Assembly (NCBI RefSeq): GCF_013705725.1
Contig: NZ_CP055481.1
Coordinates: 2,604,001 to 2,668,000, forward strand
DNA: 64,000 bases
DNA from: Klebsiella sp. RHBSTW-00484
Lineage (GTDB): Bacteria; Pseudomonadota; Gammaproteobacteria; Enterobacterales; Enterobacteriaceae
Reading direction: 5' to 3'
This document shows, piece by piece, positions 1 to 64,000 of this stretch. The notes under the pieces are model-generated. The model worked only from the letters and a program-made list of their open reading frames with translations, ran no database searches and was not told the origin of the DNA. The position numbers and the translations under genes were made by a program. Positions within the stretch are counted from its first letter, which is position 1, and each line of letters begins with the position of its first letter.

Positions 1-829
1 CATGGTCATTCAGAATTGCCAAATCGACCTGTGCGGGGCCAGAAAACACCGCAACAAGAATGATTGTACTACCTTTCCTGGCGTGTTTTATTGCCTGTCC
101 TATGGTGATATTGGTGCCTGCACACTCGTAGATGACATCGGCCTTGTCTGGCCCAAATATCTGCAGCATCGATTCACCAAAGTCGTTGTTTTTGGTGTTA
201 ACGACGTCAACAATTCCGCATTCTTTGGCTTTTTCAAGCCGTAGGTCGCTAATGTCGGTGAGCATAACGGCTGCTGCGCCCATGCCAAACGCCGTCTGTG
301 CAACCAGATTACCAATAGGACCGGCTCCAATAACTGCAATCTTTTTACCGCGTATATCTCCAGCCTGCCGGATGGCATGGACCGCCACAGCCAGCGGTTC
401 AATCATGGCACCTTCTTCGTAACTCATCTCCTCTGGCAGCAGCGTGACTTTCCCCGCGTCTACGACAAAGTACTCAGAGGCGGTTCCGGTTGACTGAAAT
501 CCCATCACTTTAAGTTCTTCACAGAGGTTATATTTCCCGTGTCGGCATGGATAGCATTCACCGCAAACGATTTGTGGCTGAATCGTGACTTTTGCGCCAA
601 CCTCAAACCCGGATACACCTTCGCCCAGCGCCATAATTTGTGCAGAGACTTCATGTCCTTGAGTCACCGGATATGTCGTGAAAGGGTGCTGTCCGTGATA
701 AACGTGAATATCTGAGCCACAGATACCAATATTCATAACTTTAACAAGGAGTTGTCCTTTTTGGGCTTTTGGCATGGCGATCTTTCTAAATTCAATATGT
801 TTAGGCTTAGTCATGACTTGCTGTAGCAT
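1..829 (-). CDS. Zn-dependent medium-chain alcohol/polyol dehydrogenase, partial (3' end beyond window)
   Basis: The first ~276 residues of an MDR-family dehydrogenase, the rest lying left of base 1. Visible are the catalytic-zinc region (Cys37 in GICGSD, His59-Glu60 in QGHE), the four-cysteine structural zinc loop (CGECYPCRHGKYNLC) and the NAD(P) Rossmann motif GAGPIG. This is the architecture of sorbitol/xylitol/galactonate-type dehydrogenases; substrate cannot be read from sequence. The start at 829 is preceded by AAGGA at suitable spacing. It diverges from the AraC-type gene across an AT-rich ~230 bp gap and probably belongs with the downstream transporter and glycosidase, perhaps oxidising a released pentose or polyol (inference). 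Confidence 0.85.
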   Translation of the reverse strand, partial: MLQQVMTKPKHIEFRKIAMPKAQKGQLLVKVMNIGICGSDIHVYHGQHPFTTYPVTQGHEVSAQIMALGEGVSGFEVGAKVTIQPQIVCGECYPCRHGKYNLCEELKVMGFQSTGTASEYFVVDAGKVTLLPEEMSYEEGAMIEPLAVAVHAIRQAGDIRGKKIAVIGAGPIGNLVAQTAFGMGAAAVMLTDISDLRLEKAKECGIVDVVNTKNNDFGESMLQIFGPDKADVIYECAGTNITIGQAIKHARKGSTIILVAVFSGPAQVDLAILNDH

Positions 830-1056
830 AGATTATCCTTAATTTAATTGATGTTTCAAATATGAATAATGCCCACTAATTTTTGCAGGCGAAGATAAAG
901 AATTTCATAGCGCTCAATTATTTATCGCTAACAAGCCAAACATTCTCAATACACATTGCTATATACATCGCGATAAAACTACTTTACTCTTCAATATAAT
1001 TTTTAACCCATACGTTGCTTGATAATGTAGTTTTTAGCGGGGTTTATATAATTTTT

Positions 1057-1953
1057 ATGCTCACCATGTGGAATACAGATCACTTTTTTGAAAAAATAGA
1101 CACCACGCTAGGCGTGGATTACATGCTTCGTGCGCGAGAGGGGGTACCGGACGAAGGGGTGTATATACAACCCCATATGCATCTTGAACATGAGGTTATG
1201 TGGTTCCACAAAGCTCAGGGTAGTTACAGCCTTGGTAATGAAAAATTTGCCATTAAAAATAATACGTTAGTTTACGTTAGTCCACTGATGCTGCATGATA
1301 TGGAACTGAATTTTACTGCCGATCATGAGCGTTTTTTATTACAGTACGATAATGCCATACTAAGTAAATTAAAGTATCCTTTCCCAATGATAGGATCGCA
1401 GGTTGGCGTTGTGATACAGCTTAATGAGCGGGAAGCTGAACGATTACAGTTTATTTTTAAATGGTTTGCTGAGATACACGAAGCGCCTCATTCAGTTCAA
1501 GACGTCAACCCGGTGATGATTCTGCTATTAAATACAGTGCTTAGCCACGCTTCTCATGCAGAGCTTGTGTCGGCAGAAACTGAAAATGGCACATCTTTCG
1601 AAAATATTATCAATTTTATCATCGAAATGGAGACCAAAACGTCCTTCAACATTACATTGGACGAAGCATCGGCGTCCGTTGGTCTGTCGCCTAGCCATTT
1701 CTCAAGAACGTTCAAAAAGATTATGCAGGTTAGTTTTAAAGAGTATCTGGTAAGGAAGAAAATTGCTATGTCTGCCAGTCTCTTAACAAATACTGAGTTA
1801 AATATTACGGAGATAGCATATCAATGTGAATTTACGGATAGCGCTTACTATTGCTTCCAGTTTAAGAAAATTGTTGGTGTGACGCCCAAGAGATTCAGGA
1901 TTAACAGTCGAACTTCGAGGCAACTATCAACAAACTATGATGCACTAAGCTGA
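1057..1953 (+). CDS. AraC-family transcriptional regulator (cupin sensor plus C-terminal HTH)
   Basis: About 298 aa. The N-terminal half looks like a cupin ligand-binding domain (PHMHLEHEVMWF near the start, then short beta-type segments). The last ~100 residues are a classical double HTH_18: first helix-turn-helix around ITLDEASASVGLSPSHFSRTF, second around ITEIAYQCEFTDSAYYCFQF, ending in the AraC signature KKIVGVTPKRFR. The frame is open further upstream from a TTG at 1015; ATG 1057 or 1066 are the likelier starts, but none has a clear Shine-Dalgarno sequence. It sits between the divergent dehydrogenase and the co-directional GPH transporter/GH43 pair, so it is probably their local sugar-responsive activator. 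Confidence 0.85.
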   Translation: MLTMWNTDHFFEKIDTTLGVDYMLRAREGVPDEGVYIQPHMHLEHEVMWFHKAQGSYSLGNEKFAIKNNTLVYVSPLMLHDMELNFTADHERFLLQYDNAILSKLKYPFPMIGSQVGVVIQLNEREAERLQFIFKWFAEIHEAPHSVQDVNPVMILLLNTVLSHASHAELVSAETENGTSFENIINFIIEMETKTSFNITLDEASASVGLSPSHFSRTFKKIMQVSFKEYLVRKKIAMSASLLTNTELNITEIAYQCEFTDSAYYCFQFKKIVGVTPKRFRINSRTSRQLSTNYDALS

Positions 1954-2269
1954 ATGAGCGGCACTACTTTCACATTAATGATTTAGGTATTGTGGTGAGG
2001 TGAAAGAATGATGCAAATGGGTACAAGGTGATCGGGTTAGGATAAAAACCGTCAATGATACAGAGTAAGTTATCGGTCTGAATTATGAGCTATGGCTTAT
2101 GGGTTATTTTCTTCTAAGTGTGATCGATGTTTCTCAGCATGCGCAAAAAAATTATATAAAGCCACTTAAAAAATATATTTTTCAAATTCATCTAAGTCTA
2201 TTTTTATTACGAGAATAATTGCTTGTTATTACAATGTTTCTAATGTCTCGCGTGAATAAAGGTGTCTCT
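1954..2269. other. Intergenic region upstream of the GPH transporter; possible CRP half-site
   Basis: 316 bp, strongly AT-rich in its last 120 bp and without a credible gene. A candidate CRP site lies at 2116-2137: its left half AAGTGTGATC is good, but the right half TTTCTC is poor. Promoters for the transporter/glycosidase operon must lie here; I cannot place a convincing -35/-10 pair. Confidence 0.4.
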
Positions 2270-3625
2270 ATGAATAAAATAGGATTTAAAGAAAAAGTCG
2301 GCTATGGATTGGGTGATGGAGCATCGAATATCATCTGGCAAACTATCATGTTGTTTATGGCCTATTTCTATACAGATGTATATGGACTGAGCGCGTTTCA
2401 TATGGGAACGATGTTTCTCCTTGTTCGGGTTTTCGATGCGTTTGCTGATGTTTATGTCGGCTATTTAGCTGACCATACGCGAACGAAATTCGGTCAGTTC
2501 AGGCCGTACCTGCTGTGGTTTTCATTGCCTTTCGGAATTTTTGGCGCCTTGACATTTTACACGCCGGATCTTGGTGAGATCGGTAAAATTATTTATGCCT
2601 ATATATCATATACCATATTGTCTCTTTTTTATTCGCTAGTGAATATCCCTTACTGCGCGATGATTAATAACATCTCCAATGATGCGAAAGAACGTGTGTC
2701 TATGCAGTCGTATCGATTCGCCTTTGCGGCCCTTGGCGGGATTATCGTCTCCTCCGTTGCGTTATCACTGACCAAGGTGCTGGGTGATGGTAATCTGCAG
2801 AAAGGCTACTTTTATGGCATGGTACTCATGGGCGGTTTGAGCACTATTCTGTTCCTCCTGTGCTTTGCTATGACGAAGGAGCGCTACATTAAGGAAGTTG
2901 ATCAAAACCAGAAATTTAGCGGAATTTATAAAGAATTGAATATTCTGATTAAAGACGTGAACTGGCGTTGTATCTTTAGCCTTAACGTCGTTAACCTAAT
3001 TGCCGCAATTCTTAAAACCGGTGGCGCAATATATTTTGTGAATTACTATTTACTGCGTCCGGACTTGGTCAGTATTGTGTTATCAACAATCTTAGGCGTA
3101 AAATTTATTGGCTCCATGTTTACCTCCATTCTGTATGGTAAATTTGAACGGCTAGCGGCCTACAAGGTAACAATCATAATGCAGGCCTTTATTATGGCTA
3201 TGCTTTTCTTTATCCCCGCTAATTATGTCATCGTGGCCTGCGTAATGATCGCTGCGGTTCACTTTCTTGATGCCAGCGCTTCGCCTTTACAGTGGAGTTT
3301 GTTAAGCGACATTATTTATAATCTGGAAAAGAAAGCGGGTAAATCCCTTAGCGGCCTGGTCTTTTCTACCAATATTTTTGCCATCAAAATTGGCATTGCT
3401 GTTGGAGGCGCGATCATTGGCTGGTTGTTGACATTGGGTGGTTATGTTGGCAATGCACCGGTCCAAACGGATTCAGCCATCCTGGTCGTGCGTCTGCTTT
3501 TTACCATTATTCCCGCGGTAATGGTTCTAAGCTTAATGCTGATTCTGAAAAAATACCGCAATACCGATGCTAATAACAATACTGTGGCAATGCCTTCTAC
3601 AGAAAATGAACAAGTCAGTCATTAA
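2270..3625 (+). CDS. GPH-family (glycoside-pentoside-hexuronide:cation) sugar symporter, XynT/YagG-like
   Basis: 451 aa counted from ATG 2270, which has AAAGG seven bases upstream; an in-frame start at 2219 lacks a ribosome site. The N-terminus KEKVGYGLGDGASNIIWQT is the hallmark of MelB/XynT/YicJ-type GPH carriers, followed by about twelve hydrophobic segments and the loop DHTRTKFGQFRPYLLW. Inner-membrane cation-coupled uptake of a glycoside or oligosaccharide. It is 33 bp upstream of the GH43 gene, the usual xynT-xynB pairing, so xylosides or xylo-oligosaccharides are the likely cargo (inference). It resembles the transporter at 16250, also paired with a glycosidase. Confidence 0.88.
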   Translation: MNKIGFKEKVGYGLGDGASNIIWQTIMLFMAYFYTDVYGLSAFHMGTMFLLVRVFDAFADVYVGYLADHTRTKFGQFRPYLLWFSLPFGIFGALTFYTPDLGEIGKIIYAYISYTILSLFYSLVNIPYCAMINNISNDAKERVSMQSYRFAFAALGGIIVSSVALSLTKVLGDGNLQKGYFYGMVLMGGLSTILFLLCFAMTKERYIKEVDQNQKFSGIYKELNILIKDVNWRCIFSLNVVNLIAAILKTGGAIYFVNYYLLRPDLVSIVLSTILGVKFIGSMFTSILYGKFERLAAYKVTIIMQAFIMAMLFFIPANYVIVACVMIAAVHFLDASASPLQWSLLSDIIYNLEKKAGKSLSGLVFSTNIFAIKIGIAVGGAIIGWLLTLGGYVGNAPVQTDSAILVVRLLFTIIPAVMVLSLMLILKKYRNTDANNNTVAMPSTENEQVSH

Positions 3626-3658
3626 CTGGTTTACAAGAAATATTACAAGGAGTTATGC

Positions 3659-5260
3659 ATGACCGTTATTACTAATCCCATTATCCCCGGGTTTAATCCA
3701 GATCCTTCAATTATTAGAGTCGGTGAGGCATATTATATTGCCACCTCAACATTTGAATGGTTCCCTGGTGTTTGTATTTATAAATCCTATGACCTTAAAA
3801 ACTGGAAGTTGGTCTCATATCCATTGAATCGAAAATCGCAGCTGGATATGCTTGGTAACCCGGATTCCGGTGGTGTGTATGCTCCTTGCCTGAGCCATCA
3901 TAATGGACGCTTTTATCTAATATTCACCGACGTGAAAAATGTAGCCGGGCGTTTCTGGGATCCAAATAACTATATTGTGACTACGGAAAATATTGAGGGG
4001 GAGTGGTCTGAACCTCATTCACTCCACAGCCGCGGAATCGATCCATCTCTCTTCCATCACAGCGACGGTACAAAATGGCTGGTGAGCATGGAGATGAGCC
4101 ATATGGACGGTGGTAGGCCCAATTTTCCAAAGTGGAATGGAATTATCATTCAGCAGTATGACGCAGAGGAACACCGGCTTGTTGGCGAATGCCGGAAAAT
4201 ATACTCGGGTACGACGTTGGGCATCACAGAAGGGCCGCATATCTACGAAGCTAACGGTTGGTTTTACCTACTGACGGCGGAAGGCGGCACATTCTATGAT
4301 CACGGTGTTACCCTGGCGCGTTCACGTGATCTTTTTGGGCCATATGAAACTGATCCAATGGGTCAGATGATGACTTCGCGTTACGATTGCCGCCTGCCTC
4401 TACAGCGAGTGGGGCACGCGGATCTTTTTGAAAACAGCATCGGTGAATGGTTTATTGTGCATCTTTGTGGAAGACCTCTACCGTCAAAAGGGCGTAGCCC
4501 GATGGGGCGGGAAACGGCTATTCAGCGAGTCTACTGGAATGATGAAGGTTGGTTAAGACTGGCGAACGGCAAGACGACGCCGGAAATTGAGGTACAGACA
4601 AACCTCAATGAACGCGCATGGGACGAGCAACCTGCAAGGGATGATTTTGATTTACCTGAGATTCCTTTGCATTATCAGTCGTTACGAATTCCGCTGAATG
4701 AAGATATGTGTACGCTCAAAGAGAGAAAAGGCTGGCTCAGGTTACGCGGACGCGAGTCGTTGAGTTCACACCATTATCAGAGCTTGTTAGCGAGACGACA
4801 GACTGACTATATGTTCACCGCCCAGACCTGCGTCGACTTTAATCCACGCTCATTTCACCAGATGGCGGGCTTAGTTTGTTTTTACGACACCACTAACTTT
4901 ATCTATTTGAATATATCCTGTAATGACAATGGAGAAAGAACCGTTAATCTGATGGTTAACGACCTCAATAACTTCAGTATGTTAACTGGTGATGGAATTA
5001 AAATTGCCCGAGAAGGCTATGTTTATCTTAAGGTTTGCGTAAAAGGCGATGCGGCCTGGTTTTACTATTCGCTGGATGAAAAAACGTGGATCCCGGTGGG
5101 GGATTACGTGGAGTACAGCAAGCTCTCCGATGAGTATTTTAAAGAGAGGATGATCGAGCGTTTTACCGGCGCATTTATTGGAATGTGTTGTCAGGATTTT
5201 ACCGGAGAGAAAATTTGCGCTGATTTTGACTATTTTTCCTGTACCTCGCTTAGCGATTAA
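3659..5260 (+). CDS. Glycoside hydrolase family 43, XynB-type beta-xylosidase/arabinofuranosidase
   Basis: 533 aa, no signal peptide, so cytoplasmic. An N-terminal five-bladed propeller carries all three expected acidic residues: Asp15 in GFNPDPS (general base), Asp128 in GIDPSLF (pKa modulator) and Glu191 in TEGPHIY (general acid), at spacings like those of characterised XynB enzymes. The last ~200 residues form the beta-sandwich typical of the XynB subgroup. AAGGAG precedes the start. It would hydrolyse glycosides imported by the upstream GPH carrier, releasing xylose or arabinose. Length and organisation are complete; no damage seen. Confidence 0.9.
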   Translation: MTVITNPIIPGFNPDPSIIRVGEAYYIATSTFEWFPGVCIYKSYDLKNWKLVSYPLNRKSQLDMLGNPDSGGVYAPCLSHHNGRFYLIFTDVKNVAGRFWDPNNYIVTTENIEGEWSEPHSLHSRGIDPSLFHHSDGTKWLVSMEMSHMDGGRPNFPKWNGIIIQQYDAEEHRLVGECRKIYSGTTLGITEGPHIYEANGWFYLLTAEGGTFYDHGVTLARSRDLFGPYETDPMGQMMTSRYDCRLPLQRVGHADLFENSIGEWFIVHLCGRPLPSKGRSPMGRETAIQRVYWNDEGWLRLANGKTTPEIEVQTNLNERAWDEQPARDDFDLPEIPLHYQSLRIPLNEDMCTLKERKGWLRLRGRESLSSHHYQSLLARRQTDYMFTAQTCVDFNPRSFHQMAGLVCFYDTTNFIYLNISCNDNGERTVNLMVNDLNNFSMLTGDGIKIAREGYVYLKVCVKGDAAWFYYSLDEKTWIPVGDYVEYSKLSDEYFKERMIERFTGAFIGMCCQDFTGEKICADFDYFSCTSLSD

Positions 5261-5275
5261 TAACCTGAATAGTTT

Positions 5276-5317
5276 ATCCAGCTGAGACTGCAGTAGATGC
5301 AGCCAGCTGGATTTTTC
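5276..5317 (+). terminator. Terminator-like hairpin after the GH43 gene
   Basis: ATCCAGCTG (5276-5284) pairs with CAGCTGGAT (5304-5312), with a nested CTGCA/TGCAG stem inside the loop, followed by TTTTT. It probably ends the xyloside operon before btuC. Confidence 0.65.
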
Positions 5318-5412
5318 ACTGAAACTAATTTCGGCTTTAGGGCCGTTTCTCTTTTCTCTGATGAATGTCCACCGTAAAATCAACCACATCTCTCTCCTGT
5401 GTTACGGAACCT

Positions 5413-6396
5413 ATGCTGACCTTTGCTCAAATTCAACAGCGCCGCAGTCGGCGTTGGCTTATCGCATTAACCTTGCTGCTGCTGGTGACGTCGTCCGTTA
5501 GCCTATGTGCTGGCGATCAATGGATCGGCCCCGCCGAATGGTTCAGCGCCAAAGGTGAGTTGTTTATCTGGCAAATTCGCCTGCCGCGAACCCTTGCCGT
5601 CCTGCTGGTAGGGGCTGCGCTGGCGCTTTCGGGAGCAATAATGCAGGCGCTATTTGAAAACCCGCTAGCGGAGCCGGGGCTGCTGGGCGTATCCAACGGG
5701 GCAGGGGTTGGCCTGATTGCCGCCGTGCTGCTGGGTAAAGGCTTACTTCCAGGTTGGGTGCTAGGACTATGCGCGATTCTTGGCGCACTAGTCATCACTT
5801 TTATTTTGCTGCGCTTCGCCAGGCGGCACTTGTCCACCAGCCGGTTGCTGTTGGCGGGTGTCGCGCTAGGAATCATCTGTAGTGCACTGATGACCTGGGC
5901 TGTCTATTTTTCTACCTCTTTCGATCTTCGTCAGTTGATGTACTGGATGATGGGGGGATTTGGCGGCGTTGACTGGCAGCAGTTGTGGCTAATGCTGGCG
6001 CTGTTGCCGGTGTTGGGCTGGGTGTGTTTGCAATCGCAGCCGCTCAATCTGCTGGCGCTGGGCGAAGTGTCCGCGCGACAGTTGGGCTTACCGCTGTGGC
6101 TATGGCGCAAAGTGTTGGTGGTGGCTACTGGCTGGCTGGTGGGAGTTAGCGTGGCGCTGGCCGGGGCGATTGGTTTTATTGGCCTGGTCATTCCGCACAT
6201 TCTGCGTTTATGCGGTTTAAGCGATCATCGTGTTTTGCTTCCGGCCTGTATGTTAGCCGGAGCCAGCGCATTACTGGGGGCGGATATTGTCGCACGTCTG
6301 GCGCTGTCGGCGGCGGAACTGCCCATCGGCGTGGTCACCGCGACGCTGGGTGCGCCGGTGTTTATCTGGTTATTGTTAAAATCAGGCCGCCCGTAG
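5413..6396 (+). CDS. btuC: Vitamin B12 ABC transporter permease BtuC
   Basis: 327 aa from ATG 5413 ([16 protein letters not shown]), the start matching E. coli BtuC; an in-frame ATG at 5365 would add 16 unconserved residues. About ten membrane segments and strongly conserved FecCD/BtuC signatures: [42 protein letters not shown] in parts, GGFGGVDW, and the ATPase-contact loop [18 protein letters not shown]. It forms the inner-membrane channel of BtuC2D2F. In E. coli ihfA lies just upstream; here a glycoside block does. btuE and btuD follow, but after an antisense lipoprotein gene. Confidence 0.97.
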
Positions 6397-6399
6397 TAG

Positions 6400-6422
6400 G
6401 GCAATACAGGCGCTGTATTGCC
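6400..6422. terminator. Hairpin between convergent btuC and the MetQ-like gene
   Basis: GGCAATACAG (6400-6409) and CTGTATTGCC (6413-6422) form a perfect 10-bp stem with a 3-nt loop. There is no T-run, so terminator function is only likely. Confidence 0.5.
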
Positions 6423-6448
6423 ACAGCGCCTGCAATAAGTCGAGAATA

Positions 6449-7252
6449 TTACCAGCCTTTAATGGCATCGCCCTTGTAGACTTCCGCTGCCTTATCTGCG
6501 ACTTCTTTGGTCTGGAAGGCTTCTTTCAGCTCCTGAACCTTTTTGCTGTCTTTATTATCTTCGCGCGAAACAATGGCGTTGACGTACGGAGAGTCCGGGC
6601 CTTCCATAAACAAACCATCGCGGGCGGCGGATAAACCAGCCTGCGCAGAGAAGTTAGTATTAATAATCGACAGCGCAACGTTCGGGTCGTCCAGCGTACG
6701 GGTTAGTTGCGGCGTATCAACCTCGACAATTTTCAGCTGTTTTGGATTATCGATAATATCCAGAGCCGTTGGCAGGTAACCGACACCGTCTTTCAGCTTG
6801 ATTAAGCCTTGCGCCTGGAGCAGCAGCAGGCTGCGGCCCAGAGTGGTGGTCTCATTCGAAATAGATACCGTTGCGCCGTTCGGAAGTTCGTTGATATTCT
6901 TGATTTTCTTTGAGTAAGCGGCAATCGGGAAGACAAAAGTTTTACCGACAATCGCAAACTTGTAGCCGCGCTCTTTTGACTGCGCCTCCAGATAAGGCAG
7001 CGTCTGGAAAGCGTTAGCATCGACATCTTTATTGTTTAAGGCTTCGTTAGGCAGGACGTAATCATTAAACGAGATAACCTCAACATCAAGGTTGTATTTG
7101 TCTTTTGCGACTTGTTCAACCACTTTCCAGATAGCCTCATCCGGACCGGTGTTAATCGCCACTTTAACTTTATTATCTTCATCTGGCGAACAGGCCGAGA
7201 GTAGCGCCACGGAGGCGGCAATTAACGCCGTGCTAAACATCTTTTTCATCAA
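6449..7252 (-). CDS. MetQ/NlpA-family substrate-binding lipoprotein, orphan
   Basis: 267 aa. Lipoprotein signal peptide with lipobox LLSAC (Cys21). The body is a type-2 periplasmic binding fold of the MetQ/NlpA family: motifs LPNEALNNKDVDANAFQ, GKTFVFPIAAYSKKIK, SISNETTTLGRSLLLLQ and SPYVNAIVSRED. MetQ relatives bind methionine or similar amino acids for an ABC importer, but no ATPase or permease partner lies nearby, as for E. coli NlpA. It lies antisense between btuC and btuE, which are adjacent in E. coli. I see no convincing MetJ boxes in the 220 bp upstream. Ligand unknown. Confidence 0.9.
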   Translation of the reverse strand: MMKKMFSTALIAASVALLSACSPDEDNKVKVAINTGPDEAIWKVVEQVAKDKYNLDVEVISFNDYVLPNEALNNKDVDANAFQTLPYLEAQSKERGYKFAIVGKTFVFPIAAYSKKIKNINELPNGATVSISNETTTLGRSLLLLQAQGLIKLKDGVGYLPTALDIIDNPKQLKIVEVDTPQLTRTLDDPNVALSIINTNFSAQAGLSAARDGLFMEGPDSPYVNAIVSREDNKDSKKVQELKEAFQTKEVADKAAEVYKGDAIKGW

Positions 7253-7472
7253 TAAAACTCTCTCAAATTAACAATTAACGAAATACTATTACATCCATTT
7301 ATCACTGTACACTGAATTGCTCTGTCTGCTTGTTGAGATGAATTCATGTTGTCAGGGCTGTTACATCAAGAGACACTCCAGGGCGATTCAAAGTAGAATG
7401 ACGCGGTCTGAATCCGCTACAGTAGATAGGGATCACCACGCAGAAACCGGTTTAATTCACTGAGGGAAGGCT

Positions 7473-8024
7473 ATGCAACACGATATTCTCAATACTGAAG
7501 TCACCACCATTGATGGTGAGAAAACAACGCTTGCGCCTTATGCAGGCAAAGTGCTGCTGATCGTCAACGTTGCGTCAAAATGTGGCCTGACGCCGCAATA
7601 TGAGCAGTTGGAAACTTTGCAAAAAGATCTCGAAAGCGAAGGTGTTAGCGTGCTGGGCTTCCCATGTAACCAATTCCTGGGGCAAGAGCCAGGCAGCGAA
7701 GAAGAGATTAAAACGTTCTGCAGCACCACTTACGGCGTCACTTTCCCGATGTTCAGCAAGATTGACGTCAACGGCGAACATCGTGCGCCTTTGTATCAGA
7801 AGCTGGTCGATGCCGCCCCGCAAGCCATCGCGCCGGAAGGCAGCGGTTTCTATGAGCGAATGGCCAGTAAAGGCCGGGCGCCGCTGTATGTAGACGACAT
7901 CCTGTGGAACTTTGAAAAATTCCTGATTGGTCGCGACGGTCAGGTTATCGGCCGTTTCTCACCAGATATGACGCCGGACTCCCCGCAGTTGGTGGCCGCG
8001 ATTAAAGGAGCTTTAGCCAAATAA
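7473..8024 (+). CDS. btuE: Thioredoxin/glutathione peroxidase BtuE
   Basis: 183 aa, glutathione-peroxidase fold. Peroxidatic Cys37 in [12 protein letters not shown], then the family motif [13 protein letters not shown] with the candidate resolving cysteine region, and the conserved [12 protein letters not shown] near the C-terminus. BtuE reduces hydroperoxides with thioredoxin or glutathione; despite its name it is not needed for B12 uptake. Its stop codon overlaps the btuD start (TAATG), implying translational coupling. The start has GAGGGAAGG upstream. Confidence 0.96.
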
Positions 8025-8773
8025 TGCCGTTTTTGATGCAGCTACAGGATGTAGAAGAGGCGGGGCGGCTGGCGCCATTTACCGCGGATGTCCGACCCGG
8101 AGAGATTATTCATCTGGTGGGGCCAAACGGCGCGGGGAAAAGCACGCTGCTGGCGCGAATGGCGGGTCTCACCACTGGCCCCGGGCAGGTGACGCTCAAT
8201 GAGCGCCCGCTGAGCGACTGGCCAGCGCAGGACCTGGCGCGTCATCGTGCCTATCTCAGCCAGCACCAGATGCCGCCCTTCGCGATGCCGGTCTGGCACT
8301 ATCTGTCGCTGCATCTGCAAAACGAGACGCAAAACGCGCTCCTGAAGACCATCGCAGAAAAACTGGGTCTGAGCGATAAGCTCGGACGCCAGGTGAATCA
8401 TATTTCGGGCGGAGAGTGGCAGCGTGTGCGTCTGGCAGCGGTAATATTGCAAATCCATCGCCAGGCCAATCCTGCCGGACAGCTGTTACTGTTGGATGAA
8501 CCGATGAATAGCCTCGACGTGGCGCAGCAGGCCGCGCTCGATCGGGTATTAAGTGAACTTTGTGCTTCAGGTATTGCGATCGTCATGAGCAGTCACGATC
8601 TCAATCACACCCTCCGCCATGCCCAGAGCTCCTGGCTTATCCGTCAGGGAGAGACTATCGCCTGCGGCAGTACATCTGAGGTGCTGAGTGAAGAGAATTT
8701 GACCGCCGCCTATGCGATGGCCTTTCAACGAGTGGAGGTGGCTGGCCATCTTATGCTCGTTGCGTCACAGTAG
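8024..8773 (+). CDS. btuD: Vitamin B12 ABC transporter ATPase BtuD
   Basis: 249 aa ABC ATPase: Walker [11 protein letters not shown]-loop region LSQHQMP, signature SGGEWQRV, Walker B LLLLDEP, switch histidine in SSHDLNH. It powers the BtuC channel two genes upstream for cobalamin import from BtuF. It overlaps the end of btuE by one base. Full length for the family; no oddities. Confidence 0.97.
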
Positions 8774-8854
8774 CACGCAGTAGCCTTGCCAGCGAATTGA
8801 TAAACAAGCTAAATTATTCTGACAATAAGATAGGGAACAGAGGAATCGTCTGAG

Positions 8855-9319
8855 ATGCGTTTCTGGTTCGTGTTGTTTGTAGCGCTATTTCTGGCGGGCT
8901 GTAGTAGCCATCGGGCACCGCCGCCAAATCCGCGGCTTGCAGATTCTATTACCGTTGTCGCCAACCTCAATGAACAGTTAAGAAACTGGCGGGGAGCGCC
9001 GTATCGTTATGGCGGAATGTCGCCGCGCGGTGTTGATTGCTCCGGTTTTGTGCTGATGACTTTTCGCGATAAATTCGCGTTGCAGTTGCCGCGCGAAACC
9101 CGTGAACAGGCGGAAATAGGCACTAAGATTGATAAGAGCGAATTGCTGCCCGGCGATCTGGTCTTTTTCAAGACTGGCTCCGGAGAGAGCGGCTTGCACG
9201 TCGGTATTTATGACACGGATAATCAGTTTATCCACGCCTCCACCAGCCAGGGTGTGACGCGTTCATCACTGGATAACGTGTACTGGCATAAGAAATTCTG
9301 GCAGGCGCGAAGGATTTAA
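8855..9319 (+). CDS. nlpC: NlpC/P60-family outer-membrane lipoprotein peptidase
   Basis: 154 aa. Lipobox LFLAGC (Cys16), then an NlpC/P60 cysteine-peptidase domain: catalytic Cys in GVDCSGFV, His in GLHVGIYD, and the polar third residue in QFIHAST. Family members cut gamma-D-Glu-diaminopimelate bonds in murein peptides; the specific role of NlpC is poorly known. It follows btuD by 80 bp, as in E. coli. In E. coli ydiV lies next; here selO follows directly. Confidence 0.95.
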   Translation: MRFWFVLFVALFLAGCSSHRAPPPNPRLADSITVVANLNEQLRNWRGAPYRYGGMSPRGVDCSGFVLMTFRDKFALQLPRETREQAEIGTKIDKSELLPGDLVFFKTGSGESGLHVGIYDTDNQFIHASTSQGVTRSSLDNVYWHKKFWQARRI

Positions 9320-9335
9320 CGTTGGCCAATTATCC

Positions 9336-9361
9336 GAAGGGAAGCGCCAGTTTCCCTTTTT
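9336..9361 (+). terminator. Rho-independent terminator after nlpC
   Basis: AAGGGAA (9337-9343) pairs with TTCCCTT (9352-9358) across a 7-nt loop, followed by T residues. It closes the btuED-nlpC unit. Confidence 0.7.
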
Positions 9362-9433
9362 CATCGCAATACCCCTGAAATCCCTCCGTGTTAATAATTT
9401 GTTGAAAGCACTACACTGGAGACAGGAGGTACC

Positions 9434-10876
9434 ATGGCCCTGTCTTTTACTACCCACTGGCGTGATGAACTGCCGGATTTTTATACTGCATTAACACCGA
9501 CTCCGCTGGAGAATGCGCGGCTTGTCTGGCACAACGCGTCACTGGCGCGAACGCTGGGCATTCCTGATTCGTTATTCAAACCAGAGCGGGGCGCTGGCGT
9601 ATGGGGTGGCGAAACCCTGCTGCCGGGGATGTCGCCGCTGGCGCAGGTTTACAGCGGTCACCAGTTCGGTTCCTGGGCCGGACAGCTTGGTGATGGGCGC
9701 GGGATTTTGCTTGGCGAACAGCAACTCTCCGATGGTCGACGCTTTGACTGGCATTTGAAAGGTGCCGGACTCACTCCTTATTCGCGAATGGGCGACGGGC
9801 GGGCGGTATTACGCTCGACGATACGCGAAGGCCTGGCCTCGGAAGCGATGCATGCGCTGGGCATTCCCACTACCCGTGCGCTGGCGATAGTGACCAGCGA
9901 CACGCCGGTGTATCGGGAAACCGTTGAACAGGGTGCGATGCTGATGCGCATCGCGGAAAGCCATCTGCGTTTTGGCCATTTTGAGCACTTTTACTATCGC
10001 CGTGAGCCGCAAAAGGTTCAGCTACTGGCAGACTTTGCGATTCGCCATCATTGGCCGCATCTGCAAGACGAAGCCGATAAGTATGTTTTATGGTTTAGTG
10101 ACGTTGTCACGCGAACGGCGGAAATGATCGCCAACTGGCAAACTGTCGGCTTCGCCCACGGAGTGATGAATACCGATAATATGTCGATTCTGGGGCTGAC
10201 GATGGACTACGGGCCATACGGTTTTCTTGATGACTTCCAGCCGGGCTTTATCTGCAATCATTCTGATTATCAGGGGCGCTATAGCTTTGATAATCAGCCA
10301 GCGGTGGGGCTATGGAATCTGCAACGACTGGCGCAAACTCTGTCACCTTTTATCAGCGCTGAGGCATTAAATACCGTGCTGGATGGTTACCAGCACGCGC
10401 TGCTGACGGCGTACGGCCGCCGCATGCGCGATAAGCTGGGGCTGTTTACCCAGCAAAAAGGCGATAACGAGCTGCTTGATGGACTGTTTGCGCTGATGGA
10501 GCGTGAGGGTAGCGACTATACCCGAACTTTCCGTATGCTGAGTGCGAGCGAACAGGCCAGCGCTGCCTCGCCGCTACGCGATGAGTTTATCGACCGTACC
10601 GCTTTTGATAGCTGGTTTGCCGACTATCGCGCGCGTCTGCGCGATGAGCAGATTGATGATGCACAGCGACAGGTGCATATGCAAAGCGTCAACCCGGCAA
10701 TTGTACTGCGTAACTGGCTGGCACAGCGCGCGATAGAACAAGCGGAGCAGGGTGACATGAGCGAGTTGGAACGTCTGCATAACGCATTATCTCAGCCCTT
10801 TACCGATCGAACGGATGATTATATTAACCGTCCGCCAGACTGGGGGAGGCGTCTTGAAGTGAGCTGTTCCAGCTAG
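9434..10876 (+). CDS. selO: Protein adenylyltransferase SelO (YdiU)
   Basis: 480 aa, as expected for the SelO/YdiU pseudokinase family. Conserved blocks include [39 protein letters not shown], the active-site segment [26 protein letters not shown] and the C-terminal [16 protein letters not shown]. SelO transfers AMP from ATP to Ser/Thr/Tyr of redox proteins; this enterobacterial form ends with Cys rather than selenocysteine. GGAGG precedes the ATG in the right place. It stands alone between nlpC and convergent hemP. Confidence 0.96.
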
Positions 10877-10883
10877 TAAATCG

Positions 10884-10911
10884 TTATCCCTGCCGTCATC
10901 GGCGGGGATAA
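10884..10911. terminator. Bidirectional hairpin between selO and hemP
   Basis: TTATCCCTGCCG (10884-10895) faces CGGCGGGGATAA (10900-10911), a near-perfect 12-bp stem with a TCAT loop that abuts the hemP stop codon. The T-run is weak on both strands. Confidence 0.55.
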
Positions 10912-11109
10912 TTATTTGGTCAGGATCAGTTTGCCCGCATTGGTCTGGCGCAGTAAATAACGCTGACCGCCGTGTTCGATAACCACCCGTCCTTCGCTAC
11001 CTAATAACGTTTGGCTGTTTATCTGCCTGTCCGTGGAAACGGGGTAAGGGGCATTGTCTTTTGTTTTTTCTGCTGTGGCAGTGTTATCCATACGCGTCAT
11101 AGCACTCAA
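10912..11109 (-). CDS. hemP: Hemin uptake protein HemP (YdiE)
   Basis: 65 aa HemP/HmuP family protein; the conserved core [34 protein letters not shown] is seen in two overlapping parts near the C-terminus. HemP-type proteins are small iron-regulated factors linked to haem uptake, often acting in regulation of haem receptor genes. A strong Fur box lies directly upstream, which supports iron control. No haem receptor gene is adjacent. An internal Met (residue 4 or 7) is an alternative start. Confidence 0.9.
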
Positions 11110-11125
11110 AAATAAAAATCAAAGC

Positions 11126-11144
11126 AACAATGATTATCATTATC
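11126..11144 (-). promoter_or_regulatory. Fur box upstream of hemP
   Basis: AACAATGATTATCATTATC matches the 19-bp Fur consensus at 16 positions. It lies 17-35 bp upstream of the hemP start, over the expected promoter. Confidence 0.85.
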
Positions 11145-11255
11145 AATAATGTTGATTTTCACGGCAAGTATTTTTTACAGGAATGCCATATTTGGCAGGT
11201 TTGGTGTCGGGGGGCTAAGAAAATATCCCCACCACGAATGTGGTAGGGAGAAGGG

Positions 11256-12302
11256 CTAAAGGCGGGTTGCGGTTGCTGCGGCTAATTCCGCAAGCAGACG
11301 TTCGCTATCTTCCCAGCTCAGGCAAGGGTCGGTAATCGATTGTCCCCTGGTCAGCGGCTGGCCGGGGATAACCTTCTGCGTGCCTTCCTGAAGGAAGCTT
11401 TCGGCCATGATCCCGGCGATGGCGGTTGATCCTGCATGGATCTGCTGGCAGATGTCGGCGCAGACGTCCAGCTGACGGCGATGCTGCTTCTGGCAATTCC
11501 CGTGGCTAAAATCAACCACCAACTGCTGCGGCAGGTTGAATTCCGCCAACACATCCCCGGCTGCGGCGATATCGGCAGCGTGGTAGTTAGGCTGTTTCCC
11601 GCCACGCATAATGATATGACCATAAGGATTGCCGCTGGTCTGGTAGATGGTCATCTGCCCCTGTTTATCTGGCGACAGGAACATATGACTGGCGCGGGAA
11701 GCGCGAATGGCGTCAACGGCAATACGCGTATTGCCATCGGTACCGTTCTTAAATCCTACCGGGCAGGAGAGCGCCGAGGCCATTTCGCGATGAATTTGGC
11801 TCTCGGTGGTGCGCGCACCGATAGCGCCCCAGCTAATCAGGTCGGCAATAAACTGCCCGGTCACCATATCGAGAAATTCAGTGGCGGTCGGCACGCCCAG
11901 CTCGTTCACCTGCAACAGCAGGCTGCGGGCCAGCTCAAGGCCATGATTGACCCGATAGCTGCCGTTCAGGTCAGGATCGGAAATCAATCCCTTCCAGCCA
12001 ACCACCGTGCGCGGTTTTTCAAAGTAGGTGCGCATCACGATTTCCAGTTGCGGCTGGTAACGTTCGCGCATTCCTTGCAGGCGGTGTGCATATTCCATCG
12101 CTGCATCAGTATCGTGAATGGAACATGGGCCAATCACTACCAGCAGGCGGCGATCTTCACCGTTGAGGATCCTCTCGATTCGGCGGCGTGAAGCGGAGAC
12201 GTGTGCTGCAACATCGGCAGACACAGGGTGCCGTTGCGCCAGTTCCGCGGGCGTTACCAGGCTTTCAATGCGCGCGGTACGCAATTCGTCTGTTTTATTC
12301 AT
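11256..12302 (-). CDS. aroH: 3-deoxy-7-phosphoheptulonate synthase, Trp-sensitive (AroH)
   Basis: 348 aa from MNKTDELRTARIESLVTPAEL, the E. coli start and length; the frame is open upstream to 12398 but that extension is unconserved. DAHP synthase class I motifs: GPCSIHD, RTYFEKPRTVVGWKGL, QIHREMASALSCPVGFKNGTDG, SHGNCQKQH and GQSITDPCLSWED. It condenses PEP and erythrose-4-phosphate, the first step of aromatic biosynthesis. The TrpR operator upstream and the close match to AroH rather than AroF or AroG indicate the tryptophan-regulated isozyme. Confidence 0.97.
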   Translation of the reverse strand: MNKTDELRTARIESLVTPAELAQRHPVSADVAAHVSASRRRIERILNGEDRRLLVVIGPCSIHDTDAAMEYAHRLQGMRERYQPQLEIVMRTYFEKPRTVVGWKGLISDPDLNGSYRVNHGLELARSLLLQVNELGVPTATEFLDMVTGQFIADLISWGAIGARTTESQIHREMASALSCPVGFKNGTDGNTRIAVDAIRASRASHMFLSPDKQGQMTIYQTSGNPYGHIIMRGGKQPNYHAADIAAAGDVLAEFNLPQQLVVDFSHGNCQKQHRRQLDVCADICQQIHAGSTAIAGIMAESFLQEGTQKVIPGQPLTRGQSITDPCLSWEDSERLLAELAAATATRL

Positions 12303-12444
12303 TGGGGTCTCAAAAATCTGTTTCTTCCGCGGCGAAAATGCCGGGAAGTGATGCGCATCACGATAAACCAATCCCTGCTTATTGCAAGAGCAGGGCATGA
12401 TCCTGTATGGGCCACGGGTGATAGCATAAACAAATTTTTGATAA

Positions 12445-12464
12445 TGTACTAGCTCATTAGTACA
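12445..12464 (-). promoter_or_regulatory. TrpR operator of aroH
   Basis: GTACTAGCTCATTAGTAC is a near-palindrome matching the trp operator (CTAG half-sites) and the known E. coli aroH operator. It begins ~143 bp upstream of the aroH start and covers the ppsR stop codon (12457-12459), so the aroH promoter overlaps the end of ppsR. Confidence 0.85.
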
Positions 12465-13290
12465 TTCGGCGGCTTAGCCCCATAATATCCATGATTTTAG
12501 TGGCGATTTCTTCCACGGAGTAATTGGTACTGTTCAGGCAAGGTATCTTGTTTTTGCGATACAGCGCTTCAACTTCGGTCACTTCCATCCGACACTGGCG
12601 CATGGAAGCATAGCGGCTATTTTCCCGACGCTCTTCACGGATAGCCGCCAGACGTTCTGGATTGATAGTTAGCCCGAATAGTTTGTGCTGTAGCGGTTTT
12701 AACGATGCGGGAAGAATCAGATTGTCCATATCATCGGCGATAAACGGGTAGTTGGCGGCACGAATACCGTATTGCATCGCCAGATACAGGCTGGTGGGCG
12801 TTTTCCCACAGCGCGAAACGCCAAGAAGGATCACCTGGGCCTGGTCGAGGTTGCGCAGCGAAATCCCGTCATCGTGCGCAAGGGTGTAATCGATAGCGGC
12901 GATACGCGCATCGTACTTATTCAGATTACCCGGCGTTAAACCATGGGTGCGATGAGCGATCGGCGACGGGTCGAGACGTAATTCCTGCTGCAGCGGGGCC
13001 ACCAGCGCCTGAACGATGTCCTGACAGAATCCTTCGCTTTGCATGATGATATCGCGAATTTCCGGAATAACGATGGAGTAGAAGACCAGCGGACGGATAC
13101 CGGTTTGTTGAAAAATCGCGTCAATTTGTTCCTTCACGGCGCGCGCGCGGCTGATATTTTCGACAAACGGCAGAGTCACGCTGCTGATGGCGACCGGGAA
13201 TTGCGACATGACCGCATGACCCAGCACTTCTGCCGTAATGGCGGTACCGTCGGAAATATAAAACACGTGGCGATCTACAGCACTTTCCAT
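12457..13290 (-). CDS. ppsR: PEP synthase regulatory protein PpsR (kinase/pyrophosphorylase)
   Basis: 277 aa from [24 protein letters not shown], aligning with the E. coli start; an ATG nine bases upstream is possible. P-loop-like motif [17 protein letters not shown] and the family blocks [15 protein letters not shown] and [16 protein letters not shown]. PpsR uses ADP to phosphorylate a Thr next to the catalytic His of PEP synthase and so inactivates it; it also reverses this with Pi. It is divergent from ppsA across ~340 bp. Confidence 0.96.
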
Positions 13291-13632
13291 TTTGACCATC
13301 CGGTATAAAGAGTTTAATTACCTGAAAGCTGATATTAAATTTAAGCATATCGCTCCAGGCTTTGTCTCATATTTAAAAAGTGAAACACTATTTTTATTTT
13401 TAATGAAAAGCCCTGTTCATTTTTCGCAACTGCGTATCTTTTGTATCAAAATCCACCAGATTCTTGAAGAATCATTAGGTTAGCTATATCCGGAAAAGAA
13501 TCCTAAAAACGAAAAAATAATTTGCTTGAACGATTCACCGTTTTTTTAAGCCGCGTAAATATGTCAGGATAAATCCCGTAGTCGATCGTGAATTATTTAT
13601 CACTGGTATTAAATCACAAAAGGATTGTCTCG
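13291..13632. other. Divergent ppsR-ppsA intergenic region
   Basis: 342 bp, AT-rich, carrying both promoters and the Cra site listed separately. I found no gene; an upstream in-frame ATG at 13588 for ppsA lacks the conserved N-terminus and a ribosome site. Confidence 0.6.
13526..13539 (-). promoter_or_regulatory. Cra (FruR) site upstream of ppsA
   Basis: Read on the minus strand, GGTGAATCGTTCAA matches the Cra degenerate consensus RSTGAAWCSNTHHW at every position. Cra activates ppsA in E. coli during gluconeogenesis; the site is ~95-107 bp upstream of the start. Confidence 0.75.
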
Positions 13633-16011
13633 ATGTCCAACAATGGCTCGTCACCGCTGGTGCTTTGGTATAACCAACTCGGCATGAATGATGTAGACAG
13701 GGTTGGAGGCAAAAATGCCTCCCTGGGTGAAATGATTACAAATCTTTCTGGTATGGGTGTTTCCGTACCGAACGGGTTTGCCACCACCGCTGATGCTTTT
13801 GATCAGTTCCTGGACCAAAGCGGTGTTAACCAGCGCATTTATGCACTGCTGGATGAAACCGACATTGACGACGTTTCCGCATTAGCGAAAGCGGGCGCGC
13901 AGATCCGTCAATGGATCATTGATACGCCGTTCCAGAGTGAACTGGAAAATGCGATTCGCGATGCCTATACCCAGCTGTCCGCTGACGACGCTGAGGCTTC
14001 TTTTGCCGTTCGCTCCTCCGCGACCGCCGAAGATATGCCGGATGCCTCCTTCGCCGGGCAGCAAGAGACATTCCTCAACGTGCAGGGCTTTGACGCCGTG
14101 CTCGTCGCGGTGAAGCACGTCTTTGCTTCGCTGTTTAACGATCGCGCAATCTCCTACCGCGTGCATCAGGGTTACGATCACCGCGGCGTGGCGCTCTCCG
14201 CCGGGGTGCAGAGAATGGTGCGCTCCGATCTCGCCTCATCCGGGGTGATGTTCTCCATTGATACCGAGTCCGGCTTTGATCAGGTGGTGTTTATCACCTC
14301 CGCCTGGGGCCTCGGCGAAATGGTCGTGCAGGGCGCGGTGAACCCGGATGAATTCTATGTGCATAAGCCGACGCTGGAAGCGGGTCGCCCGGCCATCGTG
14401 CGTCGCACCATGGGGTCGAAAAAGATCCACATGATTTACGCCCCGACCCAGGAACACGGGAAACAGGTGCGTATCGAAGATGTTCCGCAGGCGCAGCGCG
14501 ACGTTTTCTCGTTAACCGACGAGGAAGTGCAGGAGCTGGCGAAACAAGCAGTGCAGATCGAGAAACACTACAACCGTCCGATGGATATCGAATGGGCGAA
14601 AGATGGCCACACCGGTAAGCTGTTTATCGTGCAGGCGCGACCGGAAACTGTGCGTTCGCGCGGCCAGGTGATGGAGCGTTATACCCTCCATGCACAGGGG
14701 CAGATTGTTTCCGAAGGGCGTGCCATCGGCCACCGTATTGGTGCGGGTCCAGTAAAAGTTATTCATGATATCAGTGAAATGAACCGCATTGAGCCCGGTG
14801 ACGTGCTGGTCACCGACATGACCGACCCGGATTGGGAGCCGATCATGAAGAAAGCGGCGGCGATCGTCACCAACCGAGGCGGGCGCACTTGTCACGCGGC
14901 GATTATCGCCCGTGAGCTGGGGATCCCGGCGGTAGTGGGCTGCGGCGATGCGACCGATCGCATTCAGGAAAACCAGAACGTCACTGTTTCCTGTGCGGAA
15001 GGCGATACTGGCTACGTCTATGCCGAAATCCTCGACTTCAGCATTAAGAGCTCCAGCGTTGGCGAAATGCCGGAGCTGCCGCTGAAGATCATGATGAACG
15101 TCGGCAACCCGGACAGAGCCTTCGACTTCGCCTGCTTGCCGAATGAAGGCGTGGGCCTGGCGCGTCTGGAGTTCATCATCAACCGCATGATTGGCGTTCA
15201 CCCGCGTGCGCTGCTGGAGTTTGACGATCAGGAACCGGCTTTGCAGAACGAAATCCGCGAGCTAATGAAAGGCTACGACTCGCCGAAAGAGTTCTACGTT
15301 GGTCGTCTGACTGAGGGGATCTCGACGCTTGGCGCGGCATTCTACCCGAAACGAGTGATTGTGCGTCTCTCCGACTTTAAATCTAACGAATACGCCAACC
15401 TGGTCGGCGGTGAGCGTTATGAGCCGGAAGAAGAGAACCCGATGCTGGGCTTCCGTGGAGCCGGTCGTTACGTTTCTGAAAGTTTCCGCGACTGCTTTGC
15501 GCTGGAGTGTGACGCGGTAAAACGCGTTCGTAACGATATGGGGCTGACTAACGTCGAAATCATGGTGCCGTTTGTCCGCACCGTGGCGCAGGCGAAAGCA
15601 GTGGTTGAAGAGCTGGAACGCCAGGGCCTCAAGCGCGGCGAAAATGGCCTGAAGCTGATTATGATGTGTGAAATCCCATCGAATGCGCTGCTGGCTGACC
15701 AGTTCCTCGAATACTTCGACGGTTTTTCTATCGGTTCCAACGATATGACGCAGCTGGCGCTGGGTCTGGACCGTGACTCCGGCGTGGTCTCTGAGCTGTT
15801 CGATGAGCGCAATGAAGCGGTGAAAGCGCTGCTGTCGATGGCGATTCGCGCGGCGAAGAAGCAGGGCAAATACGTGGGTATCTGCGGGCAGGGCCCGTCT
15901 GACCACGAAGACTTTGCCGCATGGCTGATGGAAGAGGGGATTGATAGCCTGTCCCTGAACCCGGATACCGTGGTGCAAACCTGGCTTGGCCTGGCTGAAC
16001 TGAATAAGTAA
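13633..16011 (+). CDS. ppsA: Phosphoenolpyruvate synthase PpsA
   Basis: 792 aa, equal to E. coli PpsA, starting [17 protein letters not shown] with AAAGGA upstream. N-terminal ATP-grasp domain ([30 protein letters not shown]), central phosphohistidine domain with His421 in [15 protein letters not shown] next to the Thr419 targeted by PpsR, and C-terminal TIM barrel with the PEP site ([17 protein letters not shown]). It makes PEP from pyruvate and ATP for growth on three-carbon compounds. The protein is intact. Confidence 0.98.
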
Positions 16012-16030
16012 ATTTTCGTTAAAATATGTC

Positions 16031-16060
16031 ATCCCCGTCAGTAATGGCGGGGATTTTTTT
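16031..16060 (+). terminator. Rho-independent terminator of ppsA
   Basis: ATCCCCG (16031-16037) and CGGGGAT (16048-16054) form the stem, followed by seven T residues. Confidence 0.85.
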
Positions 16061-16185
16061 GTTTTCGCACATCCGCACCGCTTATTTGCGCTCAGTCACA
16101 TAAAACGGAAAAAACAAAATACCGTAATCCGACAGTTAATTTCTACAATTGTCCCTTCTCTGTTTATTACTAATACTGACACAAC

Positions 16186-16206
16186 GTTATCAAAAATCAT
16201 GATAAC
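16186..16206. promoter_or_regulatory. Candidate operator upstream of the second GPH transporter
   Basis: GTTATCA (16186-16192) and TGATAAC (16200-16206) are a perfect inverted repeat with a 7-nt spacer, ending 43 bp before the transporter start. The size suits a dimeric repressor, but no regulator gene is adjacent, so the binding protein is unknown. Confidence 0.45.
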
Positions 16207-16249
16207 CACTTCCTGAAATACCTCTTCTATTGTGTACAGGATAATAATA

Positions 16250-17647
16250 ATGACACTTTCCTCGGTACTCACTACAAAAGATAAAATAGGTTATGGTCTT
16301 GGCGATATGGCCAGCGCGCTGGTGTGGCAAACGGCCACGCTTTTTCTGGCCTATTTCTACACTGATGTTTTTGGTTTACCTGCCGCAATTATGGGAACGA
16401 TGTTTTTGGTCGTCAGGGTTATTGATGCGGTGGTCGATCCCTGTATTGGCGCCCTGGTCGACAGAACCCGAACCCGGCACGGGCGGTTTCGCCCCTGGCT
16501 ATTGTGGTTCGCCATTCCGTTTGGCGTGAGTTGTATTATTACTTTCTACGTTCCTGATGTTGGACCAACGGCAAAAATCGTTTACGCCTGTGTCACTTAC
16601 GCTATTTTAAGCTTTATCTATTCGGCGATTAACGTTCCTTATTGCGCTATGCCCGGCGCGTTAACGATGGACCCGCACGAGCGTCACTCGCTCCAGTCGT
16701 GGCGCTTTGCGCTGTCGTTTATTGGCGGGCTGATTGTCACCGTGATTGCGCTACCGCTGGTCGCCCATCTGGGACAGGGTGATGCGCAAAAAGGCTATTT
16801 TTATGCCATGAGCCTGATGGGTATCCTCGGCATCGTGCTTTTCTTTAGCTGTTTTTTCCTGACCCGGGAGCGATATACCCCGCAGGGCGACAGCTCAGGT
16901 TCGTTATTAAAAGACCTTAAGCTGTTAGCGGGAAATAGTCAGTGGCGCATCGTTTTTATCTTCAATATTTTATTACTTACCGCGGTGGTGACGCGCGGTT
17001 CGGCAACCATGTATTACGTCAAATATGTGATGCAGCGTCCGGATATGGTCTTCACATTTATCGTTACCGGGATGATTGCGGCGCTGCTCGGCGCATTATT
17101 ATCTGCGCGCCTGCTCGGGAAATTTGACCGCGTACGTTCCTATCAGTGGACAATTATTACTTACGTTGTTTTTGCAGCGGCTATTTTCTTTATTCCCGCC
17201 AATCAATTGTGGTTAATATTGAGCCTCAACGTCATCTTTGGCTTTATACAAAATCTCACCACGCCGCTGCAATGGACTATGTTCTCTGATGTGGTGGATT
17301 ACGAAGAACATCGCAGTGGACGACGTCTCGATGGTCTGGTGTTTTCTACCGCGCTATTCGCCATTAAATTCGGCCTCGCGCTTGGCGGCGCCGTCGTCGG
17401 CTGGGTGCTGGGAATGGTGAACTATGCCCCCAATGCGCTCAATCAATCCACCACGGTGTTAAACACCATCAATGCGCTTTTCACTCTGGTGCCATCGGTA
17501 CTGTTTATCGCCATGGCGCTTCTGCTGATGCTCTACAAACTCAACAGCCGTACGGCAGACAGCATCGCCCGTGAACTGGCCCAGAAACGTGAAGCGCGCG
17601 CGCAAGAAACAGCGCAGCCGACGCTGAATTCAGCCCTACAGGAGTAA
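16250..17647 (+). CDS. GPH-family sugar symporter paired with a GH3 glycosidase
   Basis: 465 aa from ATG 16250 (MTLSSVLTTKDKIGYGLGD); AGG lies nine bases upstream and the in-frame GTG at 16232 is less likely. Typical YicJ/XynT-like carrier: KIGYGLGDMASALVWQTATLF, about twelve membrane segments, and cytoplasmic loop DRTRTRHGRFRPWLLW. It imports a glycoside by cation symport. Four bases separate its stop from the GH3 gene, so the two are co-transcribed and probably act on the same beta-gluco- or xylo-oligosaccharide (inference). It sits between ppsA and rprA/ydiK, which are nearer in E. coli. Confidence 0.88.
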   Translation: MTLSSVLTTKDKIGYGLGDMASALVWQTATLFLAYFYTDVFGLPAAIMGTMFLVVRVIDAVVDPCIGALVDRTRTRHGRFRPWLLWFAIPFGVSCIITFYVPDVGPTAKIVYACVTYAILSFIYSAINVPYCAMPGALTMDPHERHSLQSWRFALSFIGGLIVTVIALPLVAHLGQGDAQKGYFYAMSLMGILGIVLFFSCFFLTRERYTPQGDSSGSLLKDLKLLAGNSQWRIVFIFNILLLTAVVTRGSATMYYVKYVMQRPDMVFTFIVTGMIAALLGALLSARLLGKFDRVRSYQWTIITYVVFAAAIFFIPANQLWLILSLNVIFGFIQNLTTPLQWTMFSDVVDYEEHRSGRRLDGLVFSTALFAIKFGLALGGAVVGWVLGMVNYAPNALNQSTTVLNTINALFTLVPSVLFIAMALLLMLYKLNSRTADSIARELAQKREARAQETAQPTLNSALQE

Positions 17648-17651
17648 TAAC

Positions 17652-20021
17652 ATGACTGTGATTTATAAGGATGCTCATCGCCCTATCGCGGAACGCGTTG
17701 CGGATTTATTGTCGCGAATGACGACCGAAGAAAAATTTGCCCAGATGCACGCGTACTGGCTGGTGTTGGCGGAAAATGGCGATCACCGTGAGCGCAGCGA
17801 TATGAGCGATGAATTCGCTGGCGTCAGTGAGCAGACTTCATTGGCGGAAAGGCTGAAACTTGGCGTCGGGCAAATCACTCGTCCCTTGGGGACACATATT
17901 GTGGATGCGCAGAGCGGCGTACGGGCGGCGAATCGCCTGCAAAAAATGCTGATTGAAGAGACCCGGCTGGGCATTCCGGCGCTGTTTCATGAAGAGTGTC
18001 TGGTTGGACTGCTATGCAAAGATGCGACGCTGTTTCCCTCATCGCTAAACTACGGTTCAACCTGGGACCCTGAGTTAGTCGAGCGCGCGGCGCGGGAAAT
18101 TGGCGCTGAAGCCCGTTCGACCGGCTGTAAACAGGGGCTGGCTCCGGTGCTGGACGTCTCTCGCGATGTGCGCTGGGGACGGACCGAAGAGACCTTTGGC
18201 GAAGATCCGTGGCTGGTTGGGGTCATGGCCTGCGCCTACGTCAATGGCTTACAAAGTGAAAAACGCGATCTGCTGGCGACGCTCAAACATTACGTCGGGC
18301 ACTCGTTTAGCGAGGGCGCGCGCAACCATGCTCCGGTACACCTTGGTTTTTGCGAACTTAACGATACCTTCCTGCTGCCGTTCGAGATGGCGGTGAAGCT
18401 GGCCAATGCCGGTTCGGTGATGCCAGCCTATCACGATATCGATAATCAGCCGGGCCACAGCGATAGCTTTCTGCTGACCACCGTTCTGCGCGAGCAGTGG
18501 GGCTTTGACGGCATTATCGTTGCCGACTACGGCGGCGTCAGTCTGCTGCATCAGCATCATGGTATCTCACACGATGCAGCGGAATCCGCAGCGCTGGCAT
18601 TCAATGCTGGTCTTGATGTGGAATTGCCGAAAGATGATTGCGCACGTCACCTGCGCGAGGCGCTGGACCGCGGGTTAATGACTATGGCGAAAATTGATGA
18701 GATTGTCGCCCGCACTCTGACCGAGAAATTCCGCCTTGGGCTATTTGAACAACCCTATACCGACGTGACGGGTATTGTGCTGCAATCGGCAAGCGCCCGT
18801 CAGGCCGCGCGCGATGTTGCGACACGCTCGCTGACGCTACTGGAAAACCGGGGCGCGATACCATTGTCGGATAAGCCGAAGGTGGCGGTGGTGGGTCCCA
18901 CCGCCGATGATCCTCTGGCGCTGCTGAGCGGTTACAGCTTCCCGGTGCACTTGATTATCAGCGATATGGTGGATGAGGTCTCGCAGGTGACTACGCCGCT
19001 AGCTGCTTTGCGGCAGTATCTTGGCGAGGAGCAGGTCAGCTACGCTAAGGGCTGCCATATTATTGAACAGCGGATGGCCGGTGCGCCGGTATTCCCTGGC
19101 GATAGCGGCGGCAAACCGATGCAGCAATCACCGGTCTCGCTGGACGTCAGCCTGATCCCAGATGCGGTAAGCGCCGCCCGGGAAAGTGATGTTGTCGTGG
19201 CCTGCGTGGGTGACCTGGCGGGTCTGTTCCAGAGCGGCACAGTGGGTGAAGGTTCCGATACCGACAGCCTGAATCTGCCGGGCGTTCAGCAGCAACTCCT
19301 TGAAGCGCTGGTTGGCACCGGTAAACCGGTTATTGTGGTGATGACCGGAGGGCGACCTTATAACCTACAGGGTCTGGAAGACAGCATCGCTGGCTTGCTT
19401 ATGGCATGGGCACCTGGTCAGGAAGGTGGCTGGGCGATTGCCGATGTGTTAACCGGTCGCGCCGAACCGCAGGGACGCTTAGTGGTCAGCGTACCGAAAA
19501 GCGCCGGTGCGATGCCCTATTACTACAACCATAAGCTGAAAAGCGGCGGTACGCCGTTTGCGTTTCACTTTGGCTCACGTTACCCGTTCGGCTATGGGCA
19601 AAGCTGGACGACGTTCGATTACGCCGAACCACATTTGCTGGCGCAGGAGGTTAACGTGGAGGGTGAAATCGCCGTGCAGGTTGCCGTGCGCAACAGCGGA
19701 GAGCGCCGCGGTAGCGAGGTGGTTCAGCTCTACGTTCGCGATAAGGTCGCCTCGATGGTGCGCCCGCTCCAGGAGCTAAAAGCCTTCCAGCGTGTGACGC
19801 TCGATCCTGGCGAAACGGCAACGCTGAGCTTCTATTTGCCGGTAGATATGCTCAACTTCACCCGTCGTGACGGTCAGCGAATTGTCGAACCGGGAGAGTT
19901 TGAACTGCAGATTGGCGCATCCTCCGCAGACATTCGCGGGACGGCAACCGTAACGGTGAAGGGTGAGGTTCGCGAGCTACCGCGGGACTGGCGCATGATG
20001 AGCCGTTGCGAAGTGAGCTGA
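17652..20021 (+). CDS. Glycoside hydrolase family 3 (beta-glucosidase/beta-xylosidase), cytoplasmic
   Basis: 789 aa without signal peptide. N-terminal GH3 barrel with substrate-binding block SRDVRWGRTEETFGEDPWLVG, LKHYVGHSFSEGARN, and the nucleophile Asp292 in GIIVADYGGV. The second alpha/beta sandwich follows (LLENRGAIPLSDKPKVAVVGPTADDP in parts) and a fibronectin-III-like domain closes the protein (RGSEVVQLYVRDKVASMVRPLQELKAFQRV). The general acid/base, variable in GH3, was not assigned. Cytoplasmic location plus the co-transcribed GPH carrier suggests hydrolysis of imported oligosaccharides or aryl glycosides. Specificity between glucose and xylose cannot be settled here. Confidence 0.9.
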   Translation: MTVIYKDAHRPIAERVADLLSRMTTEEKFAQMHAYWLVLAENGDHRERSDMSDEFAGVSEQTSLAERLKLGVGQITRPLGTHIVDAQSGVRAANRLQKMLIEETRLGIPALFHEECLVGLLCKDATLFPSSLNYGSTWDPELVERAAREIGAEARSTGCKQGLAPVLDVSRDVRWGRTEETFGEDPWLVGVMACAYVNGLQSEKRDLLATLKHYVGHSFSEGARNHAPVHLGFCELNDTFLLPFEMAVKLANAGSVMPAYHDIDNQPGHSDSFLLTTVLREQWGFDGIIVADYGGVSLLHQHHGISHDAAESAALAFNAGLDVELPKDDCARHLREALDRGLMTMAKIDEIVARTLTEKFRLGLFEQPYTDVTGIVLQSASARQAARDVATRSLTLLENRGAIPLSDKPKVAVVGPTADDPLALLSGYSFPVHLIISDMVDEVSQVTTPLAALRQYLGEEQVSYAKGCHIIEQRMAGAPVFPGDSGGKPMQQSPVSLDVSLIPDAVSAARESDVVVACVGDLAGLFQSGTVGEGSDTDSLNLPGVQQQLLEALVGTGKPVIVVMTGGRPYNLQGLEDSIAGLLMAWAPGQEGGWAIADVLTGRAEPQGRLVVSVPKSAGAMPYYYNHKLKSGGTPFAFHFGSRYPFGYGQSWTTFDYAEPHLLAQEVNVEGEIAVQVAVRNSGERRGSEVVQLYVRDKVASMVRPLQELKAFQRVTLDPGETATLSFYLPVDMLNFTRRDGQRIVEPGEFELQIGASSADIRGTATVTVKGEVRELPRDWRMMSRCEVS

Positions 20022-20022
20022 C

Positions 20023-20128
20023 AAAAAAATGCCCATCGTGGGAGATGGGCAAAGACTACACACAGCAATTCGTTGTTTCACTCAGGGGATTTCCATGCTT
20101 ATAAATCAATGTGTTGATTCATAACCGT
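20023..20128 (-). ncRNA. rprA: RprA small regulatory RNA
   Basis: 106 nt. On the minus strand it starts ACGGTTATGAATCAAC and keeps the segments I recall from E. coli RprA: ATTGATTTATAAGCATGG, the CCCCTGAGTGAAACAACG stretch, TGCTGTGTGTAGTC, and the terminator hairpin GCCCATCTCCCACGATGGGC followed by a T-run. RprA is an Hfq-dependent RNA that activates rpoS translation and represses csgD. It lies between ydiK and a glycosidase gene whose end it nearly touches. A TATTAG -10 element lies at about 20132-20137. Confidence 0.95.
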
Positions 20129-20163
20129 GAGCTAATAGTAGGCACAGAGATTTTTTGCGTCGA

Positions 20164-20177
20164 TCGGATTCCTCTCA
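20164..20177 (-). promoter_or_regulatory. RcsB box of rprA
   Basis: On the minus strand TGAGAGGAATCCGA, 36-49 bases upstream of the RprA 5' end, resembles the E. coli rprA RcsB box. It indicates activation by the Rcs envelope-stress phosphorelay. Confidence 0.75.
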
Positions 20178-20284
20178 ATAGTTAAATTGAGGTAAAGAAT
20201 CTGCGAGGTAAATGTGTCAAATAGCTTGAGGGAAGGGGATTGCTGTGTGCGATGTATCAGTTTTATTTAAGTTTAAGCGGTATT

Positions 20285-20385
20285 GCCCGGTGGCGGCTAG
20301 CGCCTTACCGGGCCTACGAAAAATGCGTAATTTTGTTGATATTATGGATTTTGTAGGCCGGACAAGGCGTTAGCCGCCGTCCGGC
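20285..20385. repeat. BIME: two inverted REP units between rprA and ydiK
   Basis: REP 1 (20285-20317, GCCCGGTGGCGGC followed by TAGCGCCTTACCGGGC) and REP 2 (20353-20385, GGCCGGACAAGGCGTTAGCC then GCCGTCCGGC) lie head to head around a 35-nt AT-rich spacer. Standard enterobacterial REP/BIME form. The rest of the 20129-20433 gap holds the RcsB box and no gene. Confidence 0.85.
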
Positions 20386-20433
20386 AAGAATACGAGCACA
20401 ATATTTAAAGGCGAGTCTCCCCGCCTTTTCGCT

Positions 20434-21555
20434 TTATTTATCCAGTGGAATTCGGTTATTCAGCTCACTGAGCTCTTCCAGCACCAGATCGGGGTCTTTC
20501 GGCGGCGGTGGCGCCTCGTTGACCCATGCATCGTACAGACGCCAGGAGACGGCCAGCAGCACCGGGCCAATAAACAGGCCAATCATACCAAACGCCACCA
20601 GACCACCGATAACGCCGGACAGGATGAGAATCATCGGCAGGTCTGCGCCCATCCGAATCAGCATTGGGCGGATAAAGTTATCCATCGTGCCCACCACGCA
20701 GCTCCATACCAGCAGTACGGTGCCCCAGGTGGTATCCCCGGTCCAGTACAGCCAGATAATTGACGGCACCAGAACCAGCAATGGCCCCACTTGCACCAGA
20801 CAGGTGAAAATCATCACCACGGTGAGCAGCGCGGCGTAGGGCACGCCGCTGATGGCAAGACCGATACCGCCCAAAACCGCCTGAACCAGCGCGGTCACCA
20901 CCACTCCCAGCGCCACGGCACGGATCGCCTGCCCGGCGAGGATCACCGCCGCATCGCCGCGTTTTGCCGCCAGACGAGTAGCAAAGTGGCGGAATCCATA
21001 GGCCACCTGTTCGCCGCGCCAGTACAACAGGGCGCTAAACAGCAGCATCAGGCCGCAATAAACCAACAGCTTGCCGATATGCGCCGCCTGGCCGACAAAC
21101 CAGGTGGTGGTGGTGCCAAGGTAGGGACGAATTTTGGTCATAATTGCCGTTCCCCCCATCTCCAGCAAATTATGCCAGCCGGTATACAGCTTATCGCCAA
21201 TCAGCGGAATACTATTCAGCCACGCCAGATCGGGCGGGGTAAAGTTGCCGCTGGTGACCACTTTAATAAGCGGCGCGCTGTTATCCACCAGGCTGTTGAC
21301 CAGCAGTGCGATAGGGATAACGAACAGTAAAAAGAGCAGCAGCGTCATGACCAGCACGGCCAGAGAGCGTTTGCCAAAAAGCAGGCGCTGCAGGCGCAAA
21401 AGTACTGGCCAGGTGGCGATAACCACAGTGCCGGCCCAGGCAAATGACAGGATAAATGGCTGCACAACCCACAGGCAGGAAATAATAATCAGGGACAAAA
21501 ACAGCACCGACAGCAGAACTTGCGGTATGTCCCGGGGCTGATTGGGGTTAATCAT
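20434..21555 (-). CDS. ydiK: AI-2E-family transporter YdiK
   Basis: 373 aa membrane protein with about eight hydrophobic segments. Family motifs: VLPRSLIIIS-type first helix region, IILSGVIGGLVAFGMIGLFIGPVLLAVSWRLYDAW near the C-terminus, and NFIRPMLIRMGADLPM. The AI-2E/PerM family includes autoinducer-2 exporters and Na+/H+ antiporters; YdiK's own substrate is not established. Position next to rprA and divergent from ydiJ matches E. coli. Confidence 0.93.
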   Translation of the reverse strand: MINPNQPRDIPQVLLSVLFLSLIIISCLWVVQPFILSFAWAGTVVIATWPVLLRLQRLLFGKRSLAVLVMTLLLFLLFVIPIALLVNSLVDNSAPLIKVVTSGNFTPPDLAWLNSIPLIGDKLYTGWHNLLEMGGTAIMTKIRPYLGTTTTWFVGQAAHIGKLLVYCGLMLLFSALLYWRGEQVAYGFRHFATRLAAKRGDAAVILAGQAIRAVALGVVVTALVQAVLGGIGLAISGVPYAALLTVVMIFTCLVQVGPLLVLVPSIIWLYWTGDTTWGTVLLVWSCVVGTMDNFIRPMLIRMGADLPMILILSGVIGGLVAFGMIGLFIGPVLLAVSWRLYDAWVNEAPPPPKDPDLVLEELSELNNRIPLDK

Positions 21556-21758
21556 AGTGAAATTTTACCTTTGCAGTCGCGTCAAAAGGCTGACGCAGCG
21601 TAATTCCATATACTGATAATAATATCAATAAGTTCGCGCGCCTGATTTTGCACTTAATTCTGGCGGGCGCATATGAAAAAAATGTGATAAAAAGTTGAGT
21701 GCACAACGCAAACGTTTAATCACTTACAACACAACATAGTCAGGCAGGGTCGAGCGTC

Positions 21759-24700
21759 ATGATCCCACAAATTTCTCAAGCGCCAGGTGTCGTTCAACTG
21801 GTGCTGAATTTTTTGCAGGTACTGGAGCAACAAGGTTTTACCGGTGATACCGCCACAAGTTATGCCGACAGGCTAACAATGGCGACTGATAACAGTGTAT
21901 ATCAACTGTTGCCGGATGCGATTTTATTCCCCCGTTCCACGGCAGACGTTGCTCTGCTGGCAAGAGTGGCGGCGGAAGAGCGTTTTAAAACGCTGATCTT
22001 TACGCCACGCGGCGGCGGCACCGGCACTAACGGGCAGGCGCTAAATGCGGGCATCATCGTCGATATGTCCCGCTACATGAACCGCATTATTGAAATCAAT
22101 CCTGAAGAGGGTTGGGTGCGGGTGGAAGCCGGGGTCATTAAAGACCAACTTAATCAATACATTAAACCCTACGGATACTTTTTTGCGCCGGAGCTGTCGA
22201 CCAGCAACCGCGCGACGCTTGGCGGGATGATCAATACCGATGCCTCCGGGCAGGGCTCGCTGGTCTATGGCAAAACCTCCGATCACGTTCTCGGCGTGCG
22301 TTCGGTGCTGATCGGCGGTGATATTCTTGATACCCAGCAGATTCCCGTGGCGCTGGCGGAAACCCTGAGCGCTGAACAGTCGGCAATCGGGCGTATTTAC
22401 CGTACGGTTTATCAGCGCTGTAAAGCCCAACGGCAGCTGGTTATCGATAAATTCCCCCAACTTAACCGCTTCCTGACCGGGTACGATCTGCGCCACGTCT
22501 TTAATGACGAGATGAGCGAATTCGATCTGACCCGCATTCTGACGGGTTCAGAAGGGACGCTGGCGTTTATCACCGAGGCGCGGCTGGATATCACCCGTCT
22601 GCCGAAAGTGCGCCGTCTGGTTAATATTAAATACGATTCGTTTAACTCAGCGCTGCGCAACGCGCCGTTTATGGTTGAGGCGAAGGCGCTATCGGTGGAA
22701 ACCGTCGATTCGAAAGTGCTCAATCTGGCGCGGGAAGATATTGTCTGGCACTCGGTCAGCGAACTGATCGCCGATGTCCCGGATAAAGAGATGCTGGGCT
22801 TGAATATCGTCGAATTTGCCGGTGATGACGCTGAACTGATTGACTGCCAGGTGACGACGTTGTGTCAGCGTCTGGATGAGTTGATTTCGCGTAACGAAGC
22901 GGGCGTCATCGGCTGGCAGGTTTGTAATGAACTCGACGGCGTGGAGCGCATTTATGCGATGCGTAAAAAAGCGGTCGGGCTGCTGGGGAACGCCAAAGGG
23001 GCGGCCAAACCGATACCTTTCGCCGAAGATACCTGCGTGCCGCCGGAACATCTGGCGGACTATATTGTTGAATTCCGCGCGCTGCTTGACGGTCATGGCC
23101 TGAGCTACGGCATGTTTGGCCATGTCGATGCTGGCGTACTGCACGTGCGCCCGGCGCTGGATATGTGCGACCCGCAGCAAGAGATGCTGATGAAGCGCAT
23201 CTCTGACGAGGTGGTGGCGTTAACCTCCAGGTACGGCGGTCTACTGTGGGGGGAACACGGCAAGGGGTTCCGCGCCGAGTACAGCCCGGCATTCTTTGGT
23301 GAAGAGCTGTTTAGCGAATTGCGCAAGATTAAAGCCGCGTTTGACCCGGACAACCGCCTTAATCCCGGGAAAATCTGCCCACCGGAGGGCGTTGATGCGC
23401 CGATGATGAAAGTGGATGCAGTTAAGCGCGGTACTTTCGACAGGCAGATCCCTATCGCGGTGCGCAGCTCGTGGCGTGGTGCAATGGAGTGCAACGGCAA
23501 CGGCCTGTGCTTCAACTTCGATGCCAAAAGTCCGATGTGTCCTTCGATGAAGGTCAGCAACCACCGTATCCATTCGCCGAAAGGTCGGGCGACGCTGGTG
23601 CGCGAGTGGCTACGTCTGCTGGCGGATCGCGGTATCGATCCTAACCAACTGGAAAACGATCTGCCGGAAAAACGTGCCAGCCTGCGGACCCTGGTCGAAC
23701 GCACCCGCAACAGCTGGCATGCGCGCAAAGGAGAGTACGATTTCTCGCATGAGGTTAAAGAGGCAATGTCCGGCTGTCTGGCCTGTAAAGCCTGCTCGAC
23801 CCAGTGCCCGATAAAAATCGACGTCCCGGAGTTCCGTTCGCGCTTCCTGCAGCTCTATCACAGCCGTTACCTGCGCCCGGTTCGCGATCATCTGGTGGCA
23901 ACGGTTGAATCCTATGCGCCGCTGATGGCGCATGCGCCGAAGACTTTTAACTTCTTTATTAACCAGCCGTGGATACGCAAGCTGTCGGAAAAGCATATCG
24001 GCATGGTGGATTTACCGCTGCTCTCGACGCCCTCGCTGAAACAGCAGATGGTCGGCCATCGCTCGGTAAATACGACGCTGGAACAGCTGGAAGGACTGAG
24101 CGCCGAGCAGAAAGCGAAGATGGTGCTGGTGGTCCAGGATCCGTTTACCAGTTATTACGATGCGCAGGTGGTGGCCGATTTTGTCCGTCTGGTCGAAAAG
24201 GTCGGTTATCAGCCGGTACTGCTGCCGTTCTCGCCAAACGGCAAGGCGCAGCATATTAAGGGTTTCCTGACGCGCTTCGCGCGCACCGCGCAGAAAACTG
24301 CCGATTTCCTCAACCGCGTGGCTCAGCTAGGCATGCCAATGGTCGGTGTCGATCCGGCGCTGGTGCTCTGCTATCGCGATGAATACAACCAGGTGCTGGG
24401 CGATAAACGCGGTGATTTTCGCGTGATGCTGGTGCATGAGTGGCTGCCGCAGGCGCTGGCGGAAACCGCCGTACAGGATAACGGCGGCGAGTCATGGTAT
24501 CTGTTTGGCCACTGTACCGAGGTGACGGCGCTTCCCGCGTCGACCAAACAGTGGGCGGATATTTTCGCGCGCTTCGGTGCGAAGCTGGAAAACGTTAATG
24601 TCGGCTGCTGCGGCATGGCTGGGACTTACGGTCATGAAGTGAAGAATCACGCCAACTCGCTGGCCATCTACGCGCTTTCCTGGCAGCAGGCAATGCAGCG

Positions 24701-24815
24701 TCTACCGCGTAACCGCTGTCTGGTTACCGGCTATTCGTGCCGTAGCCAGGTGAAGCGTATTGAAGGTAGCGGTGTCCGTCACCCGCTGCAGGCGTTACTG
24801 GAGATTATTGGATGA
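21759..24815 (+). CDS. ydiJ: FAD-linked, Fe-S D-2-hydroxyglutarate dehydrogenase YdiJ
   Basis: 1018 aa, identical in length to E. coli YdiJ. N-terminal FAD-binding PCMH domain (PRGGGTGTNGQAL, LSTSNRATLGGMINTDASGQGS, DHVLGVRS), FAD-oxidase C domain ending NRLNPGKICPPEG, a 4Fe-4S ferredoxin motif CLACKACSTQCPIKID, and a C-terminal CCG-type domain (GCCGMAGTYGHE). It oxidises D-2-hydroxyglutarate, a by-product of serine synthesis, in other bacteria. It overlaps the menI start by 4 bp (ATGA), so the two are coupled. Confidence 0.95.
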   Translation: MIPQISQAPGVVQLVLNFLQVLEQQGFTGDTATSYADRLTMATDNSVYQLLPDAILFPRSTADVALLARVAAEERFKTLIFTPRGGGTGTNGQALNAGIIVDMSRYMNRIIEINPEEGWVRVEAGVIKDQLNQYIKPYGYFFAPELSTSNRATLGGMINTDASGQGSLVYGKTSDHVLGVRSVLIGGDILDTQQIPVALAETLSAEQSAIGRIYRTVYQRCKAQRQLVIDKFPQLNRFLTGYDLRHVFNDEMSEFDLTRILTGSEGTLAFITEARLDITRLPKVRRLVNIKYDSFNSALRNAPFMVEAKALSVETVDSKVLNLAREDIVWHSVSELIADVPDKEMLGLNIVEFAGDDAELIDCQVTTLCQRLDELISRNEAGVIGWQVCNELDGVERIYAMRKKAVGLLGNAKGAAKPIPFAEDTCVPPEHLADYIVEFRALLDGHGLSYGMFGHVDAGVLHVRPALDMCDPQQEMLMKRISDEVVALTSRYGGLLWGEHGKGFRAEYSPAFFGEELFSELRKIKAAFDPDNRLNPGKICPPEGVDAPMMKVDAVKRGTFDRQIPIAVRSSWRGAMECNGNGLCFNFDAKSPMCPSMKVSNHRIHSPKGRATLVREWLRLLADRGIDPNQLENDLPEKRASLRTLVERTRNSWHARKGEYDFSHEVKEAMSGCLACKACSTQCPIKIDVPEFRSRFLQLYHSRYLRPVRDHLVATVESYAPLMAHAPKTFNFFINQPWIRKLSEKHIGMVDLPLLSTPSLKQQMVGHRSVNTTLEQLEGLSAEQKAKMVLVVQDPFTSYYDAQVVADFVRLVEKVGYQPVLLPFSPNGKAQHIKGFLTRFARTAQKTADFLNRVAQLGMPMVGVDPALVLCYRDEYNQVLGDKRGDFRVMLVHEWLPQALAETAVQDNGGESWYLFGHCTEVTALPASTKQWADIFARFGAKLENVNVGCCGMAGTYGHEVKNHANSLAIYALSWQQAMQRLPRNRCLVTGYSCRSQVKRIEGSGVRHPLQALLEIIG

Positions 24816-25222
24816 TTTGGAAACGTCAAAGCACGCTGGAACAGCTGAACGCGATGGGTGACGGCAATATGGTCGGCCTGCTGGATATTCAGTTTGAAGC
24901 GATTACCGATGACTCGCTCGAGGCGACGATGCCGGTAGACGGTCGCACCCATCAGCCTTTTGGGCTACTGCACGGCGGTGCATCGGTGGTATTAGCCGAA
25001 ACGTTAGGCTCGGTGGCCGGCTATTTGTGTAGCGAAGGAGAGCAGAAAGTGGTGGGGCTGGAGGTCAATGCCAACCATATTCGTTCGGTGCGCAGCGGCA
25101 GAGTTCGCGGCGTGTGCCGGGCGCTGCACGTTGGCTCTCGCCACCAGGTCTGGCAAATCGAAATCTCTGATGAGCAGGGGCGTCTTTGCTGCTCTTCGCG
25201 GCTCACCACGGCAGTGATATAA
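24812..25222 (+). CDS. menI: 1,4-dihydroxy-2-naphthoyl-CoA hydrolase MenI
   Basis: 136 aa hotdog-fold thioesterase. The signature HQPFGLLHGGASVVLAETLGSVAG carries the catalytic Glu63, and VVGLEVNANHIRSVRSG is the second conserved strand. MenI releases CoA from DHNA-CoA in menaquinone synthesis. It overlaps ydiJ by four bases, as in E. coli. Confidence 0.95.
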   Translation: MIWKRQSTLEQLNAMGDGNMVGLLDIQFEAITDDSLEATMPVDGRTHQPFGLLHGGASVVLAETLGSVAGYLCSEGEQKVVGLEVNANHIRSVRSGRVRGVCRALHVGSRHQVWQIEISDEQGRLCCSSRLTTAVI

Positions 25223-25227
25223 GATAA

Positions 25228-25252
25228 TCAGGGGGGAGCATTTCCCCCCTGA
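25228..25252. terminator. Bidirectional hairpin between menI and a DUF1508 gene
   Basis: TCAGGGGGGA (25228-25237) and TCCCCCCTGA (25243-25252) form a perfect 10-bp GC-rich stem between convergent genes. There is no T-run. Confidence 0.6.
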
Positions 25253-25255
25253 ACT

Positions 25256-25444
25256 TTACTGCGTCTCGTCTTTAATGATTTCACTTGCGCCATTCTTCTG
25301 CACTGAAGCAATCCCCTTTTTCGCAGCCTCTTTCGAGGAGTACATTTCACTGGAGGCAATCGTTTCGTGATTGTCCGCTTTTAGCACAAAATACCAAGGT
25401 TGAGAGACGTTCTTTTCCGATTTTTTAATGACGTAATAGCCCAT
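25256..25444 (-). CDS. Small DUF1508 (YegP-like) protein
   Basis: 62 aa, one copy of the DUF1508 unit: PWYFVLKADNHETIASSEMYSSKEAAKKGIASVQKNG in overlapping parts. YegP-type proteins usually hold two such units; single-unit versions are common in enterobacteria. Function unknown. Convergent with menI. E. coli has ydiH in this interval, but this protein does not resemble it. AGGGAG lies upstream of the start. Confidence 0.85.
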   Translation of the reverse strand: MGYYVIKKSEKNVSQPWYFVLKADNHETIASSEMYSSKEAAKKGIASVQKNGASEIIKDETQ

Positions 25445-25609
25445 TCTTCACTCCCTATATGAGTTACCCACGCCATAATCTGTAGACCATCATCTCTCAT
25501 ATGACAAGTATTCACATGATAAATATAAAATCATAAAAACTTCGTAATATATATGCTAATATTTTAGATACGAAAGATTTACAAGGTAACAAAGAGGACG
25601 GAGTTAGCT

Positions 25610-25858
25610 ATGGGTATCATTTCCTGGATTATTTTTGGGCTTATTGCCGGTATTTTAGCCAAGTGGATTATGCCGGGGAAAGACGGCGGTGGTTTTATCG
25701 TTACCGTAATTCTCGGTGTCATCGGTGCTGTAGTCGGTGGCTGGATCAGCACCTTCTTCGGTTTTGGCAAGGTGGACGGGTTTAATTTTGGTAGCTTTAT
25801 CGTGGCGGTAATCGGTGCGCTGGTTGTACTGTTTATCTACAGGAAGATTAAGAGCTAA
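25610..25858 (+). CDS. GlsB/YeaQ/YmgE-family small membrane protein
   Basis: 82 aa with three hydrophobic segments and the family pattern GLIAGILAKWIMPGKDGGG, then a Gly/Val-rich helix (VILGVIGAVVGGWIS) and a C-terminal helix ending FIYRKIKS. These transglycosylase-associated proteins are stress-linked inner-membrane proteins without an assigned activity; many belong to the RpoS or envelope stress regulon. AGAGGACGGAG lies upstream of the ATG. A strong terminator follows. Confidence 0.85.
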   Translation: MGIISWIIFGLIAGILAKWIMPGKDGGGFIVTVILGVIGAVVGGWISTFFGFGKVDGFNFGSFIVAVIGALVVLFIYRKIKS

Positions 25859-25890
25859 TACTCGCCCCGCATACATTGAGTTTTAAAATG

Positions 25891-25925
25891 AAAAGGCTGC
25901 CGCCATTGTCGGCAGCCTTTTTAAT
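25891..25925 (+). terminator. Rho-independent terminator after the GlsB-like gene
   Basis: AAAAGGCTGCCG (25891-25902) and CGGCAGCCTTTT (25910-25921) form a perfect 12-bp stem with a 7-nt loop and trailing T residues. Confidence 0.9.
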
Positions 25926-26691
25926 TGCTGAAAATAACCTGATCGCGCTTTTCAGTGCCGATAAATCTATGGTGTCACGGTGGGCGAATCCTACGAGTTT
26001 CTTTATTTCGTAACGAGTGTGAAGGCCTTGCCGATGACGGCGAGGCTCACGGATTTATAGGGGGGAAGAGGTTAATCGAGCAAAACGCTTATAATTAACA
26101 ATACGACCATACACATCGACATTACATCTGTTTCTATATCCATAATCCAGTACTACATACGTTCCTGATAAGTCAGCATTGTGACATTGCGTTTAAAGAT
26201 GAAGAAAATTTAGCAGCTCATTTTACACGAGCTAGCTTTTGGCAAATAAATCTTTATTTCTGTGAAACAGGAGTACTTATAATGAAAATGAATAGAATCT
26301 ATTGCATGAATGTATTTGCTTTGAATTAGTATGAGAATTGTTCGTTTTTCGCCCACTCACTGCGAGTCGAGCATTGGGGGTTAAGCAGCTGATTTGACTC
26401 ATCGGGGTAATCAGCAGAACGACTCTTTTTCTATTTCAAAAATCGGTATTTTCGATGCATCTTTTCCATTGCGCCTCAGCACTCCGCCTGCTAATAAATA
26501 ACTTATTATTTTTCAATCTATTAAAACAAAAAATGATGGGCTGAAAACGCGGGGAACAGGGTCTATGCTTATAAAAAGTACAAAAAAAGAGCCTGATGAA
26601 GGAATACCCCTTCTCCAGATGGGTTGAAGTGATAATCATTATCACTAACATAGCGATATGCCCTGATGGCGTCAACCTATGAGGTAGAGCG
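25926..26691. other. Long gene-poor region upstream of sufA
   Basis: About 770 bp, AT-rich from 26090. I see no credible gene. It holds an imperfect hairpin at 26019-26050 (GCCTTGCCG facing CGGCGAGGC) and, at the right end, the suf promoter region with a Fur box. E. coli has the small RNA RydB in this interval; I could not recognise it here by sequence. Confidence 0.5.
26625..26643 (+). promoter_or_regulatory. Fur box upstream of the suf operon
   Basis: TGAAGTGATAATCATTATC matches the Fur consensus at 15 of 19 positions with a perfect ATAATCATTATC core. It lies 49-67 bp before sufA and agrees with Fur repression of suf in E. coli. IscR and OxyR sites are expected but were not located with confidence. 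Confidence 0.8.
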
Positions 26692-27069
26692 ATGGAATCA
26701 CATGCAGGAACATTTAATCCCGACGATTTTAGCTGGCGCGGGCTGGTGATGACCCCAGCCGCCGCTGCTCATATTCGCGATCTGGTCCGTAAGCAGCCCG
26801 AAATGCAGGGGCTGCGTTTAGGCGTAAAAACCAGCGGTTGCGCTGGTTTTGGTTACGTTCTCGAACTTATCGCCGAACCGGCGAAAGACGATCTGCTGTT
26901 TGAGCTTGACGGTGCAAAGCTGTGGGCGCCGCTGCAGGCCATGCCGTTTATCGATGGTACCGAGCTCGATTACGTTCGCGAAGGCTTAAATCAGATCTTT
27001 AAATTTCATAATCCAAAAGCCCAGCACGAATGTGGCTGTGGTGAAAGTTTTGGCGTTCAGGCGGAGTAA
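26692..27069 (+). CDS. sufA: Fe-S cluster assembly A-type carrier SufA
   Basis: 125 aa A-type carrier. The three ligand cysteines are present in [10 protein letters not shown] and the C-terminal [11 protein letters not shown]. SufA accepts Fe-S clusters from the SufBCD scaffold and passes them to apoproteins. First gene of the sufABCDSE operon, used under iron limitation and oxidative stress; the stop of sufA is 2 bp from sufB. Confidence 0.97.
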
Positions 27070-27071
27070 CT

Positions 27072-28559
27072 ATGTCTCGTAATACTGAAGCAACTGACGA
27101 TGTCAAAACCTGGAGCGGCGGGCCACTCAACTATAAAGAAGGCTTTTTCACCCAGCTACAAACCGATGAGCTGGCAAAAGGCATAAATGAAGAGGTGGTT
27201 CGGGCGATTTCTGCACGCCGCAATGAGCCAGAATGGATGCTGGAGTTTCGTCTTAATGCGTTTAAAGCCTGGCAGGCGATGGAAGAACCGCATTGGCTGA
27301 AAGCGAACTACGACAAGCTGAACTATCAGGATTACAGCTATTACTCAGCGCCCTCCTGCGGCAACTGCGATGATACCTGCGCCTCCGAGCCTGGAGCCAC
27401 ACAGCAAACAGGCTCCAGCGCGTTTCTGACCAGCGAAGTGGAAGAGGCGTTTAACCTGCTCGGCGTACCGGTACGCGAAGGGCGAGAAGTGGCCGTCGAT
27501 GCCATTTTTGACTCAGTCTCGGTGGCGACCACCTACCGCGAAAAGCTGGCGGAGCAGGGGATTATTTTCTGTTCCTTCGGCGAGGCTATCCACGATCATC
27601 CGGAGCTGGTGAAAAAATATCTCGGCACCGTGGTGCCCGGCAATGACAACTTCTTTGCTGCCCTGAACGCGGCGGTCGCATCCGATGGCACCTTTATCTA
27701 CGTGCCGAAAGGCGTACGCTGCCCGATGGAGCTCTCGACCTACTTCCGCATTAACGCCGAGAAAACCGGCCAGTTCGAACGCACGATTCTGGTGGCCGAT
27801 GAAGGTAGCTACGTCAGCTATATTGAAGGCTGCTCGGCGCCGGTACGCGATAGCTACCAGCTGCACGCGGCGGTGGTCGAAGTTATTATTCATAAAGACG
27901 CCGAGGTGAAGTACTCCACGGTGCAAAACTGGTTCCCTGGCGACAACAATACTGGTGGGATCCTTAACTTCGTCACCAAGCGCGCCCTGTGCGAAGGCGA
28001 AAACAGCAAAATGTCGTGGACCCAGTCGGAAACCGGCTCGGCGATCACCTGGAAGTACCCGAGCTGCATTCTGCGCGGTGACAACTCCATCGGTGAATTC
28101 TTCTCGGTAGCGCTGACCAGCGGTCACCAGCAAGCGGATACCGGCACCAAAATGATCCATATCGGCAAAAACACGCGTTCGACGATTATCTCGAAGGGGA
28201 TTTCCGCCGGTCATAGTCAGAATAGTTATCGCGGCCTGGTGAAAATCATGCCGACGGCGACCAACGCGCGCAACTTTACCCAATGCGACTCTATGCTGAT
28301 TGGCCCGGATAGCGGGGCGCATACCTTCCCGTATGTGGAATGTCGCAACAACAGCGCTCAGTTAGAGCATGAAGCCACCACGTCGCGTATTGGCGAAGAC
28401 CAGTTGTTCTACTGTCTACAGCGCGGGATCAGCGAAGACGATGCGATTTCAATGATCGTCAATGGTTTCTGTAAGGACGTCTTCTCAGAGCTGCCGCTGG
28501 AATTTGCCGTTGAAGCGCAGAAATTGCTGGCGATTAGTCTTGAACACAGCGTCGGCTGA
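27072..28559 (+). CDS. sufB: Fe-S cluster scaffold subunit SufB
   Basis: 495 aa, the normal SufB length. Contains the N-terminal [14 protein letters not shown] cysteine cluster and the conserved beta-helix core, including [18 protein letters not shown], and the C-terminal [22 protein letters not shown]. SufB receives persulfide from SufE and with SufC2-SufD forms the scaffold where clusters are built. Directly after sufA, 16 bp before sufC. Confidence 0.97.
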
Positions 28560-28575
28560 TAACAAAGGAAATAAG

Positions 28576-29322
28576 ATGTTAAGTATTAAAAATTTGCAGG
28601 TCGCCGTTGAAGATAAAGAGATTCTGCGCGGACTGAATCTGGACGTTCGCCCTGGCGAAGTGCATGCGATTATGGGGCCAAATGGTTCCGGCAAGAGTAC
28701 GCTCTCGGCAACGCTCGCCGGGCGTGAAGACTATGAAGTCACCGGCGGCAGCGTGGAGTTTAAAGGCAAAGATCTGCTGGAGCTGGCCCCTGAAGATCGC
28801 GCGGGTGAAGGCATTTTTATGGCCTTCCAGTACCCGGTAGAGATCCCCGGCGTCAGCAATCAGTTTTTCCTGCAAACCGCGCTCAACGCTGTGCGCAGCT
28901 ATCGTGGTCAGGAGCAGCTCGACCGTTTTGATTTTCAGGACCTGATGGAAGAGAAAATTAAGCTGCTGAAGATGCCGGAAGATCTGCTGACCCGCTCGGT
29001 CAACGTCGGCTTCTCCGGCGGTGAAAAAAAACGCAACGATATTCTACAGATGGCGGTGCTGGAACCTGAACTGTGCATTCTGGATGAGTCGGATTCCGGG
29101 TTGGACATCGACGCCCTGAAGATAGTCTCTGACGGCGTCAACTCTCTGCGCGACGGCAAACGCTCATTTATTATCGTCACCCACTATCAGCGTATTCTCG
29201 ACTACATCAAGCCTGATTACGTCCACGTGCTGTACCAGGGACGGATTGTGAAATCCGGCGATTTTACTCTGGTCAAACAACTGGAGGAGCAGGGCTATGG
29301 CTGGCTTACCGAACAGCAGTAA
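28576..29322 (+). CDS. sufC: Fe-S cluster scaffold ATPase SufC
   Basis: 248 aa from MLSIKNLQVAVEDKEILRG with AAAGGAA upstream; the open frame extends into sufB but that part is not SufC. ABC-type ATPase: Walker A GPNGSGKST, signature FSGGEKKRNDI, Walker B LCILDESDSGLD. It drives conformational change of SufB-SufD during assembly; it is a soluble ABC ATPase, not a transporter. It overlaps sufD by 26 bp. Confidence 0.97.
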   Translation: MLSIKNLQVAVEDKEILRGLNLDVRPGEVHAIMGPNGSGKSTLSATLAGREDYEVTGGSVEFKGKDLLELAPEDRAGEGIFMAFQYPVEIPGVSNQFFLQTALNAVRSYRGQEQLDRFDFQDLMEEKIKLLKMPEDLLTRSVNVGFSGGEKKRNDILQMAVLEPELCILDESDSGLDIDALKIVSDGVNSLRDGKRSFIIVTHYQRILDYIKPDYVHVLYQGRIVKSGDFTLVKQLEEQGYGWLTEQQ

Positions 29323-30571
29323 CGCGCTGCAACAGTGGCATCATCTGTTTGAAGCGCAGAGCGAGCAGCGCAGCCCGCAGGCGCACCAGCACCTGCAGCA
29401 ACTGCTGCGTCTGGGCTTGCCGACGCGTAAGCATGAAAACTGGAAATATACGCCGCTGGACGCATTGCTCAACCAGACCTTTGTGACGGCTCAGCCGGAG
29501 GCGCTGACTCCTGCGCAACGGGATACTCTGGCACTGCCCATCGATGCCTGGCGTCTGGTGTTTGTCGACGGCCAGTTTAGCGCAAGCTTAAGCGATGATC
29601 TGGCCGCCAGCGGATACGATGTCAGCGTGGATAACCAGCGCCAGGCGCTACCCGATGCCGTGCAGCCAGAGGTGTTTCTGCATCTCACCGAAAGCCTGGC
29701 GTCAACCGTCACTCACATCCGAGTCAAGCGTAATCAGCGCCCTCAAAAGCCGCTGGTAATCATGCATCTGACTCACGGACTGGCGAACGATGAGATGAAT
29801 ATCGCTCACTATCGCCATCACCTTGAGCTGGAGAGTGGCGCAGAAGCGACAATTATCGAGCACTACCTGAGCCTGAATGACGAACGCCACTTTACCGGCG
29901 CGAGGCTGACGATGTCGGTGGCAGATAACGCTCATCTCCAGCATATCAAGCTGGCCTTTGAGAACGCACAGAGCTACCACTTTGCGCATAACGACCTGGC
30001 GCTCGGGCGCGATGCCTCGGCTTTCAGCAGCAGCTTTCTGCTAGGCGCTTCGGTGCTGCGACACCACACCAGTTCGCAGCTCAATGGTGAAAACAGCAAC
30101 CTGCGTATTAACTCACTGGTGATGCCGGTCAACAACGAAGTGTGTGACAGCCGCACCTGGCTTGACCACAAGGTGGGATATTGCAACAGCCGCCAGTTGC
30201 ATAAAACCATCGTCAATGACAAAGGTCGGGCGGTGTTTAATGGCCTGATCAACGTGGCGCAGCATGCCATTAAAACCGATGGCCAGATGACCAACAACAA
30301 CCTGCTACTGGGGCGTTTGTCCGAAGTGGACACCAAACCGCAGCTGGAGATTTACGCCGATGACGTTAAATGTAGCCACGGCGCGACCATCGGCCGCATA
30401 GACGATGAGCAGCTGTTTTACCTGCGCTCGCGCGGTATCACCCAGCAGGCAGCGCAGCAGATGATTCTTTACGCCTTTGCCGCAGAGCTAACGGAAGCTA
30501 TCGGCGATGAGGCACTCAGGCAACAGATCCTGGCGCGTATTGGCCAGCGTTTGCCGGGAGGTATGGCATGA
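29297..30571 (+). CDS. sufD: Fe-S cluster scaffold subunit SufD
   Basis: 424 aa. Conserved opening block [18 protein letters not shown] and the beta-helix core with C-terminal [24 protein letters not shown], the SufD counterpart of the SufB site; His and Cys in KCSHGAT are the residues linked to iron entry. It overlaps sufC by 26 bp and sufS by 4 bp, so the series is translationally coupled. Confidence 0.97.
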
Positions 30572-31788
30572 CATTTTCAGTGGAACGGGTGCGTGCGGAT
30601 TTCCCGCTGCTCAATCGTGAGGTTAACGGCCAACCGCTGGCCTATCTCGATAGCGCCGCCAGCGCGCAGAAGCCGGAAGCGGTGATTAATGCTGAAGCCG
30701 AGTTTTACCGCCACGGCTATGCGGCGGTGCATCGCGGTATTCATACGCTCAGCGCGGAAGCAACGGCGCGAATGGAACAGGTGCGCCAGCAGGCGGCAAC
30801 CTTCCTGAACGCCCGCTCGGCGGAAGAACTGGTGTTTGTTCGCGGTACCACCGAGGCGATTAATCTGGTGGCGAACAGCTGGGGGAGTGCCAACGTCGGC
30901 GCTGGCGACAATATTATCGTCAGCGCAATGGAGCATCACGCCAACATTGTGCCGTGGCAGATGCTGTGTGCCAGAGTCGGGGCGCAGCTGCGGGTGATCC
31001 CGCTCAATCAGGACGGTACTCTGCAACTGGACACGATCCCTGGTCTGTTTGACGAACGGACCCGCCTGCTAGCTATCACCCAGGTTTCGAATGTGCTGGG
31101 CACCGAAAACCCCATTTCGGCTCTGATTGCTTTGGCTCATCAGCATGGGGCTAAAGTGCTGGTCGATGGCGCGCAGGCGGTGATGCATCATCCGGTAGAT
31201 ATGCAGGCCCTGGATTGTGATTTTTACGCCTTTTCCGCGCACAAGCTGTACGGTCCAACCGGGATAGGCGTGCTCTATGTTAAGCAGGACATATTGCAGG
31301 AGATGCCGCCGTGGGAAGGCGGCGGGTCGATGATCGCCACCGTGAGCCTGACGGAAGGCACCACCTGGGCAAAAGCGCCATGGCGCTTCGAGGCGGGAAC
31401 GCCGAATACCGGCGGTATTATCGGCCTTGGCGCGGCGCTGGATTATGTTAGCGCGCTCGGGTTGGAGCATATCGCTGAATATGAACAAACCCTGATGCGC
31501 TATGCGCTACAGGCGCTGAAGAGCGTGCCGGATTTAACCCTTTACGGCCCGGAAAACCGTCTGGGGGTGATTGCCTTTAATCTCGGTAAGCATCACGCCT
31601 ACGACGTCGGCAGTTTCCTCGATAACTATGGGATTGCGGTGCGGACCGGTCATCACTGCGCGATGCCGTTAATGGCGTTCTACGGTGTTCCGGCCATGTG
31701 TCGTGCGTCGCTGGCGATGTACAATACTACGGAAGAAGTGGACAGGCTGGTGGCTGGGCTGCAGCGAGTCCACAAATTATTGAGCTAA
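30568..31788 (+). CDS. sufS: Cysteine desulfurase SufS
   Basis: 406 aa type II cysteine desulfurase. PLP-binding Lys226 in [11 protein letters not shown], and the catalytic cysteine in [11 protein letters not shown] near residue 364. It removes sulfur from L-cysteine as an enzyme persulfide and hands it to SufE, encoded 12 bp downstream. Start ATG overlaps the sufD stop. Confidence 0.97.
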
Positions 31789-31799
31789 AGGAAGCAACC

Positions 31800-32216
31800 A
31801 TGGCGGCTTTACCGGACAAAGACAAACTGCTGCGCAACTTTAGCCGTTGCGCAAACTGGGAAGAGAAGTATCTCTACATTATTGAACTAGGCCAGCGCCT
31901 GGCACCAATGAGCCCGGAAGAGCACATCGCGCAGAACATTATTCAGGGCTGTCAAAGTCAGGTGTGGATCGTGATGGCGCAGGATGAGACCGGCGCGATT
32001 ACCCTGCGTGGCGACAGCGACGCGGCGATCGTGAAAGGGCTTATCGCAGTGGTGTTTATTCTTTATGATCAGATGACCGCCAAAGATATCACCGCTTTTG
32101 ACGTGCGTCCGTGGTTCGAAAAAATGGCCCTGACGCAGCACCTCACCCCATCCCGGTCGCAAGGACTGGAAGCCATGATCCGCGCAATTCGCGCGAAAGC
32201 GGCAATTCTTAGCTAG
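31800..32216 (+). CDS. sufE: Sulfur acceptor protein SufE
   Basis: 138 aa from [24 protein letters not shown], preceded by AAAGGAAG; the frame is open upstream inside sufS but that is not SufE. Persulfide-carrying Cys51 is in [10 protein letters not shown]. It stimulates SufS and delivers sulfur to SufB. Last gene of the operon; ldtE begins 100 bp further on. Confidence 0.97.
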
Positions 32217-32315
32217 AATAAAACAGGTAGATTTCATTCTGTTATGCGCGACGGGAGTTCGCTTCCCGTCGGCATACAGGCCTGGCGTTTTATCAGCGAA
32301 AGAAGGAATCTCAGT

Positions 32316-33299
32316 ATGAAACGCGCGTCCCTCATTACCATAGCCCTTCTGAGCGCCCTCAGCGCGTCACACGCTGCCTGGGCCGTTGATTACCCACTTC
32401 CCCCAGCCAATAGCCGCCTGATTGGTGAAAACCAGTCCTGGACCGTGCAGGAGGACGACCGCAATCTACAGGCGATTGCCCGTCGTTTTGACACGGCGGC
32501 GATGCTGATCCTTGAAGCGAACGATACTATCGCGCCGGTGCAGCCTAAACCGGGTACTCAAGTGCTTATTCCCTCGCAAATGCTGCTGCCTGACGTACCG
32601 CGAGAGGGGATTGTCGTCAACCTGGCTGAACTGCGCCTTTACTACTTCCCGCCGGGCGTGAATCAGGTGCAGGTTTATCCGCTGGGAATTGGTCAACAGG
32701 GGCTGGAAACGCCAGAGATGACCACCCGTATCGGACAGAAAATCCCTAATCCGACCTGGACGCCGACGGCGGGCATACGAGCACGCTCGCTGGAGAAAGG
32801 AATTAAATTGCCGCCGGTAGTGCCTGCAGGGCCGTATAACCCGTTAGGACGCTATGCGCTGCGTCTGGCGTACGGTAACGGCGAGTATCTTATTCATGGT
32901 ACTAATGCGCCGGACAGCGTAGGGCTACGCGTCAGCTCAGGCTGTATGCGAATGAATGCCGCGGATATTCAGTCTTTATTCAGTCAGGTGAGAAGCGGCA
33001 CGCCGGTGCGCATTATCAATCAGCCAGTGAAGTTCGCCGTAGAGCCTGACGGCAAACGTTATGTTGAAGTTCATCGTCCGTTAACATCTGATGAAGGTAG
33101 CAATACGCAGACGATGGCCTATACGCACCCTGCGGAATTTCATCAGTTTGCTGGCGATAAAGCGGTAGATGAGGCGTTACTTAAGCGCGCACTGACCAGA
33201 CGAGCAGGGTATCCGGTGGCGGTATCAGGTAGTGAGAACGCGACCTCAACGTTGTCGGTACAAAATGCGCCGGTGGATGAAGCGAAAAGAACGCAGTAG
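32316..33299 (+). CDS. ldtE: L,D-transpeptidase LdtE (YnhG)
   Basis: 327 aa from [20 protein letters not shown] with AGAAGGA upstream. Sec signal peptide cleaved after about Ala23, a LysM-like segment ([20 protein letters not shown]), then a YkuD domain with the active-site motif [20 protein letters not shown] in parts, catalytic Cys210. LdtE makes 3-3 (mDap-mDap) crosslinks in peptidoglycan. Position after sufE and before convergent lpp is as in E. coli. Confidence 0.95.
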
Positions 33300-33321
33300 G
33301 CGGGGGCGAAAAGCAAAGCAA

Positions 33322-33350
33322 AAAAATGGCGCACAATGTGCGCCATTTTT
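33322..33350. terminator. Bidirectional terminator between ldtE and lpp
   Basis: AAAAATGGCGCAC (33322-33334) and GTGCGCCATTTTT (33338-33350) form a perfect 13-bp stem with a 3-nt loop, with A and T tracts serving both strands. Confidence 0.92.
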
Positions 33351-33365
33351 ATTACACAGATACTA

Positions 33366-33614
<249 letters not shown>

Positions 33615-33647
33615 CTAGATTGAGTTAATCTCCATGTAGCGTTACAA

Positions 33648-33653
33648 GTATTA
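33648..33653 (-). promoter_or_regulatory. lpp promoter -10 element
   Basis: On the minus strand TAATAC followed by TTGTAACGCTACATGG matches the E. coli lpp promoter; transcription should begin near 33640, giving a ~38-nt leader with AGAGGG before the start. The remaining lpp-pykF gap is AT-rich and holds only the pykF terminator. Confidence 0.8.
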
Positions 33654-33857
33654 CACAAACTTTTTTGTGATGAGAATATTTTTTTACTTGAATGCACTTA
33701 TTTTTGATCGTTCGCTCAAAGAAGCATCGAAATCGTCGCTTTAGTTTAAAAACGCGTGTGAAAACAGCACGCTTCCATCGGATTCATCTTAGATAATCTC
33801 TGGTTAAATAGTAAATTCCGATTTGCATTTTTATTAATAGTAGCTAGTACTAAAATA

Positions 33858-33885
33858 AAAAAAAGCGCCCCGAAGAGGCGCTTTT
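33858..33885 (-). terminator. Rho-independent terminator of pykF
   Basis: On the minus strand AAAAGCGCC pairs with GGCGCTTTT across a 7-nt loop, followed by a T-run. Confidence 0.88.
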
Positions 33886-33914
33886 AAAGGAAACACTAAT
33901 TAACCTGTAAATTA

Positions 33915-35327
33915 TTACAGCACATGCACAGAAGCGGTATTGGTGGTTCCGCTTGGGACTAACGCGCCGGAAACCATAACAACTACGTCACCTTTGCGTG
34001 CCAGGCCGCTTTGCAGCGCCAGCTCTTTACCCTGGATATAGAAAGCATCAGTAGAAGAAATATCTTCTACCAGTTGCGCCACAACACCTTTGGTCAGCAC
34101 CAGCTGACGCGCAGTCGTTTCGTTGGTGGTCAGCGCCAGGATGGTCGCATCCGGGAAGTATTTACGTACGGCACGTGCAGATTTTCCGCCCTGGGTCGCG
34201 ACAACAATCAGCGGCGCTTCCAGTTTTTCAGCCGTTTCAACCGCACCGCGGCAAACCGCTTCGGTGATGCGCAGTTTACGGTTGTCGTTGTTGAACTCCA
34301 GACGGCTGGTCATCACGCGGTCGGTACGTTCGCAGATGGTCGCCATGATGGTGACCGCTTCTAGCGGATATTTACCTTTTGCGGATTCACCGGACAGCAT
34401 CACTGCATCGGTACCGTCAAGGATGGCGTTAGCCACGTCGCCTGCTTCTGCACGGGTCGGACGCGGGTTTTTGATCATGGAATCCAGCATCTGAGTCGCG
34501 GTGATAACCACTTTACGCGCGCGGATACATTTCTCGATCATCATCTTCTGAGCGAAGATAACTTCTTCAACCGGGATCTCTACGCCCAGGTCGCCACGTG
34601 CAACCATGATGCCGTCAGACGCTTCGAGGATTTCGTCGAAATTGTTCAGGCCTTCCTGGTTTTCGATCTTGGAGATGATCTGGATCTTCTCGCCGCCGTG
34701 GGCTTTCAGGTGCTCACGGATTTCAACGACGTCAGAACGTTTACGGATAAAGGAAGCAGCAACAAAGTCAACGCCTTGCTCGCAACCGAAGATCAGGTCC
34801 TGTTTGTCTTTTTCAGCCAGCGCCGGCAGGGCGATGGAAACGCCAGGCAGGTTAACGCCTTTGTTCTCGCCGAGGTCGCCGTTGTTCAGTACTTTACAGA
34901 CAACTTTGTTACCTTCGATTGCGGTGACTTCCATACCGATCAGACCATCGTCTACCAGTACGGTGTTGCCAACGCTCAGGTCGCTGGTGAAACCTTCATA
35001 GGTCACAGCAACGATATCGTTATTACCGACAACGGTTTTATCGGTGGTGAAGGTGAACGTCTGACCGGCTTTCAGGGAAACGTCGTTACCGCCTTCCAGC
35101 TTAATGGTACGAATTTCCGGACCTTTGGTATCCAGCAGGATAGCCGCTTTCTTACCGGTTTTACTCATCACATTGCGCAGGTTCTGGATGCGCTGACCGT
35201 GTTCCGCATAGTCACCGTGAGAGAAGTTCAGACGCATGACGTTCATGCCCGCGTCCAGCATTTTGGTTAACATCTCTTCAGATTCGGTTTTCGGACCGAT
35301 GGTGCAAACAATTTTGGTCTTTTTCAT
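33915..35327 (-). CDS. pykF: Pyruvate kinase I (PykF)
   Basis: 470 aa, same length as E. coli PykF. Family signatures: [20 protein letters not shown] at the N-terminus, the K-containing active-site motif [30 protein letters not shown], and the C-terminal effector domain. It converts PEP and ADP to pyruvate and ATP and is activated by fructose-1,6-bisphosphate. A Cra site lies ~210 bp upstream, fitting glycolytic repression. Antagonistic in direction to PpsA, encoded 18 kb away and also next to a Cra site. Confidence 0.98.
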
Positions 35328-35838
35328 GACAGTTTTAGTCTTTAAGTTGTGAAGGATAAGGATAGGGGATTCTCACTCCGTGGGCGCACTGCCATGGAGT
35401 TAAACCTGTATTACGAAAGTTGCTATGCCACGCTCTAAGGATAGGTGACAACATTAGAGCGTGCAGAAGAAAGTGTGCTGGCGGTTCAGCCCATGAAAAG
35501 AGGCAATGTGTTATGCGTTTAGTCATGCAATCCAATGCGCTGAAACCATTCAATAAGAATTTGCTGGGCATTATACGTTGCCAAATCCAAAAAAGAAAAT
35601 GAAAACCATGTTTCATTTCTATAGCCATACACTTAACAAAAAGCAAACTAATCCTATGATTATCTGCAACACGTTTTTTCACCAGCTGACAAGATAAATA
35701 GCGCGAAAACGCGGATTTATTCACAAGTTTTGCAGAGAAAATCATCTACTGGCCAGCAAAAGCGGCACTGGTTTGATTTATCCAGAAAATATATCAATAA
35801 TGATTTGATTGATAATGAAAATTTGTGAGCCAAATATA
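35328..35838. other. pykF-fumD divergent intergenic region
   Basis: 511 bp with the pykF promoter region, the Cra site, and an AT-rich stretch before fumD. A long open frame on the minus strand here is not a convincing gene. No other feature recognised. Confidence 0.5.
35539..35552 (+). promoter_or_regulatory. Cra (FruR) site upstream of pykF
   Basis: GCTGAAACCATTCA fits RSTGAAWCSNTHHW at every position. Cra represses pykF in E. coli; the site is 212-225 bp before the start codon, consistent with a long leader. Confidence 0.75.
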
Positions 35839-36051
35839 ATGGGAAATAAAGCGAAAGACGACGAACTGTACCAGGAAATGTGTCGAGTAGTCGGTAAAGT
35901 CGTGCTTGAAATGCGCGATTTGGGCCAGGAGCCGAAACATATCGTTATCGCCGGCGTCCTGCGCACCGCTCTGGCTAACTCTCATGTTCAGCGTTCCGAA
36001 CTGACGCAGGAAGCGATGGCGAAAGTTGTCCATGCTCTTTCTGGAAACTAG
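35839..36051 (+). CDS. fumD: Fumarase D (FumD/YdhZ)
   Basis: 70 aa from MGNKAKDDELYQEMCRVVGKVVLEM; an in-frame ATG at 35809 adds unconserved residues. The block KVVLEMRDLGQEPKHIVIAGVLRTALAN (seen in overlapping parts) matches E. coli YdhZ, named FumD after a reported fumarase activity. Its neighbour pykF is the same as in E. coli. The ribosome site is weak. Confidence 0.9.
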   Translation: MGNKAKDDELYQEMCRVVGKVVLEMRDLGQEPKHIVIAGVLRTALANSHVQRSELTQEAMAKVVHALSGN

Positions 36052-36077
36052 CCGTTCCTGCGCGCTGCCTTTTCGCT

Positions 36078-36716
36078 TCAGGAAATCACGAAGCGAACCA
36101 CCGCTTTGACGGCAATATCGCAGTGATGTGTGACCATCGCTTCATCATCAATTTCCGGCAACGGATCGTCGAGATACAGGCTGCTGAAGGTATAAAAGTT
36201 TGATACCTGATAAAAGCTAAAGCTGCTGATCAGCCGATGCACATCGCGCGCTTCCAGTCCTGCCTGAAACACCCCTTGCTGCTGGCCGCGCTGAAGAATG
36301 TCTTCCAGAATCGACAGGGCGGTGCGGTTTAGCGGTTTTAACTGACCAGAATTTTTTAGCCATTTCCCGCGCTGCATATTTTCCATACAGATCACCCGCA
36401 TATAGTCGGCGTGCGTAGCGTGATAGCGTACGCTCCACTTCACCAGTTGCACCAGCGCCTCGACCGGCGGCACGTTTTCCAGCCCAAGCTGCTGCTCGGT
36501 TTCGCGAATACGTGCATAGATGTGCTGGAGCACCGCCTGATAGAGTTGCTCTTTGGTCTTGAAGTAATAAACCACCATCCTTTTCGTGGTCTGCGCTTCG
36601 GTGGCGATCTGTTCCATTCGCGCACCTGACAATCCATGTTCCGCGAAAACGGTAATGGCAGCGGCAAAGATCCGCTCTTTGAGGGATTGTGCTTCATCGT
36701 GAGCAACGGCGGACAT
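36078..36716 (-). CDS. TetR-family repressor, probably of the dehydroshikimate operon
   Basis: 212 aa. N-terminal TetR HTH: LKERIFAAAITVFAEHGLSGARMEQIATEAQTTKRMVVYYFKTKEQLYQAVL in overlapping parts. The C-terminal part is a helical ligand-binding domain. It is divergent from the dehydroshikimate dehydratase gene over 126 bp, the usual geometry for a local repressor that senses the substrate or product of the operon. A loose inverted repeat TATCAT...ATGATA lies in the gap, but I would not call it an operator. Confidence 0.85.
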   Translation of the reverse strand: MSAVAHDEAQSLKERIFAAAITVFAEHGLSGARMEQIATEAQTTKRMVVYYFKTKEQLYQAVLQHIYARIRETEQQLGLENVPPVEALVQLVKWSVRYHATHADYMRVICMENMQRGKWLKNSGQLKPLNRTALSILEDILQRGQQQGVFQAGLEARDVHRLISSFSFYQVSNFYTFSSLYLDDPLPEIDDEAMVTHHCDIAVKAVVRFVIS

Positions 36717-36842
36717 AACGGCTCCTTTTTAATAAGATGCAAAAAATACACATATTGATCACAATTTAGCAACCTATCATGGCGCAATTGAACCAAATGA
36801 TACATATTCAGGTCTTAGGTCAGCTAATGACACGAGGACTCT

Positions 36843-38699
36843 ATGCTGCGCTCAATCGCCACCGTCTCTATCTCCGGTACTTTACCCGAAAAGCTGCACG
36901 CGATTGCCGCGGCGGGTTATCAGGGCGTCGAAATCTTCGAAAACGATCTGCTCTATTATACGGGTACGCCGAGCGATATCCGTCATCTGGCCGCTGATTT
37001 AGGGCTAAAAATCACGCTTTTTCAACCCTTTCGTGATTTTGAAGGCGCCAGCCGCAGTCAGTTCGAAGCGAATCTGGAACGTGCAAAGCACAAATTCGCG
37101 CTAATGCATGAACTGGGCTGCGACACGATGTTGCTGTGCAGCAACGTCCAGCCGGATTGTTCCGCCGACGTTGAGCTACAGGTCGCTGACCTGCGTGCGC
37201 TGGCTGAACTGGCGGAGCAAGAGGGCATAGCTATTGGCTATGAGGCGCTGGCCTGGGGTACGCACGTCAACCGCTGGCATCAGGCCTGGGAGCGGGTCAA
37301 AAGCGTTGACAGCCCGGCGCTGGGCATTGTGCTCGACAGCTTCCATGTTCTGGCGCGCGGCGATACGCTCCAACGTCTGCCGGAAGTCCCGGCAGAGAAA
37401 ATCACCTTTGTGCAGATGGCCGACGCGCCGCTGATGAAGATGGATATTCTGGAATGGAGCCGCCATTTCCGCTGCTTCCCCGGTCAGGGGCAGCTGCCGC
37501 TGGTGGATTTCGCCTGCGCGCTAACCCGCAGCGGCTATCGCGGCCCGTGGTCGCTGGAGATTTTCAATGATAGCTTCCGCGCCTCGCCCAACAATGTGAC
37601 GGCGAAAGATGGCTATCGTTCTTTGCTGTGGCTGGAAGAGCAGACTCGCCAGCGGTTGCCGCAGAGCAGCGCGCCGTTGTTCGCGCCTCCGGAACTTCCT
37701 GAGTACGCCGGGCTGGAGTTTATCGAGTTCGCCGCGAATCCGGCGGAGGCTAAAGGGCTGGGACAACGGCTGGCGCAGCTCGGCTTTGCCGAAGAGGGAA
37801 CGCATCGCTCAAAACGCGTCTCCCTCTGGCGTAACGGAGGGGCGCGGGTGGTGATCAATGCGCAACCGCACAGTTGGGCCGATCATTTTCACCAGCGCCA
37901 TGGGGTGTCATTGTGCGCGATGGCGCTGCGCGTCAGCCAGAGTGAGGCGATTGTCGAACGCGCCCGCGCATACGGGTATGCTACCTGGCAGGGCGACGCA
38001 GGGCCGAATGAAAGCCCGATCCCGGCGATTTGCGCCCCGGACGGCAGCCTGATTTATCTGATTGAGATGGGGGATGATATTTACACCCGCGATTTCCATC
38101 TGTGCGCCGACCTGCCTCTGCGCGACGATTACCTCGGAATCGATCACCTGGCGCTGGGGATGGAGGCGGACAGCCGCGATAACTGGATTATCTTTTTCCG
38201 CACCGTATTTGGCTTCAGCCTTGAGCACGAACAAACTCTGCCGGACCCGTACGGGCTGGTGCGCAGCCTGGCGGTGCGCAGCCCACAGGGCGACATTCGC
38301 CTTGCATTAAATATCTCGCAAAGTCGCGCCACGCAGATTGCCCGCTCCGTCGCTTGCTATCAGGGCGCTGGCCTTCAGCACGCGGCCTTTGCCTGCCGTG
38401 ATTTACCCGCCACGCTTGAAAGCCTGCCGCAGGTCTCCGTCAACGCGCTACCGATCCCGGCGAACTACTATGAGGATCTGCTGGCCCGTTTTGGTGAGAG
38501 CGACCGCGTTAACCTGCTAAAGCGCCTGCAAATTCTCTATGACCGCGATGGCAGCGGCGGCGAATTTCTGCATCTCTATACCCGTCCCTTCTCCGCAGGA
38601 CGTTTTTTCTTCGAATTGACTGAGCGACGCGAGGGTTACGCACTTTATGGTGCTGTAAACGCAGCGGTACGCTTGTCAGCAATGCAGTACACCGAGTAA
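36843..38699 (+). CDS. quiC: 3-dehydroshikimate dehydratase, two-domain QuiC/QsuB type
   Basis: 618 aa. The N-terminal sugar-phosphate-isomerase-like TIM barrel holds a metal-ligand set Glu134 (GYEALAWG), Asp165 (VLDSFH), Gln191 (FVQMAD) and Glu239 (SLEIFND), the pattern of QuiC-type dehydroshikimate dehydratases. The C-terminal ~330 residues are a vicinal-oxygen-chelate domain like 4-hydroxyphenylpyruvate dioxygenase and keep a full candidate Fe triad: His435, His513 and Glu591. The first domain turns 3-dehydroshikimate into protocatechuate; the second domain's activity is unclear. It is first of an operon with an MFS importer and an AroE-like enzyme. No protocatechuate dioxygenase gene is in the window. 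Confidence 0.88.
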   Translation: MLRSIATVSISGTLPEKLHAIAAAGYQGVEIFENDLLYYTGTPSDIRHLAADLGLKITLFQPFRDFEGASRSQFEANLERAKHKFALMHELGCDTMLLCSNVQPDCSADVELQVADLRALAELAEQEGIAIGYEALAWGTHVNRWHQAWERVKSVDSPALGIVLDSFHVLARGDTLQRLPEVPAEKITFVQMADAPLMKMDILEWSRHFRCFPGQGQLPLVDFACALTRSGYRGPWSLEIFNDSFRASPNNVTAKDGYRSLLWLEEQTRQRLPQSSAPLFAPPELPEYAGLEFIEFAANPAEAKGLGQRLAQLGFAEEGTHRSKRVSLWRNGGARVVINAQPHSWADHFHQRHGVSLCAMALRVSQSEAIVERARAYGYATWQGDAGPNESPIPAICAPDGSLIYLIEMGDDIYTRDFHLCADLPLRDDYLGIDHLALGMEADSRDNWIIFFRTVFGFSLEHEQTLPDPYGLVRSLAVRSPQGDIRLALNISQSRATQIARSVACYQGAGLQHAAFACRDLPATLESLPQVSVNALPIPANYYEDLLARFGESDRVNLLKRLQILYDRDGSGGEFLHLYTRPFSAGRFFFELTERREGYALYGAVNAAVRLSAMQYTE

Positions 38700-38775
38700 T
38701 GTAGCAGATGGTTCACAACGCAACAGCACAAACACAATAACAACACGTATCTGTACTCTATGACAGGAAACGACT

Positions 38776-40095
38776 ATGAACTCTTATAGCCAAAATCAGG
38801 CGACGGCGGGCGCAGCCAACGGCGTGCGACCTTCCCGGCGGCGTATCGGCATTCTTGCGCTGCTGGCCGTCGGCACAATGATCAATTATCTCGACCGTAC
38901 GGTGTTGGGGATTGCCGCACCGCAGCTGACCGCTGAACTGGGTATCGATGCCGCGGTGATGGGGATCGTCTTCTCCGCTTTTGCCTGGACCTACGCGCTG
39001 GCGCAGATCCCCGGCGGGATCTTTCTGGACCGCTTTGGCAACAAAATTACCTATTTTCTGGCGTTGACCCTGTGGTCGCTATTTACCATGTTCCACGGTA
39101 TGGCGGTGGGCCTGAAAACGCTGCTGCTGTGCCGCTTTGGTCTTGGCGTCAGCGAAGCGCCCTGTTTCCCGGTGAACAGTCGGGTGGTGAGCGCCTGGTT
39201 CCCGCAGCAGGAGCGTGCAAAAGCGACGGCGGTTTATACCGTCGGTGAATATCTCGGGCTGGCCTGCTTTTCACCGCTGCTGTTCTGGATCATGGGCAGC
39301 TTCGGCTGGCGGGCGCTGTTTATTAGCGTCGGCGCGGTTGGTGTGCTGTTTGCCCTGGTGTGGTGGCGTAATTACCGCGAGCCGCATGAGGATAAGCATC
39401 TTAATCAGCTGGAGCGCGAGCATATCGTCAACGGCGGCGGGATGACGACCGGAGCGGAACAACACACGGCGTTTAGCTGGCCGCTGATTCGCCAACTGCT
39501 GGCCAAACGGCAGATTCTCGGCGCCAGCATCGGGCAGTTCGCTGGTAATACGGTGCTGGTGTTCTTCCTCACCTGGTTCCCGACCTATCTGGCGACCGAA
39601 CGCCATATGCCGTGGATCAAAGTCGGCTTCTTCGCCATCATGCCGTTTCTCGCGGCGGCGGGAGGCGTGATGTTCGGCGGTTGGGTTTCGGACAAATTGC
39701 TGAAAGCTACCGGCTCGGCAAACCTAGGACGCAAGCTGCCTATCGTTGCCGGTCTGCTGATGGCGAGCACCATTATTTCCGCCAACTGGTTGACCAGCGA
39801 TCTGGCGGTCATCCTGGTGATGTCGTTCGCCTTCTTTGGTCAGGGAATGGTCGGTCTGGGCTGGACGTTAATTTCTGATATCGCGCCAAAAGGCCTCGGC
39901 GGCCTGACCGGCGGCTTATTTAACTTCTGCGCCAACCTCGCCGGGATCCTCACTCCGCTGGTGATTGGCTTTATCGTTGCCGCTACGGGAAATTTCTTCT
40001 ATGCGCTTATCTATATCGGCGGTGCGGCGCTGCTGGGCGTAGCGGCCTATCTGTTTATTCTGGGCGACGTTAAACGTATCGAACTTTCGCAGTAA
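38776..40095 (+). CDS. MFS transporter, anion:cation symporter type (probable shikimate/quinate or related acid importer)
   Basis: 439 aa, about twelve membrane segments. Signature of the GudP/ExuT-like anion:cation symporters: NYLDRTVLGIAAPQL in the first helix, QIPGGIFLDRFGNK after the second pair, and RFGLGVSEAPCFPVNSRVVSAWFP. Family members carry organic acids such as sugar acids or aromatic acids. Its place between the dehydroshikimate dehydratase (76 bp before) and the AroE-like gene (29 bp after) suggests a hydroaromatic acid as cargo. AGGAAACG lies before the ATG. Confidence 0.85.
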   Translation: MNSYSQNQATAGAANGVRPSRRRIGILALLAVGTMINYLDRTVLGIAAPQLTAELGIDAAVMGIVFSAFAWTYALAQIPGGIFLDRFGNKITYFLALTLWSLFTMFHGMAVGLKTLLLCRFGLGVSEAPCFPVNSRVVSAWFPQQERAKATAVYTVGEYLGLACFSPLLFWIMGSFGWRALFISVGAVGVLFALVWWRNYREPHEDKHLNQLEREHIVNGGGMTTGAEQHTAFSWPLIRQLLAKRQILGASIGQFAGNTVLVFFLTWFPTYLATERHMPWIKVGFFAIMPFLAAAGGVMFGGWVSDKLLKATGSANLGRKLPIVAGLLMASTIISANWLTSDLAVILVMSFAFFGQGMVGLGWTLISDIAPKGLGGLTGGLFNFCANLAGILTPLVIGFIVAATGNFFYALIYIGGAALLGVAAYLFILGDVKRIELSQ

Positions 40096-40124
40096 CATTT
40101 TTGCAGTAACTAAAGGAGCAGGGC

Positions 40125-40961
40125 ATGGTGATTAGTGGTAATACGCGGCTGATAGCGCATCTTGGCTACCCAACCGCCAAATTTAAAGCGCCGATGATTT
40201 ATAACCCGTGGTTTGCCCATCAGCAGGTTGATGCCAAAGTGGTGCCGATGGGCGTGAAGCCAGAGGATTATGCCGCCTTTGTGCCGACGCTGTTTAAGAT
40301 GACCAATATTATCGGCGCGCTGGTCACCATGCCGCACAAAATCACCACCTGCGAGCTGGTCCAGCATATTAGCCCGACGGCGGCGATTGCCGGAGCCTGT
40401 AACGCGATTCGCCTTGAAGCCGACGGCAGCCTGAGCGGTGATATGTTTGATGGCGATGGATTTGTTCTTGGCATTCAGCGTAAAGGTTTCGTGACACAAG
40501 GGGCGCGAGCGCTGGTGGTTGGTAGCGGCGGCGTAGGCTCGGCCATTGCCGCTTCGCTGGCGGCAGCTGGCGTTAGCGCGCTGACGCTGTACGACGCTCA
40601 TTCGCAGACCGCGGAAGCGCTGGCTGAGCGTCTGCTTGCGCACTATCCTCAGCTGGATATTACCCTGATGCAGCGCGATCCGCAGGGCCACGATCTGGTG
40701 GTTAACGCGACGCCTCTGGGAATGAAAGAGGGCGATCCGCTGCCGCTGGATCCTCAACGTCTGACGCCGGGAACCTTTGTCGGCGAAGTGGTGATGGCCC
40801 AAGAGTTCACGCCATTATTGCTGGCGGCACAGGCGGCGGGATGCCCAATCCAGCGCGGTACCGATATGCTGTTCGAGATGATCCCGGCTTATCTTCGCTT
40901 CTTCAACCTGCCGGTGGCAACCCCGGAACAGCTGCGGGAACTGGCGGAAATTCGTTACTGA
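40125..40961 (+). CDS. Shikimate-dehydrogenase-family oxidoreductase with altered substrate pocket
   Basis: 278 aa AroE-fold enzyme: catalytic Lys72 (LVTMPHKIT), Asn93 (CNAIR), Asp109 (MFDGDGF), and the NAD(P) motif VGSGGVGSAIA. The usual N-terminal SxS pair that holds the shikimate carboxylate is missing: the segment reads GYPTAKFKAPMIYN, with Phe20 and Ala22 in place of the two serines. So this is not an ordinary AroE or YdiB. Operon context suggests oxidation of a shikimate-like acid to feed the dehydratase upstream, but the pocket change means the substrate may differ. AAAGGAG precedes the start. Confidence 0.82.
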   Translation: MVISGNTRLIAHLGYPTAKFKAPMIYNPWFAHQQVDAKVVPMGVKPEDYAAFVPTLFKMTNIIGALVTMPHKITTCELVQHISPTAAIAGACNAIRLEADGSLSGDMFDGDGFVLGIQRKGFVTQGARALVVGSGGVGSAIAASLAAAGVSALTLYDAHSQTAEALAERLLAHYPQLDITLMQRDPQGHDLVVNATPLGMKEGDPLPLDPQRLTPGTFVGEVVMAQEFTPLLLAAQAAGCPIQRGTDMLFEMIPAYLRFFNLPVATPEQLRELAEIRY

Positions 40962-40985
40962 AACGGGCTGGATCCAGTTAATATG

Positions 40986-41011
40986 TCGCTATATTTATTA
41001 ATATATAGCGA
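40986..41011. promoter_or_regulatory. ModE-type palindrome at the start of the ModA-like gene
   Basis: TCGCTATAT (40986-40994) and ATATAGCGA (41003-41011) are perfect inverted repeats with an 8-nt spacer, the layout of E. coli ModE-molybdate operators. It ends 5 bp before the ATG at 41017, so it covers where a ribosome-binding site should be. Confidence 0.8.
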
Positions 41012-41016
41012 TTGTC

Positions 41017-41760
41017 ATGATTACCATCTCTTTAACGCTGCTGGCGGCGGGAAGCCTGAAAAGGGCTTTTATCCCGCTGCTGGCACGCTTTCAGCAGCAA
41101 ACCGGCATCCCGGTCGATGTTCATTTTGGACCTGCAGGCCTGCTGCGCGAGCGCATTGAGGCCGGGGAACCCTGCTCCGTTTTCGCTTCAGCCAATACTC
41201 TACATCCGCAGGCGCTGCGTCAGACCGGGCTGGCCGGAGAGTGCCACTTATTTGCCCGTAATCAGCTTATGCTGACCGCCAGGCGCCGCGTGGAAACCGA
41301 CGAGCGGGACTGGCTGGCGCTTCTCAGCGACCCGGTCTTGCGCCTGGGAACGTCAACACCGGGCTGCGACCCGTCGGGTGACTATACCTGGCAGCTTTTT
41401 TCCCTGATTGAACAACGTTGCCCCGGCGTGGGTGTAGCTATTACGGCTCGCGCCCGGCAGCTGGTAGGGGGACGAGACTCTCTGACCATACCTGCCGGTG
41501 AAACCGCCGGAGCATGGCTGATTCGCGAAAACTTAGCCGATCTGTTTATTGGCTATGCACATTACGCTACGCAGATGACGGCGTGCGCTGACCTGCGTAC
41601 GCTGGTCATACCGCCGTCGTGGAATATTCGCTGCGACTATCAGCTGGCGCAGATTGAACAGAGTGCGGGGGCGCGACTGTTGTGCCGCTTTATCCTCGGC
41701 GTGGAGGGCCAGCGCTTCCTGAAAAACGCTGGTTTTTTGGCTATCAACGATGAATGGTAA
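41017..41760 (+). CDS. ModA-like substrate-binding protein without a signal peptide
   Basis: 247 aa. The chain begins directly with the first strand of a mature ModA-type domain, LTLLAAGSLKRAFIPLL, and continues with GPAGLLRERIEAGEP, a hinge region, and the C-terminal GAR..FILGVEGQRFLKNAGF pattern. No Sec, Tat or lipoprotein signal is visible and stops prevent a longer N-terminus, so the product is probably cytoplasmic. No Shine-Dalgarno sequence is present; a ModE palindrome sits there instead. It is convergent with, and overlaps by 17 bp, the ATPase gene of the neighbouring ABC importer. Oxyanion binding (molybdate or tungstate) is inferred from family and context. Confidence 0.8.
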   Translation: MITISLTLLAAGSLKRAFIPLLARFQQQTGIPVDVHFGPAGLLRERIEAGEPCSVFASANTLHPQALRQTGLAGECHLFARNQLMLTARRRVETDERDWLALLSDPVLRLGTSTPGCDPSGDYTWQLFSLIEQRCPGVGVAITARARQLVGGRDSLTIPAGETAGAWLIRENLADLFIGYAHYATQMTACADLRTLVIPPSWNIRCDYQLAQIEQSAGARLLCRFILGVEGQRFLKNAGFLAINDEW

Positions 41761-42493
41761 ACTGCGGGGCCAGCAGCGGAACCGCCGAGCCGGGATGATT
41801 GATTTTGCGCACCGGCAAACCATAGGCGCGCTGAAGGTTCTCTTCCGTCAACACGTCGATGGATTCTCCTGCCAGCCATTGCCCATCCGGTAACAGAAGC
41901 AAGGTATGGCTCGCTACCTGTAGAGCGTGAGTCGGGTCATGAGTGGTAAACACTACCGTGCGCCGTTGGCGGTGGGCGAGGTCGCTGATTAATTGCAGCA
42001 CCACCTGCTGGTTGGCCAGATCCAGCGCTGAGCAGGGTTCATCCAGCAGGATATTCTGGCTGGCTCCCACCAGCGCTCTGGCGATCAGCACCAGCTGCTG
42101 CTGGCCGCCGGACAGCGAACGAAACACCTTATCGGCCAGCGACGCGATGCCGAGTTGTATCAGCGCCTCCTGCACCTGGCGCTCATCTTCCGCTGAAGGC
42201 TGAGCGAACAGATTGACGTGGCGGGCTCGCCCCATCAGCACTACGTCGCGCACCTGCCAGCTAAAGGCCGGGCGAAAAGATTGTGGCACAATGCCGATAC
42301 CGCCCTCACAGGTAAACTGACCGCCGAGCGGCATCAGTACCCCGGTCAGGGTATCAAGCAGGGAGCTTTTACCGCGCCCGTTTGCGCCGAGCACCGTCCA
42401 GATATCGCCGGAACGGCACTGTAAACTCAATGGGGCAAACAGCGGCTGGCTATGACCATATAACAGGTCGGTTAAACGCAAGGAAAGCGTCAT
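41744..42493 (-). CDS. ABC transporter ATPase of a MolABC/BtuCDF-type importer
   Basis: 249 aa ATPase: Walker A GANGRGKSS (Arg in place of the usual Ser/Ala), signature SLSGGQQQL, Walker B NILLDEP, switch His in TTHDPTHA. Same family as BtuD/FecE/MolC. The start overlaps the end of the permease gene by one base. With a ModE site ahead of the operon, molybdate or tungstate is the likely cargo rather than iron or B12. Confidence 0.88.
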   Translation of the reverse strand: MTLSLRLTDLLYGHSQPLFAPLSLQCRSGDIWTVLGANGRGKSSLLDTLTGVLMPLGGQFTCEGGIGIVPQSFRPAFSWQVRDVVLMGRARHVNLFAQPSAEDERQVQEALIQLGIASLADKVFRSLSGGQQQLVLIARALVGASQNILLDEPCSALDLANQQVVLQLISDLAHRQRRTVVFTTHDPTHALQVASHTLLLLPDGQWLAGESIDVLTEENLQRAYGLPVRKINHPGSAVPLLAPQFTIHR

Positions 42494-43497
42494 CAGAATG
42501 CCCCTCTGCGCCGTGAATGTACCAGCAGATAAGTGAACAGCGGTGCGCCAAGCAGGGCAGTAATAATGCCAATAGGGATCTCGGCCTGGGTTAACGTGCG
42601 GGCAAGGTCATCGACGACAATCATAAAACCGCCGCCAAGCCAGAAGGCGGTCGGCAGCAGACGCCGATGATCGGCCCCCACCAGCAGCCGCGCCAGATGC
42701 GGAATAACCAGTCCGACCCACGCAATGCTGCCGCTCACCGCCACCTGGGAAGCCACCAGCACCGCGCAGCACACCAGCACGCCACGGCGCAGGGCGGTAA
42801 CGGAGACTCCCAGCCCGCGAGCGTCTTTGTCCTCCAGCGCCAGCAGATTAATCCGCCAGCGCAGCTTAAAGAGCACCGCCGCCGCGTAGCCCACTGGAAT
42901 TGCCATCATCAGCACTTTGTGCCAGTTGGCAGTGGCAAAACTACCCAGCAGCCAGAAAACAATGTTTGGCAGCGTTTCTTCAGTATCGGCCAGGTACTGC
43001 ATCAGGCTCACCAGCGCGGCAAAAAAGCCGCTGAGAATAATCCCTGAGAGGATCAGCACCAGCGTGCTTTCCCGCCCCTGAAGTGCGGCAATCAGGTACA
43101 CCAGAATCAGCGCGGCAAGTCCGAAGAAAAAGGTTGAGGTCATCATCAGCAGGGTATTGAGCCCCAGCAGAATCGCCAGCGTACCGCCAAAAGCCGACCC
43201 GGAGGTGACGCCGATAATATGCGGATCCACCAGCGGATTCTGGAACACGCCTTGCAACGTGGCTCCGCACAGCCCCAGCGCACCGCCGGCCAGCAGCGCC
43301 ATCACGATCCTTGGCAGCCTTACCGACCAGACAACCTGTCCGGCCACGCCGTCAACGGGCGAAAGATGCGCCAGCTGGCGGAAAACTTCCGCCAGGCTTA
43401 ACGGGTATTGACCAAAACAGATTGAAGCGACGGCAATTAACAGCGTAACCAGCGCGAGGGTGCATTGTACCAGGGCCGGGTGGCGATTACTGAGCAT
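42493..43497 (-). CDS. FecCD/BtuC-type ABC permease of a MolABC-type importer
   Basis: 334 aa, about ten membrane segments. Motifs: WSVRLPRIVMALLAGGALGLCGATLQGVFQNPLVDPHIIGVTSG in parts and SGSIAWVGLVIPHLARLLVG, the coupling region. Homologous to BtuC but in a clade with MolB-like proteins by context. It overlaps the binding-protein gene by 11 bp, showing tight coupling. Confidence 0.88.
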   Translation of the reverse strand: MLSNRHPALVQCTLALVTLLIAVASICFGQYPLSLAEVFRQLAHLSPVDGVAGQVVWSVRLPRIVMALLAGGALGLCGATLQGVFQNPLVDPHIIGVTSGSAFGGTLAILLGLNTLLMMTSTFFFGLAALILVYLIAALQGRESTLVLILSGIILSGFFAALVSLMQYLADTEETLPNIVFWLLGSFATANWHKVLMMAIPVGYAAAVLFKLRWRINLLALEDKDARGLGVSVTALRRGVLVCCAVLVASQVAVSGSIAWVGLVIPHLARLLVGADHRRLLPTAFWLGGGFMIVVDDLARTLTQAEIPIGIITALLGAPLFTYLLVHSRRRGAF

Positions 43498-44548
43498 CCG
43501 GCGTCCACTTCACGCGATAGAAACGCTGATAGTAATCCTGCGCTTTCGCATCAACATCGACGTTGTTATAGCGGGATGGGTAGAGCTTTTTCGCCATCCA
43601 CAGTTCGCCAATAGCCAGCGCTTCGGGCATCGGGTAGCCCCAGGCTTTGGCGTATTCCGGCATCAGCCACACGCGGTGGTTTTTCACCGCATCAATGCTT
43701 TGCCACTGCGGGTCATTTTGTATTTGCTTGACGACGTCCGGATAGCGGTCCTGGACAAAAATCACCTCCGGGTTCCACTGCAGCACCTGCTCGAGCGACA
43801 CCTGACGTGCGCCTTTCACGCTGGCGGCAGCGACGTTTAGCGCCCCGGCGTGCGTCATCATCAGGCCGGTATATTTACCCGAACCGTAGGTATTGAGATC
43901 CGGATTGGCCATATATACCCGTACCCGCTGGTTTTGCGGAATATCGGCAACCGGCGCGTTGGCTTTTTCCCGCGCGCTAAAGGTGTAGCTGATAAGGTCT
44001 TCAGCCTGAGTTTTACGATCAACCACATCGCCAATCAGGCGGATGCCCTGTTTCAGGCCCTCGTTGTAGGCCTGCTCTTCATCGGCCATCGTCGGGTTCA
44101 TTTTGTTTTTCTCGCCTGCGGCATCCTGGCGCAGCGAGACGGCCACCACCGGGATCCCGGCGTTCTGGATCTGCTGGATCATTGCCAGCGGCGCATAGTT
44201 GGCGACAAACACCACCTGCGGATGCAGCGCCAGCAGGCTCTCGATATTGACCTGAGCCAGATCGCCCGGCATCGGCAGTTTCTCAATGCCTGGCATAAAG
44301 CGGGCAAACTGCGGGCCGAGCTGTTTTTTCCAACTGCTCATCACGCCGACGATATCGTCAGCGGCGTTAAGCTGCACCAGCAGGTTTAAGGTCTGGTGCT
44401 GAAGCACCACGGCGCGGGTGACGTGGTCGGGGAGGGTGACCTCGCGGCCCAACTGGTCGGTGACGATGCGGTCAGCAAAGGCCTGACCGGCGAACAGACT
44501 GGCGCTTAGCAGCGTCAGCGCCAATAAAAAACGCGGTTGTTTTGACAT
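43487..44548 (-). CDS. Periplasmic BtuF/MolA-like binding protein
   Basis: 353 aa with a Sec signal peptide (cleavage after about Ala25, GQAFA). The rest is a class III metal-chelate/oxyanion binding protein: VTDQLGREVTLPDHVTRAVVL at the start and the two-lobe pattern SLEQVLQWNPEVIFV. Relatives bind siderophores, haem, B12, or in the MolA group molybdate/tungstate. The ModE-type box 27 bp upstream favours the MolA role. First gene of a three-gene operon. Confidence 0.87.
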   Translation of the reverse strand: MSKQPRFLLALTLLSASLFAGQAFADRIVTDQLGREVTLPDHVTRAVVLQHQTLNLLVQLNAADDIVGVMSSWKKQLGPQFARFMPGIEKLPMPGDLAQVNIESLLALHPQVVFVANYAPLAMIQQIQNAGIPVVAVSLRQDAAGEKNKMNPTMADEEQAYNEGLKQGIRLIGDVVDRKTQAEDLISYTFSAREKANAPVADIPQNQRVRVYMANPDLNTYGSGKYTGLMMTHAGALNVAAASVKGARQVSLEQVLQWNPEVIFVQDRYPDVVKQIQNDPQWQSIDAVKNHRVWLMPEYAKAWGYPMPEALAIGELWMAKKLYPSRYNNVDVDAKAQDYYQRFYRVKWTPDAQ

Positions 44549-44574
44549 GGAATGGCTCAGTTGCGTAAAGGGAA

Positions 44575-44600
44575 TCGCTATATATTAAAATACATAGCGA
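44575..44600. promoter_or_regulatory. ModE-type palindrome upstream of the molybdate/tungstate importer
   Basis: TCGCTATAT (44575-44583) and ACATAGCGA (44592-44600), an 8-nt spacer and one mismatch. It is 27 bp upstream of the binding-protein start and shares half-sites with the box at 40986. Confidence 0.8.
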
Positions 44601-44646
44601 AACCGATCGCAATTGCTAGCAGGCCATTTACCCCTTCAGGACAGGG

Positions 44647-45454
44647 TTATTCGTAAAAAACCTCTTCATCGGCCATGCGTTCTTCGAGCTGGCTAGCCAC
44701 TTTTTGCAATGAGGCGAGATACTTCTGTGCGGCCTGTTCAATGGTCATTGCCTGGGCCATATACACCAGGTTCAGGCAGCCGACAACCCGCTGCTGGCGG
44801 CGGACGGGCACCGCAATCGAGGCAATTTTCTCCTCCTGCTGCCAGCCGCGAAAGTTTTCGCCATAGCCGTTGTGCCGGGTGCGTTCGAGAATGGCGGCCA
44901 GCTTTTTCTGGCTCCCGCGCCAGTTGATACTCTTCTTCCGGGCGTGCGGCCAGCATCTCGATGATTGGGCTTCGTTCGTGTTCCGGCGCGAAGGCCAGCC
45001 AGGTTAATCCGGAGGCGGTCAGCAGCAGCGGCAGGCGGCGGCCGACCATCGCCCGGTGGAAAGAGAGGCGGCTGAAGCGGTGGGTGGTTTCGCGTACTAC
45101 CATGGCATCAACATCCAGAGTCGTGATGTCGGTGGGCCATAAAACCTCCCGCAAAAGCTCGCCCAGTAGCGGCGTGGCGAGGGCAGAAATCCAATGCTCG
45201 TCACGAAATCCCTCACTTAATTGCCGGACTTTAATGGCTAAACGGAAGCTGTCATCGGAACTGCTGCGGCGAACGTATCCCTCATCCTGTAGCGTTTCCA
45301 GCAGCCGCCTGACGGTGGTGCGATGCAGGCCGCTAAACTCAGCCAGGGTGCCGACCGTCGCGCCTCCGTCGAATTTATTTAACAAATTTAATAACAATAA
45401 CCCGCGGCTTAATCCGCGTACCGTCTTGTAATCCGCTGACGAATTTTCGCTCAT
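44647..45454 (-). pseudogene. mhpR: mhpR, IclR-family activator, frameshifted in a homopolymer
   Basis: The first ~180 residues match MhpR: IclR HTH (SGLHRTTVRRLLETLQDEGYV) and half of the effector domain. At a run of five A on the coding strand (44903-44907) the frame shifts. As written, the chain ends at 44738 (238 aa) with an unrelated Arg/Pro-rich tail. One A fewer restores KLAAILERT, GWQQEEKIASIAVP and NLVYMAQAMTIEQAAQKYL to a stop at 44647 (268 aa), close to the E. coli length. MhpR activates mhpABCDFE with 3-(3-hydroxyphenyl)propionate. Either a real loss of the activator's C-terminal domain or a sequencing error; sequence alone cannot decide. Confidence 0.85.
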
Positions 45455-45485
45455 ATCGCCTCGATAAAAATCATTTTAAACAATC

Positions 45486-45504
45486 ATGTGCACCTGGTGC
45501 ACAT
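45486..45504. promoter_or_regulatory. MhpR operator in the mhpR-mhpA gap
   Basis: ATGTGCACCTGGTGCACAT is a perfect palindrome about a central T and contains the GGTGCACCTGGTGCACA-type site I recall for E. coli MhpR. A TATACT -10 element lies at 45542-45547. Confidence 0.85.
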
Positions 45505-45646
45505 CTGATGATGTTTTGATTGTAGCGCAATTTAGCAACTCTATACTGACCTCACTATAAAAATATATTCACATTTAATTAACAAGTTGCCGCGTTGTTG
45601 ATGTTTTCCAGATAGCGGCAATTTGACCGAAGCGTGAGGTTTTGAA

Positions 45647-47311
45647 ATGACAACATCTAATCCTGATATCCAACCGGTCGTGCAGCATACCGCCCAGGTG
45701 GCGATTGCCGGTGCTGGCCCTGTTGGTCTGATGATCGCCAACTACCTGGGGCAAATGGGCGTCAGCGTGCTGCTGATTGAGAAGCTGGATTCACTGATCG
45801 ATTACCCCCGCGCCATCGGTATCGACGATGAAGCGCTGCGGGCGATGCAGGCCGTCGGACTGGTGGACAACGTGCTGCCGCACACCACGCCGTGGCACGC
45901 CATGCGCTTTCTGACTCCGAAAGGGCGCTGCTTCGCCGATATTCAGCCGATGACCGACGAGTTTGGCTGGTCGCGCCGCAACGCTTTTATTCAACCGCAG
46001 GTGGATGGGGTGATGTATGACGGCCTGAGCCGCTTCCCCCACGTACGCTGCTTGTTCTCCCGCGAAGTTGAAGCCTTCAGCCAGGATAGTGACGGTGTCA
46101 CGTTAAACCTACACGGCAGCGATGGCGAGCACGAAACCGTACGCGCCGACTGGCTGGTGGCCTGCGACGGCGGCGCCAGCATTATTCGCCGGGCGCTGAA
46201 TATTCCCTTTGAAGGGAAAACCGCGCCGAATCAGTGGATTGTTATCGATATTGCTAACGACCCGCTTGCCACTCCGCATGTCTATCTGTGCTGCGACCCG
46301 GTGCGCCCGTACGTCTCCGCCGCGCTGCCGCACGGGGTACGCCGCTTTGAATTTATGGTGATGCCAGGTGAAACCGAGGCCCAGTTGAGCGAGCCGGACA
46401 ATATGCGCAAGCTGCTGAGCAAGGTGCTGCCGGACCCGGATAACGTCGAGCTGATCCGCCAGCGCGTCTATACCCATAACGCGCGCATCGCCGAACGCTT
46501 TCGCGTGGATCGCATACTGCTGGCGGGCGACGCCGCGCACATCATGCCGGTCTGGCAGGGGCAGGGTTACAACAGCGGCATGCGCGATGCCTTCAATCTG
46601 GCGTGGAAGCTGGCGCTGGTGGTGAACGGTCAGGCCGGAGAGTCGCTGCTCGATAGTTACCAGCAGGAGCGCCGGGACCACGCGAAAGCGATGATCGATC
46701 TGTCGGTCACCGCCGGTAACGTTCTGGCGCCGCCGAAACGCTGGCACGGCGCGGTACGCGATGGCGTTACCTGGCTGCTCAACTATCTGCCGCCGGTTAA
46801 ACGCTACTTCCTCGAAATGCGCTTCAAGCCGATGCCGCAGTATCAAGATGGCGCGCTGCTGGCGGAAGGCGAAGGCAAAAATTCCCCGGTCGGCAAGATG
46901 TTTATCCAGCCGAAGGTCACGCTTGAAAACGGTGACGTCACGCTGCTGGATGAGGTGATTGGCGCGAACTTTGCCATCATCGGCTGGGGCTGTAACCCGC
47001 AATGGGGGCTGAGCGATGAGCAGATTTCCCGCTGGCGCGCCGCCGGAGTGCGTTTTATCCAGGTGGTGCCGGAGGTGCAGATTCATTGCGACCAGGACAA
47101 CGTTCCCGGCGTCATTCGCCTCGGCGACACGCAAAATCGCCTGAAAAGCTGGTTTGCGCAGCACGATACCGCCATCGCCGTCGTGCGTCCGGACCGCTTC
47201 GTCGCCACCGTGGCGATACCGCAAACCCTGGGCAATAAGCTTGATGCGCTGGCGAGTAAAATGCAGCTGGCATCCGCGCAACCCGCAGCAAAGATTGAAC
47301 AGGTGGCCTGA
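45647..47311 (+). CDS. mhpA: 3-(3-hydroxyphenyl)propionate hydroxylase MhpA
   Basis: 554 aa class A flavin monooxygenase. FAD dinucleotide motif [22 protein letters not shown](P)H/FAD motif [14 protein letters not shown], and the FAD-ribityl motif [21 protein letters not shown]. It hydroxylates 3-(3-hydroxyphenyl)propionate to the 2,3-dihydroxy compound with NADH and O2. First gene of the operon, divergent from mhpR; GAGG precedes the start. mhpB starts one base after its stop. Confidence 0.97.
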
Positions 47312-47312
47312 T

Positions 47313-48257
47313 ATGAATGCCTATCTTCATTGTCTCTCGCATACCCCGCTGGTGGGCTATGTTGACCCGGAGCAGGCGGTGCTGGACGAGGTCAACGGCG
47401 TGATCGCCGACGCGCGGGCGCGAATTGCCGCCTTCGACCCGGAACTGGTGGTGCTGTTTGCCCCCGATCACTACAACGGCTTTTTCTACGACGTGATGCC
47501 ACCGTTCTGCCTGGGCATTGGCGCAACCTCTATTGGCGATTTCGCCAGCGCCAGCGGCGAGCTACCGGTGCCGACGGCGCTGGCGGAGGCCTGCGCTCAC
47601 GCGGTGATGAAAGACGGTATCGACCTGGCGGTCTCTTACTGTATGCAGGTGGATCATGGCTTTGCGCAACCGCTGGAGTTTCTGCTCGGCGGGCTGGATA
47701 AGCTGCCGGTTCTGCCGGTGTTTATCAACGGCGTGGCGACGCCGCTGCCGGGGTTTCAGCGCACCCGGATGCTGGGCGAAGCCATCGGCCGCTTTCTCAC
47801 CACTCTCAATAAACGCGTACTGATCCTCGGTTCCGGTGGACTTTCGCACCAGCCGCCGGTCCCGGAGCTGGCGAAGGCTGATGCGCATATGCGCGACCGG
47901 CTGCTGGGCAGCGGCAAACAGCTGCCGCCGGACGAGCGCGAGCTGCGCCAGCAGCGGGTAATCGGCGCGGCGAAGCAGTTTATTAAGGATCAAAACTCGC
48001 TCTATCCGCTCAACCCCATCTGGGATAACCGCTTTATGAGCCTGCTGGAGCAGGGGCGGCTGGCGGAGCTGGATGCCGTGAGTAACGAAGAGCTGTCGGC
48101 GATGGCGGGTAAATCGACGCACGAAATTAAAACCTGGGTAGCCGCCTTTGCTGCGCTATCCGCTTTTGGCAACTGGCGCAGCGAAGGCCGCTATTACCGA
48201 CCCATCCCCGAGTGGATTGCCGGATTTGGCTCGCTGAGTGCCGCCACGCAGAACTGA
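47313..48257 (+). CDS. mhpB: 2,3-dihydroxyphenylpropionate 1,2-dioxygenase MhpB
   Basis: 314 aa from [21 protein letters not shown], the conserved MhpB start; the frame is open into mhpA but that part is not protein. LigB-type extradiol dioxygenase with His in CLSHTPL and FAPDHYNGF and acidic ligand further along. It cleaves the ring meta to the hydroxyls using Fe2+. Sits between mhpA and mhpC with 1 and 16 bp gaps. Confidence 0.97.
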
Positions 48258-48273
48258 ATAAAAGGGAGAACAT

Positions 48274-49140
48274 ATGAGCTATCAACCACAAACCGAAGCC
48301 GCTACCAGTCGTTTCCTCAACGTTGAAGAGGACGGAAAAACCTTACGCATTCACTTTAACGACTGCGGCCAGGGCGATGAAACCGTGGTCCTGCTGCACG
48401 GCTCCGGCCCCGGCGCTACCGGCTGGGCTAACTTCAGCCGCAATATCGATCCGCTGGTCGAGGCGGGCTACCGGGTGATTCTGCTGGACTGCCCCGGCTG
48501 GGGGAAAAGCGACTCTATCATCAACGGTGGTTCCCGTTCTGATCTCAACGCCCGGGTGCTGAAAAGCGTCGTTGACCAACTGGATATCAGCAAAGCGCAT
48601 CTGCTGGGCAACTCCATGGGCGGCCACAGCGCGGTGGCCTTTACCCTGAGCTGGCCGGAACGCGTTGGCAAACTGGTGCTGATGGGCGGCGGAACCGGCG
48701 GCATGAGCCTGTTTACGCCGATGCCGACGGAAGGGATCAAGCTGCTCAACGGCCTGTACCGCGAACCGACCATCGAAAACCTGAAAAAGATGATGAATAT
48801 CTTTGTTTTCGATACCCGCGATCTGACCGAAGCGCTGTTCGAAGCGCGCCTCAACAATATGCTGTCGCGGCGGGATCATCTGGACAACTTTGTCAAAAGC
48901 CTGGAAGCCAATCCGAAGCAGTTCCCGGACTTCAGCCCGCGCCTTGGAGAAATCAGCGCCCGGACCTTGATCGTTTGGGGGCGTAACGACCGCTTCGTAC
49001 CGATGGACGCCGGGCTGCGTCTGCTGGCAGGCATTAACGGCTCTGAACTGCATATCTATCGCGACTGCGGCCACTGGGCGCAGTGGGAACACGCGGATAG
49101 CTTCAACCAGCTAGTGCTCGATTTTCTGGCGCGGACTTAA
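48274..49140 (+). CDS. mhpC: 2-hydroxy-6-ketonona-2,4-dienedioate hydrolase MhpC
   Basis: 288 aa alpha/beta hydrolase. Oxyanion region [12 protein letters not shown], nucleophile Ser114 in [10 protein letters not shown], Asp in WGRNDRFVP, His in [11 protein letters not shown]. It splits the ring-fission product into 2-hydroxypentadienoate and succinate (or fumarate from the cinnamate branch). AAAGGGAG lies before the start. Confidence 0.97.
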
Positions 49141-49149
49141 GGAATCATC

Positions 49150-49956
49150 ATGACCACGTTATCTCTTGAACAACTGGCACAGCGGCTGCGCGAGGCCGAA
49201 ACCCAAGGGCAGGCGATTGAACCGCTGCGCGATATTATTGGCGTCGACAACGCCGAAGCTGCCTACGCCATCCAGCGGCTCAACGTCCAGCACCACGTCG
49301 CCAGGGGGCGCCGGGTAGTGGGGCGCAAGGTCGGACTGACCCATCCCAAAGTGCAACAACAGCTGGGCGTTGACCAGCCGGACTTCGGCACCCTGTTTGC
49401 CGATATGTGCTACGGCGATAACGCCAATGTGCCGTTCTCCCGTGTTTTGCAGCCGAAAGTGGAGGCCGAAATCGCCCTCGTGCTTAAACACGATCTGCCG
49501 CATGCCGATACCACCTTTGATGAGCTGTATGCCGCCATTGACTGGGTGCTGCCCGCGCTGGAAGTGGTCGGCAGCCGCATTCGCGACTGGTCGATTGGTT
49601 TCGTTGATACGGTAGCTGATAACGCTTCCTGCGGCGTCTACGTGATCGGCAGCCCGGCGCGGCGACCTGCCGGGTTGGATCTGAAAAACTGCACCATGCG
49701 CATGACCCGCAATCAGGAGGAAGTCTCCAGCGGGCGCGGCAGCGAATGTCTCGGTCATCCGCTGAACGCGGCGGTATGGCTGGCGCGCAAAATGGCCAGC
49801 CTTGGCGAGCCGCTGCGAGCGGGGGATATCGTGCTGACCGGCGCGCTGGGGCCGATGGTGGCGATTAACGCGGGCGATCGTTTTGAAGCCCATATTGAGG
49901 GGTTAGGTTCAGTGGCGGCTAGTTTTGTCGCCGGAGAGGAAGGCAGTCATGCGTAA
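49150..49956 (+). CDS. mhpD: 2-keto-4-pentenoate hydratase MhpD
   Basis: 268 aa of the fumarylacetoacetase-like hydratase family. Metal-binding pattern in [13 protein letters not shown] and the conserved [21 protein letters not shown] and [13 protein letters not shown]. It adds water to give 4-hydroxy-2-oxopentanoate. It overlaps mhpF by 8 bp. Confidence 0.97.
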
Positions 49957-50899
49957 ACGTAAAGTTGCGATTATCGGCTCCGGTAATATTGGCACCGATT
50001 TAATGATCAAAATTCTGCGCCATGGGCAGCATCTGGAGATGGCGGTGATGGTCGGTATCGACCCTGAATCCGACGGGCTGGCGCGTGCGCGGCGTATGGA
50101 TGTCGCCACCACCCACGAGGGAGTGGGTGGATTGATGCAGATGGCGGAATTCGCCGACATCGATTTTGTCTTTGATGCCACCAGCGCTGGCGCGCACATG
50201 AAAAACGACGCCGCGCTGCGCGAAGCCAAACCGGGAATTCGCGTTATCGACCTGACCCCGGCGGCTATTGGCCCGTACTGCGTACCGGTGGTCAACCTTG
50301 ATGCCAATCTGCAACAGGGCAACGTTAATATGGTGACCTGCGGCGGCCAGGCGACCATCCCGATGGTGGCGGCGGTATCGCGAGTGGCGAAAGTCTATTA
50401 CGCGGAAATCATCGCCTCGATCGCCAGCAAATCCGCCGGTCCGGGGACACGGGCTAATATCGATGAATTTACCGAAACCACCTCGCAGGCCATTGAGAAA
50501 GTCGGCGGCGCGGCGAAGGGCAAAGCGATTATTGTGCTGAATCCAGCGGAGCCACCGCTGATGATGCGCGATACCGTTTATATGCTGAGTGAAATGGCAT
50601 CGCAGCAGGAAATTGCCGCCTCAATTGAAGAGATGGCGGCGGCGGTACAGGCTTATGTGCCGGGCTATCGCCTGAAGCAGCAGGTGCAGTTTGAAGTGAT
50701 CCCGGAAGATAAACCGGTGAACTTGCCGGGTATTGGCCGCATCTCCGGCCTGAAAACGGCGGTTTATCTGGAAGTTGAAGGGGCAGCTCACTACCTGCCC
50801 GCCTGGGCGGGTAACCTCGATATTATGACCTCGGCGGCGTTAGCGACGGCGGAAAAAATGGCTCAGGCGATGAACGGTGCGGCGGGAGAAGCAGCATGA
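49949..50899 (+). CDS. mhpF: Acetaldehyde dehydrogenase (acylating) MhpF
   Basis: 316 aa from [23 protein letters not shown] with AGAGGAAGG upstream. Rossmann motif GSGNIG and catalytic Cys in [15 protein letters not shown]. It turns acetaldehyde and CoA to acetyl-CoA, receiving the aldehyde by a channel from MhpE. Overlaps mhpD and mhpE, so the three are coupled. Confidence 0.97.
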
Positions 50900-51912
50900 A
50901 CGGCAAAAAACTCTATATCTCAGACGTGACCCTGCGTGATGGGATGCATGCTATTCGCCATCAGTATTCACTGGATAATGTGCGCCAGATTGCCCGGGCG
51001 CTGGATAGCGCGGGGGTCGATTCAATAGAAGTGGCGCACGGCGACGGTCTGCAAGGGTCGAGCTTCAACTACGGATTCGGCGCGCACAGCGACCTCGAGT
51101 GGATTGAAGCAGCGGCGGAGTCGGTCAGCCAGGCGAAAATTGCCACTTTACTGCTACCCGGTATCGGCACCCTCCACGACCTGAAAAACGCCTATCAGGC
51201 CGGGGCTCGGGTGGTGCGGGTCGCAACTCATTGCACCGAAGCGGATGTCTCGGCGCAGCATATCGCCTTCGCTCGCGAGCTGGGCATGGACACCGTTGGT
51301 TTCCTGATGATGAGCCATATGACCACCCCGGAGCAGTTGGCGCAGCAGGCGCTGAAGATGGAATCCTACGGTGCAACCTGTATCTACGTGGTCGATTCCG
51401 GCGGGGCGATGAATATGAACGACATTCGCGATCGTTTTCGCGCCCTGAAGGCGGTGCTGAAGCCGGAAACCGCTACCGGAATGCACGCGCACCATAACCT
51501 GAGCCTCGGCGTTGCCAACTCCATCGCCGCGGTGGAAGAGGGCTGTGACCGCATCGACGCCAGCCTGGCTGGGATGGGCGCTGGAGCAGGCAACGCGCCG
51601 CTGGAGGTCTTTATCGCCGCCGCCGACAAACTCGGCTGGAACCACGGTACCGATCTCTACGCCTTAATGAACGCCGCCGATGAGCTGGTGCGCCCGCTAC
51701 AGGACCGTCCGGTGCGCGTTGACCGCGAAACGCTGGCGCTGGGCTATGCCGGGGTGTACTCGAGCTTCCTGCGCCATAGTGAAGTGGCGGCGGCGCGCTA
51801 CGGCCTGAGCGCGGTGGATATTCTCGTCGAACTCGGCAAGCGGCGGATGGTGGGCGGTCAGGAAGATATGATCGTCGACGTCGCGCTGGACCTGCTTAAT
51901 CGTAACAAATAG
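50896..51912 (+). CDS. mhpE: 4-hydroxy-2-oxovalerate aldolase MhpE
   Basis: 338 aa DRE-TIM metallolyase family: [15 protein letters not shown] with the metal Asp, [15 protein letters not shown] with the His pair, and a C-terminal communication domain. It splits 4-hydroxy-2-oxopentanoate into pyruvate and acetaldehyde, which passes to MhpF. ATGA overlaps the mhpF stop. Gene order mhpABCDFE is as in E. coli. Confidence 0.97.
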
Positions 51913-51967
51913 AAGAAACGCGCGGCTGATGGCAAATGTGCTTAAAAGCGAATGAGGGTTCGTTTTT

Positions 51968-52070
51968 CTCCCTCTCCCTTTCAGGGAGAGGGCCGGGGTG
52001 AGGGTTTTAACGAGCTGATTAATCAGCAGATTCCCCTCACCCTAACCCTCTCCCCTAAGGGGAGAGGGGA
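51968..52070. repeat. Inverted pair of GAGAGGG-type palindromic repeats
   Basis: Unit A (51968-52006: CCCTCTCCC stem with GGGAGAGGG, then GGGGTGAGGG tail) and unit B (52033-52070) are the same repeat in opposite orientation, spaced ~27 bp. This is a REPIN/BIME-like arrangement between mhpE and mhpT. A third unit lies at 53494. Confidence 0.75.
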
Positions 52071-52176
52071 TCGTCCGTGCTCTTTTTAGGGTTTGTCATC
52101 AGTCTCAATGCGCGGCTGGCAACGTATCAGCCGCCATTCACCTGCTCCGATTATCCGGATATCGCAAAGGTACCCT

Positions 52177-53373
52177 ATGACCCAAACCACGACTGCAAGC
52201 AATTCACGCCTGATGTTAACCGTCGGGCTCTGTTTTATGGTGGCCCTGATGGAAGGGCTGGATCTGCAGGCGGCGGGCATTGCCGCCGTCGGCATGGCGC
52301 AGGCGTTCGCGCTGGATAAAATGCAGATGGGCTGGATTTTTAGCGCCGGGATCCTCGGCCTGCTGCCCGGCGCGCTGGTGGGCGGCATTCTGGCGGATCG
52401 TTATGGGCGCAAGCGTATTCTGCTGGGCTCGGTTCTGCTCTTTGGCCTGTTCTCCATCGCCACCGCTCTGGCGTGGAATTACCCGACGCTACTGCTGGCC
52501 AGGCTGTTGACCGGCGTTGGGCTGGGCGCTGCCCTACCCAATCTGATTGCTTTAACTTCCGAGGCAGCCGGTCCGCGCTTTCGCGGCAGGGCGGTGAGCC
52601 TGATGTACTGCGGCGTGCCGATTGGCGCAGCGCTGGCGGCGGCGCTGGGCTTTTTCGGCCTCGCTTCGGCATGGCAAACGGTATTCTGGGTTGGCGGTGT
52701 CGTTCCGCTGCTGTTGGTACCGTTATTAATGCGTTGGCTGCCGGAATCGCCGGTCTTTCGGCGCAGCGTGGAAGGCGTGCCGTTGCGTACGCTGCTCGCG
52801 CCGGGTAACGCCGCCGCCACGTTGCTGCTGTGGCTGTGCTATTTCTTCACGCTGCTGGTGGTGTATATGCTGATTAACTGGCTGCCGATGCTGTTAGTCG
52901 GTCAGGGTTTCAGCGCCAGCGAGGCGGCGGGCGTGATGTTTGTTCTCCAGTTCGGTGCCGCCAGCGGTACGCTGCTGCTGGGGGCGCTGATGGATAAGCT
53001 CAGCCCGCTGTGGATGTCGCTGTTGATTTACACCGGCATGCTGGCGTCGCTGCTGGCGCTGGGCACTGCATCGTCTCTTGGCGCGATGCTGTTTTCGGGA
53101 TTTGTTGCCGGACTGTTCGCCACCGGCGGGCAGAGCGTGCTGTATGCCCTGGCGCCGCTGTTTTATCGCACCGAAATCCGCGCGACCGGGGTGGGGACTG
53201 CGGTGGCGATAGGGCGTTTAGGGGCAATGAGCGGCCCGCTGCTGGCGGGAAAAATGCTCGCGCTGGGCACCGGCACCCTCGGCGTGATGGCGGCTTCGGC
53301 TCCCGGAATTTTGCTGGCAGGTGCGGCGGTGTTCTGGCTGATGAGCCGACAAAAGCGCGCGGCGCTGGCCTGA
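52177..53373 (+). CDS. mhpT: 3-(3-hydroxyphenyl)propionate MFS transporter MhpT
   Basis: 398 aa from MTQTTTASNSRLMLTVGLCFMVA, AAAGG upstream; the open frame starts earlier at 52093 inside the gap. Twelve membrane segments, aromatic-acid:H+ symporter signatures: ALMEGLDLQAAGIAAVGMAQAF, ILADRYGRKRILLGS. It imports the aromatic acid degraded by mhpABCDFE. In E. coli it follows mhpE closely; here the repeat pair fills the 264-bp gap, so a separate promoter or readthrough is possible. Confidence 0.95.
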   Translation: MTQTTTASNSRLMLTVGLCFMVALMEGLDLQAAGIAAVGMAQAFALDKMQMGWIFSAGILGLLPGALVGGILADRYGRKRILLGSVLLFGLFSIATALAWNYPTLLLARLLTGVGLGAALPNLIALTSEAAGPRFRGRAVSLMYCGVPIGAALAAALGFFGLASAWQTVFWVGGVVPLLLVPLLMRWLPESPVFRRSVEGVPLRTLLAPGNAAATLLLWLCYFFTLLVVYMLINWLPMLLVGQGFSASEAAGVMFVLQFGAASGTLLLGALMDKLSPLWMSLLIYTGMLASLLALGTASSLGAMLFSGFVAGLFATGGQSVLYALAPLFYRTEIRATGVGTAVAIGRLGAMSGPLLAGKMLALGTGTLGVMAASAPGILLAGAAVFWLMSRQKRAALA

Positions 53374-53388
53374 GCATTTTCGCTTATT

Positions 53389-53532
53389 CCCGGGGGCGGC
53401 GCGGAAAAGCTGCGCCTTGCCCGGGCTACCCGCCCGCAGAAGGTTGTTGCTTGTAGCCGAGGGAGCTCCATAATAAAAAGGCGCTCAAAACCGTTCCCTC
53501 GCCCCTTTGGGGAGAGGGTTAGGGTGAGGGGA
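53389..53532. repeat. REP-like element and third GAGAGGG-type repeat after mhpT
   Basis: A REP-like unit at about 53389-53435 (GCGCCTTGCCCGGGCTACC core) is followed by unit C (53494-53532), CCCCTTTGGGGAGAGGG with GTTAGGGTGAGGGG, same orientation as unit A. mhpT is therefore bracketed by copies of the same repeat. Confidence 0.65.
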
Positions 53533-53615
53533 AGTCGCTCGCAGGATACCTTACCTTGCGCATCCACCCACTTTGGCATACGTTAAATCATCATCCATTG
53601 ATTCTTCCGAGCATC

Positions 53616-54371
53616 ATGTCTTTTACATCCCGCTTATTGAGCGATATCCCCGGCATCCGCTACGCCTTTCTCGATGTTCATGAAACTGCCTCCTTTCCCT
53701 ACGGCGAAATGGCGCCGGTCAAGCTGGTTCACGGCAACGTCGTACATCACTATCAGGCACCGCAGGCGGAGCGACCCCACGCCGACGCGATGTTTACCGC
53801 CGTCAGGGGGCAGAAGATGGGCGTGGTGACCGCCGATTGCCTGCCGCTGCTGATGGCTTCGCGAGACGGGCGCTATATCTGTAGCGTCCACGCGGGCTGG
53901 CGCGGCGCGGCCAGCGGGATCATCGAAAATAGCCTCGCGCTGTTTCGGCGTTATCAGGTTTCTCCCGAAGAGCTGGTGGTGGTGAGCGGGCCGCATATTC
54001 ACTCATGCTGCTACGAAGTTTCGTCGGATTTTTATCAAGCGCTGCTGGCAATGCCTGCGGGCGAACTGGCAAAACGCCATCGTGAACGTATTTTTCAGCC
54101 TCATCAGACCCCGTCTGAGGGGGCTCGGGCGAAAGCGACCAGCAGCGATAATTTATGGTTTGACCTGCGGGCTTTTGCCGAACTGCTGCTGCGCAATGCG
54201 GGCGTGCCTGATGAAAATATGGAGTGGTTGGGGAGCTGCACCTACTGTACGCCGCAGTCGTTGGGGTCGTTTCGCCGCCGCACCCATACGCCGGCAGAGA
54301 AGTCGTTCCAGTATTCCTGGATCATGCGCGAGCCGGGCGATGATGAGTTGATGAGACGAAATGATGATTGA
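53616..54371 (+). CDS. PgeF/YfiH-family (DUF152, 'polyphenol oxidase') paralogue
   Basis: 251 aa from MSFTSRLLSDIPGIRYAFL. The metal triad His39 (LVHGN), Cys75 (TADCLPLL), His92 (VHAGWRG) keeps the 36- and 17-residue spacing of E. coli PgeF, and GPHIHSCCYEV is conserved. The family handles wrong-amino-acid peptidoglycan precursors (PgeF) and shows purine-nucleoside or polyphenol activities in some members. The housekeeping pgeF lies near rluD/clpB in enterobacteria, so this is probably a second copy with another role. The ribosome site is weak. Confidence 0.8.
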   Translation: MSFTSRLLSDIPGIRYAFLDVHETASFPYGEMAPVKLVHGNVVHHYQAPQAERPHADAMFTAVRGQKMGVVTADCLPLLMASRDGRYICSVHAGWRGAASGIIENSLALFRRYQVSPEELVVVSGPHIHSCCYEVSSDFYQALLAMPAGELAKRHRERIFQPHQTPSEGARAKATSSDNLWFDLRAFAELLLRNAGVPDENMEWLGSCTYCTPQSLGSFRRRTHTPAEKSFQYSWIMREPGDDELMRRNDD

Positions 54372-54434
54372 TGATGTGTAACATCGGCGGGCGTTTGCTA
54401 TCTCTGCACTCCTTCAAACAAGGAGGATTGCAAA

Positions 54435-55838
54435 ATGAAATTGAACTCGTTCGCTTTAAGTCTCGCCCCGCTGCTGGCCGCCAGCGCTTTTTCCGCTCAT
54501 GCTGGCCCGCAGGCTCATGTGGTTTGCGCTTATCACCATACGCTCGGCGATGACGCCATTATGATGTTCGGTAAGCCGAATCAGGCCATGTGGCATGACT
54601 TTTTCGGCAACACCCATACCGATGCGGTGTCTACTTACCAGACGCTGCGCGACCAGCCGGAAACTACCTGCGATAACAAAGCCGACAGCTCTGCCTACTG
54701 GGCACCGTCGATGAAGCTACCGGATGGCCAGGTGGTGACGCCTGCCTACCAGAAAACCTATTACCAGACCACCAAAGTGGAACAACATCCGCTGCATCCG
54801 TTCCCGGCAGGCCTCGAACTGCTGGCTGGCGATCACCACGGTTCGGCACCCAGTTCGCGCATCACTTTTCTGTGCGCTAACGGCAAAGGCTACAGCAACA
54901 AAGCCGGAGAGGTCTGCGGGCTGCGTAAAGCGGGTGACGCGGTACAGTTTAATATCGGTATTCAGTTCCCTAACTGCTGGGATGGCGTCAACCTGAAGCC
55001 ACATCATGGACATAGCAACGCAACCTACGACGTAAATGGTGCCTGCCCGACCGCTTATCCGGTCAAAATGCCGACGGTGAATATGAATATCGCCTATGTT
55101 CTGCCACAGATTAAATCTCTCGATACGGCGAAGGTTGAGCTGTCGATGGATCCGGTAATGAACGGTGATGTACGTGAAGAACACTGGGGTAGCATCTACT
55201 CCGCCCACGCTGATTTTATGAACGGCTGGACGGTAGACGCGGCGCACTATATGACCGAGCGCTGCATGAACAAGGGGATCGATTGCGGGAGCGCGGTGCC
55301 ATATGGTTTCACGACGGTGGAAGAGAACGCGCTGGTAGACAGTACCGAACCGACTGCTACGCATGCTGCGCCAGAAAATCTGGTGGTGAGCGATAACTGG
55401 AAGAACGGTGGTCGCACGCATAATCCGGAAACCATGACGCTGGTGAAATTCCAGATCCCGCCGCTGCCGCAGGGGCAGGACACCTCACTGTTTAAATATC
55501 AGGTGCGGATTTACGGCGGTAAAGTGGAAACCAACGGTGCGGATCAGATCTTCTTCTATCCGGCGAGCAACGACTGGAGCGCAGATAGCGTGACCTGGAA
55601 CCATCGTCCGTCCTGCAACTACAGCTCTGATGCCTCGTTATATCTGAATTCATCGCGGGAATACCGGATGGTGAACGTTGATAAAGCGGTGCGTAAGGCG
55701 CTGGCGGAAGGTAAAACCGAGATCTCCTGGTATATTGGCGGCGACCGTCAGGGCAACAGCTACCATTTCGACCCGGCTTTCGCGCAGCAGGAGCCAATGC
55801 TGATGCTGACCGGTTTTAAAACCACGCCAGAGATCTGA
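54435..55838 (+). CDS. Secreted DUF1996 protein with C-terminal carbohydrate-binding-like domain
   Basis: 467 aa; AAGGAGG precedes the ATG. Sec signal peptide with cleavage after AHA (residue 23). Residues ~35-250 fit DUF1996: ITFLCANGKGY, IQFPNCWDGVNLKPHHGHS, GACPTAYPVKMPTVNMNIAY. After a linker, residues ~335-460 resemble a DNRLRE/CBM96-like beta-sandwich (FQIPPLPQGQDTS, FFYPASNDWSADSVTWNHRP). Several cysteines suggest disulfides and an exported product. DUF1996 is best known from fungi and actinobacteria; its function is unknown. It is 63 bp after the PgeF-like gene and ends at a REP cluster. Confidence 0.75.
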   Translation: MKLNSFALSLAPLLAASAFSAHAGPQAHVVCAYHHTLGDDAIMMFGKPNQAMWHDFFGNTHTDAVSTYQTLRDQPETTCDNKADSSAYWAPSMKLPDGQVVTPAYQKTYYQTTKVEQHPLHPFPAGLELLAGDHHGSAPSSRITFLCANGKGYSNKAGEVCGLRKAGDAVQFNIGIQFPNCWDGVNLKPHHGHSNATYDVNGACPTAYPVKMPTVNMNIAYVLPQIKSLDTAKVELSMDPVMNGDVREEHWGSIYSAHADFMNGWTVDAAHYMTERCMNKGIDCGSAVPYGFTTVEENALVDSTEPTATHAAPENLVVSDNWKNGGRTHNPETMTLVKFQIPPLPQGQDTSLFKYQVRIYGGKVETNGADQIFFYPASNDWSADSVTWNHRPSCNYSSDASLYLNSSREYRMVNVDKAVRKALAEGKTEISWYIGGDRQGNSYHFDPAFAQQEPMLMLTGFKTTPEI

Positions 55839-55849
55839 TTTCGGTAGGT

Positions 55850-56056
55850 GCCGAGAAACTCCCGGAGGCGATGCTGCGCATCTGTCCGGGCTACCGCCCG
55901 CAGACGGTGATGAACCCGTAGCCCCGGTAAGGCGTCAGCCGCCACCGGGGAGATCATCCGAAGCTGCGCTGGATGTGGTTTCCCGGGTCGCGGCGTAAAC
56001 GCCTTACCCGGGCTACCGGCCCGCAGGTGCCTGTGAACCGGTAGCCCTGCTAAGCG
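55850..56056. repeat. REP cluster between DUF1996 and rhodanese genes
   Basis: Three REP-like units at about 55873-55910, 55918-55951 and 55982-56020, with cores such as CCCGGTAAGGCGTCAGCCGCC and CGTAAACGCCTTACCCGGGC in parts, alternating in direction between convergent genes. Confidence 0.7.
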
Positions 56057-56074
56057 CAGCGCGAGCGAGAAGAT

Positions 56075-57655
56075 TTACAATACCTTAAACCCGTGCGTGC
56101 CATCGCATGCCAGCTGTTCAACCAGGCCGAACTCCCAGTCGAGGTAGGCCTGCATTGCCGCAGGGGAGTTATCGGTTCCCTCATACGGACGGCGATAGCG
56201 ATCGCTACGCGGCGTCGCCAGATGCGTCTCACCATGCTCCAGCGCCAGTCCGGCGCTAATCCACGCCAGCGTCCCGCCGCTCAATAGCTGTACCGGTTTA
56301 CCGGTTAATGCCGCCACTTCCGGCACCGCGTATCTTGCCAGCAGGCTGCTGCCACAGGTGACAACGTAACGTTCAGCTGAGGGGATTGTCTCCAGTGCCT
56401 GACGCAGCTGCGCGCGCACCAGCCAGTACGCGCCGGGAATATGTCGGGCGACATAGTTGGCGCTGGTGGTGAAATCCAGCACCACGGTACCCGGCTCCCG
56501 TAGCTGTTCCGCCAGCTGCAGTGGCGAAATCTCCTCCGCCTGCGGTCCCGGAGGGACGCTGATGGCTGGGGTTCCGCGCTCGTTAAAATCATCCCGCCGC
56601 ACATCGTTTAATACCGCAACCTCCCAGCCCATCTGCGCCAGCCAGGAGGCGGTTATCGGTGCACGAATCTCATCATCGGCAACCAGCACAATCCGCGCCC
56701 CGCGCACGCTGGCGAAATGATCGGTTTCCTGTATCAGCTGCCCGCCGGGAGCGCTCACGCTCTGCGGCAGATGGCCCGCAGCGTACTCTTCCGGGCTGCG
56801 TACATCGAATAGATACGTGGTACGTTCGGGCTGCCGCTGCCAGCGCTTAACGGTGTCACTATCGATAAAAATCACCCCCGCGCGCTCGGCTAGCTGTTTC
56901 ACTTCCGCCACGCGTTCGGCTGAGGCGTGAAAATCTGTATCGTAGCGCCGCTGCTGACTATGTTCGAGTTCAAGCCCGGCTAAGGTCCAGCCGATGGTGC
57001 CGTTACGCAGCGCGTAGACCGGATTGGGCAAACCGGCGTTACGTAACGACTGGGTACCGATAATGCTGCGGGTGCGTCCCGCGCAGTTGACGATAACCGT
57101 GGTCTGCGGCGAAGGGAGCAGCCCCTCAATACGCAGCGCCAGCTCTGCGCCGGGCACGCTGATGCTGCCGGGAATATTCATAGTTTGATACTCATCGAAG
57201 CGGCGCGCGTCGACGATAACTACCTCCTGCTGACCGTTGAGCAGGTCTTTCACTTCTTCGGCGCTCAGCGAGGGCGTATGCCGCTTGCTTTCCACCAGTT
57301 CGCCGAAGGCTTTGCTCGGTGAATTGACATCCTGAAACAGCTCTCCGCCGCTGCGCTGCCAGCCTTGCAGGCCGCCTTCCAGCAGCGCAACGTCCTGATA
57401 GCCCCAGCTATGCAGACGCTCAACGGCCAGTTCCGCCAGACCTTCGCCGTTGTCATACACGGTAATCGGCGTCGTCAGGCGCGGTACGCGACGGAAAATT
57501 TCCAGCTCCAGCTTGCTCAGCGGCAGGTTAGCGGCAAACAGCGGATGATTGCGGGCGAACTCCGCCTCTTCGCGAAGGTCGACCAGCGCCAGCTCCGCGC
57601 CGTCAAGCAGCGCCTGGCGCAGCTGTGCCGCCGGGCGATAAGAGTAATCAGGCAT
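56075..57655 (-). CDS. Four-domain rhodanese (sulfurtransferase) with two active-site cysteines
   Basis: 526 aa from MPDYSYRPAAQLRQALL; an in-frame start at 57718 would extend into the dioxygenase gene. Four tandem rhodanese repeats. Active-site cysteines occur only in repeat 2 (Cys191 in IVNCAGRTRS) and repeat 4 (Cys434 in VVTCGSSLLA); repeats 1 and 3 have Asp in that loop (VYDNGEG, VADDEIRA), so they are inactive and structural. Such proteins move sulfane sulfur to cyanide or thiols. It begins one base after the thiol dioxygenase stop, so both act in one sulfur-oxidation route. Confidence 0.9.
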   Translation of the reverse strand: MPDYSYRPAAQLRQALLDGAELALVDLREEAEFARNHPLFAANLPLSKLELEIFRRVPRLTTPITVYDNGEGLAELAVERLHSWGYQDVALLEGGLQGWQRSGGELFQDVNSPSKAFGELVESKRHTPSLSAEEVKDLLNGQQEVVIVDARRFDEYQTMNIPGSISVPGAELALRIEGLLPSPQTTVIVNCAGRTRSIIGTQSLRNAGLPNPVYALRNGTIGWTLAGLELEHSQQRRYDTDFHASAERVAEVKQLAERAGVIFIDSDTVKRWQRQPERTTYLFDVRSPEEYAAGHLPQSVSAPGGQLIQETDHFASVRGARIVLVADDEIRAPITASWLAQMGWEVAVLNDVRRDDFNERGTPAISVPPGPQAEEISPLQLAEQLREPGTVVLDFTTSANYVARHIPGAYWLVRAQLRQALETIPSAERYVVTCGSSLLARYAVPEVAALTGKPVQLLSGGTLAWISAGLALEHGETHLATPRSDRYRRPYEGTDNSPAAMQAYLDWEFGLVEQLACDGTHGFKVL

Positions 57656-57656
57656 A

Positions 57657-58253
57657 TTAATTATCCTTAGAGAGATCCCAGATATTGGGTAAGTGGCGAT
57701 TGGAGTAGCCGGAAACAAACGGTTTAACGAGGCCTTCCTCGGTATAAACCGCGCGCCTGACGCCGCCGATATTGCCGCCGTAGACGTGAATGCTGATAGA
57801 GACGCTGTCCGTCAGCGCGTTGCTTACCCGGTGAATGTCGCCGTCGCGGGAAGAGACCTTTTCCACCTCGCCAGGGGAGAGGCGTTCGGCAAGGCCGCTA
57901 ACTACCGGCTGACCGTGCTGGTCCAGGCGGTAGCGCTGATTCTCCTCCGCGCCGCGCAGCATACCGATGGCTCCCCACACCCGGTGATCGTGAATCGGCG
58001 TCGATTGCCCCGGCCCCCAGACGAAACTCACAATGGAAAAACGCTGCCCGGAGTCGGCGTGCAGCAGATACTGCTGATAGTGGTGGGGATGCGGCAGCGT
58101 GTACTCCTCCGGCAGCCAGTCATCTTTTTTCACCAGCGTCGCCAGACGACGGGCTACGGCATCCAGCAGGGCGGGCTCATCGGTAAAATCGCGATGCAGG
58201 GCATCAACGTCTTGAATAAACTGGCGTAATTTTTCCACTCGCGGTGCGGTCAT
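57657..58253 (-). CDS. Gln-type thiol dioxygenase, probable 3-mercaptopropionate dioxygenase
   Basis: 198 aa cupin enzyme. Fe ligands: His88 and His90 (STPIHDHRVWG) and His141 (GDIHRVSN). The position that is Arg60 in cysteine dioxygenases is Gln here (YQQYLLHADSGQRFS), the mark of 3-mercaptopropionate-type dioxygenases; the C-terminal SGYSNRHLPNIWDLSK resembles, from memory, the Pseudomonas aeruginosa enzyme. It would oxidise a thiol acid to the sulfinate with O2. A database label of cysteine dioxygenase is the main alternative. Divergent from the LysR gene; the rhodanese gene follows at once. Confidence 0.82.
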   Translation of the reverse strand: MTAPRVEKLRQFIQDVDALHRDFTDEPALLDAVARRLATLVKKDDWLPEEYTLPHPHHYQQYLLHADSGQRFSIVSFVWGPGQSTPIHDHRVWGAIGMLRGAEENQRYRLDQHGQPVVSGLAERLSPGEVEKVSSRDGDIHRVSNALTDSVSISIHVYGGNIGGVRRAVYTEEGLVKPFVSGYSNRHLPNIWDLSKDN

Positions 58254-58323
58254 GATCGCTTCCTGTTGTCGGGACTGGTCTTTACGCTAGCAAAGGCGTT
58301 AATATAATTAAAATGCAATTTCC

Positions 58324-58339
58324 GCATATATTAATATGC
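58324..58339. promoter_or_regulatory. Candidate LysR operator, copy 1
   Basis: GCATAT-ATTA-ATATGC, a 6-bp inverted repeat with a 4-nt spacer in AT-rich DNA, 71-86 bp upstream of the thiol dioxygenase start. A related palindrome lies on the other side of the LysR gene. Confidence 0.55.
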
Positions 58340-58354
58340 AAAAATCACATTGAT

Positions 58355-58496
58355 AGCCTACCCATCAAGCGTCATTGGCGCAGGCAGTTTGAACACGGAC
58401 AGCGCGGAAGAACCGGAGCGTACACGTAGTACGTGAGGGATCTGAGCACTGCCCAGGTTCAAAATGGCAAGCAAAATAGCTCTGATGGGCCAGGCT
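58355..58496. repeat. 142-bp ERIC-like palindromic element in the LysR leader
   Basis: The ends AGCCTACCCATCA (58355-58367) and TGATGGGCCAGGCT (58483-58496) are inverted repeats; inner arms TTTGAAC and GTTCAAA also pair, and the centre reads GGAGCGTACACGTAGTACGTGA, recalling the ERIC core in parts. The element ends one base before the TAAGGA ribosome site of the LysR gene. Confidence 0.7.
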
Positions 58497-58507
58497 TTAA
58501 GGATTCT

Positions 58508-59401
58508 ATGCGCATCGACGACATTGACGCTCTGCTGGCCACCGTGCAGTTTTCCTCCCTGAATCAGGCCGCAGAATATCTTGGTATTACCCAATCGGCG
58601 ATTACCCGCCGCCTCCAGCGTCTGGAGCAAACCCTGAACGTGACGCTGCTGGAGCGCCAGACCCGACCGCTTACCCTGACCGCTGCCGGGCACCGGGTTT
58701 ACGAGCAATGTCTGAGTATCAAGCGGGAAACTAAAAAACTGTATGGCCTGCTCGACCCTGAGGCTGAGCCGCACGGCATCCTGCGTCTCGGGGTGCCGCA
58801 AAGCGTGGCGGAAATTGCGCTGCAACCGGCGCTGGCCGCGTTGCGCCAGCAGTTTCCCGCCCTGCAACCACAGGTCACCTGCGGCTGGAGCGGGCTGTTG
58901 CAAAGGCGGCTGGAGAGCGTCGAACTGGATGGGGTGCTGGCGATGGGGCCTGAGCAACTGAGCTTTGCTGACGGCTACAGCGGGCGGCTGCTTTGCCCGC
59001 TGGATATCGTGGTGATTGCGGCGAAAAGCTGGCGTCTGCACGCCGGAGCGCTGCGGGACTGCGCGGAGAAAGGCTGGGTGCTGAATCCCGACGGTTGCGG
59101 CCTGCGGGCGGGGCTGATCCGCGAGCTGCAATCGCAGGGGCTGCGGTTAGCGCTGAATGTGGAAACCGCCGGTGCCCAGTTGCAAATAAGCCTGGTGGCT
59201 CAGGGGCTGGGACTGGGCCTGGTACCGCGCGCTGCGCTGGCCGTCAGCCCTTGGCGCGATGAAGTGACGGTGCTGACGCTTGAGGATTTTCAGCCCGAGG
59301 TACATCTGTGGTTGGTTAACGCGCAAAATCTGGCTAATCTGAGCCAACCGCTGACTTTTTTTGCCGCTAAGGTCGTTCAGCAACTTAATGTATCTGTATG
59401 A
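58508..59401 (+). CDS. LysR-family regulator of the organosulfur module
   Basis: 297 aa from MRIDDIDALLATVQFSSLNQAA with TAAGGA upstream. Winged HTH: LNQAAEYLGITQSAITRRLQRLEQTLNVTLLERQTRPLTLT in overlapping parts. Then the two-lobe effector domain with LRLGVPQSVAE. It lies between the divergent dioxygenase/rhodanese operon and the downstream monooxygenase/ABC operon, with the same CATAT-N4-ATATG palindrome on both sides, so it probably controls both in response to an organosulfur compound or its derivative. Confidence 0.88.
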   Translation: MRIDDIDALLATVQFSSLNQAAEYLGITQSAITRRLQRLEQTLNVTLLERQTRPLTLTAAGHRVYEQCLSIKRETKKLYGLLDPEAEPHGILRLGVPQSVAEIALQPALAALRQQFPALQPQVTCGWSGLLQRRLESVELDGVLAMGPEQLSFADGYSGRLLCPLDIVVIAAKSWRLHAGALRDCAEKGWVLNPDGCGLRAGLIRELQSQGLRLALNVETAGAQLQISLVAQGLGLGLVPRAALAVSPWRDEVTVLTLEDFQPEVHLWLVNAQNLANLSQPLTFFAAKVVQQLNVSV

Positions 59402-59433
59402 AAAATATATGCAATTTTTTAAATGCTTATATC

Positions 59434-59448
59434 GCATATTAAGATATG
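59434..59448. promoter_or_regulatory. Candidate LysR operator, copy 2
   Basis: CATAT (59435-59439), TAAG, ATATG (59444-59448), preceded by G as in copy 1. It is ~98-111 bp upstream of the flavin monooxygenase start, in an AT-rich island that also holds ATATGC and ATGCAT half-motifs. Confidence 0.55.
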
Positions 59449-59545
59449 ATAAAAATGCATTTTGTTCATTAAGAGCCTGTGTATAGGGTAATGAAAACGC
59501 GCCGCCGCTGCGGCCCATTCGTTATCCTGATACAAGGAGTTCTGT

Positions 59546-60631
59546 ATGAGCATTCAGTTTCTCGGCATGATCGGTCATCGCCTGTCGTCGGAAACCATCG
59601 CCCCGGTTGGCCCGATTTTTGACCGCGATTACATCGTGCGCTTTGCGCAAACCCACGAGGCTGCCGGGTTCGACCGCCTGCTGGTGGGCCACTGGTCCGA
59701 TCAACCCGATGGATTTCTGGTGACCGCGCTGGCCGGGCTGTCGACGCAAAACATCAGCTTCCTGCTGGCGCATCGCCCCGGTTTTGTCTCGCCAACTCTT
59801 GCGGCGCGTAAATTCGCTACCCTTGAACACCTGCTGGGTGGACGCCTGGCAGTGCATATCATCAGCGGCGGTAATGATGCTGAGCAGCGCCGCGACGGTG
59901 ACTATCTCGATCATGACCAGCGCTATGCCCGTACCGATGCCTTCCTCGACACCCTCCGCAAGGTCTGGACCGCCGAACAACCGGTGGATATCGCCAATGA
60001 TTTTTATCAGGCGGAACAGGCCTGGTCGGCGATCCGCCCGCTGCAAAAGCCGCATATCCCCTTATATTTCGGCGGCTCGTCGGAAGCGGCCATTGCCGTG
60101 GCCGGAAAGCACGCCAACATTTTCGCCCTGTGGGGAGAGTCGCTGGCGCAAACCGATGAAACCATCCGGCGCGTGCGGGCCGAGGCGGCGAAACATCAGC
60201 GTGAGATTGGCTTCAGCGTCTCTTTCCGCCCGATTATCGCCGACACCGAAGCCGAAGCCTGGGAAAAAGCCGAGCATATTCTGCACGTCGCCACCGAACG
60301 CGCGGCGCAGACTGAAGGCGGTTTCAAAGCCAAGCCCGATAGCGTCGGCGCGCAGCGCCTGCGGGCGACGGCGGCGCAGGGCAAGGTGGTGGATAAGCGC
60401 CTGTGGACTGGGATCGCCCAACTGGTCGGCGGCGGTCACAACTCCACCGCGCTGGTGGGCACGCCAGAACAGGTTGCCGACGCGCTGCTCGACTACTACG
60501 ACCTTGGGGTGCGCAACTTCCTGATCCGCGGATTCGATCCGCTCAACGATGCGCAGGAGTACGGGAAAGCGCTGCTGCCGATAACCCGTGAAAAAGCCGC
60601 CTTACGCTCCGTTGCGGAGCGCGCATCGTGA
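59546..60631 (+). CDS. LLM-class FMNH2-dependent monooxygenase, SsuD-like
   Basis: 361 aa TIM-barrel luciferase-like monooxygenase. SsuD-type motifs: WSDQPDGFLVTALAGLSTQ, LLAHRPGFVSPTLAARKFATLEHLLGGR in parts, VHIISGGNDAEQRRDGDYLDHDQRYARTDAF in parts, FGGSSEAAIAVAGKHANIFALWGE. Such enzymes cleave C-S bonds of sulfonates to give sulfite and aldehyde. AAGGAG upstream. It overlaps the next gene by 4 bp. A reductase supplying FMNH2 is not in the window. Confidence 0.88.
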   Translation: MSIQFLGMIGHRLSSETIAPVGPIFDRDYIVRFAQTHEAAGFDRLLVGHWSDQPDGFLVTALAGLSTQNISFLLAHRPGFVSPTLAARKFATLEHLLGGRLAVHIISGGNDAEQRRDGDYLDHDQRYARTDAFLDTLRKVWTAEQPVDIANDFYQAEQAWSAIRPLQKPHIPLYFGGSSEAAIAVAGKHANIFALWGESLAQTDETIRRVRAEAAKHQREIGFSVSFRPIIADTEAEAWEKAEHILHVATERAAQTEGGFKAKPDSVGAQRLRATAAQGKVVDKRLWTGIAQLVGGGHNSTALVGTPEQVADALLDYYDLGVRNFLIRGFDPLNDAQEYGKALLPITREKAALRSVAERAS

Positions 60632-61773
60632 CCGATTCCGCATTCGATGATTGGTCGCGGCGGCTGACGGAGATCCGCCAACTGATGGCAGAGCAGGCGG
60701 CCAGCCTCGACGCCAGCGGTGAATTTCCTCACCACAATATCGAACGTTTACGCCAGCGCGGCTTTTTAAGCCTTGCCGTGCCGCGACAACATGGCGGGGC
60801 GGGAGCCGATTTAGCGCGTCTTCAGCAGGCTATCGCCGCCATTGCCTGGGGTGAACCGGCGACGGCGCTGATCGTCTGCATGCAGTACCTGCATCACCTA
60901 CGGCTGGCGGAAAATGAAAACTGGGCCGAGCCGCTGCGCCAGCAGGTTTTTCAGGATGCCGTTGAACGAGGCGGGTTGATTAATAGCCTGCGCGTGGAGC
61001 CGGAGCTGGGATCTCCGGCGCGCGGCGGTCTGCCGAAAACCGTGGCGAGCCGCAGCGCGGAGGGCTGGCGAATTAGCGGCCACAAAATCTATACCACCGG
61101 CATCGAAGGCCTGAGCTGGCTGGCACTCTGGGGTCGCAGTGACGACAGTACGCCGCTGGTCGGTACCTGGCTGGTACCCCGCGATAGTGACGGCATCACC
61201 GTGGTGAAAAGCTGGGATCACGCCGGAATGCGGGCAACTGGCAGTCATGAAGTCATTCTGAAAAATGTGCAGGTGTCTGCAGAGAATGCGGTGGACGTAT
61301 GGCCTGTCGATGCGCCCCCCGCGCCGGATGCCGAACAGTTTCGCCTGTTTGCTAACCGCCATACGGCGCTGCTGGCGGCGATTTACGACAGCGTCGCCCG
61401 CGCCGCCCGCGACTGGCTGGTGGCATGGCTGAGTGCGCGTATTCCGGGAAACCTCGGGCAGCCTCTTTCCAGCCTGCCGCGAGTGCAGGAAAAGGTCGGG
61501 CAGATTGACGGCTTACTGCTGGTGAATCGCAACCTGCTGGAGAAGGCCGCGGAGCTGGGCTTTTCCGCCATCGAGGCGAATCTGGCAAAAGTCACCATTA
61601 CCGATAACGCCATTCAGGCGGTGAACCTGGCGCTTGAGCTGACCGGCAATCATGGTCTGAGTCGGCAAAACCCTCTGGAACGCCACTATCGCAACGTGCT
61701 GTGCGGGCGGGTACATACCCCGCAGAACGACAGCGCGTGGTTGGCGGCAGGCAAATACGCTTTTCAAAAATAA
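60628..61773 (+). CDS. Acyl-CoA-dehydrogenase-fold flavoenzyme, SfnB/DszC-like
   Basis: 381 aa with N-terminal helical, central beta (VASRSAEGWRISGHKIYTTGIEGLSWLALW in parts) and C-terminal helical domains of the ACAD fold. No clear catalytic Glu of true acyl-CoA dehydrogenases was identified. Relatives in sulfur-starvation operons (SfnB, DszC-like) act on sulfones, sulfoxides or thiol compounds with flavin. Placed between an SsuD-like enzyme (4-bp overlap) and ABC binding proteins (11 bp), it is more likely a sulfur-compound monooxygenase than a fatty-acid enzyme. Confidence 0.8.
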   Translation: MTDSAFDDWSRRLTEIRQLMAEQAASLDASGEFPHHNIERLRQRGFLSLAVPRQHGGAGADLARLQQAIAAIAWGEPATALIVCMQYLHHLRLAENENWAEPLRQQVFQDAVERGGLINSLRVEPELGSPARGGLPKTVASRSAEGWRISGHKIYTTGIEGLSWLALWGRSDDSTPLVGTWLVPRDSDGITVVKSWDHAGMRATGSHEVILKNVQVSAENAVDVWPVDAPPAPDAEQFRLFANRHTALLAAIYDSVARAARDWLVAWLSARIPGNLGQPLSSLPRVQEKVGQIDGLLLVNRNLLEKAAELGFSAIEANLAKVTITDNAIQAVNLALELTGNHGLSRQNPLERHYRNVLCGRVHTPQNDSAWLAAGKYAFQK

Positions 61774-61784
61774 GGATAATTCAT

Positions 61785-62759
61785 ATGCGCATACCCAAAT
61801 TCACCCGTTTAGCCGGGGCGGTGATGCTGTTGGCCCTGAGCGGCTATGCGGCGGCTCAGGAGCGAATCACTCTACGCATCGCCGATCAAAAAGGCGGCAT
61901 GCGTTCGCAGCTGGAAGCCGCCAACGCGCTGCAAAATCTCTCGTACGACATTAAGTGGGCCGAGTTTCCGGCCGCTGCGCCGCTGGCGGAAGCGCTGAAC
62001 GCCGGTGCGGTGGACGTGGGGATTATCGGCGATGCGCCGCTGCTGTTCGCGCTGGCTAACGGTGCGCCGGTCAAAGCCATCGCCGTCGATAAAAGTAATC
62101 CGGCGGGGACCGCTGTGCTGGTCTCTCCCGGCAGCCCGCTGAAAAGCGCGGCGGATTTAAAAGGCAAGCGTATCGCCACCGGTAAAGGGTCGATTGGTCA
62201 TTTCGTGGCGCTGAAAGCGCTGGAGCAGTCGGGCATTTCAGCCAAAGAGGTGCAGTGGGTGTTTCTCGGGCCGGTGGACGCCAAAGTGGCGCTGCTTAAC
62301 GGCTCGGTAGATGCCTGGGCGACCTGGGAGCCGTACACCACTCAGCTGGTCAAGACCGACGAGGGGCAGATTCTGGTGAGCGGCAAAGGGCTGCTGCCGG
62401 GCAACACTTTCCTCGCCGCCACCGATGATGCGCTGAAAGATCCGCAAAAACGCGCGGCGCTACAAGATTATCTCAATCGCCTGGCCGGGGCCGAGCGCTG
62501 GGCCTACGCCAACCTTGATAGCTACGGTAAAACGCTGGGGGAAATTATCCGCTTCCCGGCGGATATCGCCCGCGCGCAGTTTGCCAATCGTCAGTCGCAG
62601 TGGCTGCGCCTGGATTCGCAAACGGTCGCCCAGCAGCAGTCTACGGCGGATTTCTACCTCGCTAACGGCCTGATCCGCGCAAAGCTCGACGTCACGCCGA
62701 CATTTGATAACGGTTTTAGCGTGCCTGCCGCGCAGGCTCATGCGGAGGTCGCGCCATGA
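61785..62759 (+). CDS. ABC substrate-binding protein, SsuA-like (Sec-exported)
   Basis: 324 aa from MRIPKFTRLAGAVMLLALSG, AAGGATAA upstream; the frame is open earlier but overlaps the flavoenzyme gene. Sec signal cleaved after about Ala24 (YAAA). SsuA/NMT1-type fold: FPAAAPLAEALNAGAVDVGIIGDAPLLFALANGAPVKAIAV in parts, and GPVDAKVALLNGSVDAWATWEPY. Delivers sulfonates or related compounds to the ABC permease. Its stop overlaps the next start by four bases. Confidence 0.88.
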   Translation: MRIPKFTRLAGAVMLLALSGYAAAQERITLRIADQKGGMRSQLEAANALQNLSYDIKWAEFPAAAPLAEALNAGAVDVGIIGDAPLLFALANGAPVKAIAVDKSNPAGTAVLVSPGSPLKSAADLKGKRIATGKGSIGHFVALKALEQSGISAKEVQWVFLGPVDAKVALLNGSVDAWATWEPYTTQLVKTDEGQILVSGKGLLPGNTFLAATDDALKDPQKRAALQDYLNRLAGAERWAYANLDSYGKTLGEIIRFPADIARAQFANRQSQWLRLDSQTVAQQQSTADFYLANGLIRAKLDVTPTFDNGFSVPAAQAHAEVAP

Positions 62760-63793
62760 TGCATTCCGGTTTTTCCCGCCGTCGCTTCTTACAATTAACC
62801 GGCGGCGTGGCGCTGGCGGGGGCATCCCTGCCGTTATGGGCTCACGATATGGCGGCGATGGCGAGCAGCGACGAGCATCCGGCGCTGCGCCTGGCACAGC
62901 CGTACAAAATCAAACTGGCGATAAACAAAAGCGCGGTGTGCCTTGCCCCGGTTGCCGTCGCGGAGCAGCAGAAGATTTTCAGTAAATACAATCTCGACGT
63001 TGAGTTTGTTAACTTCGGCAACTCAACGGACGTGCTGCTGGAGGCGATTGCCACCGGCAAGGCCGATGCCGGGGTTGGCATGGCGCTGCGCTGGCTGAAG
63101 GCGCTGGAACAGGGCTTCGACGTCAAGTTGACCGCCGGAACCCACGGCGGCTGTCTGAACCTGCTGACGGCGAAAAACTCGCCGTTTGGCGGCCTGGAGA
63201 GCTTAAAAGGGCAAACTATCGGCGTTACCGACATGGCCGGGCCGGACAAAAACTTCTTCGCCATTTTACTCAAGCGCCACGGCATCGACCCAATAAGCGA
63301 CGTGCAGTGGAAAGTCTATCCCGCCGATCTGCTCAGCGTCGCGCTGGATAAACGCGAAATCGCTGCCATTAGCGGCAGCGAACCGTTTAGCTATCGCCTG
63401 CTGGAAACCGGTAAATATCAGCTTATCGCCAGCAATATGACCGGCGATTACGCCAATCTGAGCTGCTGCGTGCTGGGCGTCAGCGGTACCCTGGCGCGAG
63501 ATCACAAACCCGCCGCCGCCGCGCTCACTCAGGCGATTCTTGAAGCGCACAGCTACGCCGCTGAACACCCGGAAAGCGTGGCGCAATCCTTCCTGGCCCA
63601 TGCGCTCAATACCAATGAAGCGGAGGTTAGCGGGATCCTTCACGGGCAGGGGCACGGTCATCATGCGGTGGGCGAGGCGTTTGTCAAAGAGCTGACGCAG
63701 TATGCGGTGGATCTTCAGCGGGTGCAGGTGATCAAACCGGGGACCGATCCTCATCAGTTTGCGGAGAGTATTTATGTCAACGTTTTCGCCTGA
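62756..63793 (+). CDS. Second ABC substrate-binding protein, Tat-exported
   Basis: 345 aa. Twin-arginine signal SRRRFLQ (residues 7-13) followed by a hydrophobic stretch and a cleavage site after about Ala29. NMT1/SsuA-like periplasmic fold: VAVAEQQKIFSKYNLDVEFVNFG, LEAIATGKADAGVGMALRWLK, GQTIGVTDMAGPDKNFF. A His-rich stretch HGQGHGHHAVG lies at about residues 296-306. Tat export implies folding, or cofactor/metal loading, in the cytoplasm, unlike its Sec-exported neighbour. Overlaps the permease gene by 20 bp. Confidence 0.85.
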   Translation: MMHSGFSRRRFLQLTGGVALAGASLPLWAHDMAAMASSDEHPALRLAQPYKIKLAINKSAVCLAPVAVAEQQKIFSKYNLDVEFVNFGNSTDVLLEAIATGKADAGVGMALRWLKALEQGFDVKLTAGTHGGCLNLLTAKNSPFGGLESLKGQTIGVTDMAGPDKNFFAILLKRHGIDPISDVQWKVYPADLLSVALDKREIAAISGSEPFSYRLLETGKYQLIASNMTGDYANLSCCVLGVSGTLARDHKPAAAALTQAILEAHSYAAEHPESVAQSFLAHALNTNEAEVSGILHGQGHGHHAVGEAFVKELTQYAVDLQRVQVIKPGTDPHQFAESIYVNVFA

Positions 63794-64000
63794 ACGGGTT
63801 CTGTCGCGCCCGACCCGCGGCAGGCCGCTGTGGAATGAAGGCCTGCTGGCTGGCGTATTGTGGCTGCTGGGCGGCTTTTTTACTCTCGCCTGGCCGGATG
63901 TCGGGCGGCGCTGGCCGTTTAGCGAAGGTTGGGCGCTGGCTCAGTTCAGCGTCGGCGGGGGACTACTGCTGCTGGCGCTGAGCTACCGCTACTGGCGGCA
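63774..64000 (+). CDS. ABC transporter permease, N-terminal part (runs off window)
   Basis: The first 75 codons of a membrane protein: a short polar start, then two hydrophobic segments (GLLAGVLWLLGGFFTLAWP and VGGGLLLLALSYRYW). It starts 20 bp inside the preceding binding-protein gene. Position suggests the SsuC-type permease of this importer; the conserved permease loop is beyond the edge, so this rests on context. Confidence 0.7.
   Translation, partial: MSTFSPERVLSRPTRGRPLWNEGLLAGVLWLLGGFFTLAWPDVGRRWPFSEGWALAQFSVGGGLLLLALSYRYWR

What the first reader, a model, noticed from the sequence alone, without database searches (positions are those of the whole stretch)
56075..64000. Organosulfur scavenging module combining thiol dioxygenase, rhodanese, two flavoenzymes and a dual-binding-protein ABC importer
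One LysR gene sits between a thiol dioxygenase/rhodanese pair and an operon of SsuD-like monooxygenase, SfnB-like flavoenzyme, Sec-type and Tat-type binding proteins and a permease. This joins uptake, C-S cleavage and thiol/sulfane oxidation in one locus. From memory, Pseudomonas aeruginosa has a similar order around PA2594-PA2603. In an enterobacterium this would be a little-described route for 3-mercaptopropionate, a sulfone or a sulfonate.
Basis: partly seen in the sequence, partly recalled or inferred. Interest (0 to 1): 0.72.

Follow-up and report, generated by a model that had tools for sequence, protein, structure and literature searches.

The report
Klebsiella organosulfur scavenging locus, shared operator
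A compact Klebsiella gene set that seems to import an unknown sulfur-containing acid and break it down with oxygen-using enzymes, apparently switched by one regulator through two matching DNA sites; it suggests a setting for an enzyme (3-mercaptopropionate dioxygenase) whose role in such bacteria is poorly understood.

Summary
The genes are there as described: a 3-mercaptopropionate-type thiol dioxygenase (3MDO) and four-domain rhodanese (minus strand), a LysR gene, then a plus-strand operon of two flavin-monooxygenase-like proteins, Sec- and Tat-type binding proteins and a permease that runs off the window; an ATPase follows outside. The organism is a Klebsiella near K. huaxiensis. The nine-gene order is the same in 13 of 13 Klebsiella/Raoultella/Enterobacter-named/Serratia rubidaea loci. 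3MDO is rare in Enterobacterales (7 of 394 genomes). New here: both operons carry the same 30-bp bipartite site in the same orientation, the only two copies in 6.9 Mb. In 27 Pseudomonas-type genomes, where the genes are often apart, the core lies before the same genes: 41 of 44 sites, and 18 of 21 not beside 3MDO; but only 23 of 48 Pseudomonas/Azomonas loci show the core. So import, flavin enzymes and 3MDO/rhodanese are very probably one regulon. The SsuD-like protein is not a canonical sulfonatase: its subfamily lacks both arginines that MsuD needs. The ACAD-like protein passes neither the SfnB nor the 3-sulfinopropionyl-CoA desulfinase cut-off. Substrate and step order are unproven; best guess is thiol to sulfinate to sulfonate to sulfite under sulfate limitation.

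The parts
56075..57655 (-). Four-domain rhodanese; predicted active cysteines in domains 2 (NCAGRTRS) and 4 (TCGSSLLA), no Cys at the matching places of domains 1 and 3
   Evidence: both Cys in 96 of 96 rows, window counted twice
57657..58253 (-). 3-mercaptopropionate dioxygenase (3MDO) type thiol dioxygenase
58310..58339 (-). Operator copy 1, GCATATTAATATATGCGGAAATTGCATTTT, 56 bp before the 3MDO start, same orientation as the 3MDO-rhodanese operon
58508..59401 (+). LysR-type regulator
   Evidence: start chosen because relatives without the 58358-58507 insert begin here
59434..59463 (+). Operator copy 2, GCATATTAAGATATGATAAAAATGCATTTT, 82 bp before the FMO start
59546..60631 (+). FMO: group C (SsuD/MsuD-fold) reduced-flavin monooxygenase of a distinct subfamily
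60628..61773 (+). ACAD: acyl-CoA-dehydrogenase-fold protein, probably a group D flavin monooxygenase; GTG start overlaps the FMO stop
61785..62759 (+). SBP1: SsuA-family periplasmic binding protein (Sec-type signal by eye)
62756..63793 (+). SBP2: NMT1-like binding protein with twin-arginine signal (by eye)
63774..64000 (+). ABC permease, cut by the window end (continues to 64769; ATPase follows at 64763-65551)

Best explanation
This is one sulfur-scavenging regulon. A LysR protein binds a bipartite site (GCATATTAnnATATGm plus AAAwTGCATTTT) before both operons and switches them together. An SsuABC-like importer with two binding proteins takes up a small acidic organosulfur compound. Two monooxygenases fed with reduced FMN by a reductase encoded elsewhere (an SsuE is present), together with 3MDO and the rhodanese, oxidise it and free its sulfur for cysteine synthesis. 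Most likely chemistry (inferred): 3MDO makes 3-sulfinopropionate from 3-mercaptopropionate or a compound that yields it; the ACAD-fold enzyme oxidises the sulfinate to the sulfonate, as MsuC does for methanesulfinate; the FMO splits the C-S bond and releases sulfite plus malonate semialdehyde; the rhodanese handles sulfite or sulfane sulfur. Shown by computation: gene content, conserved linkage, shared sites, residue signatures. Inferred: LysR as the binder, sulfur limitation as the signal, the substrate, the order of steps, the rhodanese role.
For: Same nine-gene order in 13 of 13 Klebsiella/Raoultella/Enterobacter-named/S. rubidaea loci. The 30-bp site occurs exactly twice in the own genome at up to 3 mismatches, backwards-pattern control 0. 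In the window and 13 relatives it lies before both operons: copy 2 in 14 of 14, copy 1 in 13 of 14 at up to 1 mismatch. In 27 genomes (26 named Pseudomonas, one Pantoea sp. Ap-967) 41 of 44 core sites lie within 400 bp of a start of 3MDO, SBP1, FMO or ACAD, and 18 of the 21 sites not at 3MDO do so; backwards control 2 sites. In P. wayambapalatensis the two exact sites lie 0.9 Mb apart, before 3MDO and before an FMO. 3MDO sits in one gene run with FMO in Erwinia L070 and with ACAD in Ralstonia L021. Nine 3MDO residues kept in 102 of 102 rows. SsuE over cut-off. P. aeruginosa PA2594 and PA2598 fall with sulfur-assimilation genes (PMC8466066, passages); PA2594 rises with sulfate-starvation proteins (PMC7760384, passages).
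Against: The FMO subfamily lacks the two arginines that MsuD needs for methanesulfonate, which speaks against sulfonate cleavage of the known kind. No sequence evidence fixes the substrate. Only 23 of 48 Pseudomonas/Azomonas 3MDO loci show a core site at up to 1 mismatch in the DNA held, and P. protegens has the LysR ortholog but no such site in its genome. The 27 genomes were picked mostly because their 3MDO showed the motif, so sites at 3MDO are partly circular. In P. aeruginosa another LysR protein, BsrA, is listed with PA2602 as a direct target, peak at -74 (PMC8407307, passage), and GliR also has a peak there (PMC8151288, passage). A P. aeruginosa sulfur-starvation paper names no PA259x or PA260x gene in its main text (PMC12581299). 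In 3 of 20 sampled Pseudomonadaceae loci 3MDO has none of the other eight genes nearby.
Confidence: 0.55

Rival explanations
1. Reverse order: the ACAD-fold and FMO enzymes act first on a thioether, sulfoxide or sulfone acid (for example 3-methylthiopropionate or thiodipropionate), as CmoO and CmoJ do for S-alkylcysteine, and release 3-mercaptopropionate or its sulfenate, which 3MDO then oxidises.
For: FMO lacks the sulfonate arginines yet keeps the fold and the Trp that stacks on FMN in MsuD; two invariant new arginines, R228 and R328, could bind a carboxylate; CmoO/CmoJ precedent (PMC10863075, abstract and first of three parts of the text).
Against: The binding protein family is that of sulfonates; the step that would finally free inorganic sulfur from 3-sulfinopropionate is then missing from the locus.
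Confidence: 0.25
2. A CoA route as in Advenella: 3MDO makes 3-sulfinopropionate, a CoA transferase activates it, and the ACAD-fold protein is a 3-sulfinopropionyl-CoA desulfinase; the FMO serves another substrate.
For: Advenella has LysR, CoA transferase, Acd and Mdo side by side (PMC5373536, passages); NF042439 is the second-best NCBIfam match; ACAD directly precedes 3MDO in Ralstonia L021.
Confidence: 0.1
3. Two independent jobs under one switch: importer plus FMO/ACAD scavenge an unrelated sulfonate or sulfone, while 3MDO-rhodanese removes thiols or sulfane sulfur that build up during sulfur stress.
For: 3MDO-rhodanese is paired with changing partners: FMO in Erwinia, ACAD in Ralstonia, a canonical SsuD-type protein in Azomonas. 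A 3mdo mutant of P. protegens makes more 3-mercaptopropionate, so the thiol is made by cells (PMC12947264, abstract and passages).
Against: Repeated joining of 3MDO to the same flavin-enzyme families, even by unlinked shared sites, fits a shared pathway better.
Confidence: 0.25

Closest known systems
P. aeruginosa PA2594-PA2603 region (3MDO = PA2602) and relatives
   Same: In 10 of 10 close relatives rhodanese-3MDO is divergent from LysR, and in 9 of 10 FMO and SBP genes follow with an exact core site before the FMO; a table assigns one ChIP peak to the promoters of PA2601 (LysR) and PA2602 (PMC8151288, passage)
   Different: Several relatives carry a second FMO and further SBPs, and none showed SBP2; P. 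aeruginosa itself was not fetched; no listed paper treats the region as one pathway (searches; lists of 51 and 94 were capped)
msu/sfn pathway (SfnG, MsuC, MsuD) for dimethylsulfone and methanesulfonate
   Same: reduced-flavin monooxygenases used for sulfur assimilation (PMC8234197, passages); group C plus group D enzymes (PMC13352529, passages)
   Different: FMO lacks MsuD R225 and R296 and the SfnG-type residues; no reductase among the nine genes; a thiol dioxygenase is added
Advenella mimigardefordensis mdo/acd cluster
   Same: LysR, ACAD-fold protein and Mdo together (PMC5373536, passages)
   Different: Advenella has a CoA transferase and TctC-type receptors and was grown on these compounds as carbon source; the ACAD here fails the desulfinase cut-off
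Mercaptosuccinate dioxygenase clusters (msdo) of Variovorax and Advenella
   Same: thiol dioxygenase and rhodanese-domain protein together, with LysR in Advenella (PMC5373536, passages)
   Different: different dioxygenase subfamily (8vni only E 8.6e-9) and no flavin monooxygenases named in the passages
ssuEADCB alkanesulfonate system
   Same: SsuA-family SBP, SsuC/SsuB-like permease and ATPase (below their cut-offs), SsuD-fold enzyme
   Different: an SsuD-like gene with the canonical residues exists elsewhere in this genome (G000:C1:1311637); this FMO is a separate subfamily

Membership tests
3-mercaptopropionate dioxygenase | CDO-family cupin, nearest to solved 3MDO | tested here: met
   PF05995 32.1 bits over 23; 3uss/4tlf E 1.2e-77
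3-mercaptopropionate dioxygenase | Q62, three His ligands, Gly95 instead of crosslink Cys, S155-H157-Y159, R168 (PaMDO numbering; roles recalled) | tested here: met
   identical in 102 of 102 rows, the window counted twice
3-mercaptopropionate dioxygenase | oxidises 3-mercaptopropionate | not testable with these tools
   needs an assay
SsuD/MsuD alkanesulfonate monooxygenase | over the curated cut-off | tested here: not met
   231.8 against 510 and 230.3 against 518.2 bits
SsuD/MsuD alkanesulfonate monooxygenase | sulfonate-binding motif W195, R225, R296 (RGG loop) | tested here: not met
   Trp kept, R225 is Ser, residue aligned with R296 never Arg in 50 of 50 subfamily rows (window included); both canonical rows keep all; motif from PMC8234197
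SsuD/MsuD alkanesulfonate monooxygenase | fold | tested here: met
SfnG dimethylsulfone monooxygenase | over the curated cut-off | tested here: not met
   153 against 383 bits; true SfnG L212-L214 differ at the pocket
SfnB family (TIGR04022) | over the curated cut-off | tested here: not met
   120 against 431 bits
3-sulfinopropionyl-CoA desulfinase (NF042439) | over the curated cut-off | tested here: not met
   101 against 600 bits; no protein of the 8 genomes searched is over it
Group D (ACAD-fold) flavin monooxygenase | loss of the ACAD catalytic Glu | tested here: met
   The Glu column is Thr364 in the window and Thr (49) or Met (1) in 50 ortholog rows, one of them the window again, with His363 beside it in all; of 19 other ACAD rows 11 have Glu, 4 Ala, 4 did not align. 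Glu loss alone does not prove an oxygenase
Group D (ACAD-fold) flavin monooxygenase | structure closest to a monooxygenase | tested here: inconclusive
SsuA-family binding protein | over the curated cut-off | tested here: met
   SBP1 205.5 against 163.5 bits; SBP2 80.5, not met
LysR-type regulator acting on both operons | binds the shared site | not testable with these tools
   only motif and linkage evidence

The most novel reading that the evidence does not exclude
A complete oxidative desulfurisation route for a C3 thiol acid: 3MDO (thiol to sulfinate), ACAD-fold oxygenase (sulfinate to sulfonate) and a new group C subclass that reads its substrate with relocated arginines (R228, R328) and frees sulfite, all under one LysR regulon shared by Klebsiella and Pseudomonas, giving 3MDO its physiological role.
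Probability: 0.27. Interest if true: 0.68.

Novelty: new variant of a known kind. Interest (0 to 1): 0.5.

Why it matters
3MDO has several solved structures, but a 2026 paper still says that limited information is available on bacterial 3-mercaptopropionate metabolism (PMC12947264, passage). A regulon that ties it to a sulfonate-type importer and two flavin oxygenases makes its role testable with single deletions. It would also define a C-S cleaving subfamily that scores weakly on alkanesulfonate monooxygenase models but lacks their pocket, and a scavenging trait whose site is found in 18 of 20 Klebsiella species.

Tried and rejected
Considered and dropped: FMO as plain SsuD (cut-off and motif not met); FMO as SfnG; ACAD as SfnB or as 3-sulfinopropionyl-CoA desulfinase; locus as Klebsiella-specific novelty (related gene sets in Pseudomonas, Ralstonia, Erwinia). 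Led nowhere: Rfam scan of 54000-64000, no match; fold ranking could not separate monooxygenase from dehydrogenase for the ACAD; P. aeruginosa itself was not among 298 sampled family members, best 3MDO identity 85%; Tralau 2007 and Tchesnokov 2015 are not held; Paraburkholderia L059/L065 have a LysR relative but only a partial look-alike of the site, by eye. Sites without explanation: three core sites in the Pseudomonas-type genomes, all with 1 mismatch, matched none of the nine genes, and their neighbours were not read; nine 1-mismatch sites away from the locus in the Klebsiella and Serratia genomes, of which I read three by eye and saw no sulfur gene, one of them beside housekeeping genes.

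Mended on rechecking: the ACAD catalytic Glu aligns with Thr364, not with His363; the R296 column was printed one residue off and is now counted properly; the earlier look for the core in betaproteobacteria covered only DNA just before 3MDO, which in Ralstonia lies inside ACAD, so the whole loci were scanned (0 of 13). Some subfamily rows (Ralstonia, Burkholderia, P. wayambapalatensis) have an Arg three residues after the R296 position, so a shifted Arg is possible there. My estimate for co-regulation went from 0.9 to 0.85 because only 23 of 48 Pseudomonas/Azomonas loci hold the core.
Full report
WHAT IS THERE. The window is bases 2604001-2668000 of contig 1 of a 6.94-Mb genome. The ACAD protein is 98-99% identical to proteins named Klebsiella huaxiensis. 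Reading from 56075: rhodanese (-), 3MDO-type thiol dioxygenase (-), LysR (+), FMO (+), ACAD-fold protein (+), SBP1 (+), SBP2 (+), permease (+, cut at 64000), and outside the window an ATPase. The plus-strand genes overlap or nearly abut: FMO/ACAD overlap 4 bases, ACAD-SBP1 gap 11, SBP1/SBP2 overlap 4, SBP2/permease overlap 20, permease/ATPase overlap 7. Rhodanese begins one base after the 3MDO stop if its ATG is used. An IS5-family transposase lies 40 bases behind the ATPase (365.8 bits, cut-off 140).

CONSERVATION. A scan of one genome per species with the 3MDO protein kept the best 80 of at least 578 relatives. Among the 19 loci with enterobacterial names, the 13 from Klebsiella (6), Raoultella (4), 'Enterobacter' (2) and Serratia rubidaea (1) have all nine genes in the same order; the other six (3 Erwinia, 3 Pantoea) do not. 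Rhodanese follows 3MDO in 79 of 80 loci; in the eightieth (L045) the held DNA ends. In an even draw of 394 Enterobacterales genomes 3MDO (E 1e-40 or better) is found in 7, the own genome included, from 6 of 114 genera. In a draw of 298 Pseudomonadaceae it is found in 74. A tree of 77 of the 102 3MDO rows puts the 13 Klebsiella/Raoultella/Enterobacter-named/S. rubidaea rows on one branch (100/99), apart from five Erwinia/Pantoea rows, which lie in an unresolved fork with the Pseudomonas rows; the root is by midpoint, so direction of transfer is not shown.

THE SHARED OPERATOR. Aligning the two spacers across the window and 13 relatives showed one conserved block in each. Read in the direction of each operon they are GCATATTAATATATGCGGAAATTGCATTTT (3MDO) and GCATATTAAGATATGATAAAAATGCATTTT (FMO): 25 of 30 identical, against a best of 21 in 200 shuffled pairs. 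In the own genome the joint pattern at up to 3 mismatches occurs twice, at these two places, with none for the backwards pattern. The pattern was derived from these sites, so the finding is its uniqueness and conservation. Copy 2 is present in 14 of 14 loci and copy 1 in 13 of 14 at up to 1 mismatch; S. rubidaea copy 1 has 5 mismatches. In 20 Klebsiella genomes the 16-base core occurs without mismatch in 18, in both copies in 16; the 34 such sites are 16 pairs about 1 kb apart plus two singles, with no backwards-pattern hits (flanking genes not read one by one). At up to 1 mismatch the own genome has five further core sites elsewhere, against 2 for the backwards pattern.

INDEPENDENT TEST IN PSEUDOMONAS. 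In P. wayambapalatensis the only two exact core sites lie before 3MDO and, 0.9 Mb away, before an FMO relative. Extending to 27 genomes (26 named Pseudomonas and one Pantoea sp. Ap-967), picked mostly because their 3MDO showed a look-alike, gave 44 sites at up to 1 mismatch in 26 genomes, against 2 for the backwards pattern. Of the 44, 41 lie within 400 bp upstream of 3MDO, SBP1 (60% or more identical), FMO or ACAD. Twenty-three are at 3MDO, which is partly circular. Of the other 21, 18 are at SBP1, ACAD or FMO (7 of them shared with a divergent LysR) and 3 at none. The LysR protein has one match at E 1e-30 or better in each of 8 Pseudomonas genomes and none in one Cupriavidus and one Ralstonia genome; none of 13 betaproteobacterial loci holds a core site at up to 1 mismatch. 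Against this, only 23 of 48 Pseudomonas/Azomonas loci hold one, and P. protegens has the LysR but no such site. So the regulon is well supported in Klebsiella and part of Pseudomonas, and LysR as its binder is an inference.

RELATION TO P. AERUGINOSA. In ten genomes whose 3MDO is 80-85% identical to that of P. aeruginosa, all have rhodanese-3MDO divergent from LysR; nine continue with FMO and SBP, with an exact core site before the FMO; four of the ten carry ACAD (60-63%) and the FMO ortholog at 70-71% (20 regions read, 17 with rhodanese). P. aeruginosa has an ACAD relative at 57% (P0089). Literature seen: one ChIP peak of GliR is assigned to the promoters of PA2601 (LysR) and PA2602 (3MDO) (PMC8151288, passage), and BsrA, another LysR, is listed with PA2602 as a direct target (PMC8407307, passage), so more than the neighbouring LysR may act there. 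PA2594 (sulfonate binding protein) and PA2598 (called methanesulfonate monooxygenase) fall in a PA2504 mutant in which 30 of 42 changed transcripts are sulfur-related (PMC8466066, passages). PA2594 protein rises with sulfate-starvation proteins in a bfd mutant (PMC7760384, passages). Orthology of PA2594 and PA2598 to genes here is inferred from order and name, not tested.

CHANGING PARTNERS. 3MDO-rhodanese forms one tight gene run with FMO and an SBP in Erwinia L070, with ACAD in Ralstonia L021, and with an SBP, a canonical SsuD-type protein and an amidohydrolase-like protein in Azomonas L069 (the last name is by eye). This supports a common purpose with flavin C-S chemistry but also allows two separate jobs under one switch.

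MECHANISM AND CONFIDENCE. Co-regulation of both operons: about 0.85. Role in sulfur scavenging: about 0.8, from SBP and FMO families and the P. aeruginosa reports. Thiol to sulfinate to sulfonate to sulfite as drawn in the main model: about 0.3; flavin enzymes before 3MDO: about 0.25. A reductase is not among the nine genes, but an SsuE over its cut-off is in the genome.

LITERATURE LIMITS. Nine text searches bore on this locus or its enzymes and one on Klebsiella sulfonate use had no hit. None of the papers listed was seen to describe this gene set as one pathway, in Klebsiella or Pseudomonas; the lists (20 of 1,181; 15 of 79) were capped, and only passages of a few papers were read. Subscription papers are mostly not held.

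Noticed in passing
window 58358-58507: About 150-bp insert between operator copy 1 and LysR, also in K. michiganensis L005 and K. indica L006; the other 11 relatives lack it, L012 and L013 having a shorter spacer. Its 23-base word matches only own-genome loci, L005 and L006; a stretch 85% alike lies at hemE in the listed records of 298 E. coli genomes with a match (of 5426; 5 listed). A small mobile or repeat element.
   Followed up: partly
L002:2593-3609 (window numbering 65592-66608, outside the window): IS5-family transposase 40 bases behind the ATPase gene.
   Followed up: partly
window 54435-55838: Protein with DUF1996 plus CBM96 domains next to the locus, unexpected company to my eye.
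   Followed up: no
P. aeruginosa PA2602 (literature): Frameshift-type insertions in PA2602 are listed for several isolates of long-term evolved quorum-sensing populations (PMC8863103, passage).
   Followed up: no
L069:6969-12183: Azomonas operon with SBP, canonical SsuD-type enzyme, amidohydrolase-like protein (by eye), 3MDO and rhodanese.
   Followed up: partly
L057:1-2940: Proteins that look by eye like a TctABC tripartite carboxylate transporter beside ACAD and FMO; the Advenella mdo cluster also has TctC receptors.
   Followed up: no
L037, L038, L047, L051, L052, L064: A Pseudomonas subgroup with LysR next to 3MDO but a variant such as GCATAATAAA, or no GCATA word, instead of the core site.
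   Followed up: no
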